Source: Olsenella sp. Marseille-P4559 (GTDB lineage Bacteria; Actinomycetota; Coriobacteriia; Coriobacteriales; Atopobiaceae). From it: DNA of 64,000 nt. Where the stretch lies: positions 1,223,501 through 1,287,500 of the forward strand of contig NZ_LR027573.1 of assembly GCF_900605015.1 (NCBI RefSeq), given 5' to 3'. Both the position numbers and the translations under genes were made by a program. This document shows positions 1-64,000 of this stretch, piece after piece (positions within the stretch are counted from its first letter, which is position 1; every line of letters begins with the position of its first letter). The notes below the pieces were generated by a model. The model searched no databases. It had not been told where the DNA came from and saw only the letters and a program-made list of their open reading frames with translations.

Positions 1-269
1 CGTCTGACGGCTTTTGCGACGAGCTTATCCACCTCTACATGGCAACGGGCCTCAGCTATCACCAGTCGAGCCCCGATGCCGACGAGTTCATCAACGTTGA
101 TCTAGTCGAGCTGTCCGAGCTGGTCGATGCGGTTCTCGACGGCAGGGTCGAGGACGCGAAGACCGTGGTCGGCGCACTTGTCTGCGATGCGATTGCGCAC
201 CGTCTTGCGCCAGGCGAGGCTGCCGGTCCCGTGAACGACCCCATGAGCGATGGGAAGGTCGATGGCTAA
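1..269 (+). CDS. Nudix hydrolase (ADP-ribose pyrophosphatase-like), 3' part only
   Basis: The gene enters from the left edge. The reading frame is open from base 3 and ends at the TAA at 267-269, giving 88 residues. The first residues, SDGFCDELIHLYMATGL, match the conserved region downstream of the Nudix box in ADP-ribose pyrophosphatases, where the chain continues to the C-terminus with an acidic helix. The Nudix box itself (GX5EX7REUXEEXGU) would lie left of the window and cannot be seen. Such enzymes hydrolyse ADP-ribose to AMP and ribose 5-phosphate in the cytoplasm. The stop overlaps the ATG of the next gene, so the two are probably cotranscribed. Confidence 0.72.
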   Translation, partial: SDGFCDELIHLYMATGLSYHQSSPDADEFINVDLVELSELVDAVLDGRVEDAKTVVGALVCDAIAHRLAPGEAAGPVNDPMSDGKVDG

Positions 270-1134
270 GCAGAAAGGCGAGATGGCTCGCCGCCAGACC
301 AATGCCCTAACCGGCGACGAGGCTGAGAAGCTCTTCGAGACCGTTGACGAGACGGGCCACTCCAACGAGGAGGTTGCACGCCGCGAGCGTCGCCGCCGCA
401 AGGAGAAGGGTACCGGCGTCGATGTGGACCCGCTTTCCTCGGAAGACCCTTCCGGCTCTAACGTCGGCAAGGTCATCGCGAAGACTGCCGTTGGCTTTGT
501 GCTGGTATTTCTCATCATTGTGGTTGCCGCGCAGGTGATTTTTGGCGTGGTGCGCCGTTCGAACACGGCAGACCTTGCCCACAACGTGACAGTGACGACG
601 GTGGCCTCGGCGCTGCGTGGTGGAGTCGAGTGGGGCAACGGCTTTACGCAGTTCCCCGAGGACTTCTCGGTGCAAGAGGCAGACGAGAATACCGGGACGG
701 TTGAGGTGACCGTAATCGACTCCACCTCAAGCGATGCACTCGAGTGCTTTGCTGGATCGCAGGTGCAGGCGTCGGCTTTCTCGGTAAACTGCCTGCTCAA
801 TCCCAACATCAATACCGTCATCTACCACGTGAACGTTCGTATGGACGAGAACGGCAAGTTCAAGACCTCGCAGTTGTTTGGGTTCCTCAAGCCCACGGGC
901 GATGTGACCTCGTTCATCACGTTCGTGTGGTCCAAGACCCAGAGCTCGACGGGCGTGAATTTTAACTGCAGCATTACCGGCGTGGACTCGACGCTGCAGG
1001 AAGAGCTGCGCAGCCAGGTCACGACGTCGTTCACGCCGGTTGCGATTCTGAACAACCTTACGGGTGGCTCGACGGAGAACAGTACGACGACGAGCAGCGG
1101 ATCGAGTTCTGGTTCGAGCAGTGGGTCAAAGTAG
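262..1134 (+). CDS. Single-pass membrane protein of unknown function
   Basis: This 290-residue protein is not recognised as a named family. It has a charged cytoplasmic N-terminus rich in Arg, Lys and Glu, one membrane segment at about residues 74-97 (AVGFVLVFLIIVVAAQVIFG), an extracellular domain of about 170 residues, and a low-complexity Ser/Thr/Gly tail. The ATG at 262 is preferred because GGGAAGG lies just upstream and the start overlaps the preceding stop; an in-frame ATG at 250 is the alternative. The overlap suggests translational coupling to the Nudix gene. A surface or secretion-accessory role is only a guess from topology. Confidence 0.75.
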   Translation: MAKQKGEMARRQTNALTGDEAEKLFETVDETGHSNEEVARRERRRRKEKGTGVDVDPLSSEDPSGSNVGKVIAKTAVGFVLVFLIIVVAAQVIFGVVRRSNTADLAHNVTVTTVASALRGGVEWGNGFTQFPEDFSVQEADENTGTVEVTVIDSTSSDALECFAGSQVQASAFSVNCLLNPNINTVIYHVNVRMDENGKFKTSQLFGFLKPTGDVTSFITFVWSKTQSSTGVNFNCSITGVDSTLQEELRSQVTTSFTPVAILNNLTGGSTENSTTTSSGSSSGSSSGSK

Positions 1135-1199
1135 CCGCAAGCGTCGCAGCTGGTGGCGCGGTATGCGTTGCGGCCCCAGCGCCCCTCTCTGCGGGAAAT

Positions 1200-1487
1200 C
1201 GCCGGTTAAAGCAGGTTAAACGTTCGGGATTTCCGGCAGTGCCACTAACCCGTGGAACCTCGCCGATTAGGTCGCCGTAACCGTCCCGGATTTCCGGCTA
1301 TGTGGAAGACCGCGACTTTTCGCCGGTTAAAGCAGGCTAACCGTTCGGGATTTGCGGCAGTGCCACTAACTCGTAAAGAAACGCCGATTAGGCCGCCGTA
1401 ACCGTTCGGGATTTCCGGTGCCGCTGCCGACCTGTAAAAATTCGCCGATTAGGGCGTGCTAACCGTTCGGAAAATCTCTAAACGGCG
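1200..1487. repeat. Left 61-bp-period repeat array (family A, five units)
   Basis: Five diverged units of about 37 bp start at 1200, 1261, 1321, 1382 and 1443. Each begins CGCCGRTTA and carries GTAACCGTTCGGGATTTCC or close variants, separated by 24-bp linkers. Linkers 1 and 3 resemble each other, so the array also looks like a roughly 121-bp duplication. The last unit is different: it ends TCTCTAAACGGCG, whose CTAAACGGCG is a near inverted copy of the unit's own CGCCGATTAG. The rest of 1135-1744 holds no convincing gene. Confidence 0.85.
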
Positions 1488-1744
1488 AGAAATGACAAGA
1501 TGTGACCACTGCGACCTGACACCGCGCGATAGCAGGGAACACCAAATGACACCGCAGCCCTCAATCCTCTCGCCCAATCCTTCGCTCACAACGCCAATCC
1601 CACCACTCGCGGATTTCTCTTCTTCTCAATAGACAAAATATCCCATTTGACCTGCGGGTAAGCGTGCCGTCAGACACCTGTCAGTTATAAGGGTCGTCCT
1701 GTCAGGTACAAGAAGCTCACGATGGCGGCTGGAAGGGGGAGAGC

Positions 1745-2737
1745 GTGAGCAGGGGATATTGGCGAACGGTACAGGATGAGGTCAACGAGGCGCTCTCTGC
1801 TGCGGAGGAACGGGGAATGTGCCTCTGTGTGAAGAGCGACCGCACACGCCGCCTCCTTGAGCGCCGGGCGACGGCTGGAATTGTGACGTCACCCTTTCCG
1901 CGCACATACGCGAGAACGTCATACTGGAAGTCCCTCTCGCCAGGCGCCCAGTCGCTGCACGTGATCCGCGCAGCAGCTGCCTTGCATCCTACATGGGTGT
2001 TCTGCGCAACGTCAGCCGCGATAGCCCATGGCCTGCAGGTATCTGAGCCAGACCCGTCGGTGGTCCACATTTTAGATGCAAAGAATGGGGGACACCGAGG
2101 GAAGCACGTGGTAAGGCACCCTGTTCCTCCTGCGGTTGGCGAGAAAGATAAGGTTGTCGCCGGTGTCAGGGCGACTCCTCTTGCCGACACCATCTCGACG
2201 TGCCTGAGGACCCTCCCCATGCCTGCCGGCCTTGCCGTTGCGGACTCCGCACTGCGCGACTACGGCCTTACGCGAGAGGGCCTCGCAGGCTTCGTGCAAG
2301 CCCAGCCGCATTCGAGGGGTTCCCGCCAGGCGTTTCAGACGATAGGCTGGGCTGATGGCCGTTCTGAGAATGGCGGAGAGTCGATGGTGCGCGGAATTAT
2401 CATCGAGCTGGGATTTTGCGTGCCTGAACTGCAGGTTCTTGTAGAGGATCCAACCCGTTCCGGAGGTGAGTACAGAATCGACTACGTTTGGGACACCGGT
2501 GTCGAACGGCCGATATTCGGCGAGCTTGATGGTGCAGGCAAGTACGCCGAGCAGGGAGCTTGTGGCGGACGAGGCGAGAAGGTCTCGGGAAAGGCAATTC
2601 TCGCTGAGAGACGCAGGGAATCTCGCCTCACCCTGTACGATGCCTCGATTGTGAGATTTAGCTTCCCAGAGGCCAAGGACCGACCCTTTTTCAAGGCCCT
2701 GCTTGAATGGTACGGAGTGCCAAAGCGGGACTTGTGA
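1745..2737 (+). CDS. AbiEi-like / DUF559-type predicted nuclease-fold protein (family A)
   Basis: The 330-residue protein has an N-terminal region like the AbiEi-type antitoxin/DNA-binding proteins of Actinobacteria (alpha-helical, about residues 1-170). Its C-terminal domain of about 120 residues has features of the PD-(D/E)XK fold of DUF559/Vsr proteins: a helix with Glu (ESMVRGIIIELGF), then YRIDYVWD, then IFGELDGAGKY, then a basic ERRRESRL helix. These resemble the E, D and E-x-D positions of very-short-patch-like nucleases, but activity is not shown. The GTG at 1745 follows GGGGGAGAG. Near-identical 106-bp repeats bracket the gene in the same orientation. Two divergent relatives lie at 15179-16159 and 54695-55873. 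No toxin-like AbiEii partner is adjacent. Confidence 0.7.
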   Translation: MSRGYWRTVQDEVNEALSAAEERGMCLCVKSDRTRRLLERRATAGIVTSPFPRTYARTSYWKSLSPGAQSLHVIRAAAALHPTWVFCATSAAIAHGLQVSEPDPSVVHILDAKNGGHRGKHVVRHPVPPAVGEKDKVVAGVRATPLADTISTCLRTLPMPAGLAVADSALRDYGLTREGLAGFVQAQPHSRGSRQAFQTIGWADGRSENGGESMVRGIIIELGFCVPELQVLVEDPTRSGGEYRIDYVWDTGVERPIFGELDGAGKYAEQGACGGRGEKVSGKAILAERRRESRLTLYDASIVRFSFPEAKDRPFFKALLEWYGVPKRDL

Positions 2738-2750
2738 TGTCGTAGGGTTT

Positions 2751-2856
2751 CGCCGGTTAGGCCGCCGTAACCGTTCGGGATTTCCGGTGCGGCTGCTAGC
2801 CTGTAAAAATTCGCCGGTTAGGGCTTGCTAACCGTTCGGAAAATCTCTAAACGGCG
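2751..2856. repeat. Right copy of family A repeat (two units)
   Basis: Two units start at 2751 and 2812 and match the last two units of the left array (1382-1487) over 106 bp, with only a few substitutions and identical spacing (offset 1369 bp throughout). Orientation is the same on both sides of the nuclease-fold gene. The array starts 14 bp after that gene's stop codon. Confidence 0.85.
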
Positions 2857-2905
2857 AAAATCCACGGGATGAGAGGGCCGAGCAGCCCGCGGCTGGCCGC
2901 CCCAG

Positions 2906-3775
2906 CTACCTCACAAGCGCCGCAACCTGCCCCAACAGGCTTTCGAACGATACCCCACGCACCTCGTTATCCGGCTGCAACCGCGTAATCCGCATGGCAT
3001 CTCGCACGAAGTCCGCTGCAAACGCCACGGCATCGTAGACGCTGCGCCCGCACATCACCGCTCCGGTGAGCGCCGAGGCAAACAGGTCCCCGGTTCCGTG
3101 TGTCATGAACGGCAGCTGCTCGCCCACGACCTCCACCAGGTTGGTCTTCTCGCCAGCAATATAGTTCCTGATAAGCCCGTCGCCTCGCACTACGCCCTTC
3201 ATCACGACGAGATGCGCACCCATCCCCACAAGCTGCTCCGCATAGCGCTCGACCTCGGCCTGGGAGAGGTCCTGCCCGCGGTACGGCATGCCGGTAAGCA
3301 GGTGCGCCTCGGTAAGGTTGGGGGTGAGAATATCGGCTCCCGCGACCAGCGCTCGCATCTTCTCGCACAGCTCGACCGTATACGTGGGGTACATCTTGCC
3401 GCCATCGCCCATCACTGGGTCAACCACCCTAAGCGCCTTCGGATGCTCGCGATAAAGCCGCTGGATTGCCCCCACCTGCTTCGCCGAGCCCAAGAACCCG
3501 GAATAGATTGCATCAAGCTCGATGCCTTCCTTCTTCCAAGCGTCCAGGTAGTCGTTGAGGATTGGCGTCGTATCGTGCATGTAGAACGTGGGGAACTTGG
3601 TGTGAGCCGAGAAAAGCGAGGTGGGTACGGGGCACACGTCGCAGCCAGCCGCGGAAAGCATGGGGATGGCAATCCCCAGCGAGCACTTGCCGTATCCACA
3701 CAGGTCATGCACTGCGGCGACGCGCGGGATGTAGGCGCCCTCTCGCTTGTAGAGAATCAGGTCCTTGGGATTCAT
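2906..3775 (-). CDS. pdxY: Pyridoxal/pyridoxamine kinase
   Basis: This 289-residue protein is close to the usual PdxY length (about 286). It phosphorylates pyridoxal or pyridoxamine with ATP in the vitamin B6 salvage pathway. Family motifs seen include RVAAVHDLCGYGKCSL at the N-terminus, RVVDPVMGDGGKMY in the middle, LTPNLTEAHLLTG, and the C-terminal anion-hole region MTHGTGDLFASALTGA with the catalytic Asp in GTGD. The open frame extends far upstream, but the ATG at 3775 has GAAAGG about 7 bases ahead and starts at the conserved region; an ATG at 3832 is an alternative. It is divergent from purE, with a 153-bp shared promoter region. Confidence 0.92.
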   Translation of the reverse strand: MNPKDLILYKREGAYIPRVAAVHDLCGYGKCSLGIAIPMLSAAGCDVCPVPTSLFSAHTKFPTFYMHDTTPILNDYLDAWKKEGIELDAIYSGFLGSAKQVGAIQRLYREHPKALRVVDPVMGDGGKMYPTYTVELCEKMRALVAGADILTPNLTEAHLLTGMPYRGQDLSQAEVERYAEQLVGMGAHLVVMKGVVRGDGLIRNYIAGEKTNLVEVVGEQLPFMTHGTGDLFASALTGAVMCGRSVYDAVAFAADFVRDAMRITRLQPDNEVRGVSFESLLGQVAALVR

Positions 3776-3928
3776 GCGATACCTTTCGGCTCGTGCCAGT
3801 CCAGTGGCTGGGCTGTCAGCTGTTGTCGACATTTGTTGCTGTTGGTCAATGATAGGCCCCATGGCCCACGTTCGCCCTGCTCCATCTATACTGTGAGGGT
3901 CTCTGAAACCAAACGTTAAGGGGGACCT

Positions 3929-4390
3929 ATGGCGGACAAGCCGCTGGTGGGAATCATCATGGGGTCCAAGTCGGACACGCCTGCGATGGAGGCGTGCACC
4001 GCTCAGCTGGATGGGCTGGGCGTTCCGTACGAGCTGGTCATCGCGTCGGCGCACCGCTCGCCGCAGAAGGTTCACGACTGGGCCTCCACGGCAGCAGACC
4101 GCGGCCTCAAGGTGATCATCGCCGCTGCAGGCAAAGCGGCCCATCTGGGTGGTGTCGTTGCTGCCTATACCCCACTTCCCATCGTTGGCGTTCCCATGAA
4201 GACGAGCGACCTGGGCGGCATGGATTCCCTGCTCTCCATGGTGCAGATGCCATCGGGGGTGCCCGTGGCCTGCGTGGCCATTGGCGGCGCTAAGAATGCG
4301 GCCATCTATGCCACCCAGATCCTGGGTGCCACCATGCCGGAATACCGTGAGAAAATCGTTCACATGAAGCAACAGATGGCAGTGGCCTAG
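3929..4390 (+). CDS. purE: N5-carboxyaminoimidazole ribonucleotide mutase
   Basis: The 153-residue protein is a class I PurE, converting N5-CAIR to CAIR in de novo purine synthesis. The start region GIIMGSKSDTPAMEAC is the nucleotide-binding loop, and SAHRSPQKV carries the catalytic His. The later AAAGKAAHLGGVVAAYT and GGMDSLLSMVQMPSGVPVA segments are family signatures; the usual AGMAAHLPG loop reads AGKAAHLGG here. AAGGGGG precedes the ATG. A TATACT hexamer at 3887-3892 could be its -10 element. No purK is next to it in this window. It heads a same-strand group running to purN. Confidence 0.95.
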   Translation: MADKPLVGIIMGSKSDTPAMEACTAQLDGLGVPYELVIASAHRSPQKVHDWASTAADRGLKVIIAAAGKAAHLGGVVAAYTPLPIVGVPMKTSDLGGMDSLLSMVQMPSGVPVACVAIGGAKNAAIYATQILGATMPEYREKIVHMKQQMAVA

Positions 4391-4436
4391 CAGCTCTCTG
4401 CCAAGCGCTAGCCGCAGCCAAGGAGGAAAGCACCAC

Positions 4437-4886
4437 ATGAAGAAGGAAGAGCTACTCGAGCAGATCAAGCTTGCCATGAAGGCGCGCGAGAAGGACCGCG
4501 TGTCTATCCTGCGCCAGGTCAACCAGGCCGTGAAGCAGGTCGAGGTCGACGAGCGCCGCGATGCCACCGAGGCCGACGTTACCAAGGCTGTCAAGAAGCT
4601 CCAGAAGGTTACCGCCGAGGAGCTCGACGGCCTGCGCAAAGCCGGCACCGAATCCCACGCCGAGCGCATCCAGGAGCTCTCGGCCCAGGCGGACATCCTT
4701 TCTCAGCTCCTGCCCCGCCAGCTCGAGGGCGCAGACCTCGAGCGGCTGGCCGACTCCCTCATCGCCCAGCTTGGCGTCACGTCCAAACGCGACATGGGCA
4801 AGGTCATGGGAGCGCTCACCAAGGCCACCAGCGGCAACTTCGACAAGCCTACCGCCGCTGCGTATGTGGGAAGCAGGCTCTCCTAG
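4437..4886 (+). CDS. GatB/YqeY domain protein
   Basis: This 149-residue cytoplasmic protein matches the YqeY family, which shares its helical domain with the tail of the GatB amidotransferase subunit. Recognised features are MKKEELLEQIKLAMKAREKDR at the start, a long central helix, and the end motif MGKVMGALTKATSGNFDKPTAAAYV. Its biochemical role is not established; links to tRNA metabolism are inferred from the domain. AAGGAGG lies upstream of the ATG. It sits between purE and the sortase gene, 46 bp after purE. Confidence 0.9.
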   Translation: MKKEELLEQIKLAMKAREKDRVSILRQVNQAVKQVEVDERRDATEADVTKAVKKLQKVTAEELDGLRKAGTESHAERIQELSAQADILSQLLPRQLEGADLERLADSLIAQLGVTSKRDMGKVMGALTKATSGNFDKPTAAAYVGSRLS

Positions 4887-4913
4887 TTCGCCGTGACCGA
4901 GAAAGGCAACCAC

Positions 4914-5924
4914 GTGTCAAACAGTCAAGGCAAGCACTTCGGCCAGCAGTCGGAGGACAGTCCCGTACCGGCGCAGCACGCGGACGGCAGCCAGCACACT
5001 GCCAGCCCTGCCAACAACCAGCGTGCCGCCGGCTTCATACCCGTCGTCACGGGCGACCCGCACGCAAAGGGCAGCGGTGCGCGTTTTGCCCGCAGCGACC
5101 GTCGCATGGAGAGCGGCAACTACCTCGATACCGACCCATATGACCTCTCGGGCCGTCGTTCCCGTGACCCGCGCAAGCGCCGTAACCGCATCGTCTCGAC
5201 GATGCTGTTCATCGTGGGCATCGCGCTCCTTGCGATTGCCGCGGGTATGTGGGGATACTCGCAGTGGCAATACCACGAGCAGGACGTGATTAACGAGAAG
5301 CTTGCGCAATACGCAACCATCGATGATGAGGGCAACTCGGCGCCGGTTGTCGATTGGGCATCGCTCAAGGCCATAAACCCCGAAGTCGTTGGTTGGATAG
5401 AGATTCCCAATACCGTTGTGAGCTTCCCGGTCTACCAAGCGTCCGATAACGACAAGTACCTGCATACCAACGCAGAGGGTGCCTACTCGCTGGGCGGCCA
5501 GGTCTTCATGGACTACCAGAACCAGGCGCCTGGCATGCTTGACCAGCAGACCATCATCTACGGTCACCACCTGCGCAACGGTGCCATGTTCAAACCCATC
5601 GCCGACATGGACAACCAGGAGGCCTTCGATTCCGTGGGCACCGTGTGGTACGTCACCGAGGGTGCCAGCTACGAGCTTGAGCCCCTCCTCCTCTATTACA
5701 CAGACGAGGATGACACCAACGTGCGCACGTTTGGCTGGGCGAGCGAGGATGAGTTCCACACGTACCTTTCGGACCTTCTTGCAAAGTCTGTGACCAGCCG
5801 GCCTGACGCAGCGGAGCTCATCGGCAAGGCGGACCACGTGCTTACCCTTTGCACCTGCAACTACATTGATGGCTACGGCCGCACCATCCTGGTGTGCGTA
5901 CCCAAGAGCGAGGTGGCATCGTGA
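4914..5924 (+). CDS. Class B sortase
   Basis: The 336-residue protein is a membrane-anchored cysteine transpeptidase that attaches proteins to the cell wall. It has a long cytoplasmic N-terminus, a basic patch (RRSRDPRKRRNR), a membrane segment at about residues 93-115, and an extracellular sortase domain. Catalytic residues are visible: His in IYGHHLRNGAMF, Cys in the TLCTCNY box, and Arg in GYGRTILVC. The N-terminus of about 90 residues is longer than usual. The GTG at 4914 is preferred because GAAAGG lies 7 bases upstream; a GTG at 4893 is possible. The stop overlaps the purF start (GTGA), an unusual coupling of a sortase to purine genes. Confidence 0.88.
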   Translation: MSNSQGKHFGQQSEDSPVPAQHADGSQHTASPANNQRAAGFIPVVTGDPHAKGSGARFARSDRRMESGNYLDTDPYDLSGRRSRDPRKRRNRIVSTMLFIVGIALLAIAAGMWGYSQWQYHEQDVINEKLAQYATIDDEGNSAPVVDWASLKAINPEVVGWIEIPNTVVSFPVYQASDNDKYLHTNAEGAYSLGGQVFMDYQNQAPGMLDQQTIIYGHHLRNGAMFKPIADMDNQEAFDSVGTVWYVTEGASYELEPLLLYYTDEDDTNVRTFGWASEDEFHTYLSDLLAKSVTSRPDAAELIGKADHVLTLCTCNYIDGYGRTILVCVPKSEVAS

Positions 5925-7528
5925 CGGAGGCGTCGTGGACGCGGGAGCCAAGTGACGACAAGCTGCACGACGAGTGCGGCGTGTTTGGTGTGTGGGCACC
6001 CAGCCATGACCCCGCGCGCATGGCGTACTTCGGGTTGCGGGCCCTGCAGCATCGAGGGCAGGAGTCTGCGGGCATTGCCGTGGGAGACGGGCGTACGGTT
6101 CTGGTCCGCAAGGATCTGGGCCTTGTGACGCAGGTCTTCTCCGAGGCCGACCTTGCCGCCATGCCGGGCAAGGTTGCCATTGGCCACTGCCGCTATGGCA
6201 CGGCAGGCGCCAAGGGATGGGAGTCGGCGCAGCCGCACCTCTCGATGATCAACGACGTAATCATCGCCCTTGCGCACAACGGTACGCTCGTGAACTTTGA
6301 TGCCTTGCGTGCCGAGCTCATCGAGATGGGCATCCCCTTCCGCTCCAATACCGATAGCGAGGTTGCGGCCAAGCTCATCGGATACTTTACGCAGCGTGGC
6401 CATCGTTTGCGCACCGGCATTGCGCATACCATGCGCATGCTCGAGGGCGGCTACGCCATGGTCCTTGCCCGCGAGAACGCCCTCTATGCGTTCCGTGATC
6501 CGCACGGTATTCGCCCGCTGGTTTTGGGCAGGCTGGGAGAGGGCGAGTGGGTCGTTGCGTCCGAGACCTGCGCCCTAGACATTGTTGGTGCCACCTACGT
6601 GCGCGAGGTCGCGCCGGGCGAGGTCATCCGCATCTCCGACGACGGCTTTCGCTCCGAGCAGGGCGTGCCTCCGCGGCCCCACGCCGATTGCATCTTTGAG
6701 CACGTGTACTTCTCGCGCCCGGACTCTGTGAAGGACGGTAGCTCGTTCTACCTCATGCGTCACAACATGGGCCGCCGCCTTGCGCGCGAGATGCCCGTTG
6801 TCGGTGCCGACCTTGTTATTTCGGTGCCCGACTCCGGTACGCCTGCGGCTGAGGGATACGCCGCCGAGCTGGGTCTGCCCTACGGCACCGGACTCATCAA
6901 GAACCGTTATGTCGCGCGCACGTTCATCCAGCCAACGCAGGCCCTGCGCCAGATGGGCGTGCGTCTCAAGCTCAATCCGCTGCCCGATGTGGTACGCGGC
7001 AAGCGCATCGTGATGGTGGATGACTCGATCGTGCGTGGTACCACGTCCAAGCAGATCGTCCAGATGCTCCGTGACGCCGGCGCCGCGGAGGTCCACATGC
7101 GCTCGGCCTCGCCCACGGTCACGTGGCCATGCTTCTACGGCATCGATACGGCAAGCCAGGACCAGCTCATCGGTGCCAACATGTCGCTTGAGGAGATGCG
7201 AGACTATATCGGTGCGGACTCTTTGGGCTTCCTCTCCCCAAGGGGGCTGATCGATTGCGTCCCCCACGGAGGCTACTGCACGGCCTGCTTCACCGGCGAC
7301 TACCCGGTGGCAATTCCACATTCGTTCTACGAGGAGAAATTCCTGTCCGGCTACAAGCCGCACAACCTCATGCAGTCCTCGCTCGAGTCGCATATGGGCA
7401 TTGACCAGGTGGCGCGCGAGGTCGAACAGGACTCAGCGGCGCGGCTCAGGGTTGACGAGAAGCGCAGTGGCGTGGACGAGAAGAACGAGGCAACCCTATC
7501 CAGGAAGGATGGACAAGATGGCAGATAG
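5921..7528 (+). CDS. purF: Amidophosphoribosyltransferase
   Basis: The 535-residue enzyme catalyses the committed step of purine synthesis, PRPP plus glutamine to phosphoribosylamine. The glutaminase nucleophile is the Cys in HDECGVFG, residue 19 from this start, so an 18-residue propeptide would be removed. GHCRYGTAG and LAHNGTLVN are further glutaminase motifs. The PRPP loop is IVMVDDSIVRGTTSKQ. Cys residues in the C-terminal region (WPCFYGID, DCVPHGGYCTACF) fit the iron-sulfur type of PurF. The start GTG overlaps the srtB stop, and the 3' end overlaps purM, so expression is probably coupled. Confidence 0.95.
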   Translation: MTEASWTREPSDDKLHDECGVFGVWAPSHDPARMAYFGLRALQHRGQESAGIAVGDGRTVLVRKDLGLVTQVFSEADLAAMPGKVAIGHCRYGTAGAKGWESAQPHLSMINDVIIALAHNGTLVNFDALRAELIEMGIPFRSNTDSEVAAKLIGYFTQRGHRLRTGIAHTMRMLEGGYAMVLARENALYAFRDPHGIRPLVLGRLGEGEWVVASETCALDIVGATYVREVAPGEVIRISDDGFRSEQGVPPRPHADCIFEHVYFSRPDSVKDGSSFYLMRHNMGRRLAREMPVVGADLVISVPDSGTPAAEGYAAELGLPYGTGLIKNRYVARTFIQPTQALRQMGVRLKLNPLPDVVRGKRIVMVDDSIVRGTTSKQIVQMLRDAGAAEVHMRSASPTVTWPCFYGIDTASQDQLIGANMSLEEMRDYIGADSLGFLSPRGLIDCVPHGGYCTACFTGDYPVAIPHSFYEEKFLSGYKPHNLMQSSLESHMGIDQVAREVEQDSAARLRVDEKRSGVDEKNEATLSRKDGQDGR

Positions 7529-8588
7529 TCCCCAGCACGTCTCGTATGCAGACGCCGGTGTCGACGTAGACGAGGGCGCCCGCGCCGTCGACGCGATCAA
7601 GGCAGCCGTGGCGTCGACCAACCGTCCCGAGGTCATCGGCGGCCTGGGTGGCTTTGGCTCGTGCTTCTCGGCGGCGGCGTGTAAGGATATGGATGATCCG
7701 GTCCTGGTCTCGGGCACGGATGGCGTGGGCACCAAGCTTGCCATTGCGCAGCTGCTCGATCGTCACGAGACCGTGGGTGAGGACCTCGTTGCCATGTGCG
7801 TCGACGATGTGGTGCCCATTGGTGCCGAGCCCCTGTTCTTCCTGGACTATGTGGCCATTGGCAAGCTGCGTGTCGAGCATGTGGCAAAGATCGTGGGTGG
7901 CATCGCCGAGGGTTGCCGCAAGTCCGGCTGCGCCTTGGTTGGCGGCGAGATGGCCGAGCATCCTGGCGTCATGAACCCCAACGACTACGACCTGGCCGGC
8001 TTTGTGGTGGGCGTGGTTGACCGCCCAAAGATGATTGGGCCGCACCTGGTCCGCGAGGGCGACGTTATCCTGGGGCTTCCCAGCTCCGGCATCCACTCCA
8101 ACGGCTATTCGCTCGTGCGCAAGGTTGCCATTGAGGGCAAGGTCGTCGAGGAGCTCGAGCGTCCGCTTCCCGAGCTGGGCGGGGAGAGCCTTGCGGACGC
8201 CGTGATGCGACCCACCACCATTTACGCAGGCGGACTGGTGCGTGCGCTTCGTGCGGGCGTGCCTATCCATGCAATGGCCCACATCACCGGCGGCGGGATT
8301 ACCGAGAACCTCAACCGCGCGCTGCCCGGCAGCGTCGACGCTGTGGTCGACCGTGGTGGCGAGGATGGACCCGCATGGGACGTGCCACCGGTCATTACGT
8401 ACATGGTGCGTGCCGCTGGCCTCACGCCCGATGAGGCGTACAAGACCTTCAACATGGGTGTTGGCATGAGCGTCATCTGCGGTCGCGATGACGTGGATGA
8501 GGTCTGTGAGGGGCTTGTTGCCCAGGGGTTTGCGCCGTTTGTGATGGGGGAGTGCGTGCCGGGCAAGGGCAAGGTGGTCTATCGATGA
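7518..8588 (+). CDS. purM: Phosphoribosylformylglycinamidine cyclo-ligase
   Basis: The 356-residue AIR synthetase closes the imidazole ring in the fifth step of purine synthesis. Signature segments are SYADAGVDVDEG at the start, SGTDGVGTKLAIA with the ATP-binding Asp, GEDLVAMCVDDVVPIGAEPLFF, and HITGGGITENLNRALP near the C-terminus. The ATG at 7518 is chosen because GGAAGGA lies 9 bases upstream, while the in-frame ATG at 7509 abuts that site. It overlaps purF by 11 bp, and its TGA overlaps the purN ATG. Confidence 0.95.
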   Translation: MADSPQHVSYADAGVDVDEGARAVDAIKAAVASTNRPEVIGGLGGFGSCFSAAACKDMDDPVLVSGTDGVGTKLAIAQLLDRHETVGEDLVAMCVDDVVPIGAEPLFFLDYVAIGKLRVEHVAKIVGGIAEGCRKSGCALVGGEMAEHPGVMNPNDYDLAGFVVGVVDRPKMIGPHLVREGDVILGLPSSGIHSNGYSLVRKVAIEGKVVEELERPLPELGGESLADAVMRPTTIYAGGLVRALRAGVPIHAMAHITGGGITENLNRALPGSVDAVVDRGGEDGPAWDVPPVITYMVRAAGLTPDEAYKTFNMGVGMSVICGRDDVDEVCEGLVAQGFAPFVMGECVPGKGKVVYR

Positions 8589-9193
8589 GCATCAAACTCG
8601 GAGTGCTCATCAGCGGGTCAGGTACCAACCTCCAGGCCCTTATCGACGCTATTGCCGCAGGCAAGCTCGATGCCAGCATCGAGCTTGTGGTGAGTTCGCG
8701 GCCCAGTGCGTACGGCCTTAGGCGCGCGGAAGAAGCTGGCATCCAGACGCTTACGCTTTCCAAGGAGATTTACGCGGACCCGACGGTTGCTGACGAGGTC
8801 ATAGCCACCGAGCTGCGGCGCGTCGGCGTCGACTATGTGCTCATGGCCGGCTACATGCGCATGGTGCACGACCCGATTCTGGCCGCATTCCCCAATCGAG
8901 TGCTCAACATCCACCCGGCGTTGCTTCCCAGCTTCAAGGGCGCGCATGCCATCCAGGACGCTTTCGACTACGGCGTCAAGGTCACGGGCGTGACGGTTCA
9001 CTTTGCAGACAACCACTACGACTGCGGGCCTATCATCGCGCAGAGAGCGGTGGAGGTGGAAGAGGGCTGGACGGTCGAGCAGCTTGAGGCCCGCATTCAC
9101 GAGGTCGAGCACGAGCTCTACCCGCACGTGGCGCAACTCCTGGCAGAGGGGCGCGTGCACGTGGCCGAGGGCGGGCGCGTTGTAATCGACTAG
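8585..9193 (+). CDS. purN: Phosphoribosylglycinamide formyltransferase
   Basis: The 202-residue enzyme transfers a formyl group from 10-formyl-THF to GAR in purine synthesis. The start LGVLISGSGTNLQALIDAI binds the phosphate of GAR. The active-site region is RVLNIHPALLPSFKGAHA, with Asn and His present, followed by GVTVHFADNHYDCGPIIAQ carrying the catalytic Asp. Length is normal. The ATG overlaps the purM stop (ATGA), so translation is coupled. It is the last gene of the purine group; a 341-bp gap follows. Confidence 0.95.
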   Translation: MSIKLGVLISGSGTNLQALIDAIAAGKLDASIELVVSSRPSAYGLRRAEEAGIQTLTLSKEIYADPTVADEVIATELRRVGVDYVLMAGYMRMVHDPILAAFPNRVLNIHPALLPSFKGAHAIQDAFDYGVKVTGVTVHFADNHYDCGPIIAQRAVEVEEGWTVEQLEARIHEVEHELYPHVAQLLAEGRVHVAEGGRVVID

Positions 9194-9328
9194 AGCCGCC
9201 CTGGCCAGTCTTTGACGGCATCGGTGGGGCTGGGCGTCTCGTGATGAGGGCCCATTGCCTCGCCAGCGCCGCTGTTTTGCGCCGGGAAGAAATTCGGGGC
9301 CCCCATCGGAAAGATGGCGATTTCTGTT

Positions 9329-9464
9329 TTGACGGTTTGTGGCAGTATTGGTTCAAGACGTTATATGCTATATGTTGAGTGCCAATTTACTGCCTGCTGC
9401 TTTGCAAAGTTAGCCAAGGCATCTACTTGGCAAGACCTTCTAAAACTGCCACCAACCGTGAAAA
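9329..9464. repeat. 136-bp inverted-repeat element (family E, copy 1)
   Basis: The left arm TTGACGGTTTGTGGCAGT starts at 9329 and the right arm AACTGCCACCAACCGTGAAA ends near 9464, as imperfect inverted copies. The interior is AT-richer than its surroundings. A second element of 135 bp with the same arms is at 36743-36877. Its interior aligns to the reverse complement of this one, sharing CCAAGTAGA and CATATAA blocks, so the two are homologous but inverted. It lies between purN and a convergent methyltransferase gene. No gene is seen in 9194-9534. Confidence 0.82.
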
Positions 9465-9534
9465 CGTGCCATCCGAAGGCTTCGGAGCCACGCCTTTGTG
9501 CCCGAACATGGTCTGGCTCGCCGCTGCTTTCCCA

Positions 9535-10716
9535 CTACCGACACACAAGCGTCGCGATGCACTCCACGTGCCTCGTGTGCGGGAACATGTCCACAGGCTG
9601 CACGCGTTCAAGTCGGTAGCCGCCCTTACGGAGCAGCGCGATGTCGCGGGCCTGCGTCAGCACGTTGCACGAGACGTACGAAACACGCTCGGGCTTCAAC
9701 GCGCACACAGCCGAGAGAAACTCCGGTGTCGACCCTGCGCGCGGCGGATCCATGACCAGCGCGTCAAAGCACCCCGCCCGTCCGTTGCGCGCTGCTGCCA
9801 CGAGGTACTCCGTAGCGTCTGCGCGCACAAAGCGACATCTGCCGTCGAGCCCGTTTGCCACGCAGTTGCGCCGGGCGGCAGCGACGGCGCCGGCGACCTG
9901 CTCTACGCCCACAACCTCGACATCGTTGCAACTCTTTGCGGCACATATGCCGATGGTTCCCGTGCCGCAGTATGCGTCGAGCAGACGTGTGCCGGGTGCC
10001 ACGCCGGCCCCGGCGATGGCCAGGCGGTAGAGGACCTCCGTCTGCTGGGGGTTAGTTTGATAGAAGCTCGTAGGCCCAATCCCAAAGTCGCAGCCCAGCA
10101 GGCGGTCACGCATAAAGCCGCGTCCGCACAGCGTGCTGCAGCGACGGCCGAGGATTGCATTCGTTTGCCGCTCGTTGATGTTCTGCACGATGCTCGTGTG
10201 CTTGGGACACTCGTGTGCTAGGTCGTCCACAAAGCGCTCCATGCGGGGGATGCGGGGTCCGTTGGTGACAATGGTAAGGAGATGCTCTCTGCTCACCCAG
10301 CCCATGCGAATCACGGCATGGCGCAGCACGCCGGTTCCGCGGTCTTCCTGGTAAGCGGGGATGCCGCACCTCTCGGCTGTACGCGCAACGGCATTGAGTG
10401 TCTCGCGGATTCCGGGAGCCTCCACCAAGCAGGAGGCGCAGGGGACAATGCGGTGCGTTCCTGCGGAGTAGAACCCACAGCGGACCCTGCCGTGGGAGCC
10501 TGGCGCAAATGGCGTGGCAGCCTTGTAGCGATAACCGCGGGGGTCATCCATGCCACGTATCTCGTCGACATGCGCACGGTCTTCTTGAGCCGCCTGACCT
10601 AGCACCTCTTCGACCAGCGCCTGCTTGCGTTCGAGCTGGATGGGGTAGGGCACCTCAAGCCACTCGCAGCCCCCGCAAGACTTTGCGATGGGGCAGGTAT
10701 AGGTGCGGTATCCCAT
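9535..10716 (-). CDS. 23S rRNA (uracil-C5)-methyltransferase, RlmD/RlmCD type
   Basis: The 393-residue protein is a SAM-dependent RNA m5U methyltransferase. The N-terminal CPIAKSCGGCEW is part of the Cys set that binds the iron-sulfur cluster of this family, with a fourth Cys expected in the PCASCLV region. The SAM-binding motif is LLDAYCGTGTIGICAA. VMDPPRAGSTPEF and YVSCNVLTQARD hold the catalytic segment, with the Cys of SCN as nucleophile. The ATG at 10716 is chosen because TGGAGG lies just upstream; the frame is open to 10872. No TRAM domain is visible. The exact uridine target is not decidable from sequence. Confidence 0.88.
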   Translation of the reverse strand: MGYRTYTCPIAKSCGGCEWLEVPYPIQLERKQALVEEVLGQAAQEDRAHVDEIRGMDDPRGYRYKAATPFAPGSHGRVRCGFYSAGTHRIVPCASCLVEAPGIRETLNAVARTAERCGIPAYQEDRGTGVLRHAVIRMGWVSREHLLTIVTNGPRIPRMERFVDDLAHECPKHTSIVQNINERQTNAILGRRCSTLCGRGFMRDRLLGCDFGIGPTSFYQTNPQQTEVLYRLAIAGAGVAPGTRLLDAYCGTGTIGICAAKSCNDVEVVGVEQVAGAVAAARRNCVANGLDGRCRFVRADATEYLVAAARNGRAGCFDALVMDPPRAGSTPEFLSAVCALKPERVSYVSCNVLTQARDIALLRKGGYRLERVQPVDMFPHTRHVECIATLVCR

Positions 10717-10860
10717 GGGCCTCCAGCCAACGATGGTGAGCGCAAACGGTACAAAGCCAGCATACACGCCCCGGCCGCAGCAGGGGTTCCTCGGCGTTTT
10801 GAAACGTAACGCCATGAATGCGACAGAACTGCGCAGTCCCAACGAGGGACTTAAAAACCC

Positions 10861-10890
10861 TTGTATGTTCACCGTGTGCAGGGGTATAGT
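10861..10890 (+). promoter_or_regulatory. Candidate sigma-70-type promoter for the radical SAM gene
   Basis: TTGTAT at 10861-10866 and TATAGT at 10885-10890 are separated by 18 bp, about 80 bp ahead of the radical SAM start. It is a match by eye only. Confidence 0.5.
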
Positions 10891-10968
10891 TCACTTGTGT
10901 TTTAAACGCAGGTCAAAAACTGCGCGCAAGAAGGCATTTTAGGGGCGGGTAGTAAAGGGGAGCACTCA

Positions 10969-12447
10969 ATGCAGTCCAAGATTGCACATGCGGCCGAGCG
11001 CAAGGCATTCAGCATCGCGCTAGACCAAATCATCAAGGCGGCGTCGGGTGACGACCGCGAGAAGAATCTCGACAAGCTTATCAACATGGCCGGTAACCTG
11101 CTTAAGGATACCGCTCCCGGTGTCACGCGTGGCCTGAAGGCCGGTCTCTATCCTGGCTCCAAGTGGGAGCAGTTCCTCTGGAGCGTCATCGACGAGACCG
11201 ACCCGCACGTGCTCAAGACCGTCGTTCTCAACGGAGGCTACGAGTCTGCCTTCCGCGGCCTGCGCAACACAACTGCCAACGCTGATAAGTACCAGTGCAA
11301 CGTGCCTTGGATTATTATCTTTGATCCCACGAGCGCCTGCAACAAGCACTGCATCGGCTGCTGGTCGGCAGACTACGAGAAGTGGCAGAACCTTACGTAC
11401 GAAGAGTGCGACAAGATTGTCACGCAGGGCTCCGAGCTTGGCTGCCACCTGTACATGATGACTGGTGGCGAGCCCCTGGTACGCAAGAAGGACGTCCTGC
11501 GCCTCGCTGAGGAGCACAACGACTGCCTCTTCAACATCTTCACCAATGCGTCCCTCATCGACCAGCCGTTCTGTGACGAGGTCAAGCGCCTGGGCAACAT
11601 CGTATTCTCCATCTCGCTCGAGGGCTACGAGGACACCAACGATGCCCGTCGTGGCGAGGGCTCCTACGACGAGGTCATGCGCGCCATGGACCTTCTGCAC
11701 GAGAACGGCCTGCTCTTTGGTACCTCCACTGCCTACACGCGTCTGAACACCGAGGCGGTCACCTCCGACAGGTACTTTGATCTCATTATCGGCAAGGGTG
11801 CCCGTTGGGCCTGGTACTTCCACTACATGCCCGTGGGCGAGGGCGCCAACGCCGACCTCATGCCCACCGCCGAGCAGCGCGAGTACATGCTGCACCGCAT
11901 CCGCGAGGTGCGCGGCATCACCGGCGGCAAGCCCATCTTTGCGATGGACTTCCAGAACGATGGCGAGTACGTGGGGGGCTGCATCGCTGGCGGACGCGTG
12001 TTCTGCCACATCAACGCCAAGGGTGACGTGGAGCCGTGCGTCTTCATCCACTACTCCAACGCCAACATCAAGAACGAGGACCTTCTCGACTGCTTGCGCC
12101 AGCCCGTCTTCCAGGCTTACCGCGAGAACTACCCCTGGAACGACAACATGCTGCGTCCGTGTCCCATGCTCGAGAACCCCGAGATGCTGCCCAGGATCGT
12201 GCATGCAGCGGATGCGCAGTCCACGGAGTACATCTCTCCCGAGGACGTCGACCATCTGTGCGCCCGTACCACGCCCTACGCCGAGAAGTGGGCGCCCGAG
12301 GCCGAGCGCCTGTGGCTTGAGGAGCATCCCACCGGCAAGAAGATCTATGCGGACCAGATGTCTAACGAGAAGATCTCCGTCAAGGCAAAGTTAATTGCAG
12401 AGGAGGACGCTAAGGGCGAGGCAGTCGTGGGGGCCGAGGAGAAGTAG
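10969..12447 (+). CDS. Radical SAM protein with a C-terminal Cys-rich region
   Basis: The 492-residue protein has the radical SAM cluster motif CNKHCIGC (Cys124, Cys128, Cys131, CX3CX2C), followed by MTGGEPLV, the GGE SAM-binding motif. Additional Cys residues in GGCIAGGRVFCHI, VEPCVFIH and RPCPML suggest a second iron-sulfur site, like SPASM or related domains. A helical N-terminus of about 110 residues precedes the core, and a charged tail follows it. The substrate is unknown; SPASM-like proteins modify peptides or act on small molecules. It is a single gene with its own promoter and a strong downstream terminator. No small precursor peptide gene was seen beside it. Confidence 0.85.
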   Translation: MQSKIAHAAERKAFSIALDQIIKAASGDDREKNLDKLINMAGNLLKDTAPGVTRGLKAGLYPGSKWEQFLWSVIDETDPHVLKTVVLNGGYESAFRGLRNTTANADKYQCNVPWIIIFDPTSACNKHCIGCWSADYEKWQNLTYEECDKIVTQGSELGCHLYMMTGGEPLVRKKDVLRLAEEHNDCLFNIFTNASLIDQPFCDEVKRLGNIVFSISLEGYEDTNDARRGEGSYDEVMRAMDLLHENGLLFGTSTAYTRLNTEAVTSDRYFDLIIGKGARWAWYFHYMPVGEGANADLMPTAEQREYMLHRIREVRGITGGKPIFAMDFQNDGEYVGGCIAGGRVFCHINAKGDVEPCVFIHYSNANIKNEDLLDCLRQPVFQAYRENYPWNDNMLRPCPMLENPEMLPRIVHAADAQSTEYISPEDVDHLCARTTPYAEKWAPEAERLWLEEHPTGKKIYADQMSNEKISVKAKLIAEEDAKGEAVVGAEEK

Positions 12448-12470
12448 CTTTCGTCTAGAAGTGTTTGCTG

Positions 12471-12505
12471 AGCCCGGGCCACGAGGTTTCACGGCCCGGG
12501 CTTTT
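12471..12505 (+). terminator. Rho-independent terminator after the radical SAM gene
   Basis: AGCCCGGGCC at 12471-12480 pairs perfectly with GGCCCGGGCT at 12493-12502, followed by TTTT. The remaining gap to 12790 holds no gene I can support. Confidence 0.85.
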
Positions 12506-12790
12506 GTATGCGCTGTCTGGCAGAGGCCGCACATAACGCTGGCATCCTCCGGTGGTTGCCCTCTTGTCCAGGAGGCTTTTCTGGCCAGCCGTGGCCGCAC
12601 GTTTCCCCGCCCCCACCAACGCCTGCGGCGCTTGCACCAACGCTGCCCGATGTGTACGAATGAGCCGCTGTTCGCGGGGGTAAGGTTTGAGCTGGCGCGC
12701 GGTTTGCCGCGCACTTGCAAAAGCACGGTGGCTTCGCCGTTGCGTTTTCTCTCGGCGATGCCGCCCTGGCACGCGGCTCGAGGAGGAACC

Positions 12791-14866
12791 ATGGCTACAA
12801 AGAGCACTGAGAAGGTCAAAAACGTGGTCCTTGTGGGCCAAGGCGGCGTGGGCAAGACCATGCTGGCCGAGGCCATGCTTCACCTGACGGGAAAGACGAC
12901 CCGTCTGGGCGGTCATGCCGGTACCAAGCCCACGCTTGATTACGATGCCGAGGAGGGGGAGCGCGGCTTCTCCATCTCCACCACCATTGCCCCCGTCGTC
13001 TGGGGAGACGCCCGTATCAATGTGCTCGACGCGCCCTGCTACCCGGACTTTGTTGGCGACGCCTACGCCGCCATGAGTGCATGCGAGACCGCACTCTTTG
13101 TGGTTGACGCTGCGGGTGGCGTTGGAACCGTGACCACGCGGCTGTGGTACGCGGCGGAGAACCTCTCGCTTGCGCGCGCCATTTTTGTGAACCGGTGCGA
13201 CCGCCTGGACGCGGACTTTGACGTTACGCTTGAGGCCCTGCGCGAGCATTATGGCAACAACCTTGGTGTGGTTACCATCCCCATGGGCGTGGGAGGTGCG
13301 TTCTCGGGCGTCATCGATGTGGTGCACATGAAGGCGCGCCACCTCGAGGACGGAAAACCTGTAGTGGGCAACGTTCCCGCCGAGTTCCAGGCTGCCGCCG
13401 AAGATGCCCGCGCCAACCTGACCGAGCTTGTGGTTGAGGTGGACGACGAGCTCATGATGCGCTACCTCGAGGGTGGAGAGATCACGCAGGATGAACTCGA
13501 GGGGCTTCTCGGCAAGGCGATGGCCGAGAGGGCCTTTGTGCCCGTGTTCGCCGGCTCGTGCGTGCGCGAGGAGGGCCTCTTCTCGCTTATGGATGCTGTC
13601 GTTGGATGGTTCCCCACGATGGCGGACTTTGGTCGTATTCCGCTGGTCAACGGTGAGCAACTCGACATCTCGCCGGACGACGACCGCCCCGTTGTCTTTG
13701 CCTTCAAGAGCCTCAACGACCCGCAGAATGGTCGTCTCTCCTTCCTCAAGGTGCTGGCGGGAACCCTTACGCCGGGCATCGAGCTCGCCAACGCGCGTAC
13801 GCGCAAGACCGAGCGCCTGGGCCATCTCTATCTCATGTGCGGCCGCGACACCGAGGAGATTCCATTCGCTGCGGCTGGCGACATTGTTGTGGTGCCCAAG
13901 CTCGAGGCCATGACGGGCGATACCCTCTCGGTGACCGGCAAGGTCGAGGCCGCCGCCTTCCGCTTTCCCAACTCCCTCTACCGCATTGCCATCGAGCCTG
14001 ACAAGCGCGGTACCGAGGGCAAGCTGTATGCGTTCCTCGAGAAGGCCGCGGACGCCGACCCCACACTCAAGGTCGAGCGTGATGAGGACACCGGCCAGAC
14101 GGTTATCTCGGCGATTGGCGAGGCTCAGGTGAGCGTCCTTCTCGACCGGCTGGAGGACCGTGCGGGTGTGACGGCGCATACCGTGGCGCTGCGCATCCCG
14201 TATCGCGAGACCATTCGTCGCGTTGCCTCGGCACAGGGTCGCCACAAGAAGCAGACCGGCGGCGCAGGCCAGTATGGTGACTGCTGGCTGCGCATCGAGC
14301 CTAACCCTGGTGAGGGTTACGAGTTTGTCGACGAGGTCGTGGGCGGCCACATCCCGCGCGGGTTTATTCCCGCCATCGATAAGGGCGTGCAGGAGACCAT
14401 GCACGAGGGCGTGCTGGCGGGCTATCCCATGATTGACGTTAGGGCTGCGGTGTACGACGGCTCGTACCATCCCGTCGACTCCAACGAGATGGCCTTCAAG
14501 ACCGCAGCGCGCATTGGTTTCCAGAAGGCCGTCGCGCAGGCCGAGCCCGTGCTGCTTGAGCCCATGGCACACCTGCGCATCACCGTGCCCGACAGCTATG
14601 CCGGCTCCGTGATGGGTGACGTCTCCGCTTCGCGTGGCCGCGTCGAGGGCATGTCTGCGGGTACTGGTGTTGCTGCTGGTGAGACTACCATTGAGGCGAC
14701 CGTCCCGTACGCCGAGGTCACAGACTACGCGACGCGCCTGCGTTCGCTCTCGCGCGGTACGGGCGAGTTCGAGATGGAGCCATCGGGCTACGAGCAGGTT
14801 CCGCATGATATCCAGGCCAAGCTTGCTGCTGAGTACGCCGAGAAGCGCGCCGCTGGTGAGAAGTAG
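12791..14866 (+). CDS. Elongation factor G-like GTPase (FusA2 type)
   Basis: The 691-residue protein has EF-G domain order: a GTPase domain, a beta-barrel, and domains III-V (KQTGGAGQYGDCWLRIEP and HPVDSNEMAFKTA are recognisable). The P-loop GQGGVGKT is intact. The G3 box, DTPGHVDF in EF-G, reads DAPCYPDF at residues 80-87, and G4 reads NRCD instead of NKMD. The His that positions the hydrolytic water is thus Tyr. Actinobacterial FusA2 proteins also lack that His. The role may be ribosome-associated but not normal translocation. The ATG at 12791 follows AGGAGGA; upstream frame is open but noncoding. Confidence 0.88.
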   Translation: MATKSTEKVKNVVLVGQGGVGKTMLAEAMLHLTGKTTRLGGHAGTKPTLDYDAEEGERGFSISTTIAPVVWGDARINVLDAPCYPDFVGDAYAAMSACETALFVVDAAGGVGTVTTRLWYAAENLSLARAIFVNRCDRLDADFDVTLEALREHYGNNLGVVTIPMGVGGAFSGVIDVVHMKARHLEDGKPVVGNVPAEFQAAAEDARANLTELVVEVDDELMMRYLEGGEITQDELEGLLGKAMAERAFVPVFAGSCVREEGLFSLMDAVVGWFPTMADFGRIPLVNGEQLDISPDDDRPVVFAFKSLNDPQNGRLSFLKVLAGTLTPGIELANARTRKTERLGHLYLMCGRDTEEIPFAAAGDIVVVPKLEAMTGDTLSVTGKVEAAAFRFPNSLYRIAIEPDKRGTEGKLYAFLEKAADADPTLKVERDEDTGQTVISAIGEAQVSVLLDRLEDRAGVTAHTVALRIPYRETIRRVASAQGRHKKQTGGAGQYGDCWLRIEPNPGEGYEFVDEVVGGHIPRGFIPAIDKGVQETMHEGVLAGYPMIDVRAAVYDGSYHPVDSNEMAFKTAARIGFQKAVAQAEPVLLEPMAHLRITVPDSYAGSVMGDVSASRGRVEGMSAGTGVAAGETTIEATVPYAEVTDYATRLRSLSRGTGEFEMEPSGYEQVPHDIQAKLAAEYAEKRAAGEK

Positions 14867-14890
14867 TTCGCGACGTTAGCAATGATGAGC

Positions 14891-14930
14891 AAGGGGCCGA
14901 CCAGCTTGTCTGGTTGGCCCCTTCTCTGTT
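14891..14930 (+). terminator. Rho-independent terminator after the EF-G-like gene
   Basis: AAGGGGCCGACCAG at 14891-14904 pairs with CTGGTTGGCCCCTT at 14910-14923, with one G-T pair, followed by CTCTGTTTT. The stretch 15000-15178 is strikingly AT-rich and probably carries the promoter of the next gene. Confidence 0.85.
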
Positions 14931-15178
14931 TTGACAAGCTTCCGAAGGCAGGCATCTCACAATCGTCTTCGGGGCAGTACGGAGCCAATGGTGACATAGT
15001 CTTGCACATTACTGACCGAATGCATACCGACTTTTGTCATATAGCTTGATAATGATAGGTTTTACCAGCATAAAAGAAATAAATCCCCAGACTAAAATAC
15101 GTAGTAAAAAAATTATTTGATTCAATTACCGCTATAGTCTCTCTCATAAGGCGTTGATGTGTATCGGGGGGAGACATC

Positions 15179-16159
15179 ATGGATAGTGAAGCCATTTGCG
15201 TAGGGGCCGCTTCTGCGCTTCGTTTTTGGCGTCTGACGCGCTCTGTGGGTGAGGATGCGAAGGATGATGCGGAATGGGCCTTTGGCGCGCGTTCGATTGG
15301 AAAGGCCGAGAGGGTGACGAGGGCCCGTAACCTGTGTCGCTGCGAGGGCGACGAACCGTTGGATTTGGTGGGTGGTGGAGCTTTTGAATTCTGCTACGCC
15401 GATCGTACGCGTATCCAAAAGTGGCGTGCCCCGCTTGGCACAAATCAGCTCGCTAACGTCGGGGACGGCATCTACATGTGCCGGCCAGCCGTGGCGATTG
15501 CTCAGCTGGGTAGCAGCCTCGATGCTATTGCCTTGGCCCAGGCGGCATGTGAGCTCATGGGGACATATGGTCTCGCACCTTGGACAGACGAGGGCGTAGT
15601 GTGGGACGTTGACCCCATCACAAGCATTGCGGAATGCAGCGAATACGCAGCAGCGGCTCGGGCGCTTCGCGTTCGCGGCGCTACGAACGCCTTCGAGGCG
15701 CTGTCGATTGCGGCTCCCAGCTCCAACTCTCCTCGAGAAACCGACATTGCCATCTACTTCCTGCTTGGCAGGACAAGGGGTGGGGCTGGGCTTGGCGGGT
15801 TTGCCATGAACCAGAGGATTGCCGTACCCAGAGAGTGCTGGTCCCTGGCGGGCCAGCAGGTAATAAAGCCGGATTTCTGCTGGCAGGAGGTCAAGGTGGT
15901 CTGTGAGTACGACAGCGATTTGGACCACCTCAATTCCCGGCAGAAAACCAAGGACGAGCGTCGCCGGGTAACGTTGGAAGCCATGGGCTACAAGGTAATG
16001 ACGCTGACCAATGGAATCTTGCAAAGCGACGAGGCGCTCAATGCCTTTACTGCCGAGCTTGAACGGCAGCTTGGAATTCGCCGCCAGTCCATGAACGCGC
16101 GAATGTTACGTCGGCGAGGCGATTTACGTGAGCGCCTGTTCGGCGCGTTCGCGCGCTAA
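15179..16159 (+). CDS. DUF559/Vsr-like predicted nuclease-fold protein (family B)
   Basis: The 326-residue protein is a divergent relative of the genes at 1745-2737 and 54695-55873. Shared features are a helical middle segment (RPAVAIAQLGSSLDAIALAQ) and a C-terminal PD-(D/E)XK-like domain: a helix with Glu (ETDIAIYFLLG), the pair KPDFCWQ, then VVCEYDSDLDH, then a basic DERRRVTLEAMGYKVMTLT segment typical of DUF559 proteins. The predicted catalytic Glu, Asp and E-x-D are present. GGGGGGAGACATC before the ATG is a strong ribosome site. The AT-rich upstream region contrasts with its neighbours. A nested inverted-repeat element follows 85 bp downstream. Confidence 0.68.
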   Translation: MDSEAICVGAASALRFWRLTRSVGEDAKDDAEWAFGARSIGKAERVTRARNLCRCEGDEPLDLVGGGAFEFCYADRTRIQKWRAPLGTNQLANVGDGIYMCRPAVAIAQLGSSLDAIALAQAACELMGTYGLAPWTDEGVVWDVDPITSIAECSEYAAAARALRVRGATNAFEALSIAAPSSNSPRETDIAIYFLLGRTRGGAGLGGFAMNQRIAVPRECWSLAGQQVIKPDFCWQEVKVVCEYDSDLDHLNSRQKTKDERRRVTLEAMGYKVMTLTNGILQSDEALNAFTAELERQLGIRRQSMNARMLRRRGDLRERLFGAFAR

Positions 16160-16243
16160 CGACGACCTCGTTCTGACGCACCGTCCCGTTACCCGTCGGG
16201 ATTCCCTCGCTGCGCTTCCATGGGGTGCGTGGGTTCCAGCTGA

Positions 16244-16493
16244 TGCACAAAAACGCTCTATCGACGGAGTATTTCGACTCGCGTGCACAAAAACGGCCTA
16301 TCGCGGGGCACTTCGTGGTACCAACATCAAGGATGCAACTATAATATTCACAATAACGAATATATATGATTTAATATACAAACACATGAAATATTAGTTC
16401 AATAGTTGATTCTGTGGTCACAATAAGACCCCGCGATAGGCCGTTTTTGTGCACGGCCACCTCAAATTCCCAGCGATAGAGCGTTTTTGTGCA
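16244..16493. repeat. 250-bp nested inverted-repeat element (family B)
   Basis: Four copies of a TGCACAAAAACG motif are arranged as a large palindrome. The outer pair is TGCACAAAAACGCTCTATCG at 16244-16263 and its exact inverse at 16474-16493. The inner pair, at 16284-16308 and inverted at 16429-16453, reads TGCACAAAAACGGCCTATCG followed by CGGGG. The central 120 bp is very AT-rich, with no credible ORF. The remainder of 16160-16714 shows no gene. Confidence 0.88.
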
Positions 16494-16714
16494 GCGTACT
16501 GAAGCTGACGCCGCCAGGCGGGATTTGCGGCTGTCGGTGGCCCCAGCCAACGGGCGCGTCGATGGTCCACAACAGGGTTTTGAGACCGAGAGATTTCGAC
16601 AGCTCGGGCCCGCTCGTGTGCGGGCGCGTTTCATATTAGAATTACTCCACCAGATGAATGCCGGTGCCGCGCGTCGACATGCCGAACTCTACCAAGGAGG
16701 CTGCGCATCAGCGC

Positions 16715-18217
16715 ATGGACATAGCCTTATCGATTCTCGTCACGTTTCTGCTCACGGTTGTGAACGGGTACTTCTCGATGTCGGAGATGGCGCTTTCCAC
16801 CGCCCGGAAGGTGCTGCTTGATCACGATGCCGAAGAGGGTGACGCTCGGGCAGTGACTGCGGCAGGCATGATTGAGGACCCTACACAGTTTCTTGCCGCT
16901 ATCCAAGTTGCCATTACACTCGTTGGGTTCTTCTCGTCCGCGTTCGCCGCTATCAGCCTCTCCGAGCCGTTCGGTACCTGGCTATCCGGCTTTGGCATGG
17001 ATCTTGGTCTCGCAAACGGCCTAGCAACGGTACTCATTACTCTCATAGTCTCGTACTTCTCCATCGTGGTGGGCGAGCTCGTGCCCAAGCGCATCGCCAT
17101 GGCCGATGCCGAGGGCGTCTCCAAGCGCGTCGCGGGCTTTCTGCGTGGTTTCTCGCATGCCGTTAAGCCGCTGGTTTGGCTTACCTCTGCTAGCGCCAAC
17201 GGACTCGCGCGTCTCCTGCACGTGAAGTCCACGGAGGACCGCCAAGAGGTCTCGGAGGACGAGATCAAGTACATGGTTAAGGACTCCGACGAGCTCTCCG
17301 ACGAGGAGAAGTCGATGATTCACGAGGTCATCGACCTGGGTGACACCATTGCTCGCGAGGTCATGGTGCCTCGCGTGGACATGTGCGCCATGCGCGAGGA
17401 CGCCACCCTGAACGAGGTCCTCTCCGTCATGCGTCGCACCGGCTTTAGCCGCATTCCCATCTATCGGGGCAACGTTGACCGCATCGCGGGTGTCGCACAC
17501 ATCAAGGACCTCATCTCGCCCATCATCGACGACGGCCTTGGTAACGAGAAAATCTCACGCCACATGCGCACGCCGGACTTCGTGCCCGACACAAAAGACA
17601 TCATCCCGCTTCTCTCCGAGATGCAGTCGAGCCACGACCAGATGGTCATCGTGGTTGACGAGTATGGCGGTACGGCCGGTGTCATTACGATTGAGGACAT
17701 CGTTGAAGAGATCGTCGGCGAAATCGAGGACGAGTTCGACCCCGACAACAAGTACCTCACCAAGCTCTCCGATCGCGAGTGGCTGGTCGACGGTCGCTTT
17801 TCGCTGGATGATGCCATCGACCTTGGCTGGCCGGTTGAGGACAACGAGGAATACGAGACCATTGCCGGCTTCATCACCGACATGGCCGACAAGCTCCCGC
17901 GTCCCGGTGACGTAATCACCAAGGACGGCTACACCTTCCGTGTGCAGTCCATGCGCGGCCGCCGTGTGGCCATGCTGCGCGTGACGGCGCCGGAGCCCGC
18001 AAGCGAGGAGGAGCCTGCTGCCAGTGACAGCCAGCCCAAGGCAGACGAGCAGGGCAAAGCCACGGCAGCTCCCGAGATACCCCCTGAGAGCCAGGGTACG
18101 TCCGCGTCCCGTCAGCCCGTCGCGACAAAAGGCGACATCGTTAAATTGCGTGAAGAGTCGCAACATAAAGACGACCCGGGCGAATCGCGCGGCAAAGAAG
18201 GGGAACAAGGCGCCTAG
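16715..18217 (+). CDS. CNNM/CorC (HlyC) family membrane protein with CBS domains
   Basis: The 500-residue protein begins with a DUF21/CNNM transmembrane domain (LSILVTFLLTVVNGYFSMSE and further segments up to about residue 150). A tandem CBS pair follows (VMVPRVDMCAM, GFSRIPIYRGN, DQMVIVVDEYGGTAGVIT), then a CorC_HlyC domain (YLTKLSDREWLVDGRFSL), and an acidic, Pro/Ser-rich tail. Relatives take part in magnesium or divalent-cation efflux and homeostasis. An AAGGAGG at 16694 is rather far from the ATG at 16715, but this start gives the conserved N-terminus. An ATG at 16679 is possible. It stands alone in its transcription unit. Confidence 0.88.
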   Translation: MDIALSILVTFLLTVVNGYFSMSEMALSTARKVLLDHDAEEGDARAVTAAGMIEDPTQFLAAIQVAITLVGFFSSAFAAISLSEPFGTWLSGFGMDLGLANGLATVLITLIVSYFSIVVGELVPKRIAMADAEGVSKRVAGFLRGFSHAVKPLVWLTSASANGLARLLHVKSTEDRQEVSEDEIKYMVKDSDELSDEEKSMIHEVIDLGDTIAREVMVPRVDMCAMREDATLNEVLSVMRRTGFSRIPIYRGNVDRIAGVAHIKDLISPIIDDGLGNEKISRHMRTPDFVPDTKDIIPLLSEMQSSHDQMVIVVDEYGGTAGVITIEDIVEEIVGEIEDEFDPDNKYLTKLSDREWLVDGRFSLDDAIDLGWPVEDNEEYETIAGFITDMADKLPRPGDVITKDGYTFRVQSMRGRRVAMLRVTAPEPASEEEPAASDSQPKADEQGKATAAPEIPPESQGTSASRQPVATKGDIVKLREESQHKDDPGESRGKEGEQGA

Positions 18218-18378
18218 GGAGCGATGTTTGGCTGCGCTACGCCCGCGCTTCTTTCCGCGCTGCTGTCGGTATGTGCCGTCTGGCTACGCGCAAAAGGTTC
18301 AAACTGGGTTTTAACTACAATGGTACCTAGAACAGACCGCCATCCGCGTATGCGGGCGAAGAGAAGGGGAGCCGTACG

Positions 18379-19197
18379 ATGGCCCAGCTCGTGCAAATCA
18401 AAGAGGTCACGGTAGGGCCGAAGGACCTCGACGCCCTCGTGGAGATTGCCCCCAATGCCCCGCTTATGACCAGCGAGGACATCGAGGCAACCGCGCGCAT
18501 TGCTCGGCTCATGCCCGAGCTGGCAGATCACGTGTGCACGGGTGATGCCGGCCGACTCTTCCGCGATTCCATGGGTCACACCGAGCTCGCGCACCTGCTC
18601 GAGCACATAACGGTCGAGCTTCTCGCCCGCACAAACATCGCCGGAGACATCACCTGCGGCCGTACCTATCCCGTTGCCGACAACGAGCGCGCCTTTGACG
18701 TAGTGTTCCCGTGCCCTGACGACGTCTTGGTGACCTCGGCGCTTTCGAGTGCCGTATGGATCATGCAGTGGGCCTTCACGGGCGGTGGCGAGCCTCAGCC
18801 CGACGTCGACGCTATCGTAGGCGGCATCGTTGATCTGGTCCAAAGCGTCTCTGAGCCTGTCCAGGATGAAGAAGAGCCCACCGAGCAGGGCGTCACTCAG
18901 GAGGAGCCGCGGGAGCCGGTCGCCGAGAATGACACACTACTCGCCGAGGAGGCTCCGATTGCAGAAGAGTCGGCTGCCGCCACGGCACCTGCGCCCCCCG
19001 CAAGCCTCGAGCCCACGTCCGCATCGCCCGCCGAAAAACCCGCGCAAGATGCGTCTGCCGTGGCAAACGAGAGTCTTGGCGAGCCAGATGACGTTGCCGA
19101 GGATTCCCAGCCAGGGCCAGGGGTTTCCCAGGCCCCGGTACCCGACGACAGCGATTGGGACATGACGAACATGCCGCGTCCGCGTCCGGTGAGGTAG
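18379..19197 (+). CDS. Protein with a cyanophycin-synthetase-N-terminus-like domain
   Basis: This 272-residue protein has an N-terminal domain of about 150 residues. Its HLLEHITVELLARTN segment resembles the conserved HLLEHV-type helix in the N-terminal region of cyanophycin synthetase CphA. None of the ATP-grasp or Mur-ligase domains follow. Instead there is an acidic, Pro/Ala/Glu-rich tail of about 120 residues ending in basic RPRPVR. The function is unknown; the likeness is from one motif and overall feel, so it is tentative. GAAGGGGA precedes the ATG. The next two genes also encode envelope-type or alanine-rich proteins. Confidence 0.7.
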   Translation: MAQLVQIKEVTVGPKDLDALVEIAPNAPLMTSEDIEATARIARLMPELADHVCTGDAGRLFRDSMGHTELAHLLEHITVELLARTNIAGDITCGRTYPVADNERAFDVVFPCPDDVLVTSALSSAVWIMQWAFTGGGEPQPDVDAIVGGIVDLVQSVSEPVQDEEEPTEQGVTQEEPREPVAENDTLLAEEAPIAEESAAATAPAPPASLEPTSASPAEKPAQDASAVANESLGEPDDVAEDSQPGPGVSQAPVPDDSDWDMTNMPRPRPVR

Positions 19198-19296
19198 TTC
19201 TCTCAGGTAGGTGTTTCGCTCGCACCACGTAATGGCCAAACTTGCAGGTGGAAGCAAGAGGGTCGCATCTGCGTCCCGCAACGACAGGAGGATGTC

Positions 19297-19743
19297 ATGA
19301 GCAAGACCGCTAGTTTCGTCCTTGGCAGCATCATCGGTGCTGCTGCAGGCGTCGTCGCTGGCATGATGCTGGCCCCTCGCCCCGGCGCGGAGAGCCGTGC
19401 CATGGCCGCCGACGCGCTAAATGACACGTGGGACTCTGCCGTTGACGCCTACGAGCGTGGCGCCCGCGGTGTCTCTGATCGTCTCGGCGACGTGCGTCCC
19501 GGCGTCGATGCAAAGACCGACGAGCTCCGTGCCAAGGTCGATCTGGCCCGCGAGCGCATGGACCAGCTCCGTGACTCGCTTTCCAATGCTGTCTCCACCA
19601 CGTCCGCGCAGGTCTCCGATGCCGTGAGCACCGTGACCGACCGCGTCTCGAGCATGGCTGGCAATGCCGCGGCAGCAAACGAGTCTGCAGCACAATCCGT
19701 GCACGTCGAGGTCGTCGACAACGCCGAGAAGCCCGCAGAGTAA
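19297..19743 (+). CDS. YtxH domain protein
   Basis: The 148-residue protein starts with a short hydrophobic segment (FVLGSIIGAAAGVVAGMMLAP) followed by PRPGAESRAMAADAL, which is the YtxH signature (GxxxGxxAGxLxAPxxGxxxR). A long amphipathic, coiled-coil-like helical tail rich in Ala, Asp and Val follows, in apolipoprotein style. Such proteins are small membrane-anchored, stress-associated proteins with no known activity. AGGAGG lies upstream of the ATG. It is followed by the PRC-barrel protein 155 bp on. Confidence 0.85.
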   Translation: MSKTASFVLGSIIGAAAGVVAGMMLAPRPGAESRAMAADALNDTWDSAVDAYERGARGVSDRLGDVRPGVDAKTDELRAKVDLARERMDQLRDSLSNAVSTTSAQVSDAVSTVTDRVSSMAGNAAAANESAAQSVHVEVVDNAEKPAE

Positions 19744-19898
19744 ACGTCCTTCTCACTGTGGTTTTCACAAGGGTGTCGCTAAGGGTGCATGTTGCGGCGG
19801 GGTGCCACACGGTGCCCCGCTGCATTGCTTGATGCGCCTTCGGGCAGGGTGGCGCGATCGCTGAGAGCTCCGCACCAAAGCGGTAGGGGGGAGATGCC

Positions 19899-21008
19899 GT
19901 GACTAAAATCAACGACATGCAGGGAAAGAAGGTCTTCGTCACCAAGAAGGCCCGTCCCAAGAAGTCAAGAAAGAGCGAGAAGGCCTCCGTAGGGGAAAGA
20001 AGCGGAGTGCGCCTCTCCAAGCTCGGCAAGATCCGCATGGCGGTATTCGCGCCCGACGGCCACTCCATGGTGGGCTACCTGGTAGCCCGTCCCGACATCG
20101 CGGGCATGGTCAAGCGCGAGGATGCCTTTGTCGCCTTTGACTCGCTCGTCCCCTGTGAGAGGGGCTTTCGCACGGTCGACGAGGAGGGCGCCTTCGATGA
20201 CAAGGCGCGTGAGCGCCTGGGTGTCGACTGGGACTCCTGCATCATGTGGGCGGGCATGGATGCTCGCACCGAGTCGGGTCGCGAGCTGGGATACGTGGGG
20301 GATGTGGAGTTCGACGAGAAGACAGGCAAGGTAATCAAGTTCCTGGTGAGCGACGGCGGCATGGCCACTGCGCTCGTGGGCTCCATCGAGATCCCGCCTA
20401 GCATGCTGGTGGGCTACTCCAAAGGCCATATGATCGTGAGGGATGAGGCTGCCAGGCTGGGGTTCAACGGCGGGCTTGCTGCTAAGGCCGGCGAAGCCAC
20501 GGCAAAGGCCAAGATTCGCGGCGCAGAGCTTGGCGAGAAGGCCGGCAAAGCCACCAGCGAGGCTGTCGACAAGGGTTCGTTTGCACTGGGCAAAGCGCTT
20601 GGCAAGGCAAGGCGTGCCATAGACGATGCCCGTGCCGAGGGCGAGGAAGAGCGCGCCCGCGAGGAAGCCGAGGAGCTACGCAAGGCTGCCGAGAAGAACC
20701 AGCTCCCCACCACCGAAGCCGCTGACGTTCGCGTTTCGGAGCCTGTGGTCGCGCTCAATGCCAGCGCCGAGGAGCGAGCGGCCACGTCGTCGACGCCTAG
20801 GACCTATGCCGTAAAGAGATCCGTTGCAGGCGGCTCGGCCAAGCCAGCTGCCAAGACCGCTGCAAGGCCGGCTGCTGCCAAAGCCAAAAAGCCTGCCGCG
20901 GAACGCAAGGCCGGGGACGAGGCCGCGCGCGCCCTAGGCCGCGGCCTCAACAGCATGGGAAAGATGTTCGGCTCGTTTAAGGACGAGTTCGACAAGGCGA
21001 GCAAGTAG
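19899..21008 (+). CDS. PRC-barrel domain protein with Ala/Lys-rich tail
   Basis: The 369-residue protein has a PRC-barrel-like fold in its first 190 residues (GKIRMAVFAPDGHSMVGYLVARPDIAG, then SGRELGYVGDVEFDEKTGKVIKFLVSDG, the typical GxVxDV and VxxLxV pattern). A long helical region rich in Ala, Lys and Glu and a C-terminal KPAAKTAARPAAAKAKKPAA low-complexity, histone-H1-like stretch follow. PRC-barrels act in RNA processing or membrane-associated assemblies; the tail might bind nucleic acid. The function is not known. The GTG start at 19899 has GGGGGAG 6 bases ahead. Confidence 0.8.
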   Translation: MTKINDMQGKKVFVTKKARPKKSRKSEKASVGERSGVRLSKLGKIRMAVFAPDGHSMVGYLVARPDIAGMVKREDAFVAFDSLVPCERGFRTVDEEGAFDDKARERLGVDWDSCIMWAGMDARTESGRELGYVGDVEFDEKTGKVIKFLVSDGGMATALVGSIEIPPSMLVGYSKGHMIVRDEAARLGFNGGLAAKAGEATAKAKIRGAELGEKAGKATSEAVDKGSFALGKALGKARRAIDDARAEGEEERAREEAEELRKAAEKNQLPTTEAADVRVSEPVVALNASAEERAATSSTPRTYAVKRSVAGGSAKPAAKTAARPAAAKAKKPAAERKAGDEAARALGRGLNSMGKMFGSFKDEFDKASK

Positions 21009-21090
21009 GGGCTGTCGTGGGCCGGCCCGCTGCGAAAACCCCACTACCACCGGTAGTCGGGTCTGCAAAGGGAGAGGAGACCAGACTTAC

Positions 21091-22164
21091 ATGAGCGTCG
21101 AGGAATTCTTCGACCGCGTCATATCGGTGAGGCTGCCAGAGGACCGTGAGTCCCTGGACATCATCGACCAGACGCTGCTTCCCGGCACCGTGAAGCGCAT
21201 CAGCCTTCGTACCAAGGAGGAACTCTGGGAAGCCATCAAGAAGCTCCGCGTCCGTGGGGCACCTGCCATCGGTGTTGCCGCGGCCGAGGGCCTCGCTGTT
21301 CTCGCCAACAAGATCGATGCCTCAGACCCGCAGGAGTTCTATCGCCAGCTCAAGGAGATTTCGGACTACCTGGCATCCTCGCGTCCCACGGCTGTTAACC
21401 TCTTCTGGGCCCTCAACCGCATGGACGAGTTCTGCCGCGCCCACCTTGACCTGCCCGTTGGCCAGCTCAAGCAGGAGCTCTTCGAGGAGTCCCTCCGCAT
21501 TCGCGAGGAGGACGTGCAGATTAGCCGCAGCATCGGCTCCATCGGCTTCGAGGTCATGCGGGAAGCGAGGAAGCCGGGCCGGCCTGTGGGCATCCTCACC
21601 CACTGCAATGCCGGCGCGCTGGCCACCGCAAAGTACGGCACGGCCACGGCCCCCATGTACACGGCGCTCGAGCAGGGCTGGGCCGGCACCGACATGCACG
21701 TCTACTGCGACGAGACCAGGCCGCTTCTCCAGGGCGCGCGCCTCACGTCCTTCGAGCTCTACAACGCAGGCATCACAACCACCCTCCAGTGCGACAACAT
21801 GGTTTCGATGCTTATGCAACAGGGGCGCATCGACGTGGTCTTTGTTGGCTGCGACCGCGTGGCCGCCAACGGAGACGCCGCGAACAAGATTGGCACCTCG
21901 GGCGTCGCGATTCTCGCCAGGCACTATGGCGTGCCCTTTTACGTGTGCGCCCCCAGCTCGACCATCGACCACAACACTCCAACCGGCGCACAGATTCCCA
22001 TCGAGATGCGCGACCCAGACGAGGTCACCGAGATGTGGTACGAGGAGCGCATGGCACCCAAGGGCGTGGACGTCTTCAACCCCGCGTTCGACGTGACCGA
22101 CCACAGTCTCATCACGGGCATCATTACCGAGAACGGACTGCTTACGGCACCGTACGAGCTGTAG
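21091..22164 (+). CDS. mtnA: Methylthioribose-1-phosphate isomerase
   Basis: The 357-residue protein belongs to the eIF2B-alpha/MtnA family and isomerises methylthioribose 1-phosphate to methylthioribulose 1-phosphate in methionine salvage. The substrate loop is KLRVRGAPAIGVAAAEG, the catalytic Cys is in THCNAGALATAKYGTA, and the Asp in VGCDRVAANGDAANKIGT. Length and order are normal. No other methionine-salvage gene is adjacent, so in this organism it may serve another nucleoside or ribose-phosphate pathway; that is a guess. GGGAGAGGAG lies upstream. Confidence 0.93.
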   Translation: MSVEEFFDRVISVRLPEDRESLDIIDQTLLPGTVKRISLRTKEELWEAIKKLRVRGAPAIGVAAAEGLAVLANKIDASDPQEFYRQLKEISDYLASSRPTAVNLFWALNRMDEFCRAHLDLPVGQLKQELFEESLRIREEDVQISRSIGSIGFEVMREARKPGRPVGILTHCNAGALATAKYGTATAPMYTALEQGWAGTDMHVYCDETRPLLQGARLTSFELYNAGITTTLQCDNMVSMLMQQGRIDVVFVGCDRVAANGDAANKIGTSGVAILARHYGVPFYVCAPSSTIDHNTPTGAQIPIEMRDPDEVTEMWYEERMAPKGVDVFNPAFDVTDHSLITGIITENGLLTAPYEL

Positions 22165-22166
22165 CC

Positions 22167-22199
22167 TCGGTGTCAACCGACACCGAAGGGCCCATTTTT
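22167..22199 (+). terminator. Terminator between mtnA and the convergent NRAMP gene
   Basis: TCGGTGTC at 22167-22174 pairs with GACACCGA at 22179-22186, with a T-run at 22195-22199 slightly distant from the stem. Confidence 0.55.
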
Positions 22200-22231
22200 C
22201 GCGCGCGGCCGTATCCTTTATCCGGGTGCCC

Positions 22232-23491
22232 CTACACACCCATCGCCTGCAGCACGAACATGATGACCGTGAGCACAATAACCACGACAATGGTGAACCA
22301 CGTGAGGCCCGTCCACACGCGACCGTTCACGTACTGCCCCATCACGCGCTTGTCGCTTGCGATGAGCACCATGCACACCATGAGCACCGGCAGCAGCACG
22401 CCATTGATGACCTGCGCCAGCATCATGACGCCAAAGAGGTCAACGTTGGGGATGAGCACGATTGCCGCGGAGAGGATCGTGATGCCAGTGATGATGCCAT
22501 GATACGCCGGCGCCTCGTTCCAGCTGCGGTCCACGCCGCGCTCCCAGCCAAAGGCCTCGCACACGGCGCTCGCGGTGATGCCGGGCAGCACGCACGCCGC
22601 CAGGAACGACGCGCCCGCAAGGCCGGCCGCGAAGAGCGCAGACGCATACTGGCCGGCAAGCGGTACGAGCGCCTGCGCCGCATCGGCCGCGCTGCTCACG
22701 GTGACGCCTGCCGGGTAGAGCACGGTGCCGGTCGTAAGGACGATGAACCAGGTGGTGATCTCGGCGGCAATCACGCCGGAGATGTTGTCGGCGCGCTGCC
22801 CGGGAATGTCTGAGCCCTTGAGGTTCTTCTCGACTACGTTGGAACTCACCATGAATAGCATGTACGGTGAGATGGTGGTGCCGACGTTGGCCACCAGCAG
22901 CGACACATAGCCGGGATCGTTCGAGAACTGCGGGACCACCGTGTCCCTAAGCGCCAGGCCCCAATCGGGGTTGGAGATGATGCCGCTCACGATGTAGGTG
23001 AGAAACACGCACGAGAGCGCCAGCAGAATCTTCTCGACGCGGTGGTATGACCCGCTCTGCGTGAGAAGCCAGGTGGCAATGCCCGCGATAGGTACGCTCA
23101 CCTGCAGCGGAATGCCAAAGAGCTCCATGCTCGACGCGATGCCGGCAAACTCCGAGAGGGTCACGGTAAAGTTGGAGACGATGAGCGCGAGCATGGCAAC
23201 GGCCGAGACGCGCACGCCAAACTGCTCGCGGATGAGCGCCGCGAATCCCTTGCCCGTGGCGCACCCCATGCGTGCGGCCGTCTCCTGCGCCACGATGAGC
23301 AGGACGCACATGAGTGGCACGGTCCAAAGCATGCCGTAGCCGTAGGTGGCACCGGTCGAGGAGTACGTAGCGATGCCGCCGGCGTCATTGCCGGCCATTG
23401 CGGTGAGAAGCCCCGGTCCCATGGCGGCGAGAATCGCAAGGCGTCCAGCCCCCCTGGCGGTCTTTGCCGTAGCGTTCTTTACCTCTGCCAT
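22232..23491 (-). CDS. NRAMP-family transporter, probably of the magnesium-transporting (NRMT) branch
   Basis: The 419-residue membrane protein has about 11 hydrophobic segments in SLC11 order. In TM1 the classical metal motif DPGN reads DAGG (AMAGNDAGGIATYSSTGA), and in TM6 the MPH site reads SPY (GTTISPYMLFM), so the Met that selects transition metals is missing. NRAMP-related Mg2+ transporters lack this Met, and one is characterised from Eggerthella lenta, also a Coriobacteriia member. It starts 7 bp after the MgtE-like gene on the same strand, so they are probably cotranscribed. Manganese or iron import is less likely but not excluded. Confidence 0.88.
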   Translation of the reverse strand: MAEVKNATAKTARGAGRLAILAAMGPGLLTAMAGNDAGGIATYSSTGATYGYGMLWTVPLMCVLLIVAQETAARMGCATGKGFAALIREQFGVRVSAVAMLALIVSNFTVTLSEFAGIASSMELFGIPLQVSVPIAGIATWLLTQSGSYHRVEKILLALSCVFLTYIVSGIISNPDWGLALRDTVVPQFSNDPGYVSLLVANVGTTISPYMLFMVSSNVVEKNLKGSDIPGQRADNISGVIAAEITTWFIVLTTGTVLYPAGVTVSSAADAAQALVPLAGQYASALFAAGLAGASFLAACVLPGITASAVCEAFGWERGVDRSWNEAPAYHGIITGITILSAAIVLIPNVDLFGVMMLAQVINGVLLPVLMVCMVLIASDKRVMGQYVNGRVWTGLTWFTIVVVIVLTVIMFVLQAMGV

Positions 23492-23498
23492 GGGCGGC

Positions 23499-25352
23499 CT
23501 ACCCCAAAACGATTCCGGTCGACCCGGTCACGGCAATGGCGATGGAAAATATCACGGCAGCGACAATCATCGAGACAACGGCAAGCGCGAAGCCCGAGGT
23601 CTCCTGGTTGCGCTTGTCTCGCGCGCGAAGGACCGAAAGGTAGATGGGCGTAAGAGCAAACGAGACAAGCATCGAGACTGCAGCCGCGCCAAAGCCAAGC
23701 CCGAGCGCGTGCGCCAGCGCGGCCCCTGACGCATCCGGTAGCGCGAGGGTCGTAAAGGCCATCACCAGAAGCGTGCAGATAAGGGCAAAGACAAAGCCGG
23801 TACCAATGCTGCGCAGGGCAAACCCCAGCGCGGATGGCGCGTCCTCATCGTCCGGGTCGTTCTCCAGGAAGAAGTTAGTGACGTAGCTCACGGAGTCGTC
23901 GGCCACAACGAGCGCGAGCGGCATTGCCGCGCAGGCGAGAAGCGCTGTGGTGAACGTGTCGTTGTCGGCCCTAAACGCAAGGGAGATGAGCGCCGTTGCG
24001 AGGACCCAGAAGAAGAACCAGGCGTTGCGGCGTAGGAGCCACACCAGGTCGTGTGCATGCTCGGTGCCATTCGCGTTGGAGCTGGCACCGCCTGCGATCT
24101 GCAGGTCCTCGGCGTGCTCCTCCTCCAAAACGTCCAGTGCGTCGTCGACGGTTACGATGCCCAGGAGCTTTCCCTCGTCCGAGACGACGGGCATGGCAAG
24201 CAGGTTATACTTGGCGATGTCCTGCGCGACGTCCTCCTGGTCGTCCTCGGGCTTCGCCGTCTTGAGTTCCTTGGTGGCAATGTCATCGAGGCGGGTGTCG
24301 GGGTCAGAGACAATGAGCCTGCCCAGCGTGACCACACCGGAGAGCTTGTCATCTTCATCGGTGAGATAGACGTAGCGCACACTCTCGAAGTCCTCGTCCA
24401 GATTGCGCAGGCGCTTGGCGGCGTCGGATACGGTCTTGCCCTCGGGAAGCGAGACGACCTTGGAGGTCATGATGCGGCCAGCGGTGCTCTCGCGGTAGCC
24501 AAGCAGCTGGCGAATGGCCTTCTCCTCATTGACGCCCATAAGCTTGAGGAGCTTCTCAGCCTTGTCGTAGTCAAGCTCCGAGACAAGCTCGGCTGCATCG
24601 TCCGGGTCCATCTCGGAAAGGATGCGCGACGCATCTGCCTCGTCCATACTGCCCATGAGCTGCGCCGCCATCTTGTCGTCGCCCAGCTCGGCCATGGCAC
24701 CGGCGCGCTGCTCGTCATCCAGCTGGGCAAAGACCTGTCCGCGCAGGCGCGGGTCAAGGCGCTCGATGATGTCTGCGATGTCAGCAGGGTGCATGTTATC
24801 GAGGGTCTTGTGCGAGACCGAGAGCTTGACGTCGGAGAGGTCGCGCTCCACGAGGTCCATGTAGCTCCAGGCGATGATCTTTTCGGGCAGCTGCTTGCCG
24901 AAGGTGTGGGTGATGCGCAACGCGAGCCTCTCGATGCCGGGGGAGAGCGAACGGAGGATGCCGCGAATGCCAACCTCGGCGCCAAGGAGTCGCAGCTGGG
25001 TGGAGTTGGTATCCGAGAGCTTGAGGTCGTTTACGCGCACCACACGCATGCCGCGGGTATCGACAATCTGCTTGTTGAGAATATCGCGCGCGAGAAGGAC
25101 CTCGTTGGGCTGCAGGTAGGAGAAGCGGATGTCGGTGGCGACGACCTTGAGGTGAACCTCGTGCTCGTCGTAGGTGTCGACGTACTTGCGCCAGCTGATC
25201 ATGAACGGCGTGTGGCCGGGACCCATGAATGCAAGGCTGGTGACGCGAGGAAAGACTTCGCCGGTGGCGATGCCCAAGTCAGAAACGGTACCAATCTTCT
25301 CGCCGTTGAGGTCGAGAACCGGGTTTCCCAGAAGCTGGGAGAGATAAATCAT
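23499..25352 (-). CDS. MgtE-like protein with PRC-barrel, MgtE_N, CBS pair and a reduced membrane domain
   Basis: The 617-residue protein begins with a PRC-barrel-like domain (LDLNGEKIGTVSDLGI). An MgtE N-domain follows (MHPADIADIIERLDPRLRGQVF, DEADASRILSEMDPDDAAELV), then two CBS motifs (STAGRIMTSKVVSLP; YNLLAMPVVSDEGKLLGIVTVDDALDVL), the magnesium-sensing cytosolic part of MgtE. The C-terminal region has about five hydrophobic segments but lacks an obvious MgtE pore signature, and it is shorter and Ala-rich. It may therefore sense Mg2+ and regulate the NRAMP partner, not transport by itself (inference). AAAAGGAG precedes the ATG; 25353-25740 upstream is a long leader with no recognised riboswitch. 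Confidence 0.87.
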   Translation of the reverse strand: MIYLSQLLGNPVLDLNGEKIGTVSDLGIATGEVFPRVTSLAFMGPGHTPFMISWRKYVDTYDEHEVHLKVVATDIRFSYLQPNEVLLARDILNKQIVDTRGMRVVRVNDLKLSDTNSTQLRLLGAEVGIRGILRSLSPGIERLALRITHTFGKQLPEKIIAWSYMDLVERDLSDVKLSVSHKTLDNMHPADIADIIERLDPRLRGQVFAQLDDEQRAGAMAELGDDKMAAQLMGSMDEADASRILSEMDPDDAAELVSELDYDKAEKLLKLMGVNEEKAIRQLLGYRESTAGRIMTSKVVSLPEGKTVSDAAKRLRNLDEDFESVRYVYLTDEDDKLSGVVTLGRLIVSDPDTRLDDIATKELKTAKPEDDQEDVAQDIAKYNLLAMPVVSDEGKLLGIVTVDDALDVLEEEHAEDLQIAGGASSNANGTEHAHDLVWLLRRNAWFFFWVLATALISLAFRADNDTFTTALLACAAMPLALVVADDSVSYVTNFFLENDPDDEDAPSALGFALRSIGTGFVFALICTLLVMAFTTLALPDASGAALAHALGLGFGAAAVSMLVSFALTPIYLSVLRARDKRNQETSGFALAVVSMIVAAVIFSIAIAVTGSTGIVLG

Positions 25353-25683
25353 GCGTGCTCCTTTTCTGCCGGCGCGTGCCAGGAAAAGACTGCACGCGTG
25401 ACATATGTGGTGGAACGGCACCCCATGCGGCGGGCTGCCAGTAGCACGCCGGAGGGGTCATCGACTGTGAGGTCGGGGTTTCATGGAAGCCTTTCTCTTT
25501 GACCTTTGATGACCACGCGAGTGATACGCACCCCCGCGCACAGGCCATTGTACACGAGGGCCTGCTGCAAGGGTTCGCAGGGTTCGCTGGGTTTGCATAA
25601 CAATTCGCTTATCTCCATGTTAGGGAAAATGCCACGGTGGAGAGGGGCCTTGGGACGCCGTGCCAAACGCACCGCGAGAGAAA

Positions 25684-25717
25684 GGCGCCGGTGGGGCAGC
25701 GTGACCCCACCGGCGCC
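25684..25717 (-). terminator. Terminator after lemA
   Basis: GGCGCCGGTGGGG at 25684-25696 pairs perfectly with CCCCACCGGCGCC at 25705-25717. On the minus strand it is followed by TTTCTCTC, a short T-rich tail. Confidence 0.65.
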
Positions 25718-25740
25718 AGAGCCCGCATTTCTCAGCGAGA

Positions 25741-26292
25741 CTAGAACTTGACCTGCGGCGCCTGACGCGTGGCCTCGGACTGCACCTCGAAGCCCTGGCG
25801 CTCCTTAAACTTGGAGCCAGCCACAACGTTGCCAGGGAACGTCTCGATGGCATTGTTGTACTCGAGCACGCAGTCGTTGAAGCTCATGCGTGCATAGCTG
25901 ATCTTGTTCTCGGTGTCAGACAGCTCGGACTGCAGCTGCTGGAAGTTGGTGTTTGCCTTGAGGTCGGGGTAGGCCTCAGAGACAGCGAAGAGCGACTTCA
26001 GCGTGTCGGAGAGCACGTTGGAGGCGGCCATCTTCTCCTCGGGCGTCCTTGCAGACATGACGGCCGAGCGCGCCTGGGTGACGGCCGCAAGCGTGCCGGA
26101 CTCGTGCGCCGCATAGCCCTTGACGGTCTCGACCAGGTTGGGAATGAGGTCATTCCTGCGCTGCAGCTGCGCGTCGATGGTCTGCCAGGCGTTGTCGCAG
26201 CGGTTGTCCTTTCGGACGATGCCGTTGTAGATGCTCACAAACCAGGCAACGAGAACGACGACGATAACGATGACGATAATAGCGACGATCAT
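25741..26292 (-). CDS. LemA family membrane protein
   Basis: The 183-residue protein has one N-terminal membrane segment (AIIVIVIVVVLVAWFVSIYN) and a helical extracytoplasmic LemA domain. The family signature RRNDLIPNLVETVKGYAAHE and the late ISYARMSFNDCVLEYNNAIETFP motif are present. Function in bacteria is unknown; LemA proteins are often linked to envelope stress. The open frame reads back into tRNA sequence, so the ATG at 26292, after GGAGGGAG, is the start. It lies downstream of tRNA-Ser and ends before a terminator. Confidence 0.9.
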   Translation of the reverse strand: MIVAIIVIVIVVVLVAWFVSIYNGIVRKDNRCDNAWQTIDAQLQRRNDLIPNLVETVKGYAAHESGTLAAVTQARSAVMSARTPEEKMAASNVLSDTLKSLFAVSEAYPDLKANTNFQQLQSELSDTENKISYARMSFNDCVLEYNNAIETFPGNVVAGSKFKERQGFEVQSEATRQAPQVKF

Positions 26293-26377
26293 GTGGAACT
26301 CCCTCCAAGCGGGCGGGCCGTAGCGGACTTCCCAAAGACGCGAGCGGCATGCGATGCGCCATGCGGGACGCACGAGG

Positions 26378-26463
26378 CGGAGGGGGAGGGATTCGAACCC
26401 TCGAGACGCGATGCGCCCGGCGGTTTTCAAGACCGCTGCATTCAACCACTCTGCCACCCCTCC
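26378..26463 (-). tRNA. tRNA-Ser (UGA anticodon)
   Basis: On the minus strand GGAGGGG opens the acceptor stem and CCCCTCC closes it, with discriminator G at 26378. The anticodon arm has loop CTTGAAA, so the anticodon is TGA. A long variable arm typical of tRNA-Ser follows and the T-loop is GGTTCGAATCC. The molecule is 86 nt without CCA, which is not encoded. Confidence 0.95.
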
Positions 26464-26535
26464 GTGGGTGCGTGGATATATCCTAACGCATACGCTGGGC
26501 AAGTTGGGCCAACGAGTAGGTGAGAAGGGTGAGCG

Positions 26536-27033
26536 ATGGGCCAGGCCAATCAGGACAGGACGGTTGATATCACGACGGACGATCTCCGCTTCATGCGGCT
26601 TGCCCTTGAAGAGGCCGATGCCGCTGCAAATGACGGCGAGGTACCGATAGGTGCCGTGGTGGTCTGCGACGGTCAGGTGGTCTCTCGTGCGCATAACCGT
26701 CGCGAGCAGGATGCAGACCCTGCTGCGCACGCCGAGTTTCTCGCCATGGAGGAGGCTGCCCGCGCACTGGGCCGTTGGCGGCTCTCTGGGTGCACCGTTT
26801 ACGTGACGCTTGAGCCCTGCCTCATGTGCGCAGGCCTCATGGTGAATGCCCGTGTTGACCGCTGCGTGTACGGCGCGCCTGACCCCAAGGGAGGCGCGCT
26901 GGGCACGCTCTTCGACGTGAGCCGCGACGCACGGCTCAACCATGCGTTTGAGGTGACGTCGGGCGTGCTTGCGGACGAGGCGGCAGAACGGCTGCGCTCG
27001 TTCTTCCGGGCGCAGCGGAAGGGCAGGGGGTAG
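26536..27033 (+). CDS. tadA: tRNA-specific adenosine deaminase
   Basis: The 165-residue enzyme deaminates A34 to inosine in tRNA-Arg(ACG), enabling wobble reading. The zinc site is complete: HAEF with the proton-shuttle Glu, and PCLMCAG with two Cys. The segment DGEVPIGAVVVCDGQVVSRAHN is typical. Length is normal. It is divergent from tRNA-Ser, with 72 bp between them. The four 20-bp tandem repeats start 34 bp after its stop. Confidence 0.93.
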   Translation: MGQANQDRTVDITTDDLRFMRLALEEADAAANDGEVPIGAVVVCDGQVVSRAHNRREQDADPAAHAEFLAMEEAARALGRWRLSGCTVYVTLEPCLMCAGLMVNARVDRCVYGAPDPKGGALGTLFDVSRDARLNHAFEVTSGVLADEAAERLRSFFRAQRKGRG

Positions 27034-27067
27034 GTGTGGCGGTCATTCTCGGCTGCGCCGTCGGTAA

Positions 27068-27147
27068 GTGTAAGACGGTGCAAGTCCGTGTAAGACGGTA
27101 TAAAATCGTGTGAGACAGTATAAGTTCGTGCAAGACGGTACGAAATC
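27068..27147. repeat. Four 20-bp tandem repeats upstream of the AAA ATPase gene (family F)
   Basis: Units start at 27068, 27088, 27108 and 27128 with exact 20-bp period. The second unit reads GTGTAAGACGGTATAAAATC. The others differ at a few positions. The invariant parts are GTG, AGAC and GT. The array ends 19 bp before the ATPase start codon and therefore covers its promoter. A 20-bp period places all units on one face of the helix. Confidence 0.9.
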
Positions 27148-27166
27148 GTAGAGAGGCCGTGTCCCA

Positions 27167-28297
27167 ATGAACCCCTTCAAACCCACTGCCGGCAAAATGC
27201 CGCCCATCCTTATTGGTAGGGAGTCAGTCATCCGCGACTTTGAGGAGGCCCTGAATAACGGAGCCGGGGCGCCTGGGCGACTGATGCTCATCTCTGGACA
27301 ACGCGGGTTTGGCAAGACCGTCATGCTCACCGAGCTAGGCCGCATTGCGAAAAAGCACGATTGGGCCGTGGTGTCTGATACTGCATCTGATGGCCTGTGT
27401 GAGCGGCTGGTGGCTGCCCTTTCCTCGGGTGGCCCGCGGTTTGGCGGTGCCACGCTCAACCCCTCTGTGGGGGTTGGGGGAATGGTCTCTGCAAGCCTGG
27501 GCAGTATCAGCATCTCGCCCAACAGCACGGCCCTTACGCTGAGAGAGGCAATAGAAGCCAAGCTCAAGCGCATGCCAGACGGCAAGGGGGTCCTTTTCAC
27601 CATCGACGAGGCGCAGGCGGCTTCGGAGGAGGACCTTGTCGCTGTGGCCACGGCCATCCAGCACGTCCTGAGAGACGAGGACATGCGCGATGTGCCAGAT
27701 GCAAGGAAGCACGGTGTGGCGTTCGTGTTTGCCGCGCTGCCCTCGATGATAGACGAGGTGCTCAACAACAAGGTCCTCACCTTCTTGCGCCGCAGCCAGC
27801 AGCGGATGCTGGCAGAAGTTCCTCTCGCCGACGTTCGTGCCGCATATGTGGATGTGGTCAGGGAATCCGGCAAGCACATTAGTCAGGAGGATGCACTGGC
27901 CGCGGCGCGGGCGGCTGCTGGATACCCCTATATGGTCCAGCTCGTTGGCTACTACATGTGGCAGTCTGCAGAGCGCAGGGGCTCCTCGCTCATCGAACGA
28001 TCCGATGTCGAGCGCGGGGCTGATGACGCCGTGCTAGCGTTTGGCGAAGCGGTTTGTGCGCCAATCATGGATGGGCTCACTCCAGCGCAGCGGGAGTTTG
28101 TGAAGGCGGTTGCTGCCGACTCGCCAGATCCTGCAGCCGTGGCAGACATTGCTCGCCGGTGTAACAGGAGCTCAAGCTGGGTGAGCAAATATCGGGCAAG
28201 CCTCATCAAGGAGCACGTTGTCGAGGCTGCCGGCAAGGGCTATGTGCGCCTGTCGACGCCACATATGGCGGACTACCTTCGAGGGTCCTCGTGGTAG
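27167..28297 (+). CDS. Orc1/Cdc6-like AAA ATPase with C-terminal winged helix
   Basis: The 376-residue protein has a Walker A loop GQRGFGKT (residues 44-51) and Walker B LFTIDEAQ (about 143-150). The C-terminal region looks like a winged helix: ADIARRCNRSSSWVSKYRASL, then VVEAAGKGYVRLSTPHMADYL. This order is that of archaeal Orc1/Cdc6-type and related prokaryotic ATPases that bind DNA at repeats. Its own promoter region carries four 20-bp tandem repeats, plausibly its binding sites. It could be an autoregulator, a defence or TA component, or a remnant of a replicon. There is no adjacent replication, transfer or integrase gene. The ribosome site is weak (GAGAGG). Confidence 0.82.
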   Translation: MNPFKPTAGKMPPILIGRESVIRDFEEALNNGAGAPGRLMLISGQRGFGKTVMLTELGRIAKKHDWAVVSDTASDGLCERLVAALSSGGPRFGGATLNPSVGVGGMVSASLGSISISPNSTALTLREAIEAKLKRMPDGKGVLFTIDEAQAASEEDLVAVATAIQHVLRDEDMRDVPDARKHGVAFVFAALPSMIDEVLNNKVLTFLRRSQQRMLAEVPLADVRAAYVDVVRESGKHISQEDALAAARAAAGYPYMVQLVGYYMWQSAERRGSSLIERSDVERGADDAVLAFGEAVCAPIMDGLTPAQREFVKAVAADSPDPAAVADIARRCNRSSSWVSKYRASLIKEHVVEAAGKGYVRLSTPHMADYLRGSSW

Positions 28298-28316
28298 CGG
28301 GGCCCAGCCCCGTGCC

Positions 28317-29606
28317 CTAGACTACCTGGAACACAAAGAAGTCCAGGTAGTGGGTCTCGGGGACACCCCAAAGGATGGGGTGGTCTGGAGCCTGCTGGCG
28401 CTCCTCAACCTGGCGCAGCTGGACGTTGGCGTCGTGCGCTGCCTCGGCGATGGCGCGGGCGAGAAGGTCGCGCGTCATGAAGTGGCTGCAGCTGCACGTT
28501 GCGAGGTAGCCACCACGCGGCAGGAGCCGCATGGCCAGTTCGTTGATCTCGCGGTAGCCGCGGGCCGCATGGACAACGGTGCCACGGCTCTTGGTGAAGG
28601 CCGGCGGGTCTAGGACGATAAGGTCGAAGGGTCCGCCCTCCTCGCGCAGGCGCTTCTTGTCAGAGGCAAGCGCTGGCAGGTACTCCAGTACATTTGCGCA
28701 GGTGAAGTCCATCTTTGGATCAAAGCCGTTGAGGCGGGCGTTCTCGCGTGCGAGGGCGATTGCCGTCTGGCTTACGTCGACCTCTCGCACGAACGCGGCA
28801 CCCCCTGCCGCTGCGTTGAGGCCAAATGGGCCCACGTGGCAGAAGCAGTCAAGCACACGTCGGCCGTAGGCCAGCCTGCGCACGGCGCGCCTGTTGTACT
28901 TCTGGTCGAGAAAGAAGCCGGTCTTCTGGCTGTTCTCGAGGTCGAGGTCGTAGGCAATGCCGTTCTCGCGCGCAATCACGCGGGTGGCCTCTGGCGCGGT
29001 ACAGCCGTTCTCGACCCACCAGCCCTTCTCCTGCGCGAGCCTCTCCTTGAGGCGCGATGGGGCGTCGTTTCTCTCGTAGATGCCACGGATGTCCTGGCCG
29101 TCGGTGCGCAGCACATCAAGGAGCAGCGGGTAGAGCGTGGGGCGAAGCTGCTGCATGCCAACGGTTCCCACCTGCGAGACCAGCACGTCTTCGTAGCGGT
29201 CGACAACAAGACCCGGGAAGCCGTCCGCCTCCGAGAAGAGCATGCGGCAGCAGTTGGTGTCTGGCTCGCAGCCGGGCAGCGAACACGGGCCCATGGTGGT
29301 CTTGCGATAGTCCCAGGCCCACTGGATCTTGCGGGCCCAGAACGCTTCGTCGATGCGGTCGTTGGCGTTTCGGCTCACCACGCGCACGCGGATTTTGCTC
29401 CGCTCGGAGAGAAGGCCCACTCCCTGCCAGGTGCCGTTCTCCTCGACCACGTCCACCACGTCACCGTTGTGCGTCGACCTCCCGCCTGCGCGCGACGGCT
29501 CAACACGGAGGACCTCGCCCTCGAAGACCCAGGGGTGTCCGCCGGCAAGGGCGCGTGCTGCCTTTCTTGTGATGATGACCTGCGGGTATGGGCGCTGCTG
29601 CTTCAT
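28317..29606 (-). CDS. RlmI-like 23S rRNA methyltransferase with PUA domain
   Basis: The 429-residue protein has an N-terminal PUA domain (KAARALAGGHPWVFEGEVLRVE) and a Rossmann methyltransferase domain. FPGLVVDRYEDVLVSQ is the RlmI-family central segment, VLDCFCHVGPFGLNAA is the SAM motif, and LIVLDPPAFTKSRG is motif IV. TCSCSHFM holds the catalytic Cys as in m5C methyltransferases of RlmI type. The likely reaction is m5C formation in 23S rRNA, at a position like 1962. It is convergent with the ATPase gene, the stops being 19 bp apart. Confidence 0.9.
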   Translation of the reverse strand: MKQQRPYPQVIITRKAARALAGGHPWVFEGEVLRVEPSRAGGRSTHNGDVVDVVEENGTWQGVGLLSERSKIRVRVVSRNANDRIDEAFWARKIQWAWDYRKTTMGPCSLPGCEPDTNCCRMLFSEADGFPGLVVDRYEDVLVSQVGTVGMQQLRPTLYPLLLDVLRTDGQDIRGIYERNDAPSRLKERLAQEKGWWVENGCTAPEATRVIARENGIAYDLDLENSQKTGFFLDQKYNRRAVRRLAYGRRVLDCFCHVGPFGLNAAAGGAAFVREVDVSQTAIALARENARLNGFDPKMDFTCANVLEYLPALASDKKRLREEGGPFDLIVLDPPAFTKSRGTVVHAARGYREINELAMRLLPRGGYLATCSCSHFMTRDLLARAIAEAAHDANVQLRQVEERQQAPDHPILWGVPETHYLDFFVFQVV

Positions 29607-29825
29607 GGGGATCCCTCTTGTGGCTTGTGGTCAGACCCGCCCATTATCCCGCAGGCTACGCCGGGCGAGAAGGGCGGGCGGATGCCTGATGGCCACCGTG
29701 GCCGAGTCGCGGTACCCTCGATTCTCCACATATCGCTGGTCGGTTATGTGGGTACAATATGAGTGCACCAGCGATGCCCGCTCCGGGTGAACGGTGAGGC
29801 GGGCAGCGCCCGGTGTTTCGATTAG

Positions 29826-29849
29826 AAAGCCCGGTTGCCGCCGGGCTTT
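29826..29849. terminator. Hairpin AAAGCCCGG / CCGGGCTTT
   Basis: AAAGCCCGG at 29826-29834 pairs with CCGGGCTTT at 29841-29849. It is palindromic with T-rich ends on both strands and lies 16 bp beyond the stop of the small minus-strand ORF at 29865-29993, so it may end that transcript. Confidence 0.6.
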
Positions 29850-29864
29850 CCTCATCTCCTTGCG

Positions 29865-29993
29865 CTATCCGTTGTGATGCTTATGCTCCTTTACCATCTC
29901 CCTCACCTCCCCGGCCACGCTGAGGGCGGATTGGGCGATGCTCGCGACAAGCGCGGGGGCTTGCAGGACTTCAAGGACGAAGCTCATGTCCAT
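29865..29993 (-). CDS. Possible small protein of 42 residues
   Basis: A minus-strand ORF starts with ATG at 29993 after GGAGGCAACGCCT and ends with TAG at 29865. It encodes an amphipathic helix of about 30 residues (MSFVLEVLQAPALVASIAQS and on), then a charged, His-rich tail (VKEHKHHNG). A possible promoter, TTGCAC-16-TACTTT (30052-30079), lies 58 bp upstream and a terminator-like hairpin follows. It fits a small membrane-active peptide or a type I toxin, but homology is unknown. If not coding, 29607-30165 holds only these signals. Confidence 0.42.
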   Translation of the reverse strand: MDMSFVLEVLQAPALVASIAQSALSVAGEVREMVKEHKHHNG

Positions 29994-30051
29994 AGGCGTT
30001 GCCTCCATCTCTGGGGACGCCGCCCACATCCGGACATCGCTGGTGCATAAA

Positions 30052-30079
30052 AAAGTATCTCAGATATGGAACTGTGCAA
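30052..30079 (-). promoter_or_regulatory. Candidate promoter for the small ORF at 29865-29993
   Basis: On the minus strand TTGCAC (30074-30079) and TACTTT (30052-30057) are separated by 16 bp. The predicted transcript start is about 50 bases before the small ORF. Confidence 0.35.
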
Positions 30080-30165
30080 GAGGCGGCGGTCGGTGGCGGT
30101 ACCCCCGCGCGCTCGTTAACGGCTTGCCTCAAAAAAAGCGCACTATTCCGTAAGCAACCCCGCAC

Positions 30166-31434
30166 CTAGAAGTGCCGCCCGTATCGTCCGCCGCCAAAGC
30201 CGCGTCCACGGGCCTTCGATCCAGAGAACATCGTTCGCGTGGGCTTGGTGGTGGAGCGCCCGGGCTGGGGAATAATGCGGCCTTCGTCATAGGCAAAGTC
30301 GGGCAGGTCCCACGTGGGCACGAGCTTCTTGGTGAAGTATTCGATCTCGCGCAGGGGGCTTACCTCGTCGGGTGCCATAAATGTGTAGGCATGCCCCGTT
30401 GCCCCGGCACGACCGGTGCGGCCAATGCGGTGTACGTAGTCCTCGGGGTCCATGGGAACGTCGAAGTTGACCACCGCGTCGATACCCTCGACATCGATGC
30501 CGCGACTCATCACGTCTGTGGCGACAAGCACCTGGACCTTGCCCTCGCGGAACCGCTCGAGGGCCTTCTCGCGCGCCTTCTGCGGGCGGTCCGCATGCAT
30601 CACGTCCACCTTGAGCCCGGCGTGCTTGAGAATCTTCGAGACGTCGTCCACGCGGTGCTTGGTGCGGCAGAAGACCAACACGCGCTCCGGCTGCACGCCG
30701 GCATCGCCGCCGGTCTTGATGAGTGCCTCGAGGAGCTGGGTCTTCTGCCCCTGCGTCACCGGGCAGAGATGCTCCTCCACGGTGTCAGCGGTCTGGCCCA
30801 CGTGTGCGATCTCCACGTGGGCAGGGTCTCTCAGCAAGGCGTCGATGGTGCTTTTGATGCTTGGCGGGATGGTTGCCGAGAAGAGCAGCGTCTGGTGCCT
30901 CTCGGGCAGGGCGTGCATGATGCGGCGCACGCTGGGCCAGAAGCCCATGTCGAGCATCCGGTCGGCCTCGTCGAGTACGAGCACCTGCACCTTCGAGAGG
31001 CTCACGTGATTGTGCTCCATAAGGTCAAGCAGGCGCCCGGGCGTGGCAACCAGAAGGTCACAGCCCTTCTCGAGCTGGACGATCTGCCGGTTGAACTTGG
31101 CACCACCCATCACGATGACTGCGCGCTGGCCCGTCTTCTTGCACACCTCGCCCGCCACGCTGTCAACCTGTGCGGCAAGCTCGCGCGTGGGGGTCACTAC
31201 CAGGGCGAGCGGCTCCTTGCTGGGGGCCTTCTGACCCTGGATGAGCTGGAGCGTGGGCAGGGCGAAGGCCGCGGTCTTACCGGTTCCCGTCTGCGCGGAC
31301 GCAACCACATCGCGCCCCTCGAGGACAATGGGGATAGCCTGCGCCTGGACAGGGGTGGGGGTCTTAAAGCCAAGGGCGTCTACCCCGGCAAGAATCTGCT
31401 CGTTTAGCCCGAGCTCGGCAAATGGCGTATTCAT
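30166..31434 (-). CDS. DEAD-box RNA helicase
   Basis: The 422-residue protein has the full set of DEAD-box motifs: Q-motif and motif I (ASAQTGTGKTAAFALP), Ia, Ib (VATPGRLLDL), II (VLDEADRMLDM), III (LFSATIP), IV, V (VATDVMSRGIDVEG) and VI (DYVHRIGRTGRAG). The short basic Gly/Arg-rich C-terminus (SKARGRGFGGGRYGRHF) probably binds RNA. RhlE-like proteins of this size help ribosome assembly or RNA decay. It is transcribed alone, with metA divergent. Confidence 0.93.
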   Translation of the reverse strand: MNTPFAELGLNEQILAGVDALGFKTPTPVQAQAIPIVLEGRDVVASAQTGTGKTAAFALPTLQLIQGQKAPSKEPLALVVTPTRELAAQVDSVAGEVCKKTGQRAVIVMGGAKFNRQIVQLEKGCDLLVATPGRLLDLMEHNHVSLSKVQVLVLDEADRMLDMGFWPSVRRIMHALPERHQTLLFSATIPPSIKSTIDALLRDPAHVEIAHVGQTADTVEEHLCPVTQGQKTQLLEALIKTGGDAGVQPERVLVFCRTKHRVDDVSKILKHAGLKVDVMHADRPQKAREKALERFREGKVQVLVATDVMSRGIDVEGIDAVVNFDVPMDPEDYVHRIGRTGRAGATGHAYTFMAPDEVSPLREIEYFTKKLVPTWDLPDFAYDEGRIIPQPGRSTTKPTRTMFSGSKARGRGFGGGRYGRHF

Positions 31435-31487
31435 GGTGCTCAGTATGGGGCATGTACGTGCGCTTTTCCACCATCACAACAATATTG

Positions 31488-31526
31488 CCGCATGAGACGA
31501 GGGGACTGTCCCCTCGTCTCATGCGG
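31488..31526. repeat. REP-type perfect hairpin with GGGGACTGTCCCC core (family G)
   Basis: Arms at 31488-31506 and 31508-31526 are perfect 19-bp inverted copies around a single base; the outer part reads CCGCATGAGACGAGG. The GGGGAC/GTCCCC core resembles REP sequences associated with RAYT transposases in many bacteria, though no transposase is here. It lies between the helicase and metA. Confidence 0.85.
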
Positions 31527-31678
31527 GTATACTGTTGGCTTGCGAGTGGGTGTCGGAGGGATTCTGCGTGGGCAATGGCTGGAAACAGGGTGTGCCAACG
31601 GTATCGCTGATGCGGCGAATGCGTTAGCGGCGCGCGCCGCTTGCTTCACGCCCATCATCACCAGCCAAGGAGACGCAC

Positions 31679-32644
31679 ATGCCCATTAACATTCCAGACG
31701 GCCTTCCAGCCAAGAAAATCCTGCACGAGGAGCGCATCTTTGCCCTCGAGGAAGAGGTCGCCGAGCGACAGGAGATTCGTCCACTGAGGGTGGCAATCCT
31801 CAATCTCATGCCCACCAAGATCGAGACCGAGACCCAGATTCTGCGCCTCATCTCCAAGTCCCCGCTACAGGTGAGCTGTGACTTTATGCGCGTCTCCACC
31901 CATAAGGCCACGCATGTCTCGCAGAACCATCTCGTGAAGTTCTACGACACCTTTGATTCGTTTGCCGATAAGAACTACGACGGTTTTATCATCACGGGCG
32001 CCCCGGTCGAGCAGATGGACTTCGAAGACGTCGACTACTGGGACGAGCTCTGCAAGATCATCGACTGGTCACAGGAGCACGTGCTCTCAACCATGTATCT
32101 GTGCTGGGGCGCGATGGCCGGCCTCTGGCACCTGTATCGCATCCCCAAGAAGCAACTCGGCGCCAAGATCTTTGGCGTCTTTCCACAGCGCCTGTGCGAC
32201 GAGTACAACTTTCTCACAAACGGCTTTGACGAGGTGCACTACATGCCGCACTCGCGCCACGCGGCCATCGATACCAATGAGCTTGCCCGCCACCCCGAGC
32301 TGCGCGTGCTCTCGGAGGGGTTCACCAGCGGTCCGGCCCTCATCGCCGCCGCCGACTTCCACGAGATCTACGTGACGGGTCACTTCGAGTATGGCCGTGA
32401 CACGCTCTCCGACGAGTTCTGGCGCGACTTCCACAAGGGGCTGCCCATCCGCCTGCCCGAGAACTACTTCCCGGATGACAACCCCGAGGGCCAGCCCATC
32501 TTCACGTGGCGCGCGCACGCAAACCTGCTCTACCGCAACTGGCTCAACTGGGTCTACCAGATGACCCCCTACGACCTCGACCTCATCCCCCAGACCATCC
32601 GCCAGCTCCATGCGGACTCTGACGGCATGGTCGACAAGTTCTGA
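31679..32644 (+). CDS. metA: Homoserine O-acetyltransferase/succinyltransferase, MetA type
   Basis: The 321-residue enzyme activates homoserine for methionine synthesis. The catalytic Cys is in YLCWGAMAGLWHLY (HICWGAQA in most relatives). The His and Glu of the triad fit TGHFEYGRDTL. In the loop ITGAPVEQMDF a Glu follows GAPV. In studied MetA proteins Glu at this point gives acetyl-CoA preference and Gly gives succinyl-CoA, so this protein probably makes O-acetylhomoserine. AAGGAG precedes the ATG. The TGA overlaps the start of the HTH gene, linking methionine synthesis and that cluster on one transcript. Confidence 0.92.
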   Translation: MPINIPDGLPAKKILHEERIFALEEEVAERQEIRPLRVAILNLMPTKIETETQILRLISKSPLQVSCDFMRVSTHKATHVSQNHLVKFYDTFDSFADKNYDGFIITGAPVEQMDFEDVDYWDELCKIIDWSQEHVLSTMYLCWGAMAGLWHLYRIPKKQLGAKIFGVFPQRLCDEYNFLTNGFDEVHYMPHSRHAAIDTNELARHPELRVLSEGFTSGPALIAAADFHEIYVTGHFEYGRDTLSDEFWRDFHKGLPIRLPENYFPDDNPEGQPIFTWRAHANLLYRNWLNWVYQMTPYDLDLIPQTIRQLHADSDGMVDKF

Positions 32645-33096
32645 TGTCGGAGGAGAAGGAGGTGGGACAGGTGCGCCTCACGGCAGAGCTCCTCGAGCAG
32701 CTGCTGGCGTCGGCGACGCCCGAGCAGTACCTTGCGCGCGCAAACCTGGAGGAGCGCTCGCTCTCGGAGTACGCTGAGACCATGCGGGAGTTGCACGGCC
32801 TCAAGAAGTCGCAGGTCATACGTGCGTCCGGACTCAATCCCACGTTCTGCTACCAGATCTTCGAGGGCTCGCGTCGCCCCGGACGCGACAGCGCGATCAT
32901 GCTGGCGTTTGGGCTGGGCTGCTCGCTCGTGGAGACGCAGCGCCTGCTGCGACTTTCCGGTGCCTCCGAGCTGTGGTCGCGTAACCGTCGCGATGCCATC
33001 ATCATCTTCTGCCTCGAGCATGGCATGGGTCGCGCCCAGACTGATGACGAGCTGTGGCGTCTAGGCGAGAAGACCCTGCTCGACGGGGAGGCCTAG
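32644..33096 (+). CDS. Helix-turn-helix protein beside a Ser/Thr kinase (copy 1)
   Basis: The 150-residue protein has a central HTH of XRE type, LKKSQVIRASGLNPTFCYQIFEGSRRPGRDSAIMLAFGL. Here LKKSQVIRASGL and the recognition helix NPTFCYQIFEGSRRPGRD are recognisable. Flanking helices are conserved with the second copy at 34432-34881, such as RNRRDAIIIFCLEHGMGRAQTDDELW. It may be a DNA-binding regulator or adaptor phosphorylated by the next gene's kinase. It overlaps the metA stop and abuts the kinase. Confidence 0.8.
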   Translation: MSEEKEVGQVRLTAELLEQLLASATPEQYLARANLEERSLSEYAETMRELHGLKKSQVIRASGLNPTFCYQIFEGSRRPGRDSAIMLAFGLGCSLVETQRLLRLSGASELWSRNRRDAIIIFCLEHGMGRAQTDDELWRLGEKTLLDGEA

Positions 33097-34335
33097 GTGG
33101 GCGTGCCTGCAGACGAGCGGCTCATGGCCGCACTCGAGAAGGACGAGGCATACCGCGTGGAGCGCGTGCTCGCGAGCTCGGAGGCTGGGTCGACCGAGAT
33201 TGTGAGCCGGACGGGCGCCGGCCACGCGGGTGAGGGCCCCCTGGTGCGTAAGCGCATCAAGCGCGGGGTCGCGAACGCGGAGGTCTTCTCGCATCTCCAA
33301 TCCGTCGGCGATGTGCACCTCCCGCGCGTGGTCGAGACATACGACCTACCCGACCAGCTGGTTGTTGTTCGCGAGTACGTCTATGGGGCCTCGCTCGCGG
33401 CATGCGTGGCCGAGGCGGGGCGCATGGGCGAGACCACGGCCGCCCGCACGGTCGCCGACGTGTGCGACGCGGTTGCCGCCCTCCACGAGCGGGGCATCGT
33501 TCACCGCGACGTGTCGCCAAAGAACGTGATTCTCTCCCCTCGAGGGGCCGTCCTCATCGACCTGGGCATAGCCAGGACCTACGTCGAGGGTGCCCAGCGC
33601 GACACCACGCGGCTGGGCACCTGGGGCTTTGCGTCTCCCGAGCAGTACGGCTTCGCGCAGACCGACGGCCGCTCCGACGTCTACTCGGTGGGTTGCCTTC
33701 TCGGCTACATGCTCACGGGCGTCACGCCGGACGACGAGGGGTACGCGGCGGCGCTCGCGGACCCCATGGTCGTGCGTCCCGAGCTGCGTCGCATTGTTGA
33801 GAAAGCCTGCCGCTTCGAGCCGAGTGACCGCTATCAGAGCGCACGAGCGCTCAGGGAAGCCGTGCTCTCGGTGGTTCCGGGCGCGGCTCTGGCGAGCGCC
33901 GCCGACGTCTCCGGTGGCAAGGCCGAGAGGCACGAGAAGGTTCCCCGTCAGCTGGTCAAGCCAGCGCAGATGCGGGAGGCGTTCCTTTCGGCGGGCGCGG
34001 GGCCGCGGCTGCTCGCGGGGGCCCTTGTGGTTCTCGGATTGCTCGTCGGTCTCCTCTTTGCATACTCGGCGTTCTATACCGGCAATGCCATGATGGGCAA
34101 CCATCCCGTTGAGTCTGCGCTGCTCATCCTGGGGGTTGGCGCCTATCTGGTGCTTCTCGCGATGGAGGAGCTGCCGGCGGCGCTGCTGGGTGCGGGCCCG
34201 TATGCTGCCATGAGGTTCAAGCGTGGCTTTTCCCGTGTTGGCCTCCTGGTGAAGCGCACACTCATGGGCCTGGGTGCGCTTGCTGTGCTCTGCGTGCTCC
34301 TTTCGCTGGTCGTGGCGATGACTCCCGCGGGCTAG
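33097..34335 (+). CDS. Membrane Ser/Thr protein kinase (Hanks type)
   Basis: The 412-residue protein has a kinase domain in about residues 20-275. The Lys of the ATP site is probably in VRKRIKR, the catalytic loop is HRDVSPKN (Asp138, Asn143), the Mg loop is DLG (not DFG), and LGTWGFASPEQYGF is the activation/P+1 segment. An N-lobe glycine-rich loop is not clear. Two or three hydrophobic segments follow (LLAGALVVLGLLVGLLFAYS and later), so it is probably membrane-anchored with a small or no sensor domain. The GTG start lies directly after the HTH stop. The two HTH proteins flanking it are probable substrates (inference). Confidence 0.85.
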   Translation: MGVPADERLMAALEKDEAYRVERVLASSEAGSTEIVSRTGAGHAGEGPLVRKRIKRGVANAEVFSHLQSVGDVHLPRVVETYDLPDQLVVVREYVYGASLAACVAEAGRMGETTAARTVADVCDAVAALHERGIVHRDVSPKNVILSPRGAVLIDLGIARTYVEGAQRDTTRLGTWGFASPEQYGFAQTDGRSDVYSVGCLLGYMLTGVTPDDEGYAAALADPMVVRPELRRIVEKACRFEPSDRYQSARALREAVLSVVPGAALASAADVSGGKAERHEKVPRQLVKPAQMREAFLSAGAGPRLLAGALVVLGLLVGLLFAYSAFYTGNAMMGNHPVESALLILGVGAYLVLLAMEELPAALLGAGPYAAMRFKRGFSRVGLLVKRTLMGLGALAVLCVLLSLVVAMTPAG

Positions 34336-34367
34336 CCCGAGCTTCTTGCCGGTGCCTGCCGCGTCTT

Positions 34368-34382
34368 TTAGCAGCAAGCTAA
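34368..34382. promoter_or_regulatory. TTAGC-N5-GCTAA palindrome, copy 1
   Basis: TTAGC at 34368-34372 and GCTAA at 34378-34382 are perfect inverted arms. The flanks TTTTAGC and GCTAATGAAAG are shared with the second copy at 34883-34897. It lies 50 bp ahead of the second HTH gene. Confidence 0.6.
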
Positions 34383-34431
34383 TGAAAGACGTCCTGCGTT
34401 TTGTCACCATCCATTGCGGATGGAGGCAGAC

Positions 34432-34881
34432 GTGGAAGACTCGTGGTATGCCATAGCGCACGGCGCGGACCTTGACGAGGTGCTGTCGCGTGCGGCCTTT
34501 GACGAGAAAGACCTCTCGGCCTGGGCGTGCGATCGCCTGTCCTCAACCGGCGTGCCGAGAAACGACGCCATCCATCGAAGCCGTCTCAACCAGACCTTTG
34601 CGTACCAGATTCTCGCGGGAACCAGGCGTGCCTCGCGCGACAAGCTGCTGCAGCTTGCCTTTGGGATGCAGCTGGGGATTCGCGATGCCTCTGAGCTGCT
34701 TGAACGCGGTGGCGCATGCCGCTTGCGGCCTGATTGCCGGCGTGACCTCATCGTTGCGTTCGCACTCCATCGCGGCATGGGCGTCGAGCAGTGTGACGAC
34801 CTCCTCTGGGCGCACGGCGAGCGGACCATCATGCCCGAAAATCCCCGGGGCGAGCGCCACTCGCACGACCGCGAGCGGTGA
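34432..34881 (+). CDS. Helix-turn-helix protein beside a Ser/Thr kinase (copy 2)
   Basis: This 149-residue protein is a paralog of the product at 32644-33096. The HTH centre reads NDAIHRSRLNQTFAYQILAG, followed by TRRASRDKLLQLAFGMQL; the end helix CRRDLIVAFALHRGMGVEQ matches the first copy. The GTG at 34432 has GGAGG 5 bases ahead; an ATG at 34420 and a TTG at 34414 are alternatives. TTAGC-N5-GCTAA sites lie before it and after it, the second one in front of the Ltp gene, so it could be the regulator of both (inference). Confidence 0.78.
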   Translation: MEDSWYAIAHGADLDEVLSRAAFDEKDLSAWACDRLSSTGVPRNDAIHRSRLNQTFAYQILAGTRRASRDKLLQLAFGMQLGIRDASELLERGGACRLRPDCRRDLIVAFALHRGMGVEQCDDLLWAHGERTIMPENPRGERHSHDRER

Positions 34882-34882
34882 T

Positions 34883-34897
34883 TTAGCTGAGAGCTAA
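34883..34897. promoter_or_regulatory. TTAGC-N5-GCTAA palindrome, copy 2
   Basis: TTAGC at 34883-34887 and GCTAA at 34893-34897 with flanks ATTTAGC and GCTAATGAGAG like copy 1. It is immediately after the HTH gene and 73 bp before the Ltp-repeat gene. Confidence 0.6.
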
Positions 34898-34970
34898 TGA
34901 GAGCCCTGACGGCCAGTCATAGCATCGGCTCAGCGTTCTTGAAGGTTGTCACACGTGGGTAGGAGTAGCC

Positions 34971-35660
34971 ATGGCAGAAGGAAAGAAGAAGAGCAAGCTC
35001 AAGGTCGTTCTCATCGTCGTCGTTGCGCTGATTGTCATTTCCGCTATTGCCGGCAGAGGCTCAAAGGGGTCATCGTCCAGCAGTTCGTCAGCGCCTGCCT
35101 CGGAGACGACTCAGGAAAAGGCGACGCAGACGTCTGGCACGGATGGGGGTGACTCCTCGAAGGCCGATTCTCAGACGTCCACGACAGCAGCGGCGCCGAA
35201 AAACGATGTTCCGGCGGAATATACTTCCGCGCTGGCGCAGGCAACGTCTTACGCAAATCGGATGCACATGTCCAAGCAGGGGGTCTACGATCAGCTGACC
35301 TCTGAATACGGCGGTCAGTTCTCGGCCGAGGCCGCTCAGTACGCAATCGATAATGTGCAGACGGATTGGAACGCCAATGCGCTCGCAAAGGCAGAGAGCT
35401 ATTCCGACAAAATGCACATGTCCAAGCAGGGGATTTACGATCAGCTGACCTCCGAGAATGGCGAGCAGTTCACTGCCGATGAGGCGCAGTACGCTGTCGA
35501 CAACATCCAGGCTGATTGGAACGCCAACGCCTTGGCTAAGGCGAAGTCCTACCAGGATGACATGCACATGTCGCCAAGCGCAATCTACGATCAGCTCACG
35601 TCCGAGTACGGTGAGCAGTTCACCGCCGATGAGGCGCAGTACGCCATAGACAACCTGTAG
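34971..35660 (+). CDS. Ltp-family surface protein with three tandem repeats
   Basis: The 229-residue protein has an N-terminal membrane anchor (LKVVLIVVVALIVISAIAG) without an obvious lipobox. A Ser/Thr-rich spacer follows, then three repeats of about 47 residues, each with a MHMSKQGVYDQLTSEYG-type core and a DEAQYAIDN end. This matches the Ltp (host cell surface-exposed lipoprotein) domain. The Ltp protein of Streptococcus phage TP-J34 blocks DNA injection by superinfecting phages, but chromosomal relatives have unproven roles. Here it sits next to an HTH-kinase-HTH cluster and a shared palindrome, suggesting regulated expression. Confidence 0.85.
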   Translation: MAEGKKKSKLKVVLIVVVALIVISAIAGRGSKGSSSSSSSAPASETTQEKATQTSGTDGGDSSKADSQTSTTAAAPKNDVPAEYTSALAQATSYANRMHMSKQGVYDQLTSEYGGQFSAEAAQYAIDNVQTDWNANALAKAESYSDKMHMSKQGIYDQLTSENGEQFTADEAQYAVDNIQADWNANALAKAKSYQDDMHMSPSAIYDQLTSEYGEQFTADEAQYAIDNL

Positions 35661-35671
35661 GGGTTCGCCTG

Positions 35672-35849
35672 ACTTACCAGCGTTACTACCAGCGCGATAA
35701 CTAATTACTCGACCACGGATGCCTACCAGAGAGCCACCGCAAACGCACAGGCGGCAATGGCGTTCTTCTACATCGCGATTGGCGTCGTCTCGATGGCCGT
35801 TCTTGCCTGGGTGGCATCCAGCCCGCTGATTGCGTACGAGGAATCGTAG
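35672..35849 (+). pseudogene. Remnant of a small membrane protein downstream of the Ltp gene
   Basis: After the Ltp stop the same frame is open from 35672 to TAG at 35847-35849. It encodes residues ending in MAFFYIAIGVVSMAVLAWVA and a short tail, a clear membrane segment. Upstream, a YQRYYQRDN segment is in a shifted frame before 35703. The pattern suggests a frame-damaged gene. An intact start at 35757 (30 residues) lacks a good ribosome site. Confidence 0.35.
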
Positions 35850-35895
35850 CGACGCGTCTCTCAACACAGAGGGTGTAACCGACTCGATAGATGAT

Positions 35896-35928
35896 GGGCC
35901 CGGGACAAATCTGCCCCGGGCCCTCTTG
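35896..35928 (+). terminator. Terminator after the Ltp region
   Basis: GGGCCCGGG at 35896-35904 pairs with CCCGGGCCC at 35914-35922, followed by TCTTG. It may also end the convergent phosphodiesterase transcript. Confidence 0.6.
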
Positions 35929-35950
35929 CATGTGCGCCTAGGTTCTCGCC

Positions 35951-36511
35951 CTACTCGTCCCACACGCGAAACTCGAAGCGGCCGTCCTCGTAGACACCGT
36001 AGCTGTGGGTTCCGTCCTTGGGAATGCCAACCGAGCCTGGATTGAAAACCGTGATCCCGGGATGAGTGTTGCTCATCTGGTTGACCTTCTTGTGCGTGTG
36101 TCCGTACACAAGTGCCGAGCCCTGCGGCAGCTCGGGCCACGCATCTACCGAGTTGTGGATGCCCGGCCCCCACACATGCCCGTGCGTGAGAAATATCGTC
36201 ATCCCGGCACCGCCGTTGGCATCGGGATCAAGTAGGACGTTGTACTGCGCCATGCAGGGGAAGTCGAGCACCATCTGGTCGACCTCGGCCTCACAGTTGC
36301 CTCTCACGGCAACGACCTTCTCAGCAATGCCGTTGAGCATGCCAACGACCTTCTTTGGCGCGTAGTCTGAGGGCAGATCGTTTCGAGGACCGTGATAGAG
36401 CAAATCGCCGAGAAGAATCACGCGATTGGGGCTCTCGGCGTCAATGGCGTCCATGAGACGTGCGCACCAATCCGCAGCGCCGTGGATGTCGGATGCGATG
36501 AGAAGCTTCAT
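35951..36511 (-). CDS. YfcE-like metallophosphodiesterase
   Basis: The 186-residue protein is a calcineurin-like phosphoesterase. Metal motifs seen are IASDIHG, ILLGDLLYHG, VRGNCEAEVD, LTHGHVWG and YGHTH, giving the full dinuclear site. Proteins of this type hydrolyse phosphodiesters in vitro; the physiological substrate is not known. AGGAGG is upstream of the ATG at 36511. It is transcribed towards the Ltp gene, with a terminator-like hairpin between. Confidence 0.92.
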   Translation of the reverse strand: MKLLIASDIHGAADWCARLMDAIDAESPNRVILLGDLLYHGPRNDLPSDYAPKKVVGMLNGIAEKVVAVRGNCEAEVDQMVLDFPCMAQYNVLLDPDANGGAGMTIFLTHGHVWGPGIHNSVDAWPELPQGSALVYGHTHKKVNQMSNTHPGITVFNPGSVGIPKDGTHSYGVYEDGRFEFRVWDE

Positions 36512-36742
36512 GGGGTACCTCCTGTAGTCGTGTCTTACCTCGTGATTGTAGACGTGGAGTATGGAAGTTTAACCCGGTGCGCGTGCCGGGGGGCGTTGAA
36601 GCGATTCTGGACGCACGGCGGCGTTTCAGAGGGCCGATCCGTCTCGAAAGCGCCCCAGCAGCACCGAAGCGGTAACGGTACGGCGGCTGTGCGGGAGCCC
36701 AGACCGCCGGTGGGGGCATCCAGTGGCTCCAAATGGCACGAA

Positions 36743-36877
36743 TTGACGGTTGGTGGCAGTTTTTCGAGGTATCCCCAAGTAGAAAACGGTTCGATTGCTG
36801 ATGAAGCGCAGGTCAGAGATCTGCTATTGAACTAGAGACATATAAAGAATTGCGCCAAAACTGCCACCAACCGTAAA
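36743..36877. repeat. 135-bp inverted-repeat element (family E, copy 2)
   Basis: The left arm TTGACGGTTGGTGGCAGTTT starts at 36743 and the right arm AAACTGCCACCAACCGTAAA ends at 36877. Arms match each other and those of copy 1 at 9329-9464. The interior aligns with the reverse complement of copy 1, sharing CCAAGTAGA and CATATAAAG. It lies between yfcE and dnaK. The preceding 36512-36742 shows no gene. Confidence 0.85.
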
Positions 36878-36985
36878 GTTAGAAACCGACCTGGTGCGCT
36901 ACCCCGCGATGCCCGGGCCTTCTCGCCACCGCAAACCGCTGCCCAAAGCCCCCGCAATCCCCCTATGCACCATAGCGTCAAAAAA

Positions 36986-37006
36986 TCTCATGTATTGAGA
37001 CTTAGA
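36986..37006. promoter_or_regulatory. HspR (HAIR-like) operator before dnaK
   Basis: TCTCATG-N7-ACTTAGA. The right half is perfect for the local consensus TCTAAGT-N7-ACTTAGA, the left half matches 4 of 7. It lies 110 bp before dnaK. The Streptomyces HAIR site is CTTGAGT-N7-ACTCAAG with the same geometry. Confidence 0.55.
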
Positions 37007-37115
37007 TAATGTATAAAGTCGGATCACAGGGGGCATAAGACACAACGTACAAGAGCGAACAAAGCGCTGAGCGCGGCAAACGTCGCAGCGGCGCAGAAGG
37101 AAAGGAACGCACGCC

Positions 37116-39023
37116 ATGGGCAAGATTCTCGGCATTGACCTTGGTACAACCAACTCTGCAATGGCAGTCCTCGAGGGCGGCGAGCCCACCATCATCGTGA
37201 ACGCGGAGGGCGACCGCACCACCCCGTCCGTCGTCGGCTTCCGTGCCGACGGCGACCGCATCGTGGGCAAGGCTGCAAAGAACCAGGCTGTTACCAACCC
37301 CAAGAACACCGTGTTCTCCATCAAGCGTTTTATGGGCCGCAAGTACAGCGAGGTTAGCTCCGAGCTGAAGACCGTTCCATACACCGTCAAGTCCGGCACT
37401 GGCGAGCGCGCCGTTGTCGAGATTGACGGCGAGGACTTCACGCCCGAGCAGATCAGTGCCATGATTCTCGGCAAGATGAAGGCCGACGCGGAGAAGTATC
37501 TCGGCGAGCCCGTCACCGAGGCCGTCATCACCGTCCCCGCATACTTCAACGATGCCCAGCGCCAGGCTACCAAGGATGCCGGCAAGATTGCCGGTCTCGA
37601 CGTCAAGCGCATTGTCAACGAGCCTACGGCTGCGGCTCTGGCATATGGCCTGGACAAGAAGAACAAGGACCAGAAGGTCCTCGTCTTCGACCTGGGCGGC
37701 GGCACCTTTGATGTGTCGCTTCTGGACCTCGCCGACGGAGTCGTTGAGGTTCTCGCCACCAATGGTGACAACCACCTGGGTGGCGATGACTGGGACCAGC
37801 GCGTCATCGACTGGGCCGCTGACAAGTTCCAGAAGGAGAGCGGCATCGACCTGCGCAAGGACCCCATGGCGCTTCAGCGTCTGAAGGAGGCCGCCGAGAA
37901 CGCCAAGAAGGAGCTCTCCGCAGCGCAGCAGGCCGGCATCAACCTGCCCTTCATCACCGCCGATGCCACCGGCCCCAAGCACCTCAACTACACCCTGACC
38001 CGTGCCGAGTTCGAGCGCATTACGCGTGACCTCCTCGACCGCTGCAAGGCCCCTGTGACCAAGGCCCTCCATGACGCCAGCATGCAGATCTCCGACGTTG
38101 ACGAGGTCATTCTCGTCGGTGGCTCCAGCCGTATGCCTGCCGTGCAGGAGCTCGTCAAGCAGATGACCGGCAAGCAGCCCAACATGTCTGTGAACCCCGA
38201 CGAGGTCGTTGCCGATGGCGCTGCCGTCCAGGCCGGCGTTCTCACCGGCGATGTCTCCGGCATCCTGCTGCTCGACGTCACGCCGCTGTCGCTCGGCGTC
38301 GAGACCATGGGTGGCGTCATGACCAAGATGATCGACCGCAACACCACGATCCCCACAAGCAAGACCGAGGTCTACTCCACGGCTGCCGACAACCAGACGT
38401 CCGTCGAGATTAACGTCCTGCAGGGCGAGCGTGAGATGGCCGCCGACAACAAGTCGCTCGGCAAGTTCACGCTTACCGGCATCCCCGCCGCGCCACGCGG
38501 CGTGCCCCAGGTTGAGGTCACGTTCGACATCGATGCCAACGGCATCGTGAAGGTGACCGCCAAGGACAAGGCGACTGGCAAGTCCCAGCAGATCACCATC
38601 TCCGGCTCCACCGCCCTTTCCGACGACGAGGTCGACCGCATGGTCAAGGATGCCGAGTCCCACGCCGAGGAGGACAAGAAGCACAAGGATGAGATCGAGG
38701 TTCGCAACCAGACCGACTCCCTGTGCTACTCCACCGAGCAGACCTTGAAGGACCTTGGCGACAAGGTGCCCGAGGACCAGCGCAAGAATGTCCAGGAGGC
38801 GGTCGACGCCGCCAAGAAGGCGCTCGAGGGCAACGACATCGACGCCATCAAGGCTGCTGGCGAGAAGCTCCAGGAGGCCAGCCACAAGCTGGCGGAGGTC
38901 GTGTACTCCAACACGCAGGAGCAGACCGCGGATGGCGCTTCCGGCTCGTCCGATGGCGGCTCCTCTGATGACGTGGTAGATGCAGACTATGAGGTCGTCG
39001 ATGACGACAAGAAGAAGGACTAG
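37116..39023 (+). CDS. dnaK: Chaperone DnaK (Hsp70)
   Basis: The 635-residue ATP-dependent chaperone has the ATPase signatures [38 protein letters not shown] and [17 protein letters not shown]. The substrate-binding domain follows ([17 protein letters not shown]), then a C-terminal lid and an acidic tail ending VVDDDKKKD. It works with GrpE, DnaJ and ClpB in protein folding and disaggregation. AAGGAACG lies upstream of the ATG. It is the first gene of a dnaK-grpE-dnaJ-hspR operon and is probably repressed by HspR through the site at 36986. Confidence 0.97.
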
Positions 39024-39038
39024 CGGGAGGCGGTTGCC

Positions 39039-39986
39039 GTGGCGCGCAATCCATGGCGCTATCTTCCGCAAGGACCGCACGTCAAAGGGGCGGCCGGCAC
39101 GGCCGCTCCTTCTGGTACGCATGAGGAGGGTGACGTGAAAGTGCCAATCGAGGATGCAGACGAGAAGAAGCCCGGCGCCAAGCAGCCGGGCGGGGTGGCC
39201 GCCTCGCCCAAGGGTGCATCGGCTGCCGCGGAGGGTGCGGCGTCGGCCGCCCCCAGCTCTGCCCCCGGTGACATCGACCCGGAAGACGACGCGGCCATGC
39301 GCGCCGCCGCCAGGAAGGCCGCAGACGAGGTGCTTGAGCAGGAGGCCGTTGAGGACGCGAAGAAGCTCCGCTCCGAGCGAGACGAGCTGCAGAAGAAACT
39401 CGGCGACATGACGGAAGACATCGAAAAGGCCAAGAGGGAGGCCACCGAGTCCAGCGAGCGTCTCGTTCGCCTCCAGGCGGACTGGGACAACTATCGCCGC
39501 CGCACCGCCCAGGAGCGCTTGGACGAGCGCGAGCGTGCTGCCGAGAAGCTCGTGGTAAGCCTGCTTCCGGTCATCGATGATATGGAGCGCGCCATCGAGC
39601 ACGCCTCCGGCGTTGAGCATGACGCTGCGTCCGAGCAGCTCGAGCAGTTCGTCAATGGCGTATCGGCCGTTCACGACAAGATGGTGGGCGTCCTCTCGAA
39701 GGAGGGCGTCGAGGCAATCGATCCCGCTGGCGAGCCGTTCAACCCGCTCGAGCACCAGGCTGTTGGCCGTCGAGAGGACAAGGATGCCTATGACGAGACG
39801 GTCGACCAGGTCTATCAGAAGGGTTATCGCATGGGCAAAAAGGTCATCCGCACAGCGATGGTGACCGTCACCTACGGTGGGCCCAAGCGTCCAACAGTCG
39901 ACGGCATGTCCGACAAGGACGCCAAGGCCAAGGACAGCGGCGACAAGAATCCCGGCTCGGGCGACGGCACCGCGAAGGAAAAGTAG
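39039..39986 (+). CDS. grpE: Nucleotide exchange factor GrpE
   Basis: The protein has 315 residues from the GTG at 39039, which follows GGGAGG by 8 bases. A GTG at 39135 after GAGGAGGG would give 283 residues. The N-terminus is low-complexity, rich in Pro, Ala and charged residues, then a long coiled-coil (about residues 90-180). The family signature DNYRRRTAQERLDER and the C-terminal beta domain (NPLEHQAV, YQKGYRMGKKVIRTAMVTV) follow. It exchanges ADP for ATP on DnaK. The extended N-terminus is larger than in E. coli GrpE (197 residues). Confidence 0.92.
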   Translation: MARNPWRYLPQGPHVKGAAGTAAPSGTHEEGDVKVPIEDADEKKPGAKQPGGVAASPKGASAAAEGAASAAPSSAPGDIDPEDDAAMRAAARKAADEVLEQEAVEDAKKLRSERDELQKKLGDMTEDIEKAKREATESSERLVRLQADWDNYRRRTAQERLDERERAAEKLVVSLLPVIDDMERAIEHASGVEHDAASEQLEQFVNGVSAVHDKMVGVLSKEGVEAIDPAGEPFNPLEHQAVGRREDKDAYDETVDQVYQKGYRMGKKVIRTAMVTVTYGGPKRPTVDGMSDKDAKAKDSGDKNPGSGDGTAKEK

Positions 39987-40049
39987 TATAAGGGCGCCCG
40001 GGCTGCTCGGTCCGGGCGCATTGATATGAGAGGGGGCTCGTGCGAAACC

Positions 40050-41012
40050 ATGGCCAATGGCAAGAAGACATACTACGACATCTTGGGCGTGAAGCGCGAT
40101 GCCACCCAAGATGAGATCCGGAAGGCTTTTCGCAAGCTTGCGGCCAAGTATCACCCCGACGCAGGTGGTGATGAGAAGAAGTTCAAGGAGGTCTCGGAGG
40201 CCTACACCACGCTCTCCGACGAGAAGAAGCGCAAGGAGTACGACCAGCTGCTCATGTTTGGCGGCATCCCTGGCGCTGACTTCGGTGGATCGGGTGGCCC
40301 GAGGAGCACGTACACGCACACCAACGTTGGCGGCAACGCCGACTGGTCCGATATCTTCGGCGGCATGGGCGGCGATGGCTTTGGCGGGTTTGACTTCTCG
40401 TCGATCTTTGGCGGCGCAGCCCGCCAGCAGGCCCAACGGCCTGCCAAGGGCGGCGACCTCACCATGCGGATCGACGTCACCTTTGACGAGGCGCTCCATG
40501 GCGCTACGCGCAAGGTGTCCTACCGCGTGCCTTCGACGGGCGAGGAGCAGACCCTTACCGTCAAGATTCCTGCGGGTGCCGTGGACGGTGGCAAGCTTCG
40601 TTACCGTGGCCGCGGAGAGTACGGCGTAAACGGCGGCCAGCGCGGTGACCTTGTGGTCACCACGCACGTCGAGGAGCACCCGCTCTTCAAGCGCGATGGC
40701 GCAGATATCCGCATGGAGCTGCCGGTAAGCATGTACGAGGCCGCCCTTGGCTCAACGGTCGACGTCCCAACGCCCGACGGAGCCGAGGTTCGTCTCAAGG
40801 TGCCTGCTGGCACGCAGGACGGCAAGTGCTTCCGCTTCCGTGACTTGGGGGCCCCAAATGTCAAGCGCAAGGGCACGCGTGGCGCGCTCTACGTGACAAT
40901 CCGCGTGAAGGTCCCCACGTCGCTCGGCAAGAAGGAGCGAGACAGCTTGGGTGCCCTCATGGAGGCCGACAAGCGCGACTACAGAAGGGATGTAGAGCGC
41001 TATGGCTCGTAA
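40050..41012 (+). CDS. J-domain protein, CbpA-like (no zinc finger)
   Basis: The 320-residue protein has an N-terminal J-domain ([20 protein letters not shown] and the HPD motif in KYHPDAGGD). A Gly/Phe-rich linker and the two C-terminal beta domains ([32 protein letters not shown]) follow. There are no CxxCxGxG motifs, so it is a class B type DnaJ like CbpA, unlike Actinobacterial dnaJ1 which usually has the zinc finger. It stimulates DnaK ATPase. The ATG at 40050 is chosen as the first conserved start; AGGGGG lies 13 bases upstream. It overlaps hspR. Confidence 0.9.
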
Positions 41013-41430
41013 CGACGAAAACTGCGAGACACACGGCCCGCGCGACAGGAACAAGCCTCTGTACATGATTAGCGTGGCAGCCGAGCTCACCGGCATGCAC
41101 CCGCAGACGCTGCGCGTCTACGAGCAGAAGGGCCTTGTGACCCCGGGCCGGTCTCGAGGCAACACGCGACTCTACTCGCAGGCCGACATCGATCGGCTCA
41201 ACTTCATCTCGAAGCTCACCGACGAGGGAATCAACCTTGCAGGCGTGGTGAGAATCATGGACATGCGCGAGCGTGCCCGCGAGAAGGATGAGGAGATTGG
41301 CCGCCTGCACGCACGCGTGCGCGAGCTCGAGGACGAGGTCCACGAGTTCCGCATGCAGGAGAAGATCACGGCTCTTGCGCGCTATGACGGGCAAAGCCCC
41401 GAGCAGGTCATGCGTGGCCTTCTCGAGTAA
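41002..41430 (+). CDS. hspR: Heat-shock repressor HspR (MerR family)
   Basis: The 142-residue protein has a MerR-type winged HTH ([40 protein letters not shown]) and a coiled-coil ([20 protein letters not shown]). It overlaps dnaJ by 11 bp at the end of the dnaK operon, as in other Actinobacteria. There it represses the dnaK operon, clpB and sometimes others, with DnaK as corepressor. Candidate binding sites are found in front of dnaK, clpB and hsp20 in this window. Confidence 0.93.
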
Positions 41431-41463
41431 CCGGGCAAGACGCAGGCTCCTTGGGGAGGGGTG

Positions 41464-41500
41464 GGGCGCCGGGTGCGCTGGGCATCCGGCGCCCTGTTTT
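41464..41500 (+). terminator. Rho-independent terminator after hspR
   Basis: GGGCGCCGGGTGC at 41464-41476 pairs with GCATCCGGCGCCC at 41482-41494, with one A-G mismatch in the stem, followed by TGTTTT. Confidence 0.9.
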
Positions 41501-41556
41501 GTCGGCAGCCACATGCAGATGCCTGGTCAAACCTTGCGTGTTGGCACATACGAAAA

Positions 41557-41577
41557 TCTAACATAAACACGCTTAGA
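41557..41577. promoter_or_regulatory. HspR (HAIR-like) operator before clpB
   Basis: TCTAACA-N7-GCTTAGA, with arms TCTAA and TTAGA perfect and two mismatched inner bases per arm against TCTAAGT-N7-ACTTAGA. It lies 84 bp before the clpB start. Confidence 0.6.
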
Positions 41578-41660
41578 TTCTGCATAGTCAGTGCTGGCAC
41601 TGGGAACAATAAGCTCGATGGACAATGAGGCCCCGCGATGGGGTAGGGGGAGTGACCAAG

Positions 41661-44351
41661 ATGAGAATAGACAAGTGGGCCGTAACGGCCCAGGAGGCGC
41701 TGCAATCTGCCGTGGGCATTGCGACGGATGCCGAGGCGGGCCAGGTAGAGCCAATCCACCTGCTTAAGGCCCTGCTCAGCTCGGGCGAGCAGAACATTCG
41801 CGCCATCGTTGAGCGCGTGGGCGCAGACCCCGCATCCATCGAGGCACAGGTCGATCGCGCCATTGCCAACGCGCCCAAGGTGACGGGTGACAACTCGCAA
41901 ATGGGTGCCGGCACCAACTTTGTGCGCGTGGCAGACGCCGCTGAGAAGCTCGCCACCAAGATGGGCGACTCCTACGTGACAAGCGAGCACCTGCTTTGCG
42001 CGCTTGCAGATGACCGCTCTGAAGCGGGCGGCATCCTCAAGTCCGCTGGCGTCACGGGTAGGCGTGTGCAGGAGGCCTACGAGGCTCTGCGCGGAGACGA
42101 GCGCGTGACCAGCCAGGATTCCAAGCCGGAGTTCGAGGCCCTCTCCAAGTACGGCCGCAACATCACCGACCTTGCCCGCCAGGGAAAGCTCGACCCGGTC
42201 GTCGGGCGCGTGGAAGAGATTCGCCGCACCATTCAGGTGCTGAGCCGTCGCACCAAGAACAACCCCGTGCTTATCGGCGAGCCTGGCGTAGGCAAGACCG
42301 CTATCGTCGAGGGCCTGGCAGAGCGCATCGTCTCGGGTGACGTGCCCTCCACCATCCGCGACAAGGACGTCATCGAGCTCGACATGAGCGCGCTCGTCGC
42401 CGGCGCCAAGTACCGCGGCGAGTTTGAGGATCGTCTGAAGTCCGTGCTCAAGGAGGTCGAGAAGTCCGACGGCCGCATCATCCTCTTCATCGATGAGTTG
42501 CATACCATCGTGGGCGCAGGTGCCACTGAGGGCTCCATGGACGCCGGCAACATCCTGAAGCCGGCCCTTGCCCGTGGCGCACTACACGCCATTGGCGCCA
42601 CCACGCTTGACGAGTACCGCAAGTACATCGAGAAGGACCAGGCCCTTGCGCGCAGGTTCCAGCCGGTCATGGTGTCTGAGCCCAGCGTCGAGGAGACCAT
42701 CTCGATTCTGCGTGGCATCAAGGACAAGTACGAGCAGCACCACCGCGTGCGCATCACGGATGCCGCGCTTGTCTCGGCAGCCGACCTCTCGAACCGCTAC
42801 ATCTCCGACCGCTTCCTGCCTGACAAGGCCATCGACCTTGTGGACGAGGCGGCGAGCCGCCTGCGCATGGAACTCGATTCCATGCCGGCCGACATCGATG
42901 CCGTTGACCGCCAGCTCACGCAGATGCAGATCGAGGAGCAGGCCCTCATGAAGGAGGAGGACGAGGTCTCTCGCGAGCGCCTCAAGAAGTTGCGCGGCGA
43001 GATAGCCACCACCCGCGAGAAGCTCGATGGCATGAAGGCCGACTGGCAAAACGAAAAGCAGGCCATCGACCACGTCCAGGACCTCAAGTCCCAGATCGAG
43101 GACGCCAAGGGCGAGGTTGAGCGTGCCACGCGCGACGGAGACCTTGCCAGGGCCTCCGAGCTGCGCTACTCGACCATCCCCTCGCTCCAACGCCAGTATG
43201 ATGACGCGTCGAAGGCGCTTTCGGAGAGACAGGAGTCTGGCGGCATCTTGAAGGAGGAGGTCACGTCCGAAGAGATTGCCGACGTGGTTTCCGAGTGGAC
43301 GGGCGTGCCTGTGTCCAAGATGATGCAGGGCGAGATGGACAAGCTCAAGAACCTCGAGGTCGAACTCCACAAGCGTGTCGTGGGGCAGGATGAGGCCGTC
43401 TCTGCTGTGGCTGCCGCCGTGCGTCGCAGCCGAGCGGGTCTCTCCGACCCAAACAGGCCCATTGGCAGCTTCTTCTTCCTTGGTCCCACGGGCGTGGGCA
43501 AGACAGAGCTGGCCAAGGCGCTGGCCGAGTGCCTGTTCGATGACGATAAGGCGCTGGTGCGTATCGACATGTCTGAGTACATGGAGAAGTTCAGCGTCCA
43601 GCGTCTCATCGGCGCGCCCCCGGGATACGTTGGCTACGACGAGGGCGGCCAGCTTACCGAGGCCGTACGCAGGCACCCCTACAGCGTGATCCTGCTCGAC
43701 GAGATGGAGAAGGCGCACCCCGACGTCTTCAACATCCTGCTGCAGGTGCTTGATGACGGGCGCCTCACCGATGGACAGGGCCGAGTCGTGAGCTTCAAGA
43801 ACACGATCATCATCATGACGTCCAATGTCGGGTCCCAGTTCATCGCCGGGGCCAACGCTCAGAGCGACCCCGAGGAGGTCCAGCGCAAGGTCAATGACGC
43901 CCTGCGTCAGACCTTCAAGCCGGAGTTTCTCAACAGGATCGACGACGTGGTGGTCTTCCACGCGCTGGGTCTCTCCGACATCGAGAAGATTGTGGACATC
44001 CAGCTCAAGGACGTTCGTGAGCGCCTCGCACGCGAGCGCATCTCGCTCGAGCTTAGGCCGGCGGCCAAGCAGTCGCTCGCCCTTGACGGCCTGGACCCGG
44101 TCTACGGCGCGCGTCCGCTCAAGCGCCTCATCCAGCGTCAGGTAATCGACAACGTCGCCAACCTCATCATCGATGGCAAGGTGGGCGAGGGCGACACCGT
44201 CAAGGTGGACGTGGGCGACGACGGCAGGCTCTTCGCAGCCCGCGACGACGCGGCGAGCGAGAAGGGCCGTCACCGTGCCGCCGCGGCCGACGCCGGTGAC
44301 GGCGGGTCCTCCTCGGCAGACGAGCCCGTCGAACCCGACTCGGTAGAATAG
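41661..44351 (+). CDS. clpB: Disaggregase ClpB
   Basis: The 896-residue AAA+ protein has an N-terminal repeat domain, a first ATPase module ([15 protein letters not shown] Walker A), a long coiled-coil middle domain (about residues 400-530), and a second ATPase ([16 protein letters not shown] Walker [17 protein letters not shown] Walker B). It threads aggregated proteins together with DnaK. The acidic Ala-rich tail is extended. The ATG at 41661 follows GGGGGAG by 8 bases; a GTG at 41652 is possible. An HspR-type site precedes it. Confidence 0.95.
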
Positions 44352-44370
44352 GACGAGCGACGCTTTCATT

Positions 44371-44403
44371 GCGGCCTCGGAGCCTGTGCTCCGGGGCCGC
44401 TTT
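44371..44403 (+). terminator. Rho-independent terminator after clpB
   Basis: GCGGCCTCGGAGC at 44371-44383 pairs with GCTCCGGGGCCGC at 44388-44400, with one mismatch, followed by TTTG. Confidence 0.75.
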
Positions 44404-44446
44404 GCCGCTCGGGCTTCTCGGCGGTGCGGGCTGGCAGATAGCTGTG

Positions 44447-44536
44447 GTTGTGCGTACGCACGAGGGAATTTTCTGGCATGCGGGGCGGTTTCGGAATGGT
44501 TGTGGGCGAGAAGTCACCCTTGTGCGTACGCACACC
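44447..44536. repeat. GTGCGTACGCAC inverted pair, unit 1 (family D)
   Basis: Perfect palindromes GTGCGTACGCAC at 44450-44461 and 44522-44533 are 72 bp apart (start to start), each preceded by TT on one side. The arms lie at the ends of a 90-bp segment with a GC-rich interior. It sits between clpB's terminator and the PASTA gene. Confidence 0.85.
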
Positions 44537-44602
44537 GGAGGATTTATGACAGAGCTCCAACATTTTCCCAGTTGGCTGAGAGGGTCATGTCAACGAGTGG
44601 GG

Positions 44603-44692
44603 GTTGTGCGTACGCACGATGCGGATTTGTCGACAAGCATGGGTCCAGGGGGATCGAACTGTCAGAAAACCGCCCCTGTGCGTACGCACAAC
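44603..44692. repeat. GTGCGTACGCAC inverted pair, unit 2 (family D)
   Basis: Palindromes at 44606-44617 and 44678-44689, again exactly 72 bp apart. GTTGTGCGTACGCAC stands at the left end and its inverse at the right end. The interior is unrelated to that of unit 1. Confidence 0.85.
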
Positions 44693-44794
44693 AGCTCATC
44701 GCTGCCGCATGGGTTTCCGTGACGCAGATTTCTCTGTTGGGGCACAATGGGAGGTACTGGCAGAGTGCCTTCGGTGGTCCGGGGAGGTTGCGAC

Positions 44795-46381
44795 ATGGAC
44801 GATCCAGAGCTTCACGGCAACGTCACGCATGCGGAGCAGGACGACCCGGATGCCACGGTGCTGGCTGACTCGGACGCAACGCAGCTCGCTGGCACCGCCG
44901 CCCAAGATGACGCCGCGAGCGTCACCCTAGACGTCGCCCAAGACGAGACGCCCACCATTGTCGTTCCCCATGCCGTCTCGGCCGGGCAGGAGGGCCCCGA
45001 CGGCATCGACGCGATGGATGACCCCTACGCACCCATCAACGATGCCGACTTTACGCGGGTGACCCCCTACGCACCCGTGGCTATAGATTCCCCGGTCACC
45101 GCAGACGGCAAGCATCGCAGCCGCGTGCGGCCCTTGGCCGTGATCATCGTGGCGGTTGCACTTCTCGCCGCCGCTGCTTTCGTGGTGAAGTACACCTACG
45201 AGAACGAGTACTGGGGCGGCAAGACCGTGCCTGACGTCGTGGGTAAGTCCGAGACCGAGGCGCGCTCGACCCTCTCGCCGCTTGGCTTTAACATAACCGT
45301 CAACGAGGCCCTCTCCGACGACAACGTGGGCAAGGTCATCTCGATGGACCCCGCCGCGGGTACGCGCACGGGCGAAGACCTCTCGGTGACCATCACCGTG
45401 GCAGTGGCTCGCACGGTTCCCTCTGTCGTGGGACAAAGCCTGGAGGACGCAAGGGGGGCCCTGCTCAACGAAGGTGCCGAGAACATCACCCTTGCCTATC
45501 AGAACTCAAACCAGCCCGAGGGGACGGTACTCTCGGTGAGCCCCGACGAGGGCCAGAAGTTTGTCTCGACGGACCAGATTACGCTCACGCTAGCCCAGCC
45601 CTTCAAGGTGCCTGACGTGACGGGCGTGAGTCTCTCCGACGCCGAGAGTGCCATCAAGGCTGCGGGCCTTACGTATTCCGTCTCGTATACAGCCAAGACG
45701 GGCGAGGAGAACGTTGTGCTCTCCACCTCGCCCGATGCGGGCACCGAGGTGTCCGAGGGTTCCACGGTCACGCTCTATGTGCCGACGCCCAAGCTGACCG
45801 ACGCCTACCATGTCGCCGAGTACTTCAACATCAAGCCGGCAGACCTCGATGCATATCTCGCCAAGCAGGGCTATTCCGTCTCGTCTACCGGGTCGTTCTC
45901 GAACGGCGATGCATACGCGGTCTACACCAACGGCTCGGCAACCGTCACCATCACCGACTCGCCTGAGTCTTCCGATGCCGCCGGAGCGGGCGCGGGTACG
46001 AACGCGCTTGCCGCCGGCAAACCCGTGGGCGGAGTGCGCCTCCAAGCGGCGGCCTCTGCGGTCTCCTCGGGCGCCAGCATCAGCGTAAGCGGTCTCTCGG
46101 CTGTGATGGACGCCTGTGGCATCACCAATCTCGTCTCCTCCTGCACCTCGGATACGGCGCAGACCTCGCGCAGCATCGACAAGGCCGGGCTCTCGTTCAT
46201 ATGCGGCTACGGCGAGCAGGACGGCTACGTATGGACTGTGCTCATAGGGAGTCCCAACGGCTCGACAGCCCACGTGGTCGTGACCATCGCGCCCAAGAGC
46301 CACTACGACGGTATAGACCTAAGCAAATACGGTAACGACCTCGCGAGCTACGTTGCCCTTACCAGCTACTACGGGAAGTGA
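44795..46381 (+). CDS. PASTA-domain membrane protein
   Basis: The 528-residue protein has an acidic cytoplasmic N-terminus, a membrane segment (VRPLAVIIVAVALLAAAAFV, about residues 112-134), and three PASTA domains of about 65 residues from about residue 143: VPDVVGKSETEARS, VPSVVGQSLEDARG and VPDVTGVSLSDAESA. A C-terminal domain of about 180 residues follows. PASTA domains bind peptidoglycan fragments and usually belong to StkP/PknB kinases, but no kinase domain is attached here. It may be a cell-wall sensor or scaffold. The ATG at 44795 follows GGGGAGG by 7 bases. Confidence 0.9.
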   Translation: MDDPELHGNVTHAEQDDPDATVLADSDATQLAGTAAQDDAASVTLDVAQDETPTIVVPHAVSAGQEGPDGIDAMDDPYAPINDADFTRVTPYAPVAIDSPVTADGKHRSRVRPLAVIIVAVALLAAAAFVVKYTYENEYWGGKTVPDVVGKSETEARSTLSPLGFNITVNEALSDDNVGKVISMDPAAGTRTGEDLSVTITVAVARTVPSVVGQSLEDARGALLNEGAENITLAYQNSNQPEGTVLSVSPDEGQKFVSTDQITLTLAQPFKVPDVTGVSLSDAESAIKAAGLTYSVSYTAKTGEENVVLSTSPDAGTEVSEGSTVTLYVPTPKLTDAYHVAEYFNIKPADLDAYLAKQGYSVSSTGSFSNGDAYAVYTNGSATVTITDSPESSDAAGAGAGTNALAAGKPVGGVRLQAAASAVSSGASISVSGLSAVMDACGITNLVSSCTSDTAQTSRSIDKAGLSFICGYGEQDGYVWTVLIGSPNGSTAHVVVTIAPKSHYDGIDLSKYGNDLASYVALTSYYGK

Positions 46382-46386
46382 CACAC

Positions 46387-46596
46387 ATGGCCGACAAGAA
46401 CGCTGCGGCAAGGCCCATTGCGCCGCCGGCTCCAAAGCCCATCTCGGCGCCTACGACAAAGTGCGCGCCCGGGAAGATCCACTCCGCTGATGGGCCCTTC
46501 ATGCGTGCGGAAAATGAGGACGATGACGGATACGACCCGTACTCGGACCGCCGTCCCTGCCCCAAGCCACTCTTCGAGCGCGACCCGTGGGACTAG
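46387..46596 (+). CDS. Small Pro-rich protein, unknown function
   Basis: This 69-residue ORF begins 6 bp after the PASTA gene with GGGAAG upstream. It is hydrophilic and Pro/Asp-rich (APPAPKPISAPT, EDDDGYDPYSDRRP), without membrane segments or recognised motifs. Position suggests co-expression with the PASTA protein. Codon use is like the neighbours, which supports it as real. Confidence 0.6.
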   Translation: MADKNAAARPIAPPAPKPISAPTTKCAPGKIHSADGPFMRAENEDDDGYDPYSDRRPCPKPLFERDPWD

Positions 46597-46649
46597 GCCC
46601 GCGGCTCCTGGACCGCATGCACGACGCGAAAACCAGAGCCAGTGGAGGC

Positions 46650-47225
46650 CTAGCCCGTCGCACCCCAGTTGACCTGCATGTACTGCCACACGAAGAACAC
46701 GATTACGCACAGCACCACAATCACGGCGACAAGGGCAACCACCGAGCGGATGTGCATCTTGCGTTCGCGTGAGGCGAAGATGTCACGACGGCCCTTGGGA
46801 ATCTCGAGATACTGGCCATAGTGGAGGTCGCGGCGCAGCTGCGGCATCTCGGAGCGCGACTTGCGATAGGAGCGTCCCGAGAACATGGACCCCCTGTTGG
46901 CGTAGTCGGAGTCGTGTGTGAAACCGTCGAAGCCGTCGCTGCTCTCTTGGTTGTCATAGTCGTTGATGGGCGCAACGGTCTTGTGTGGCGTACGTGTGCG
47001 TATGTAGCGCTGCGGCCTAGGTGTTGGCTGCTGCGGCTCGGGTGCGCCGTCGAGACCAGTGGCAGGGGAGTTCTCGCCAGAGTAGTTTGCCATGGACGTC
47101 TCGTCAGGTGATGCCGCCTGCGGCTCCTGTGCGTCCTCCGGCATGGGAAAGTGCGATCCCCCAGGCGCTACCTGCGGGTTAGGAGAAACGCTGCCTGAAT
47201 TGCCCGGGTCGTTGTAATTGCTCAT
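46650..47225 (-). CDS. Tail-anchored membrane protein, unknown function
   Basis: The 191-residue protein is mostly polar and disordered (Pro, Gln, Asn, Ser-rich), with a basic juxtamembrane stretch (RRDIFASRERKMHIR) and a single C-terminal membrane segment (VVALVAVIVVLCVIVFFVW). It is not recognised. Its start is divergent from the hsp20 gene. Such architecture fits a cytoplasmic-tail envelope protein or a division accessory protein, but nothing specific supports this. Confidence 0.72.
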   Translation of the reverse strand: MSNYNDPGNSGSVSPNPQVAPGGSHFPMPEDAQEPQAASPDETSMANYSGENSPATGLDGAPEPQQPTPRPQRYIRTRTPHKTVAPINDYDNQESSDGFDGFTHDSDYANRGSMFSGRSYRKSRSEMPQLRRDLHYGQYLEIPKGRRDIFASRERKMHIRSVVALVAVIVVLCVIVFFVWQYMQVNWGATG

Positions 47226-47338
47226 GTGTTCGTGCCTCCGGTTGCGGTTTGCACGGCAGTTCCACCATCATAGAGCACATAGGGCCGTGTGCTGCCTGCG
47301 AACATGCCATTGTGGCGATGACGTGCGTAAACTCAAAA

Positions 47339-47359
47339 TCTAAGTCAAACAGACTAAGA
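47339..47359. promoter_or_regulatory. HspR (HAIR-like) operator before hsp20
   Basis: TCTAAGT-N7-ACTAAGA, one mismatch from a perfect palindrome. A further half-site ACTTAGA lies at 47368-47374. It is about 120 bp before the hsp20 start. Confidence 0.65.
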
Positions 47360-47464
47360 AAATCTTTACTTAGACGTTTAATAAATCGAATGTCGGGAAT
47401 ATATATCACCGAATATCAAGGGCATCCGGAGAAGGTGCTCACACGACAAGGGGAGTTGATGGTC

Positions 47465-47890
47465 ATGGCAGGCATGGTTCCGTATGACAGGTACGCAAGG
47501 GCGCTGAGCAGCTGGCCGTTCGGCAGCTTTGACGACTTCTTTGCGCCGCTGGCAGCCATTGATGGCAACGCAGCCTTCAAGATGGACGTCGAGGACGCGG
47601 GCGATTGCTATGTGGTCTCGGCAGAGCTTCCAGGCGTCAAGAAGGACCAGGTGGACGTCGAGCTTAATGAGGGCAGGCTTTCCATCAGCGTCGATAAGAA
47701 GGACTCCGATGAGGAGAAGGGCAAGAACTACCTCCACAAGGAGAGCTTGGAGTGGAGCGCAACGCGTGGCGTGTACCTGAAGGACGCTGCCACCGCCGGC
47801 CTTACCGCAAAGCTCGAGGACGGTGTTCTTACGGTGAGCGTTCCCAAGCAGGCCGAGAAGGCAAACGTCACCAAGATTAGCATTGACTAG
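47465..47890 (+). CDS. Small heat-shock protein (Hsp20/alpha-crystallin)
   Basis: The 141-residue protein has an alpha-crystallin domain: FKMDVEDAGDCYVVSAELPGVKKDQVDVEL at the start and LKDAATAGLTAKLEDGVLTVSVPK at the end. The A-x-x-x-n-G-V-L motif (AKLEDGVLTVSVPK) is intact. It binds unfolding proteins and passes them to DnaK/ClpB. AAGGGGAG lies 9 bases before the ATG at 47465; an ATG at 47459 is possible. HspR-like half-sites lie upstream, linking it to the heat-shock regulon. Confidence 0.92.
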   Translation: MAGMVPYDRYARALSSWPFGSFDDFFAPLAAIDGNAAFKMDVEDAGDCYVVSAELPGVKKDQVDVELNEGRLSISVDKKDSDEEKGKNYLHKESLEWSATRGVYLKDAATAGLTAKLEDGVLTVSVPKQAEKANVTKISID

Positions 47891-47925
47891 CCGCTTGACG
47901 TCTCAAGCCGAGGAAGCAAGAAACG

Positions 47926-47957
47926 GTGGCACCCGTCGCATCTGCGGCGGGTGCCAC
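47926..47957. terminator. Hairpin after hsp20
   Basis: GTGGCACCCGTCGC at 47926-47939 pairs with GCGGCGGGTGCCAC at 47944-47957, one mismatch. No T-run follows; it lies between convergent genes. Confidence 0.5.
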
Positions 47958-47997
47958 GCTGTGTATGGGGCCTCCTCGGCGACACCTCACCTCGCCG

Positions 47998-50879
47998 CTA
48001 AATTGCCTCGGCACGCAGCGCCTCAACGATGTTCAGCGCATGGCTGCGTCGCAGCGCGTAGGCCACCGACACCGCAAGCACTCCGACCACCCCCGCGCAC
48101 GCTGCAGCGACGTGGCCCCATGGCAGCACAAACGGGAGGCCCTCGGCCATGCGCGTGAAGAACATCCAAAAGGCCCAGACAACGCCAGTTGAGACGATGA
48201 GCCCCATTGCAAGGCCGCGGGCGGCATAGCTCGCGCACTCGGCGACCAGCATGCGACGGAAGTCCCTGGGCCCCATCCCCACGCTCTCGAGCACTGCGAA
48301 CTCCTTGGTGCGCAGGATGATGCTTGTCGAGAGCGTGTTGAAGACGTTGGCAATGGCAATGAGCAGGCAGATGACTGAGAAGATCGTCACAAGCAGCTGG
48401 AAGAGGCCGAGAACCGATTTCGAGTATTCCCGTTCGAGAACGTTGTTGGCAACGTTCGCGGTGGCCGTGGTGCCGGCAACGGCATCGGCCGCGTCCGTGA
48501 GAGCGGTGCTGGTGTCGTAGGGATCTGCGCCCTCGTTGAGCGTGAAGGGCACGGTCACCATGTCTGCCAGGAGGATGTCGGGGTTGGCTTCCAGCGCGGA
48601 GCGGGGCATTACGAGGGAGAGGCTCGTGCCCATCATGGTGGCGACATCCGCAAGCGCGTCTGGGGTGGAGTCAAGCGAGCCAATCACGTTGAGCGAGGCG
48701 CTTCTCGTCACGGCCTTGTCGAGGGGCACGGTCTTGAGGGCAGAGCTCGTACCAGTTGCAGAGCCGCTGTCCCAGTATGTGGCGACGGTCGTGCCGTCTG
48801 AGGATAGGGCAAGCGAGGTCGCATCGCCGTTGACTTCCTGCAGCGCGTATGCGGTACCGGTTGAGGGGTGGTCAAAGGGAGCCAGCGTCTTCACGCCCCC
48901 GGCCGCACCCTGCATGAGGGACACGTTGAGCGCAAGGGCGGAGATCCCGTCTCCTCCGCCAGTCCCTGCACTAGACGCGCCGGCCCGTTCGCAGAGCGCC
49001 TCCCACGTTGCGTCATCGACAAACGCAGCCTGCAGCATGCCCGCATAGGCCCCGTCGGCGTTTGTGGAAGTCTGGTTGGGGTCGTACCAGGCAAGCATCT
49101 CTCGCCCTTGCGCTGAGATCGAGCCTGGTGCCAGCGATGCCTCGACGGTGCCCGTGATGATGGGCGTGCCCCCCGTGAGGCCGTCAACGGCGCCCGTGAG
49201 CGTCTGCGTCCGATCCGCCAGGGAAAGCGTGGCCCCAGTCCCTAGGCCTTTGGTCTGGTTGTGGGTGAGGCGCACTGTCATGTCGGCCCCGTTTATGGCG
49301 CCCGTGCTCCCGCCCAGCAAGACCGCGCGCTCCATGTAGAGCGAGATGGTGCCCGCCAGGACCACGAGGATAATCGAGAGGGCCAGCGACATGACTACGG
49401 TGCGTCCACGCGAACTGGTCCTCGTGAGGTTGCGGCTGGCGAGAAGCCCTGGCACTCCCGCGATGCGTTCCAGGAATGGGCTCTTGGCGCGCGTGCCAGA
49501 GTCAATCTGGTGCCACATCTTGCGCTGGGCCCTGGGCGAGAGGCGCACGTCCCGTTGCTGCCGAATGGCGTCGATGGCAGAGACCCTGCTTGCTCGCCAT
49601 GACGGCGTCCAGGCGCTTATCAGCACCACAGCAAAGGAGAGAGCGACGATGATGGACACTACCAGGGGACTCACCACCAGCGGGATGCCCTGCGCGGTGC
49701 TCGAGAGGGTGCCCCTAAGCATGGCGTCGAACGCCTGCGCGGACACCCTCAGCATGGCCGCGACGCCAGCGAGCCCGCACGCCACGCCCAGGGGTATGCC
49801 CGCAAGGCCAATGATGGCCGCCTCCAGGAGCACGGTGTGCCTGAGCTGCCGCCTCGAGGCGCCCAGCGACGACAGCAGACCGAACTGCCTGGTGCGCTCC
49901 GCCACCGAGATGGAGAACGAGTTGCCAATCATAGATACGGCCGCCACGACCACCACGAAGCCGACGACAGCTACCATGCCATAGAGGCTCTGGAGCGCGG
50001 AGTTGTCCTCGTTGCCAAGGCCCTGGAACGTGAGAAGGCTGCCATGGAGCCAGTAGGACTCTTCGCCAAAGATGCTCGCGGCCCAGTCCTTAAGTGATTC
50101 TCTCGTCGTAAAGCCGCTGGTGGAGAGCCAGATTCGCGTCTCGAGCGGCGCGATAACGTCCGAGGTCGAGACAATGGCCGCAGCCGAGGTGTCCAAGGTG
50201 GCGCTGAAGTCGTTTCTCAGGTAGTTCTGGGGCACATAGAAGCCCACCACGGTGAACGTGCGCGTGCCGCTGGCGGTGCCCACCATGGGGTCGGTGCCCT
50301 CCTCCACCGATCCGCTGAGGTCAGCCCCCACGGGCAGCGAGATGGTGGTGCCCAGGTCGATGGGCACGTCGCTTTTGGCCTGCGTCGCGGCGTTGCTCGT
50401 GGCGCCCAGGGTCACGCCGGCAAACGACACGGGCAGCATGACCTCGCCCGCGCCCTGCGGCTCTCGGCCGGCTCGAACGGTGGGCATCACCGTCAGGGCG
50501 CGCGCCTGGCCTTCCGTGCCGCGCAGCGCCGTGGGCATGCCCAGCACCACAAGTATCGAGTCGTCCGCGTCGCCCACGTTGTAGCTGGCATAGCCCGCCA
50601 CCTGGGCGGACATCGCAGCCGACACGTGGGGGTCCTCGGCCAGGGCGTCGAGGGTGCCCTGCGTGTCCTGCTGCGCATCTGTCAGCGTGTCGTAGACCTG
50701 CCAGGAGCCCTCGGTCTGGGCCGTGCGCTGCGTCAGCGCCGCGGCCACGCTGGTGGCGGTGGCAATGACGCCGGTCAGAAGCGCCGTCGAGAGCATCACG
50801 CCCACAATGGTCACGATGGTGCGCGTACGGTTGCGCTCCAGGGAGCGCAACGTAAAGCTGGTGAATACTCCCATGGTCA

Positions 50880-50883
<4 letters not shown>
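47998..50883 (-). CDS. FtsX-like ABC transporter permease
   Basis: The 961-residue protein has an N-terminal membrane segment (TRTIVTIVGVMLSTALLTGV), an extracytoplasmic domain, then two FtsX-type blocks of three segments each (about residues 300-440 and 830-950). It is the MacB/BceB-like large permease type. With the ATPase just upstream and the two-component system behind it, it probably forms an exporter for antimicrobial peptides or lipids (inference). The ATG at 50883 overlaps the ATPase stop, so translation is coupled. Confidence 0.9.
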
Positions 50884-51560
<677 letters not shown>

Positions 51561-51634
51561 GGTGCTCCTCTCTGTCGGCCGATCCTCCCTCTATGGTGCG
51601 AGAGCGCGCCCACGCGGCTGTGACGCACACGTGA

Positions 51635-52666
51635 CTAAACCGTCACTTTAAAGAAGACGAGGTCGAAGCGTGCGCCTCCACGGAGGCTCGCGTTTGATGC
51701 CGCGACCTGGCCGCCCTGTGCCACCACGAGGGCCCGTGTGAGCGAGAGGCCTATCCCCACGCCCGCGGGGTTGGCGGCGTCCTCGCCGGGTCGAGCCACG
51801 CCGCCCGAGCCGTGGTAGAAGCGATCGAACACGTGGGACAGGTCCTTCTCGGCAATGCCTGGGCCCGTGTCTTCTACGCGAATGCGGCAGGCAATGGCAT
51901 CCTCGCTGGCTGTCACGCGCACCATGCCGCCTGCAGGCGTGTGCTCCACGCAGTTCTTGAGCACATTGGCAAGGGCCTCGCGTGTCCACGTGGCATCACC
52001 CATGAACGAGCAGCCCGGCTCTACGTTCGACTCAAACGTCACGCCTGCGAGGTCTGCGGTTACGGCGAGTGGCGCCTCAGCTGCCTCGACCAGCTGCGCC
52101 ACGTCCACGCGATGGCGTTCGAGCCGCACCGCGCCCGCGTCGAGACGCGCGAGCTTGAGCAGGGACGAGACAAGCCACTGCAGCTGCTCCAACATGCGCC
52201 CACAGTCGCGCACCCGGCTCGCGCCCTCCGGCGTGGGCGCCTCCTTGCGCATGAGCTCGAGTTCGATGCCCAGTGACGTGAGCGGTGTGCGGAGCTGGTG
52301 CGATATGTCCGCAAGGGCATCGGCCAGGGCGCGCTTCTCGGCCTCAAGCTCTTCGTTTGCCATGACGAGGCGCGTGACGGTCTTGTCGAGCTGGCTGGCG
52401 AGAATGGCAAGCTCACCTTCGCTCATGCCCTTGAAGTCGATGTTGCGCTCGCCGGAGAGTGCGCGGTCGAGAAGTGTCGAGAGCTGCGCTATGCGGCGGA
52501 GCCTTCGTGCGGTTGTGGCCGAGAAGAGCGCTAGGAGCACGACGCCGCAGAGCGCCACCCACGCCGCTGCCACTGGACCTGCCGCGAGCGCCGCCGCGAT
52601 AGTGCAAATGGCTGTTGTTGCGGCGCCAATGCCCGCCAGTCCCCAGAAATCGCGGTCACGTGGCAT
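51635..52666 (-). CDS. Sensor histidine kinase
   Basis: The 343-residue protein has two membrane segments close together in the first 50 residues (AGIGAATTAICTIAAALAAG and VAAAWVALCGVVLLALFSA), so the sensor loop is very short. A HAMP-like linker, the H-box ISHQLRTPLTSL (His123) and the catalytic ATP-binding domain (NVLKNCVEHTPAG, DTGPGIAEKDLSHVFDRF, GVGIGLSLTRALV) follow. A small sensor loop is typical of intramembrane-sensing kinases such as BceS that rely on an ABC permease for signal input. The permease is adjacent. Confidence 0.92.
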   Translation of the reverse strand: MPRDRDFWGLAGIGAATTAICTIAAALAAGPVAAAWVALCGVVLLALFSATTARRLRRIAQLSTLLDRALSGERNIDFKGMSEGELAILASQLDKTVTRLVMANEELEAEKRALADALADISHQLRTPLTSLGIELELMRKEAPTPEGASRVRDCGRMLEQLQWLVSSLLKLARLDAGAVRLERHRVDVAQLVEAAEAPLAVTADLAGVTFESNVEPGCSFMGDATWTREALANVLKNCVEHTPAGGMVRVTASEDAIACRIRVEDTGPGIAEKDLSHVFDRFYHGSGGVARPGEDAANPAGVGIGLSLTRALVVAQGGQVAASNASLRGGARFDLVFFKVTV

Positions 52667-52670
52667 GGCG

Positions 52671-53348
52671 CTACTCCGCCGCGCGATAGCCCATGCCGCG
52701 AACGGTCCGGATGAGCTGTGGGCTTGCGGGGTCGTCCTCGATCTTGTCGCGCAGGCGGCGAATGTAGACCGAGAGGGTGTTCTCCTCGACGTAGGCACCG
52801 GAGTCCTCCCACAGCGCCTCGCGCATCATATCGCGTGTCACGATGCTGCCGGCCTTGCTTGCAAAGAGCAGCAGCAGGCGATACTCGACGGCCGAGAGGT
52901 CCAGTTCGCGGCCGTCTTTGGTCGCGCGGGCGCGGGAGGGGTCGACCGTGACGTTACCCAGGTGGAGGACACGCTCGGCGGGTCGCATGCGCCTGAGCAC
53001 GGTGCGGATGCGCGCAAGCAGCTCGCGCGGTCGGAACGGCTTGGCGATGTAGTCATCAGCACCCATCGAGAGGCCCGCGACGGTGTTGAACTCGTCGTCC
53101 GAGGCAGTGAGGAAGATCACGGGCAGCTGCGGGCGAGCCTCCTTGAGCGCCCCGCACACGGCAAACCCGTTGCCCTGCTCGAGCGTGACGTCGAGGAGCA
53201 CGAGGTCAAAGGACTTGTTGGCGCGTATGCCCAGCTCGATGGCGCTATGCTGGCTGGGGGTCGCCTCAACGTCGTAGCCCTCGGAGCGCAAGAGTTCCGT
53301 GAGCGTGCGGACGATGTCCGCGTTGTCTTCGACGAGCAGTATGCGCAT
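52671..53348 (-). CDS. Response regulator (OmpR/PhoB family)
   Basis: The 225-residue protein has a receiver domain with the phospho-acceptor Asp53 in LVLLDVTLEQG, acidic pair in LLVEDNAD, and Lys in YIAKPFRP. A winged-helix DNA-binding domain follows (DLSAVEYRLLLLFASKAGSI, VYIRRLRDKIEDDPASPQLI). GGGAGG precedes the ATG at 53348. The kinase gene starts 4 bp after its stop. It probably controls the ABC exporter genes downstream. Confidence 0.94.
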   Translation of the reverse strand: MRILLVEDNADIVRTLTELLRSEGYDVEATPSQHSAIELGIRANKSFDLVLLDVTLEQGNGFAVCGALKEARPQLPVIFLTASDDEFNTVAGLSMGADDYIAKPFRPRELLARIRTVLRRMRPAERVLHLGNVTVDPSRARATKDGRELDLSAVEYRLLLLFASKAGSIVTRDMMREALWEDSGAYVEENTLSVYIRRLRDKIEDDPASPQLIRTVRGMGYRAAE

Positions 53349-53441
53349 TGGTGCCTCCCCGGTTGTGCGGTGCTGTTGTGATGCGCGTGCGGCGTTCGTG
53401 GCGCGCGTTGCGGCGTGCGCACGGACGTCACCACACCACAC

Positions 53442-54266
53442 TTACCACACCGAGAACGGCGCGTCCTGTGCGGAAACGCAGACGGTCAGGTGACCGTCGG
53501 GCGTGCGGGCCTCAGTGAAGGTCTCGTTTGCTGCTTCGGCGCCCACGGCGGCGGCAAGCGCGCGCACGGCCACGCTGGGCCGGTTGTTCTCGTGCGAGAG
53601 ATGCATGCCCACGATGACCTCGGTCTCTTTGGTTACGAGGTCGGGGAGGGCGTTGGCCGCCTGGGCATTCGAAAGATGCCCGCGCCGACCGTGGATGCGT
53701 TGCTTGAGGTAGCCGGGGTAGGGACCCGTGGCGAGCATGCGTTCGTCGTGGTTGGCCTCGAGCGCAAGCACACGGCAGCCCGTGAGCGCCTGGCCGGCCT
53801 CGTCGGTGAGCACGCCGGTGTCGGTGCAGTAGCCCAGTGCGTCCGCCACCTCGCCGTTCTCGTCTATCGACGCGAAACGGAAGCCAACCGGGTCTGCGAC
53901 GTCATGGCTGGTGGGGAAGACATTTACGAGCATGCCGCCCAGCTCGAGCGAATCCATGCGGCTGATGACCTCGAACGGGAGTTGCGACAGGCGTTCTCGC
54001 GCGGCGACGGTGCCAGCCGTTGCGTAGAGCGGGCCGCCGAAGTGGTTGGCGAAGACCGGTAGGCCAGCGATGTGGTCCGTGTGTTCGTGCGTGAGCAGGA
54101 TCGCGCGGATGTTGTCCACGTTGACGCCCAGCTCACGGGCGCGTGCGAGCAGCGCGCGTCGAGTGATGCCGTCGTCGACGAGCACGGAGCCCGCGGGGCC
54201 TTCGATAACAGCGGCGTTGCCCTTCGAGCCCGAGGCTAGGACGTGCAGGTGGATCTGTGGGGTCAT
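53442..54266 (-). CDS. Metallo-beta-lactamase fold hydrolase, WalJ/YycJ type
   Basis: The 274-residue protein begins IHLHVLASGSKGNAAVIEG, and has the metal motif THEHTDHIAGL, then SHDVADPVGF and GYCTDTGVLT. These match YycJ/WalJ, a predicted 5'-3' exonuclease associated with WalRK in Firmicutes. It is often involved in cell-wall or DNA repair; its substrate is unproven. It lies upstream of the response regulator and could be co-transcribed with it (93-bp gap). The ATG at 54266 follows GAGAGGA. Confidence 0.88.
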   Translation of the reverse strand: MTPQIHLHVLASGSKGNAAVIEGPAGSVLVDDGITRRALLARARELGVNVDNIRAILLTHEHTDHIAGLPVFANHFGGPLYATAGTVAARERLSQLPFEVISRMDSLELGGMLVNVFPTSHDVADPVGFRFASIDENGEVADALGYCTDTGVLTDEAGQALTGCRVLALEANHDERMLATGPYPGYLKQRIHGRRGHLSNAQAANALPDLVTKETEVIVGMHLSHENNRPSVAVRALAAAVGAEAANETFTEARTPDGHLTVCVSAQDAPFSVW

Positions 54267-54444
54267 GCGGCGGTTCCTCTCGGCTGTGGTCGATGCGCAA
54301 CGGACAGCGTAGCAGCCCCGCACGACAGTATTTCCGAGCGGGCCGTGGCTTCACGTGCGCACCAAACCGGTGCCATCCCGTGTTGCCGGGTGGCTCCGGT
54401 GCCGGGGGGCTCCGAGTCCGGCCCGCCTCCCCTCTACCCTCTAG

Positions 54445-54541
54445 AAAGTGAACACGAATTCAATCGAGATGCTTATGGGATTCTCGCCAACTGGGCATTT
54501 CTCGGCTCTCGCCTTTCGGTATTGAATTCGTGTTCACTTTT
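54445..54541. repeat. 97-bp inverted-repeat element, copy 1 (family C)
   Basis: AAAGTGAACACGAATTCAAT at 54445-54464 is the perfect inverse of the arm at 54521-54540. The 56-bp interior is GC-richer and carries GGCGAGA-type motifs on the minus strand. It lies 3' of the family C nuclease-fold gene. The rest of 54267-54694 shows no gene. Confidence 0.9.
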
Positions 54542-54694
54542 GAGGGACATAGAAGGGCCCACGGCGGTGGGATTCGGCGATGGGCTTCGGCACACAGGGA
54601 CTCGTGGCCATTGGGTTTCTGCTGCCGAAGGACCTGCTGTCGGTGGGTCTGCCATAGCATGCGCAGCCTGCCTCGGCCTGCCTGCTAGACCAGG

Positions 54695-55873
54695 TTACAC
54701 ACGCAGTGTCGTAACAACCTGCTCGTCAAACGTAATGTCGTAGTCCTCAATCGTCACGTCAGGTTCGGCAAACCGAGCGAGCTCCCGGCTCAGCTCTCTT
54801 CCGCGCCTGCCGGGCAAAAGAGACCAAATGAGTCGTTGCCGCTCCTTGGCAAGCCGTGGCCTTCTCAGCGCGCGTCTTTGCTTCGAGAAGTCTCGCTGAT
54901 TCGTGTGCTCGAGAAGTGACATGGCCTGCAGCATTACGTGGTCGATGCCGCCGCGTTTGTAGAAGTCCTCTTTGGTGACGGGCAAAATCGAAAGCCCCTG
55001 CACTAGCAGGTCGCGGTCGCGTCGCTTGTCGGCCACGACCGACGCACGCATGGAAGCGAACGACGTATTGTCGAGAAAATCTGCGCCAGACGTTGTCGTG
55101 GCGTCTTCCCTGAAGTGGGGACTGCCATCATAGTTGAAACCAACGCTGGAACCCCTCACAAGGGAGTCCGGGACTCGGCTTGCCTTGTCTACAAGCGAGA
55201 GGAGTTCCCCTCTTGCGACAAACCTAGGGTTAAGCTGCAGTTCACCGAGTTCATAGCCAAGTTGGTGGAGAGGCATGCGAGCAAGGCCATTGAAGAGGGC
55301 CTCCTGAGGAGACCACGCCTCATCCATGAGCCACTCGGCTACCATGCTGCTCTGTTCAAGTCCGGCGAGGTCGCGTGCCTGGGAGATGTACGACCTGATT
55401 TTATCAGCGGTTGTTACTGGTTTGATGCCATAAACCGTTCTGCCATCCCGCGGGTCGCAGGCGTCGCGCGAGAACCGCCCGCACAACTCCAGGCCTACCA
55501 GCAGCTGGACGGCGGGAGACATGATGGTGCCCATCTCAATAAAGAGCAGTTCGGGACAGGGGATTCGGACACCATCGACCAACTCGACTGTCGAGTCTTT
55601 TGGCAGTCCGCGCACGTACACGGTGTTCCGCGCCGTTCGCGAGCGAATGCGCGCGCCTGGCCGCGGCACCATCACCTGGGCCTTGCCGCGCACGTCGGAG
55701 AGCCTCACCCCCACGGATGCCAGGCACGCGTCGATGCGCCGCCGCGTCCAGTACTTGTGCGGGCCGACCACGGAGGTCTCAAGGCCCTTTCGGTCCGTCG
55801 TGAGCACACGGCCCGAACTTCGCCATGCGCGCAGGACATGCAGGGCGGTGAGCTTGTTGAACGTGATCCTCAT
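54695..55873 (-). CDS. DUF559-like predicted nuclease-fold protein (family C)
   Basis: The 392-residue protein is a divergent relative of those at 1745-2737 and 15179-16159. The middle segment PELLFIEMGTIMSPAVQLLV aligns in pattern with the family B product (RPAVAIAQLG...). The C-terminal domain has a Glu-containing helix (SPQEALFNGLARM), PDSLV, VGFNYDGSPHF and a basic VADKRRDRDLLVQGLSILPV, which fits DUF559-like PD-(D/E)XK proteins, though the E/D core is harder to assign. The N-terminal 100 residues resemble a winged-helix or AbiEi-type region. Repeat elements of family C lie downstream (one) and upstream (two). Confidence 0.65.
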   Translation of the reverse strand: MRITFNKLTALHVLRAWRSSGRVLTTDRKGLETSVVGPHKYWTRRRIDACLASVGVRLSDVRGKAQVMVPRPGARIRSRTARNTVYVRGLPKDSTVELVDGVRIPCPELLFIEMGTIMSPAVQLLVGLELCGRFSRDACDPRDGRTVYGIKPVTTADKIRSYISQARDLAGLEQSSMVAEWLMDEAWSPQEALFNGLARMPLHQLGYELGELQLNPRFVARGELLSLVDKASRVPDSLVRGSSVGFNYDGSPHFREDATTTSGADFLDNTSFASMRASVVADKRRDRDLLVQGLSILPVTKEDFYKRGGIDHVMLQAMSLLEHTNQRDFSKQRRALRRPRLAKERQRLIWSLLPGRRGRELSRELARFAEPDVTIEDYDITFDEQVVTTLRV

Positions 55874-55969
55874 GCTGGTTCCCCACGAATAGCGAGCGAT
55901 TGGCGCCTATAAATTGTCGCGCAGCGGTACGAGCGCATGCCGAGAGGGTACGCCATCCGGGCCTTGGGG

Positions 55970-56063
55970 AAGTGAACACGATTTCAATTGGCTTTCCCGA
56001 TGCAACAAGAAAGCCCTGTTGTGTGGCGTGAGCAGAGATGCGCGATTGAAAACGTGCGCACTT
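55970..56063. repeat. 94-bp inverted-repeat element, copy 2 (family C)
   Basis: Left arm AAGTGAACACGATTTCAAT at 55970 and right arm ATTGAAAACGTGCGCACTT at 56045-56063, with three mismatches between arms. It lies 97 bp upstream of the family C gene's start, where it could overlap that gene's control region. Confidence 0.82.
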
Positions 56064-56361
56064 CTCGGCGTCAGATTAAAGGGGGTACGTGGCTGCTCCA
56101 ATTGCTGGTTTTGGCGCGGAATGACGTCATGAATGCGCCGCGGGGAGCCAAGATGCCGAAAGCCGTCAGAAAAACATGGCGTCCAGACGCTGCTGGGGTG
56201 CCCTGTCGAGCGATTTCTCGCCGCCGGTGACGCTTGCGAGGGCGTCGAGAAATAGCATCGTTTCTTCACATCTAAGGGATTTTGGTGCCCTGCACAATGG
56301 GGTGGCTTCTCAAGCGCACGAGGTCTTGCTCGGGGCGCCCGAGCGCGGGTCCCGGTCCGGG

Positions 56362-56460
56362 AAAAGTGAACACGAATCCAATCCGAGGAAGTTGCTGGCG
56401 AGAAAACCGCAGTTGCCGAGAAGCCCCTAGTGGCCGCGATTGAAAACGTGTTCACTTTTC
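56362..56460. repeat. 98-bp inverted-repeat element, copy 3 (family C)
   Basis: Left arm AAAAGTGAACACGAATCCAA starts at 56362; right arm ATTGAAAACGTGTTCACTTT at 56439-56458. The interior has GGCGAGAA and GCCGAGAA. It lies 126 bp before tilS. The rest of 55874-56585 has no gene. Confidence 0.85.
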
Positions 56461-56585
56461 TGGGTGGGCTACGCCGCTGGAGCGTTTGGGCGGCCCCGGT
56501 GGTCCGGCCGGGATGGGCACCGGGCGCTGCGGGTAAAATCGTGCCCGTGCAACCGTGCCGCGCACACGAAGGGAGGAAGCCGCAC

Positions 56586-58106
56586 ATGCCAAGCGTTGCT
56601 CGCAGATACGGCTCGAAAGGTCCCGGCCGCAACCTCAGCTACAGCACCGATGACGCCCTGCGTGCCCCTGTCGTCCTCATGGTCTCCGGCGGTGCGGACT
56701 CCACCGCCCTTCTGGTGCTGGCGGCGACCTCCGCACTTGACATCGAAGACGGCCGCGGCCACGCACACATCGCCCGCGAGCGCCTCCACGTGCTCCACGT
56801 CAACCACCGCCTGCGCGGCATCGACGCCGATGAGGACGAGGAGTTCGTCCGCGACCTCGCCGCGCGCTACGGCATCCCCTGCACCATCCGTCGCGTAGAC
56901 GTTGCCGCGCTGGCCGCTGCCTCCCCGGATGGCAACATCGAAAACGCCGGCCGAGAGGTGCGCTACAGCGAGGCCACCCGTCTGGCCAACGAGCTGTCGG
57001 CCAAGGTGGGCACGCCCCGCTCGGCCGCCCGCATCCTTACGGCTCACACGGCCAACGACCGAGCCGAGACCTTTGTGATGAACGCCATCCGCGGTACCGG
57101 CGCCTCGGGCCTCTCGTCCATTCCGCGCCGTCGCAACCGCGTGGTGCGCCCGCTGCTCGACCGCACCCACGACGAGCTCTGCGAGTTCTTGCGCATGCGC
57201 GGCATCGTGTGGCGTGAGGATGACACCAACGCCGATACCCGCTACCTGCGCGCATATGTGCGCCACGAAGTCATGCCGGTTCTCGAGCAGAGAAACCCGC
57301 GCGTCGTGGCAAGCATTTCGACCACCTGCGACATCCTCTCGGACGAGGACGCCTATCTCACGGCTGTCGCCGCACGCACCCTGCGCGATCTGACGCGACG
57401 CACCGGAGAGGGGACCCTTGCCCTGGACGCGGCACGTCTTGCTGCCTGCGAGGTGGCCATTGCCCGCCGTGTGGCACGCTCGGCAATCCTCACGGTGTGC
57501 CCCGAGGCCCGTCTTGAAGCGCGCCATATCGCACAGGTGTTGGCCCTTGTCGCCGCGGGTACTGGCTCTGCGTCCATCCCCATGGGCGCCGACGCCCGTG
57601 TGGAGTACGGCCTGCTCTTCCTGCGCGCTCACGCACCGGAAGCTCACGACTTTGCCGGCTGGCTCGAGGTCCCCGGCGAGCTGGTGCTGGGAGGCTCGCG
57701 TCCCGGCCGTGTGCCCGCACGGCTCACGGCGCGCCTCCTTCTGGCCCCGGCCGGCGCGGGCATACCCGAGCTTGCCCTCTCGCACGGCCGCGAGTGGGCA
57801 GGGACGTCGGTCCTTCTCGACGCTTCTGCCTGCGGCGTTGATGCCAGCCTGGGCGGCCGGCTCTGGGTCGACTCGCCGCACGCGGGAGACGTCCTCTGCC
57901 CTTTGGGCATGCATGGCCAGTCGAAGAAGGTCTCCGACCTGCTCAACGAGGTCCACGTCCCCACGGTCGAGCGCCCGCTCGTGCCCATTGTGCGCACCTC
58001 GCCAACCGGGCCGGTGGTGTGGGTTGCGGGAATCAGGGCCGACGAGCGCATGCGTTGCACGCCACGCACCTCACACTTGCTAGAATTAAGTCTCCGAACA
58101 GCATAG
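56586..58106 (+). CDS. tilS: tRNA(Ile)-lysidine synthase
   Basis: The 506-residue PP-loop ATPase adds lysine to C34 of tRNA-Ile(CAU) to change its decoding. The N-terminal loop MVSGGADSTALLVLA binds ATP and LTAHTANDRAETFVMN is a family motif. C-terminal domains complete the protein. The frame is open upstream, but GGGAGG and the conserved start favour ATG 56586. It precedes hpt, as in many Gram-positives (tilS-hpt-ftsH). Confidence 0.93.
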   Translation: MPSVARRYGSKGPGRNLSYSTDDALRAPVVLMVSGGADSTALLVLAATSALDIEDGRGHAHIARERLHVLHVNHRLRGIDADEDEEFVRDLAARYGIPCTIRRVDVAALAAASPDGNIENAGREVRYSEATRLANELSAKVGTPRSAARILTAHTANDRAETFVMNAIRGTGASGLSSIPRRRNRVVRPLLDRTHDELCEFLRMRGIVWREDDTNADTRYLRAYVRHEVMPVLEQRNPRVVASISTTCDILSDEDAYLTAVAARTLRDLTRRTGEGTLALDAARLAACEVAIARRVARSAILTVCPEARLEARHIAQVLALVAAGTGSASIPMGADARVEYGLLFLRAHAPEAHDFAGWLEVPGELVLGGSRPGRVPARLTARLLLAPAGAGIPELALSHGREWAGTSVLLDASACGVDASLGGRLWVDSPHAGDVLCPLGMHGQSKKVSDLLNEVHVPTVERPLVPIVRTSPTGPVVWVAGIRADERMRCTPRTSHLLELSLRTA

Positions 58107-58161
58107 GTGGCGCATGGGCCGAGAAGCGCGACCGGCTCCCGCCAGGAAGTGGAGGATCGCA

Positions 58162-58713
58162 ATGGCAGAGATGCATCCGGACGTGGAGAGCGTCGTCCTG
58201 AGCGAGGAGGACATTCACCGAATCATGTCCCGCATGGGAAGCCAGATCTCTGAGGACTACGTGGGCAAGAACCCCCTCATCGTGGCCGTCCTGCGTGGTG
58301 CCTTCATCTTTACCGCAGACCTCATGCGCGCAATCACCGTGCCTTGCTCGGTCGATTTCATGGCCGTGAGCAGCTACGGGGACGGCGTCAAGAGCTCCGG
58401 CGTGGTGCGCATCGTGAAAGACCTCGATACCAAGGTCGAGGGACGTCACGTGATTGTGGCCGAGGACATCCTCGACTCCGGTCTCACCCTGTCCTACCTG
58501 GTGAAGCTCCTGCAGTCGAGAAGGCCCGCCTCCATCGAGATTGCGGCCTTCTCGGTAAAGGACATCCCCAACCACACGCCGGCCGTCACCCCACGCTACG
58601 TGGGTGCGCACGTGCCCGACGCCTTTGTGGTGGGCTACGGCCTCGACTACGCCGAGCGCTACCGCAACCTGCCCTACGTGGGCATCCTCAAGCCCGAGGT
58701 CTACTCGAAGTAA
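58162..58713 (+). CDS. hpt: Hypoxanthine phosphoribosyltransferase
   Basis: The 183-residue enzyme salvages hypoxanthine or guanine with PRPP. The PRPP motif is VIVAEDILDSGLTL; the flexible-loop region is AVSSYGDGVKSSG and the N-terminal segment is LIVAVLRGAFIFTADL. GGAGG precedes the ATG at 58162. Position between tilS and ftsH is a conserved arrangement. Confidence 0.95.
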   Translation: MAEMHPDVESVVLSEEDIHRIMSRMGSQISEDYVGKNPLIVAVLRGAFIFTADLMRAITVPCSVDFMAVSSYGDGVKSSGVVRIVKDLDTKVEGRHVIVAEDILDSGLTLSYLVKLLQSRRPASIEIAAFSVKDIPNHTPAVTPRYVGAHVPDAFVVGYGLDYAERYRNLPYVGILKPEVYSK

Positions 58714-58746
58714 CACTCCAGGAAGCTACCGCAAGGAGACGTTTTC

Positions 58747-60793
<2,047 letters not shown>

Positions 60794-60804
<11 letters not shown>

Positions 60805-61978
60805 CGAGCTGAGCTACGCCTATGGGGCGTCGAAGTCGTCCATTCGCGAGATTGCCGCCTACGGCGCCGCGCGGAAGGCGCAGGTTGGTGCCGAGAACGT
60901 CTTTGACTTCAGCCTGGGCAACCCTTCGATTCCTGCACCGGATGCGGTCCGCGAGTCCATCGAGCGCTCGCTCCGGCTCCCGCCCACGCAGCTGCACAGC
61001 TACACCCCGGCCTCTGGCTTGCCCTTTGTCCGAGAGAAGCTGGCCGCGTCGCTCTGCCGCCGCTTCGGCGAGAACGCCGCAACCGCCGGCGACCTCTACC
61101 TTACCTGCGGTGCGGCGGCGTCGCTCTCCATCAGCTTCCATGCGGTGGTAAACCCCGGTGACGAGGTCATCGTGATAGCCCCGTACTTCCCCGAGTACCG
61201 CGTCTGGATCGAGACCGCAGGTGCCGCCTGCGTCGAGGTCATGGCAGACGCGGAGACGTTCCAGATCGATACCGAGGCCGTGCGCGCAGCCGTCACGTCG
61301 CGCACGAAGGCTGTCGTGATCAACTCGCCCAACAACCCCGTGGGTTCGGTCTACTCGGCGCAGAACCTCGCCGCGCTGGCAGACGTCCTGTGCGAGCGCG
61401 AGGACGCCTTGGGCACTGCCATCTACCTCGTTGCCGACGAGCCCTACCGCGAGATCTCCTACGGCGTGGAGGTGCCGTGGGTTCCGGCCGTCTACGACCG
61501 CACGCTGGTGTGCTACTCGTACTCCAAGAGCCTCTCGCTTCCCGGCGAGCGTATAGGTTGGGTGCTGGTGCCGCCCACCAACCCCGACCACGACCGCCTG
61601 ATTCCCGCTGTCGCGGGTGCGGGTCGCTCGCTGGGCTTTGTCTGTGCTCCCGCGCTCTTCCAGCGTGTGGTTGCCGATTGCTGCGACGTGCCCTCGGATG
61701 TCGAGGCCTACGCGCGCAACCGCGAGGCGCTCACGCGCGGCCTCTCCGGGCTGGGCTACCGCTACATCGAGCCGCAGGGTGCCTTCTACCTGTGGGTAAA
61801 GGCGCTGGAACCCGACGCCAACGCCTTCTTCGAGCGCGCAAAGTCCCTCGAGCTTCTGCCCGTCCCGTCCGACAGCTTTGGCTGCACGGGCTGGGTGCGC
61901 ATTGGCTACTGCGTGAGCCACGAGACCATCGTGAACTCGATGCCTGCGTGGGAAAAGCTCGCCGAGAGCTATCGCTAG
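60794..61978 (+). CDS. PLP-dependent aminotransferase class I/II
   Basis: The 394-residue protein has the fold-type I signature: INSPNNPVGSVYS, DEPYREISY and the PLP-lysine motif SYSKSLSLPGERIGW. It belongs to the aspartate aminotransferase family. The N-terminal LGNPSIPAPDAVRES is characteristic of that family. The amino donor and acceptor cannot be assigned. It starts inside the 3' end of ftsH, so it is probably translated from the same transcript. Confidence 0.9.
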
Positions 61979-61990
61979 GGGGCTGGGTTC

Positions 61991-63034
61991 GTGGAGCGTA
62001 CCTGCGGAGACTGCATCTTCTTTGGGGAGCGCATAGGCATTGTGCGCACGCGTAACGTGTGCGAGCTACCCGGCGGGAGGCTTCGCGCGGTCGAGAAGAC
62101 CGAGGCTGCCTGTGGCTCTTTCCAAGTCTCTCCGAGGGCGTCGTTTGGGTTGGGATGTGCCGCGGGCGTGGGCGAGAGAGGCGCCGTCGCTCCGGCCGCG
62201 GCGGCGCTTGGCCTGCAGTGCACCCCCGGGCGCCAAGTCCTCTGCGACACGCACTGCCACACGCTCTTCTCGCGCCATGCGTACTCTACGCTCGAGGAGG
62301 ACGTGCGCGCTGCGGCCGCGCAGGGCATGGAGCTCCTCGGCGTCACAGACCACTACTCCAGCATGCTGTACGCCGAACAGACCGTCCAGAACTGGCAGTA
62401 CTTCCTCAACCTGTGGGCATGGCCGCGCAGGTGGCATGGGGTGCGTCTCCTGCGCGGATGCGAGGCAGACATCGTGGACCTCGATGGGAACATCTTTGGG
62501 CACGACATCTTCTTCGAGAACGAGATTTCCGGCGGCAAGCACCGCCGTCCCTACAACCTCAAGAAGATGGCGTTCAAGCAGTGCGACTACGTGATAGCAA
62601 GCGTCCATGGCAAGGGGTTCACCAAGGATGCCTCTCGCGAGCAGATCACACGGATGTACCTGCGCGTTCTGGAGGACCCCAAGGTCCTGATCCTTGGCCA
62701 CGTTGGTCGCACCGGGCTCGACTTTGATATGGACACGGTGCTTGGTGCCGCCAAGGAGCGCGGAAAGCTCATCGAGGTCAACGAGTCGAGCCTCATTGCC
62801 CAGAAGCGCGCGGGTTCCTACGACCGCTGCCGCGAGATTGTCTCGCGCTGCGCCGAGCTGGGCGTGAGCATCTCGTTTGGGTCCGATGCCCACGTGGCTT
62901 CTCTGGTGGGCCATCATGAGGCGGTGGATGCCCTGCTCGACGAGGTGCACTTCCCCCAGGAGCTTGTGGCCTGCCGTGATGCCGACACGTTTGTGGGTGT
63001 TGTCGAGTCTGTCATCGGTCCCATGGCCGAGTAG
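61991..63034 (+). CDS. PHP-domain phosphoesterase with an N-terminal Cys motif
   Basis: The 347-residue protein has a C-terminal PHP domain with metal-binding motifs DTHCHTLFSRHAYST, GVTDHY, VIASVHGKG, LGHVGRTG and FGSDAHVAS, as in YcdX-type phosphatases. A preceding region of about 75 residues begins ERTCGDCIFFGERIG and carries Cys at CGDC, VCELP and ACGSF, which may bind zinc or a cluster. This extension is unusual for the family. The GTG at 61991 is 12 bp after the aminotransferase stop. The phosphatase substrate is unknown. Confidence 0.85.
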   Translation: MERTCGDCIFFGERIGIVRTRNVCELPGGRLRAVEKTEAACGSFQVSPRASFGLGCAAGVGERGAVAPAAAALGLQCTPGRQVLCDTHCHTLFSRHAYSTLEEDVRAAAAQGMELLGVTDHYSSMLYAEQTVQNWQYFLNLWAWPRRWHGVRLLRGCEADIVDLDGNIFGHDIFFENEISGGKHRRPYNLKKMAFKQCDYVIASVHGKGFTKDASREQITRMYLRVLEDPKVLILGHVGRTGLDFDMDTVLGAAKERGKLIEVNESSLIAQKRAGSYDRCREIVSRCAELGVSISFGSDAHVASLVGHHEAVDALLDEVHFPQELVACRDADTFVGVVESVIGPMAE

Positions 63035-63142
63035 GGTCGAGCCGTGCGGCACTTTAGTACTTGTGCTTGTCATCCTGGGTGGTACCGAGCCACAGGGCTT
63101 GCCGTAACCGCACGGTGCACGCGTCCTCCAAACGGGGTAAAG

Positions 63143-63160
63143 TTAGCCCAAATAGACTAA
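63143..63160. promoter_or_regulatory. Candidate DtxR/MntR-type site upstream of feoAB
   Basis: TTAGCCCAAATAGACTAA, an imperfect 18-bp palindrome (TTAGnC and GnCTAA), 60 bp before feoAB. It resembles DtxR-family boxes of the TTAG...CTAA kind. Confidence 0.5.
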
Positions 63161-63219
63161 TTAACCCAATCGGTCGCGGGGTACCAGCCCGCCGCACCCA
63201 CGGACCCATGAGGAGAGAC

Positions 63220-64000
63220 ATGACGCTCAACAGGCTCGAGATTGGCAAGGACGCGGTCGTAAGCTCGGTGGACTGCGAGGAGAAGTCACTGCGCCAGCAC
63301 ATCTTTGATATGGGTCTCACTCCCGGTACTGAGGTCACCATGGTCAAGTACGCACCCATGGGCGACCCACTCGAGATTCGCCTGCGTGGCTACGAGCTTA
63401 CAATTCGCGCCGCGGACGCCGCCCAGATATCGCTCGAGAACGTCCACAACGAGCACGAGAAGGTCCGCCTGCAGGTGCCCTCGGGTGTCACAAGGCATCC
63501 GGCCATTGGCGAGAGCAAGCTGCGCCCCCGCGCGGCGGGTGGTGTCGTGCCTGCGGGCCAGCCCCTCTCGTTTGCCCTTGCCGGCAACCAGAACAGCGGC
63601 AAGACCACACTCTTCAACCAGCTTACGGGCTCCAACCAGCACGTGGGTAACTTCCCCGGCGTCACGGTGGACCGCAAGGACGGCCAGATGCGCAGCCACC
63701 CCGAGGCCACGGTCACCGACCTGCCGGGCATCTATTCGCTCTCGCCCTATACGGGCGAGGAGGTCGTGAGCCGCCAGTTCATCATCGACGCCAAGCCCGA
63801 TGCGATCATCGACATCGTCGACGCCACCAACATCGAGCGTAACCTGTACCTCACCACGCAGCTCATGGAGCTGGACGTCCCCATGGTCGTCGCCCTTAAC
63901 ATGATGGACGAGGTCACGAAGAATGGCGGGTCGGTCGATGTCAACGGCCTGGAGTCCTTTCTGGGCGTGCCAGTGGTGCCCATCTCGGCCGCAAAGGACG
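63220..64000 (+). CDS. feoB: FeoA-FeoB fusion, ferrous iron transporter (5' part)
   Basis: The gene begins with ATG at 63220 after AGGAG and runs off the right edge with 260 codons seen. The first about 80 residues are a FeoA/SH3-like domain (EKSLRQHIFDMGLTPGTEVTMV). A linker and the FeoB G-domain follow: P-loop AGNQNSGKTTLFNQL, G2 in FPGVTVDRKDG, G3 DLPGIYS and G4 NMMD. The membrane permease part lies outside. Fusion of FeoA to FeoB occurs in some bacteria. It imports Fe2+ under low iron, fitting the DtxR-like palindrome upstream. Confidence 0.92.
   Translation, partial: MTLNRLEIGKDAVVSSVDCEEKSLRQHIFDMGLTPGTEVTMVKYAPMGDPLEIRLRGYELTIRAADAAQISLENVHNEHEKVRLQVPSGVTRHPAIGESKLRPRAAGGVVPAGQPLSFALAGNQNSGKTTLFNQLTGSNQHVGNFPGVTVDRKDGQMRSHPEATVTDLPGIYSLSPYTGEEVVSRQFIIDAKPDAIIDIVDATNIERNLYLTTQLMELDVPMVVALNMMDEVTKNGGSVDVNGLESFLGVPVVPISAAKD

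Follow-up and report, generated by a model that had tools for sequence, protein, structure and literature searches.

Why should an 80-bp run of tandem repeats stand directly before an ATPase gene in a bacterial chromosome, and is it read by the protein encoded behind it? The repeats occupy positions 27068 to 27147 of the 64,000-nucleotide stretch of Olsenella DNA analysed here, which we refer to as the window. A preliminary description of this DNA had taken them for four 20-bp units ahead of an Orc1/Cdc6-like ATPase gene and had offered two options, autoregulation or an iteron-initiator pair in a captured plasmid-like module. The locus contains the following features, with coordinates in the window and the basis of each assignment in parentheses.

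26536 to 27033, plus strand: tRNA adenosine deaminase gene (tadA-like), the upstream neighbor (context)
27068 to 27147, plus strand: decamer array of eight tandem units (consensus GTRYRANNNN, the last four bases alternating; apparent 4 x 20 bp)
27148 to 27166, plus strand: leader between the array and the start codon (sequence)
27167 to 28297, plus strand: AAA_16 ATPase with a C-terminal winged helix, 376 aa (ORF, profile, model and fold search)
27296 to 27319, plus strand: Walker A motif, GQRGFGKT, residues 44-51 (sequence)
27590 to 27610, plus strand: Walker B motif, LFTIDE, about residues 142-148 (sequence)
28073 to 28282, plus strand: C-terminal winged-helix domain, residues 303-372, co-varying with the array (model and covariation)
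28172 to 28210, plus strand: predicted recognition helix, residues 336-348 (secondary structure of the model)
28317 to 29606, minus strand: SAM-dependent methyltransferase with a PUA domain, the downstream convergent neighbor (context)

The preliminary description placed the repeats correctly but misjudged their unit. The array consists of eight head-to-tail decamers, in the order GTGTAAGACG GTGCAAGTCC GTGTAAGACG GTATAAAATC GTGTGAGACA GTATAAGTTC GTGCAAGACG GTACGAAATC, and its true unit is 10 bp, or one per helical turn. All eight begin with GT[AG][CT][AG]A. The last four bases alternate, in most cases between GACG-like and TTC/ATC-like endings, and it is this alternation that produces the apparent 20-bp period. 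With one decamer per turn, the earlier statement that all units face one side of the DNA holds, and the geometry would also fit the cooperative binding by the adjacent gene's product that had been suggested. The array fills 80 bp of the 133-bp gap between the end of the tadA-like gene (27033) and the ATPase start codon (27167). Its lag-20 self-match score is 30, whereas the 99th percentile is 9 for dinucleotide-shuffled sequence and 13 for control windows. A relaxed array pattern occurred just once in the 3.09-Mb genome (genome-wide checks of arrays were pattern searches). The leader contains a ribosome-binding-like GAGAGG at 27151-27156 that could be the ribosome-binding site of the gene.

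The Walker A and B motifs and the C-terminal winged helix noted previously were all found in the predicted protein. Residues G44, R46, G47, G49, K50 and T51 of Walker A, and D147 and E148 of Walker B, are invariant across the family alignment. The AlphaFold model (mean pLDDT 84) has an ATPase core followed by the winged helix. Residues 15-165 match the AAA_16 profile (PF13191) with 46.5 bits, above the cut-off of 32.6. The Pfam matches were limited to AAA-type ATPase profiles and a weak DNA-binding match, with no Orc/Cdc6, Rep or ATPase_2 (PF01637) profile up to E = 1. A search of NCBIfam returned chance-level matches only, and none of the PADLOC anti-phage families was matched.

Among solved structures the best fold matches were 2qen (Z 22.6), 2fna (Z 22.2) and the archaeal Orc2 1w5t (Z 21.9 over 327 residues); STAND proteins of the NLR and CED-4 kinds and further Orc/Cdc6 chains came next. 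As 1w5t lies within 1 Z unit of the other two, we regard these matches as tied. The archaeal STAND-like proteins PABY2304 (2qen) and SSO1545 (2fna) match the whole chain, core and C-terminal winged helix, over about 300 residues with 14-15% identity; both structures presumably belong to PF01637, a profile that the window ATPase does not match. Aeropyrum Orc2 (1w5t), with 12% identity, has the same arrangement of an AAA+ core and then a winged helix. The label “Orc1/Cdc6-like” thus fits the fold but not the sequence family. Judged by its sequence, the protein is an AAA_16 ATPase and not an Orc1/Cdc6 initiator.

To what extent do such arrays accompany the family? We examined the DNA upstream of 99 homologs, mostly from Coriobacteriia and Bifidobacteriaceae, with 1723 windows from the same loci as controls. 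The self-match score at lags of 9, 10, 19 or 20 had a median of 22 for the homologs compared with 5 for the controls. Eighty-eight percent of the homologs scored above the 99th percentile of the controls, and in 88 of the 99 the best lag was 9, 10, 19 or 20. When the upstream DNA was read, nearly every homolog had its own tandem array, of 3-14 units following one another in steps of 10 bp (231 steps), 9 bp (102 steps) or doubles of these. The units vary widely (GTRTAAGACG, TTTCTAnnn, AGGCGAAnnn, TTTTATATTC, TTTTGATATT, TGCTATAATT and AGGAAAAnn, for example); they are common to members of a subfamily across genera and unlike between paralogs of one genome. The window's genome has four copies of the ATPase gene. 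Pattern searches of this genome located three of the arrays, that of the window gene and those of two paralogs, nowhere but before their own gene. The fourth copy is preceded by only two units, which are of the AGGCGAA type. Among orthologs the array ranges from about 4 to 10 decamers.

Array orientation and position before the gene are fixed in every chromosomal context, and the median distance from array end to matched coding start is 40 bp. TATAAT-like hexamers (5/6 or better) are in moderate excess at the 3' edge of the arrays (47%, compared with 29% in shuffles). The ~40-bp distance, the fixed orientation and the hexamer excess together suggest that the array lies over or next to the promoter.

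The pairing of repeats and ATPase, previously described as unusual, is rather the family rule in this clade: the repeats accompany the gene in relatives, and a routine lack of them in homologs, which had been named as grounds for rejecting the link, was not seen there. On the other hand, none of 39 distant actinobacterial homologs (about 30% identity) had an array, so the feature is clade-specific and centred on Coriobacteriia and Bifidobacteriaceae. Some Micrococcales plasmids have weaker or shorter arrays before their homologs. Inverted repeats are weakly enriched before the distant homologs (p 0.019), and we do not claim them as an operator. On a Rhodococcus plasmid (L223), two long direct repeats (GGAAGCAATGAAACGACTAGTA), which are not decamers, were seen 200 bp before a distant homolog.

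The arrays and the proteins are also linked by covariation. The k-mer similarity of arrays climbs from 0.03 to 0.53 with winged-helix identity, and does so on the gene's own strand only. After overall identity was removed, the protein block best associated with the array was the winged helix (residues 305-374) at three k-mer sizes, while blocks in the ATPase core showed an association of about zero. The array sequence co-varies with the winged helix beyond overall relatedness, in other words, and the core does not. Partial correlations of the array with the whole ATPase domain are positive too, as expected from shared ancestry. In permutations within protein clusters, 0 of 200 reached the observed winged-helix contrast. 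Because the sequence pairs depend on one another, t values of single columns serve for description only, and the evidence consists of the permutation and block tests. The signal was significant for the whole winged helix and not for the recognition helix alone (top-20 test). Examples of helix and unit pairs among Bifidobacterium paralogs are YANxYRT with TTTTATATT, YA[S/G]xYRM with TTTTAGATT and YASRYRA with TTTTATGAA. Recognition of its own array by the ATPase is therefore well supported at the level of sequence comparison. An operator that co-varies with the DNA-binding domain is as expected of an autoregulated factor with a tandem operator; however, the winged-helix covariation alone fits autoregulation and other uses of a bound array alike.

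The genomic setting shows that the gene and its array form a solitary module whose sites differ between genera. No conserved neighbor, operon partner or partner effector gene was found around the homologs; the neighbors fell into 281 clusters, the larger of which were generic (ABC transporters, for example) or consisted of close relatives' genes, in a test whose ORF picker was crude and sometimes chose antisense frames. At least one copy of the ATPase was present in 27 of the 60 relatives examined, in a patchy distribution. The window locus lies about 66 kb from dnaA, with the paralogs elsewhere. Homologs also occur on plasmids, where those examined sit among cargo-like genes, and some of these plasmids have their own replicon typing or par genes. 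Phage records contained no homolog and viral contigs no copy of the window array; the one viral-contig match to a homolog is almost the same sequence as a Bifidobacterium breve megaplasmid. Two B. breve megaplasmid sequences (L217 and L218) match exactly over 11-kb stretches apart from 4 bp of gaps, and all of these gaps fall within the array of the ATPase gene; the array may be unstable, or A/T runs may have been misread in sequencing. Copy-number phase variation was considered, and is unsupported beyond the variation among orthologs and this one possibly erroneous pair.

In two congeneric genomes the ATPase gene has been deleted between the same neighbors and the array is well preserved. Both of these same-genus loci (L176 in G005 and L177 in G002) keep the array between tadA and the methyltransferase gene. 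At L176 a convergent DUF4143 gene fills the ATPase slot, and at L177 only remnants resembling DUF4143 repeats are left there. A decayed DUF4143 gene with a recognisable repeat array also lies beside the orthologous ATPase in a further genome (G007; L008, 600-1520, minus strand). The slot looks like a hotspot of gain and loss for both ATPase families.

Taken together, we consider it probable that the array is a private multi-site operator of the ATPase encoded behind it, occupied by one subunit per turn and autoregulating. As the array runs change in step with the DNA-binding domain, each of these genes most likely reads, and regulates, a private tag of its own. The C-terminal winged helix of each subunit would read one decamer, and subunits would line up in head-to-tail order with one for each helical turn (9-10 bp), a spacing that would place successive subunits nearly on one face of the DNA. 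The ATP-binding AAA domains would hold the subunits together in a cooperative, ATP-dependent assembly. The resulting helical oligomer would cover the promoter region of the gene and set its expression, repression being the more probable sign, and nucleotide or ligand state may switch it. The gene and array would travel as one solitary module, and because the unit sequence and the winged helix diverge together, paralogs could coexist in one cell without cross-talk. We infer autoregulation by the ATPase from these sequence features, and of the two options offered previously it would be the best fit. Some observations speak against the operator reading: the array is kept after gene loss in two genomes, where a pure operator would be needless (although these losses could be recent), a search of the window's leader for a consensus sigma-70 promoter gave none, and arrays are lacking in the 39 distant homologs.

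One alternative is that the ATPase reads the array but that its main job is to nucleate or anchor a filament in a conflict, immunity or partition-like process, the overlap with the promoter being incidental. A STAND-like fold common to NLR and CED-4 proteins, rapidly diversifying paralogs in patchy solitary modules, arrays that outlast their gene in two genomes, and homologs on plasmids are all consistent with it. However, such a role leaves the fixed orientation and position of the array before the start codon unaccounted for, and it finds no PADLOC match, partner effector gene or homolog in phage records, the lone viral-contig match being close to a megaplasmid. We judge it unlikely. It could further be speculated that many mutually orthogonal filaments operate in one lineage, with fast-diversifying solitary modules of a STAND-like ATPase and a one-site-per-turn array, each array nucleating an ATP-driven nucleoprotein switch with a new role in conflict, selfish maintenance or sensing; we offer this tentatively, as an idea with a modest chance of being correct.

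Two further alternatives were weighed. Under the iteron-initiator proposal, the locus would be a captured plasmid or secondary origin at which the ATPase melts DNA to start replication. Iteron plasmid replicons likewise have direct repeats adjoining the gene of the (here putative) binding protein, and the Orc1/Cdc6-type fold, the plasmid homologs and the location about 66 kb from dnaA could be cited in its favor. Yet those replicons encode a Rep domain and Orc1/Cdc6 proteins act at origin boxes, whereas this AAA_16 family matches no Rep or Orc/Cdc6 profile and has private arrays at promoters, fixed in orientation before the gene. Several paralogs occur per chromosome at scattered sites, each with its own array, the plasmid copies are cargo-like, and the gene can be lost, as in two genomes. 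This option of the preliminary description now appears very unlikely. Nor does a slippage-born microsatellite seem at all likely, that is, a phase-variable spacer in the promoter that the adjacent protein does not read. It would explain the variable copy number among orthologs and the 4-bp difference in the megaplasmid pair (if that is not a sequencing error), but the units are imperfect and yet in register, their sequence tracks the winged helix specifically, and simple slippage does not account for a period of 9-10 bp in units of unrelated sequence.

The operator model has precedents for its parts. BldC oligomerises head to tail on 9-bp direct repeats with one DNA turn per subunit (PMC11963761). 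Such winged-helix oligomers resemble the window family in their 9-10 bp direct repeats, and the subunit-per-turn geometry would be shared; however, the BldC type is small, has no ATPase, uses partly indirect readout and has many targets, in contrast to one private array. IniR is a signal-transduction ATPase from actinobacteria whose ATPase domain resembles SSO1545; it binds and activates a single operon promoter (PMC5760070). Direct repeats are reported to be important for SARP-LAL binding (PMC5930380). IniR, MalT and SARP-LAL likewise couple an ATPase to a DNA-binding domain, but they differ from the window ATPase in being large, in having several domains, sensor domains among them, and in activating other genes, and the sources consulted describe no conserved private array ahead of each paralog.

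Each of these elements is known separately: operators with tandem sites, winged-helix oligomers with one subunit per turn, and regulators with an ATPase. No description of arrays before such ATPases was found in the open-access literature, a scope that excludes many subscription journals, and as far as could be established a diversifying ATPase family with an array for nearly every member is undescribed. Coriobacteriia and Bifidobacteriaceae commonly carry these ATPases, which are usually annotated only as “ATP-binding protein”, and we found no role assigned to them. With a private array before each gene, a DNA target can be predicted for about a hundred members, so their specificity is testable at once. 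From the natural pairs of winged helix and decamer, a recognition code and a set of orthogonal regulators might be derived, and the arrays offer a tangible starting point for work on STAND-like and DUF4143 ATPases more broadly.

DUF4143 (PF13635) ATPases gave 14 matches in the window's own genome. In relatives (L147, L149, L151, L158, L159, L160, L166 and others) direct repeats with a 23-bp period often lie immediately ahead of their genes, with a best lag of 23 in 14 of the 27 examined, and the same principle may apply to them with this longer period. Two further repeats were seen in the window. An in-frame repeat at 35262-35654 (150-bp period, 2.6 copies) lies in a predicted protein (34971-35660) and each copy contains HMSKQGIYDQLTSE-like segments, and near the left end of the window, at 1199-1418, a 121-bp unit is directly repeated (1.8 copies, 86% matches).
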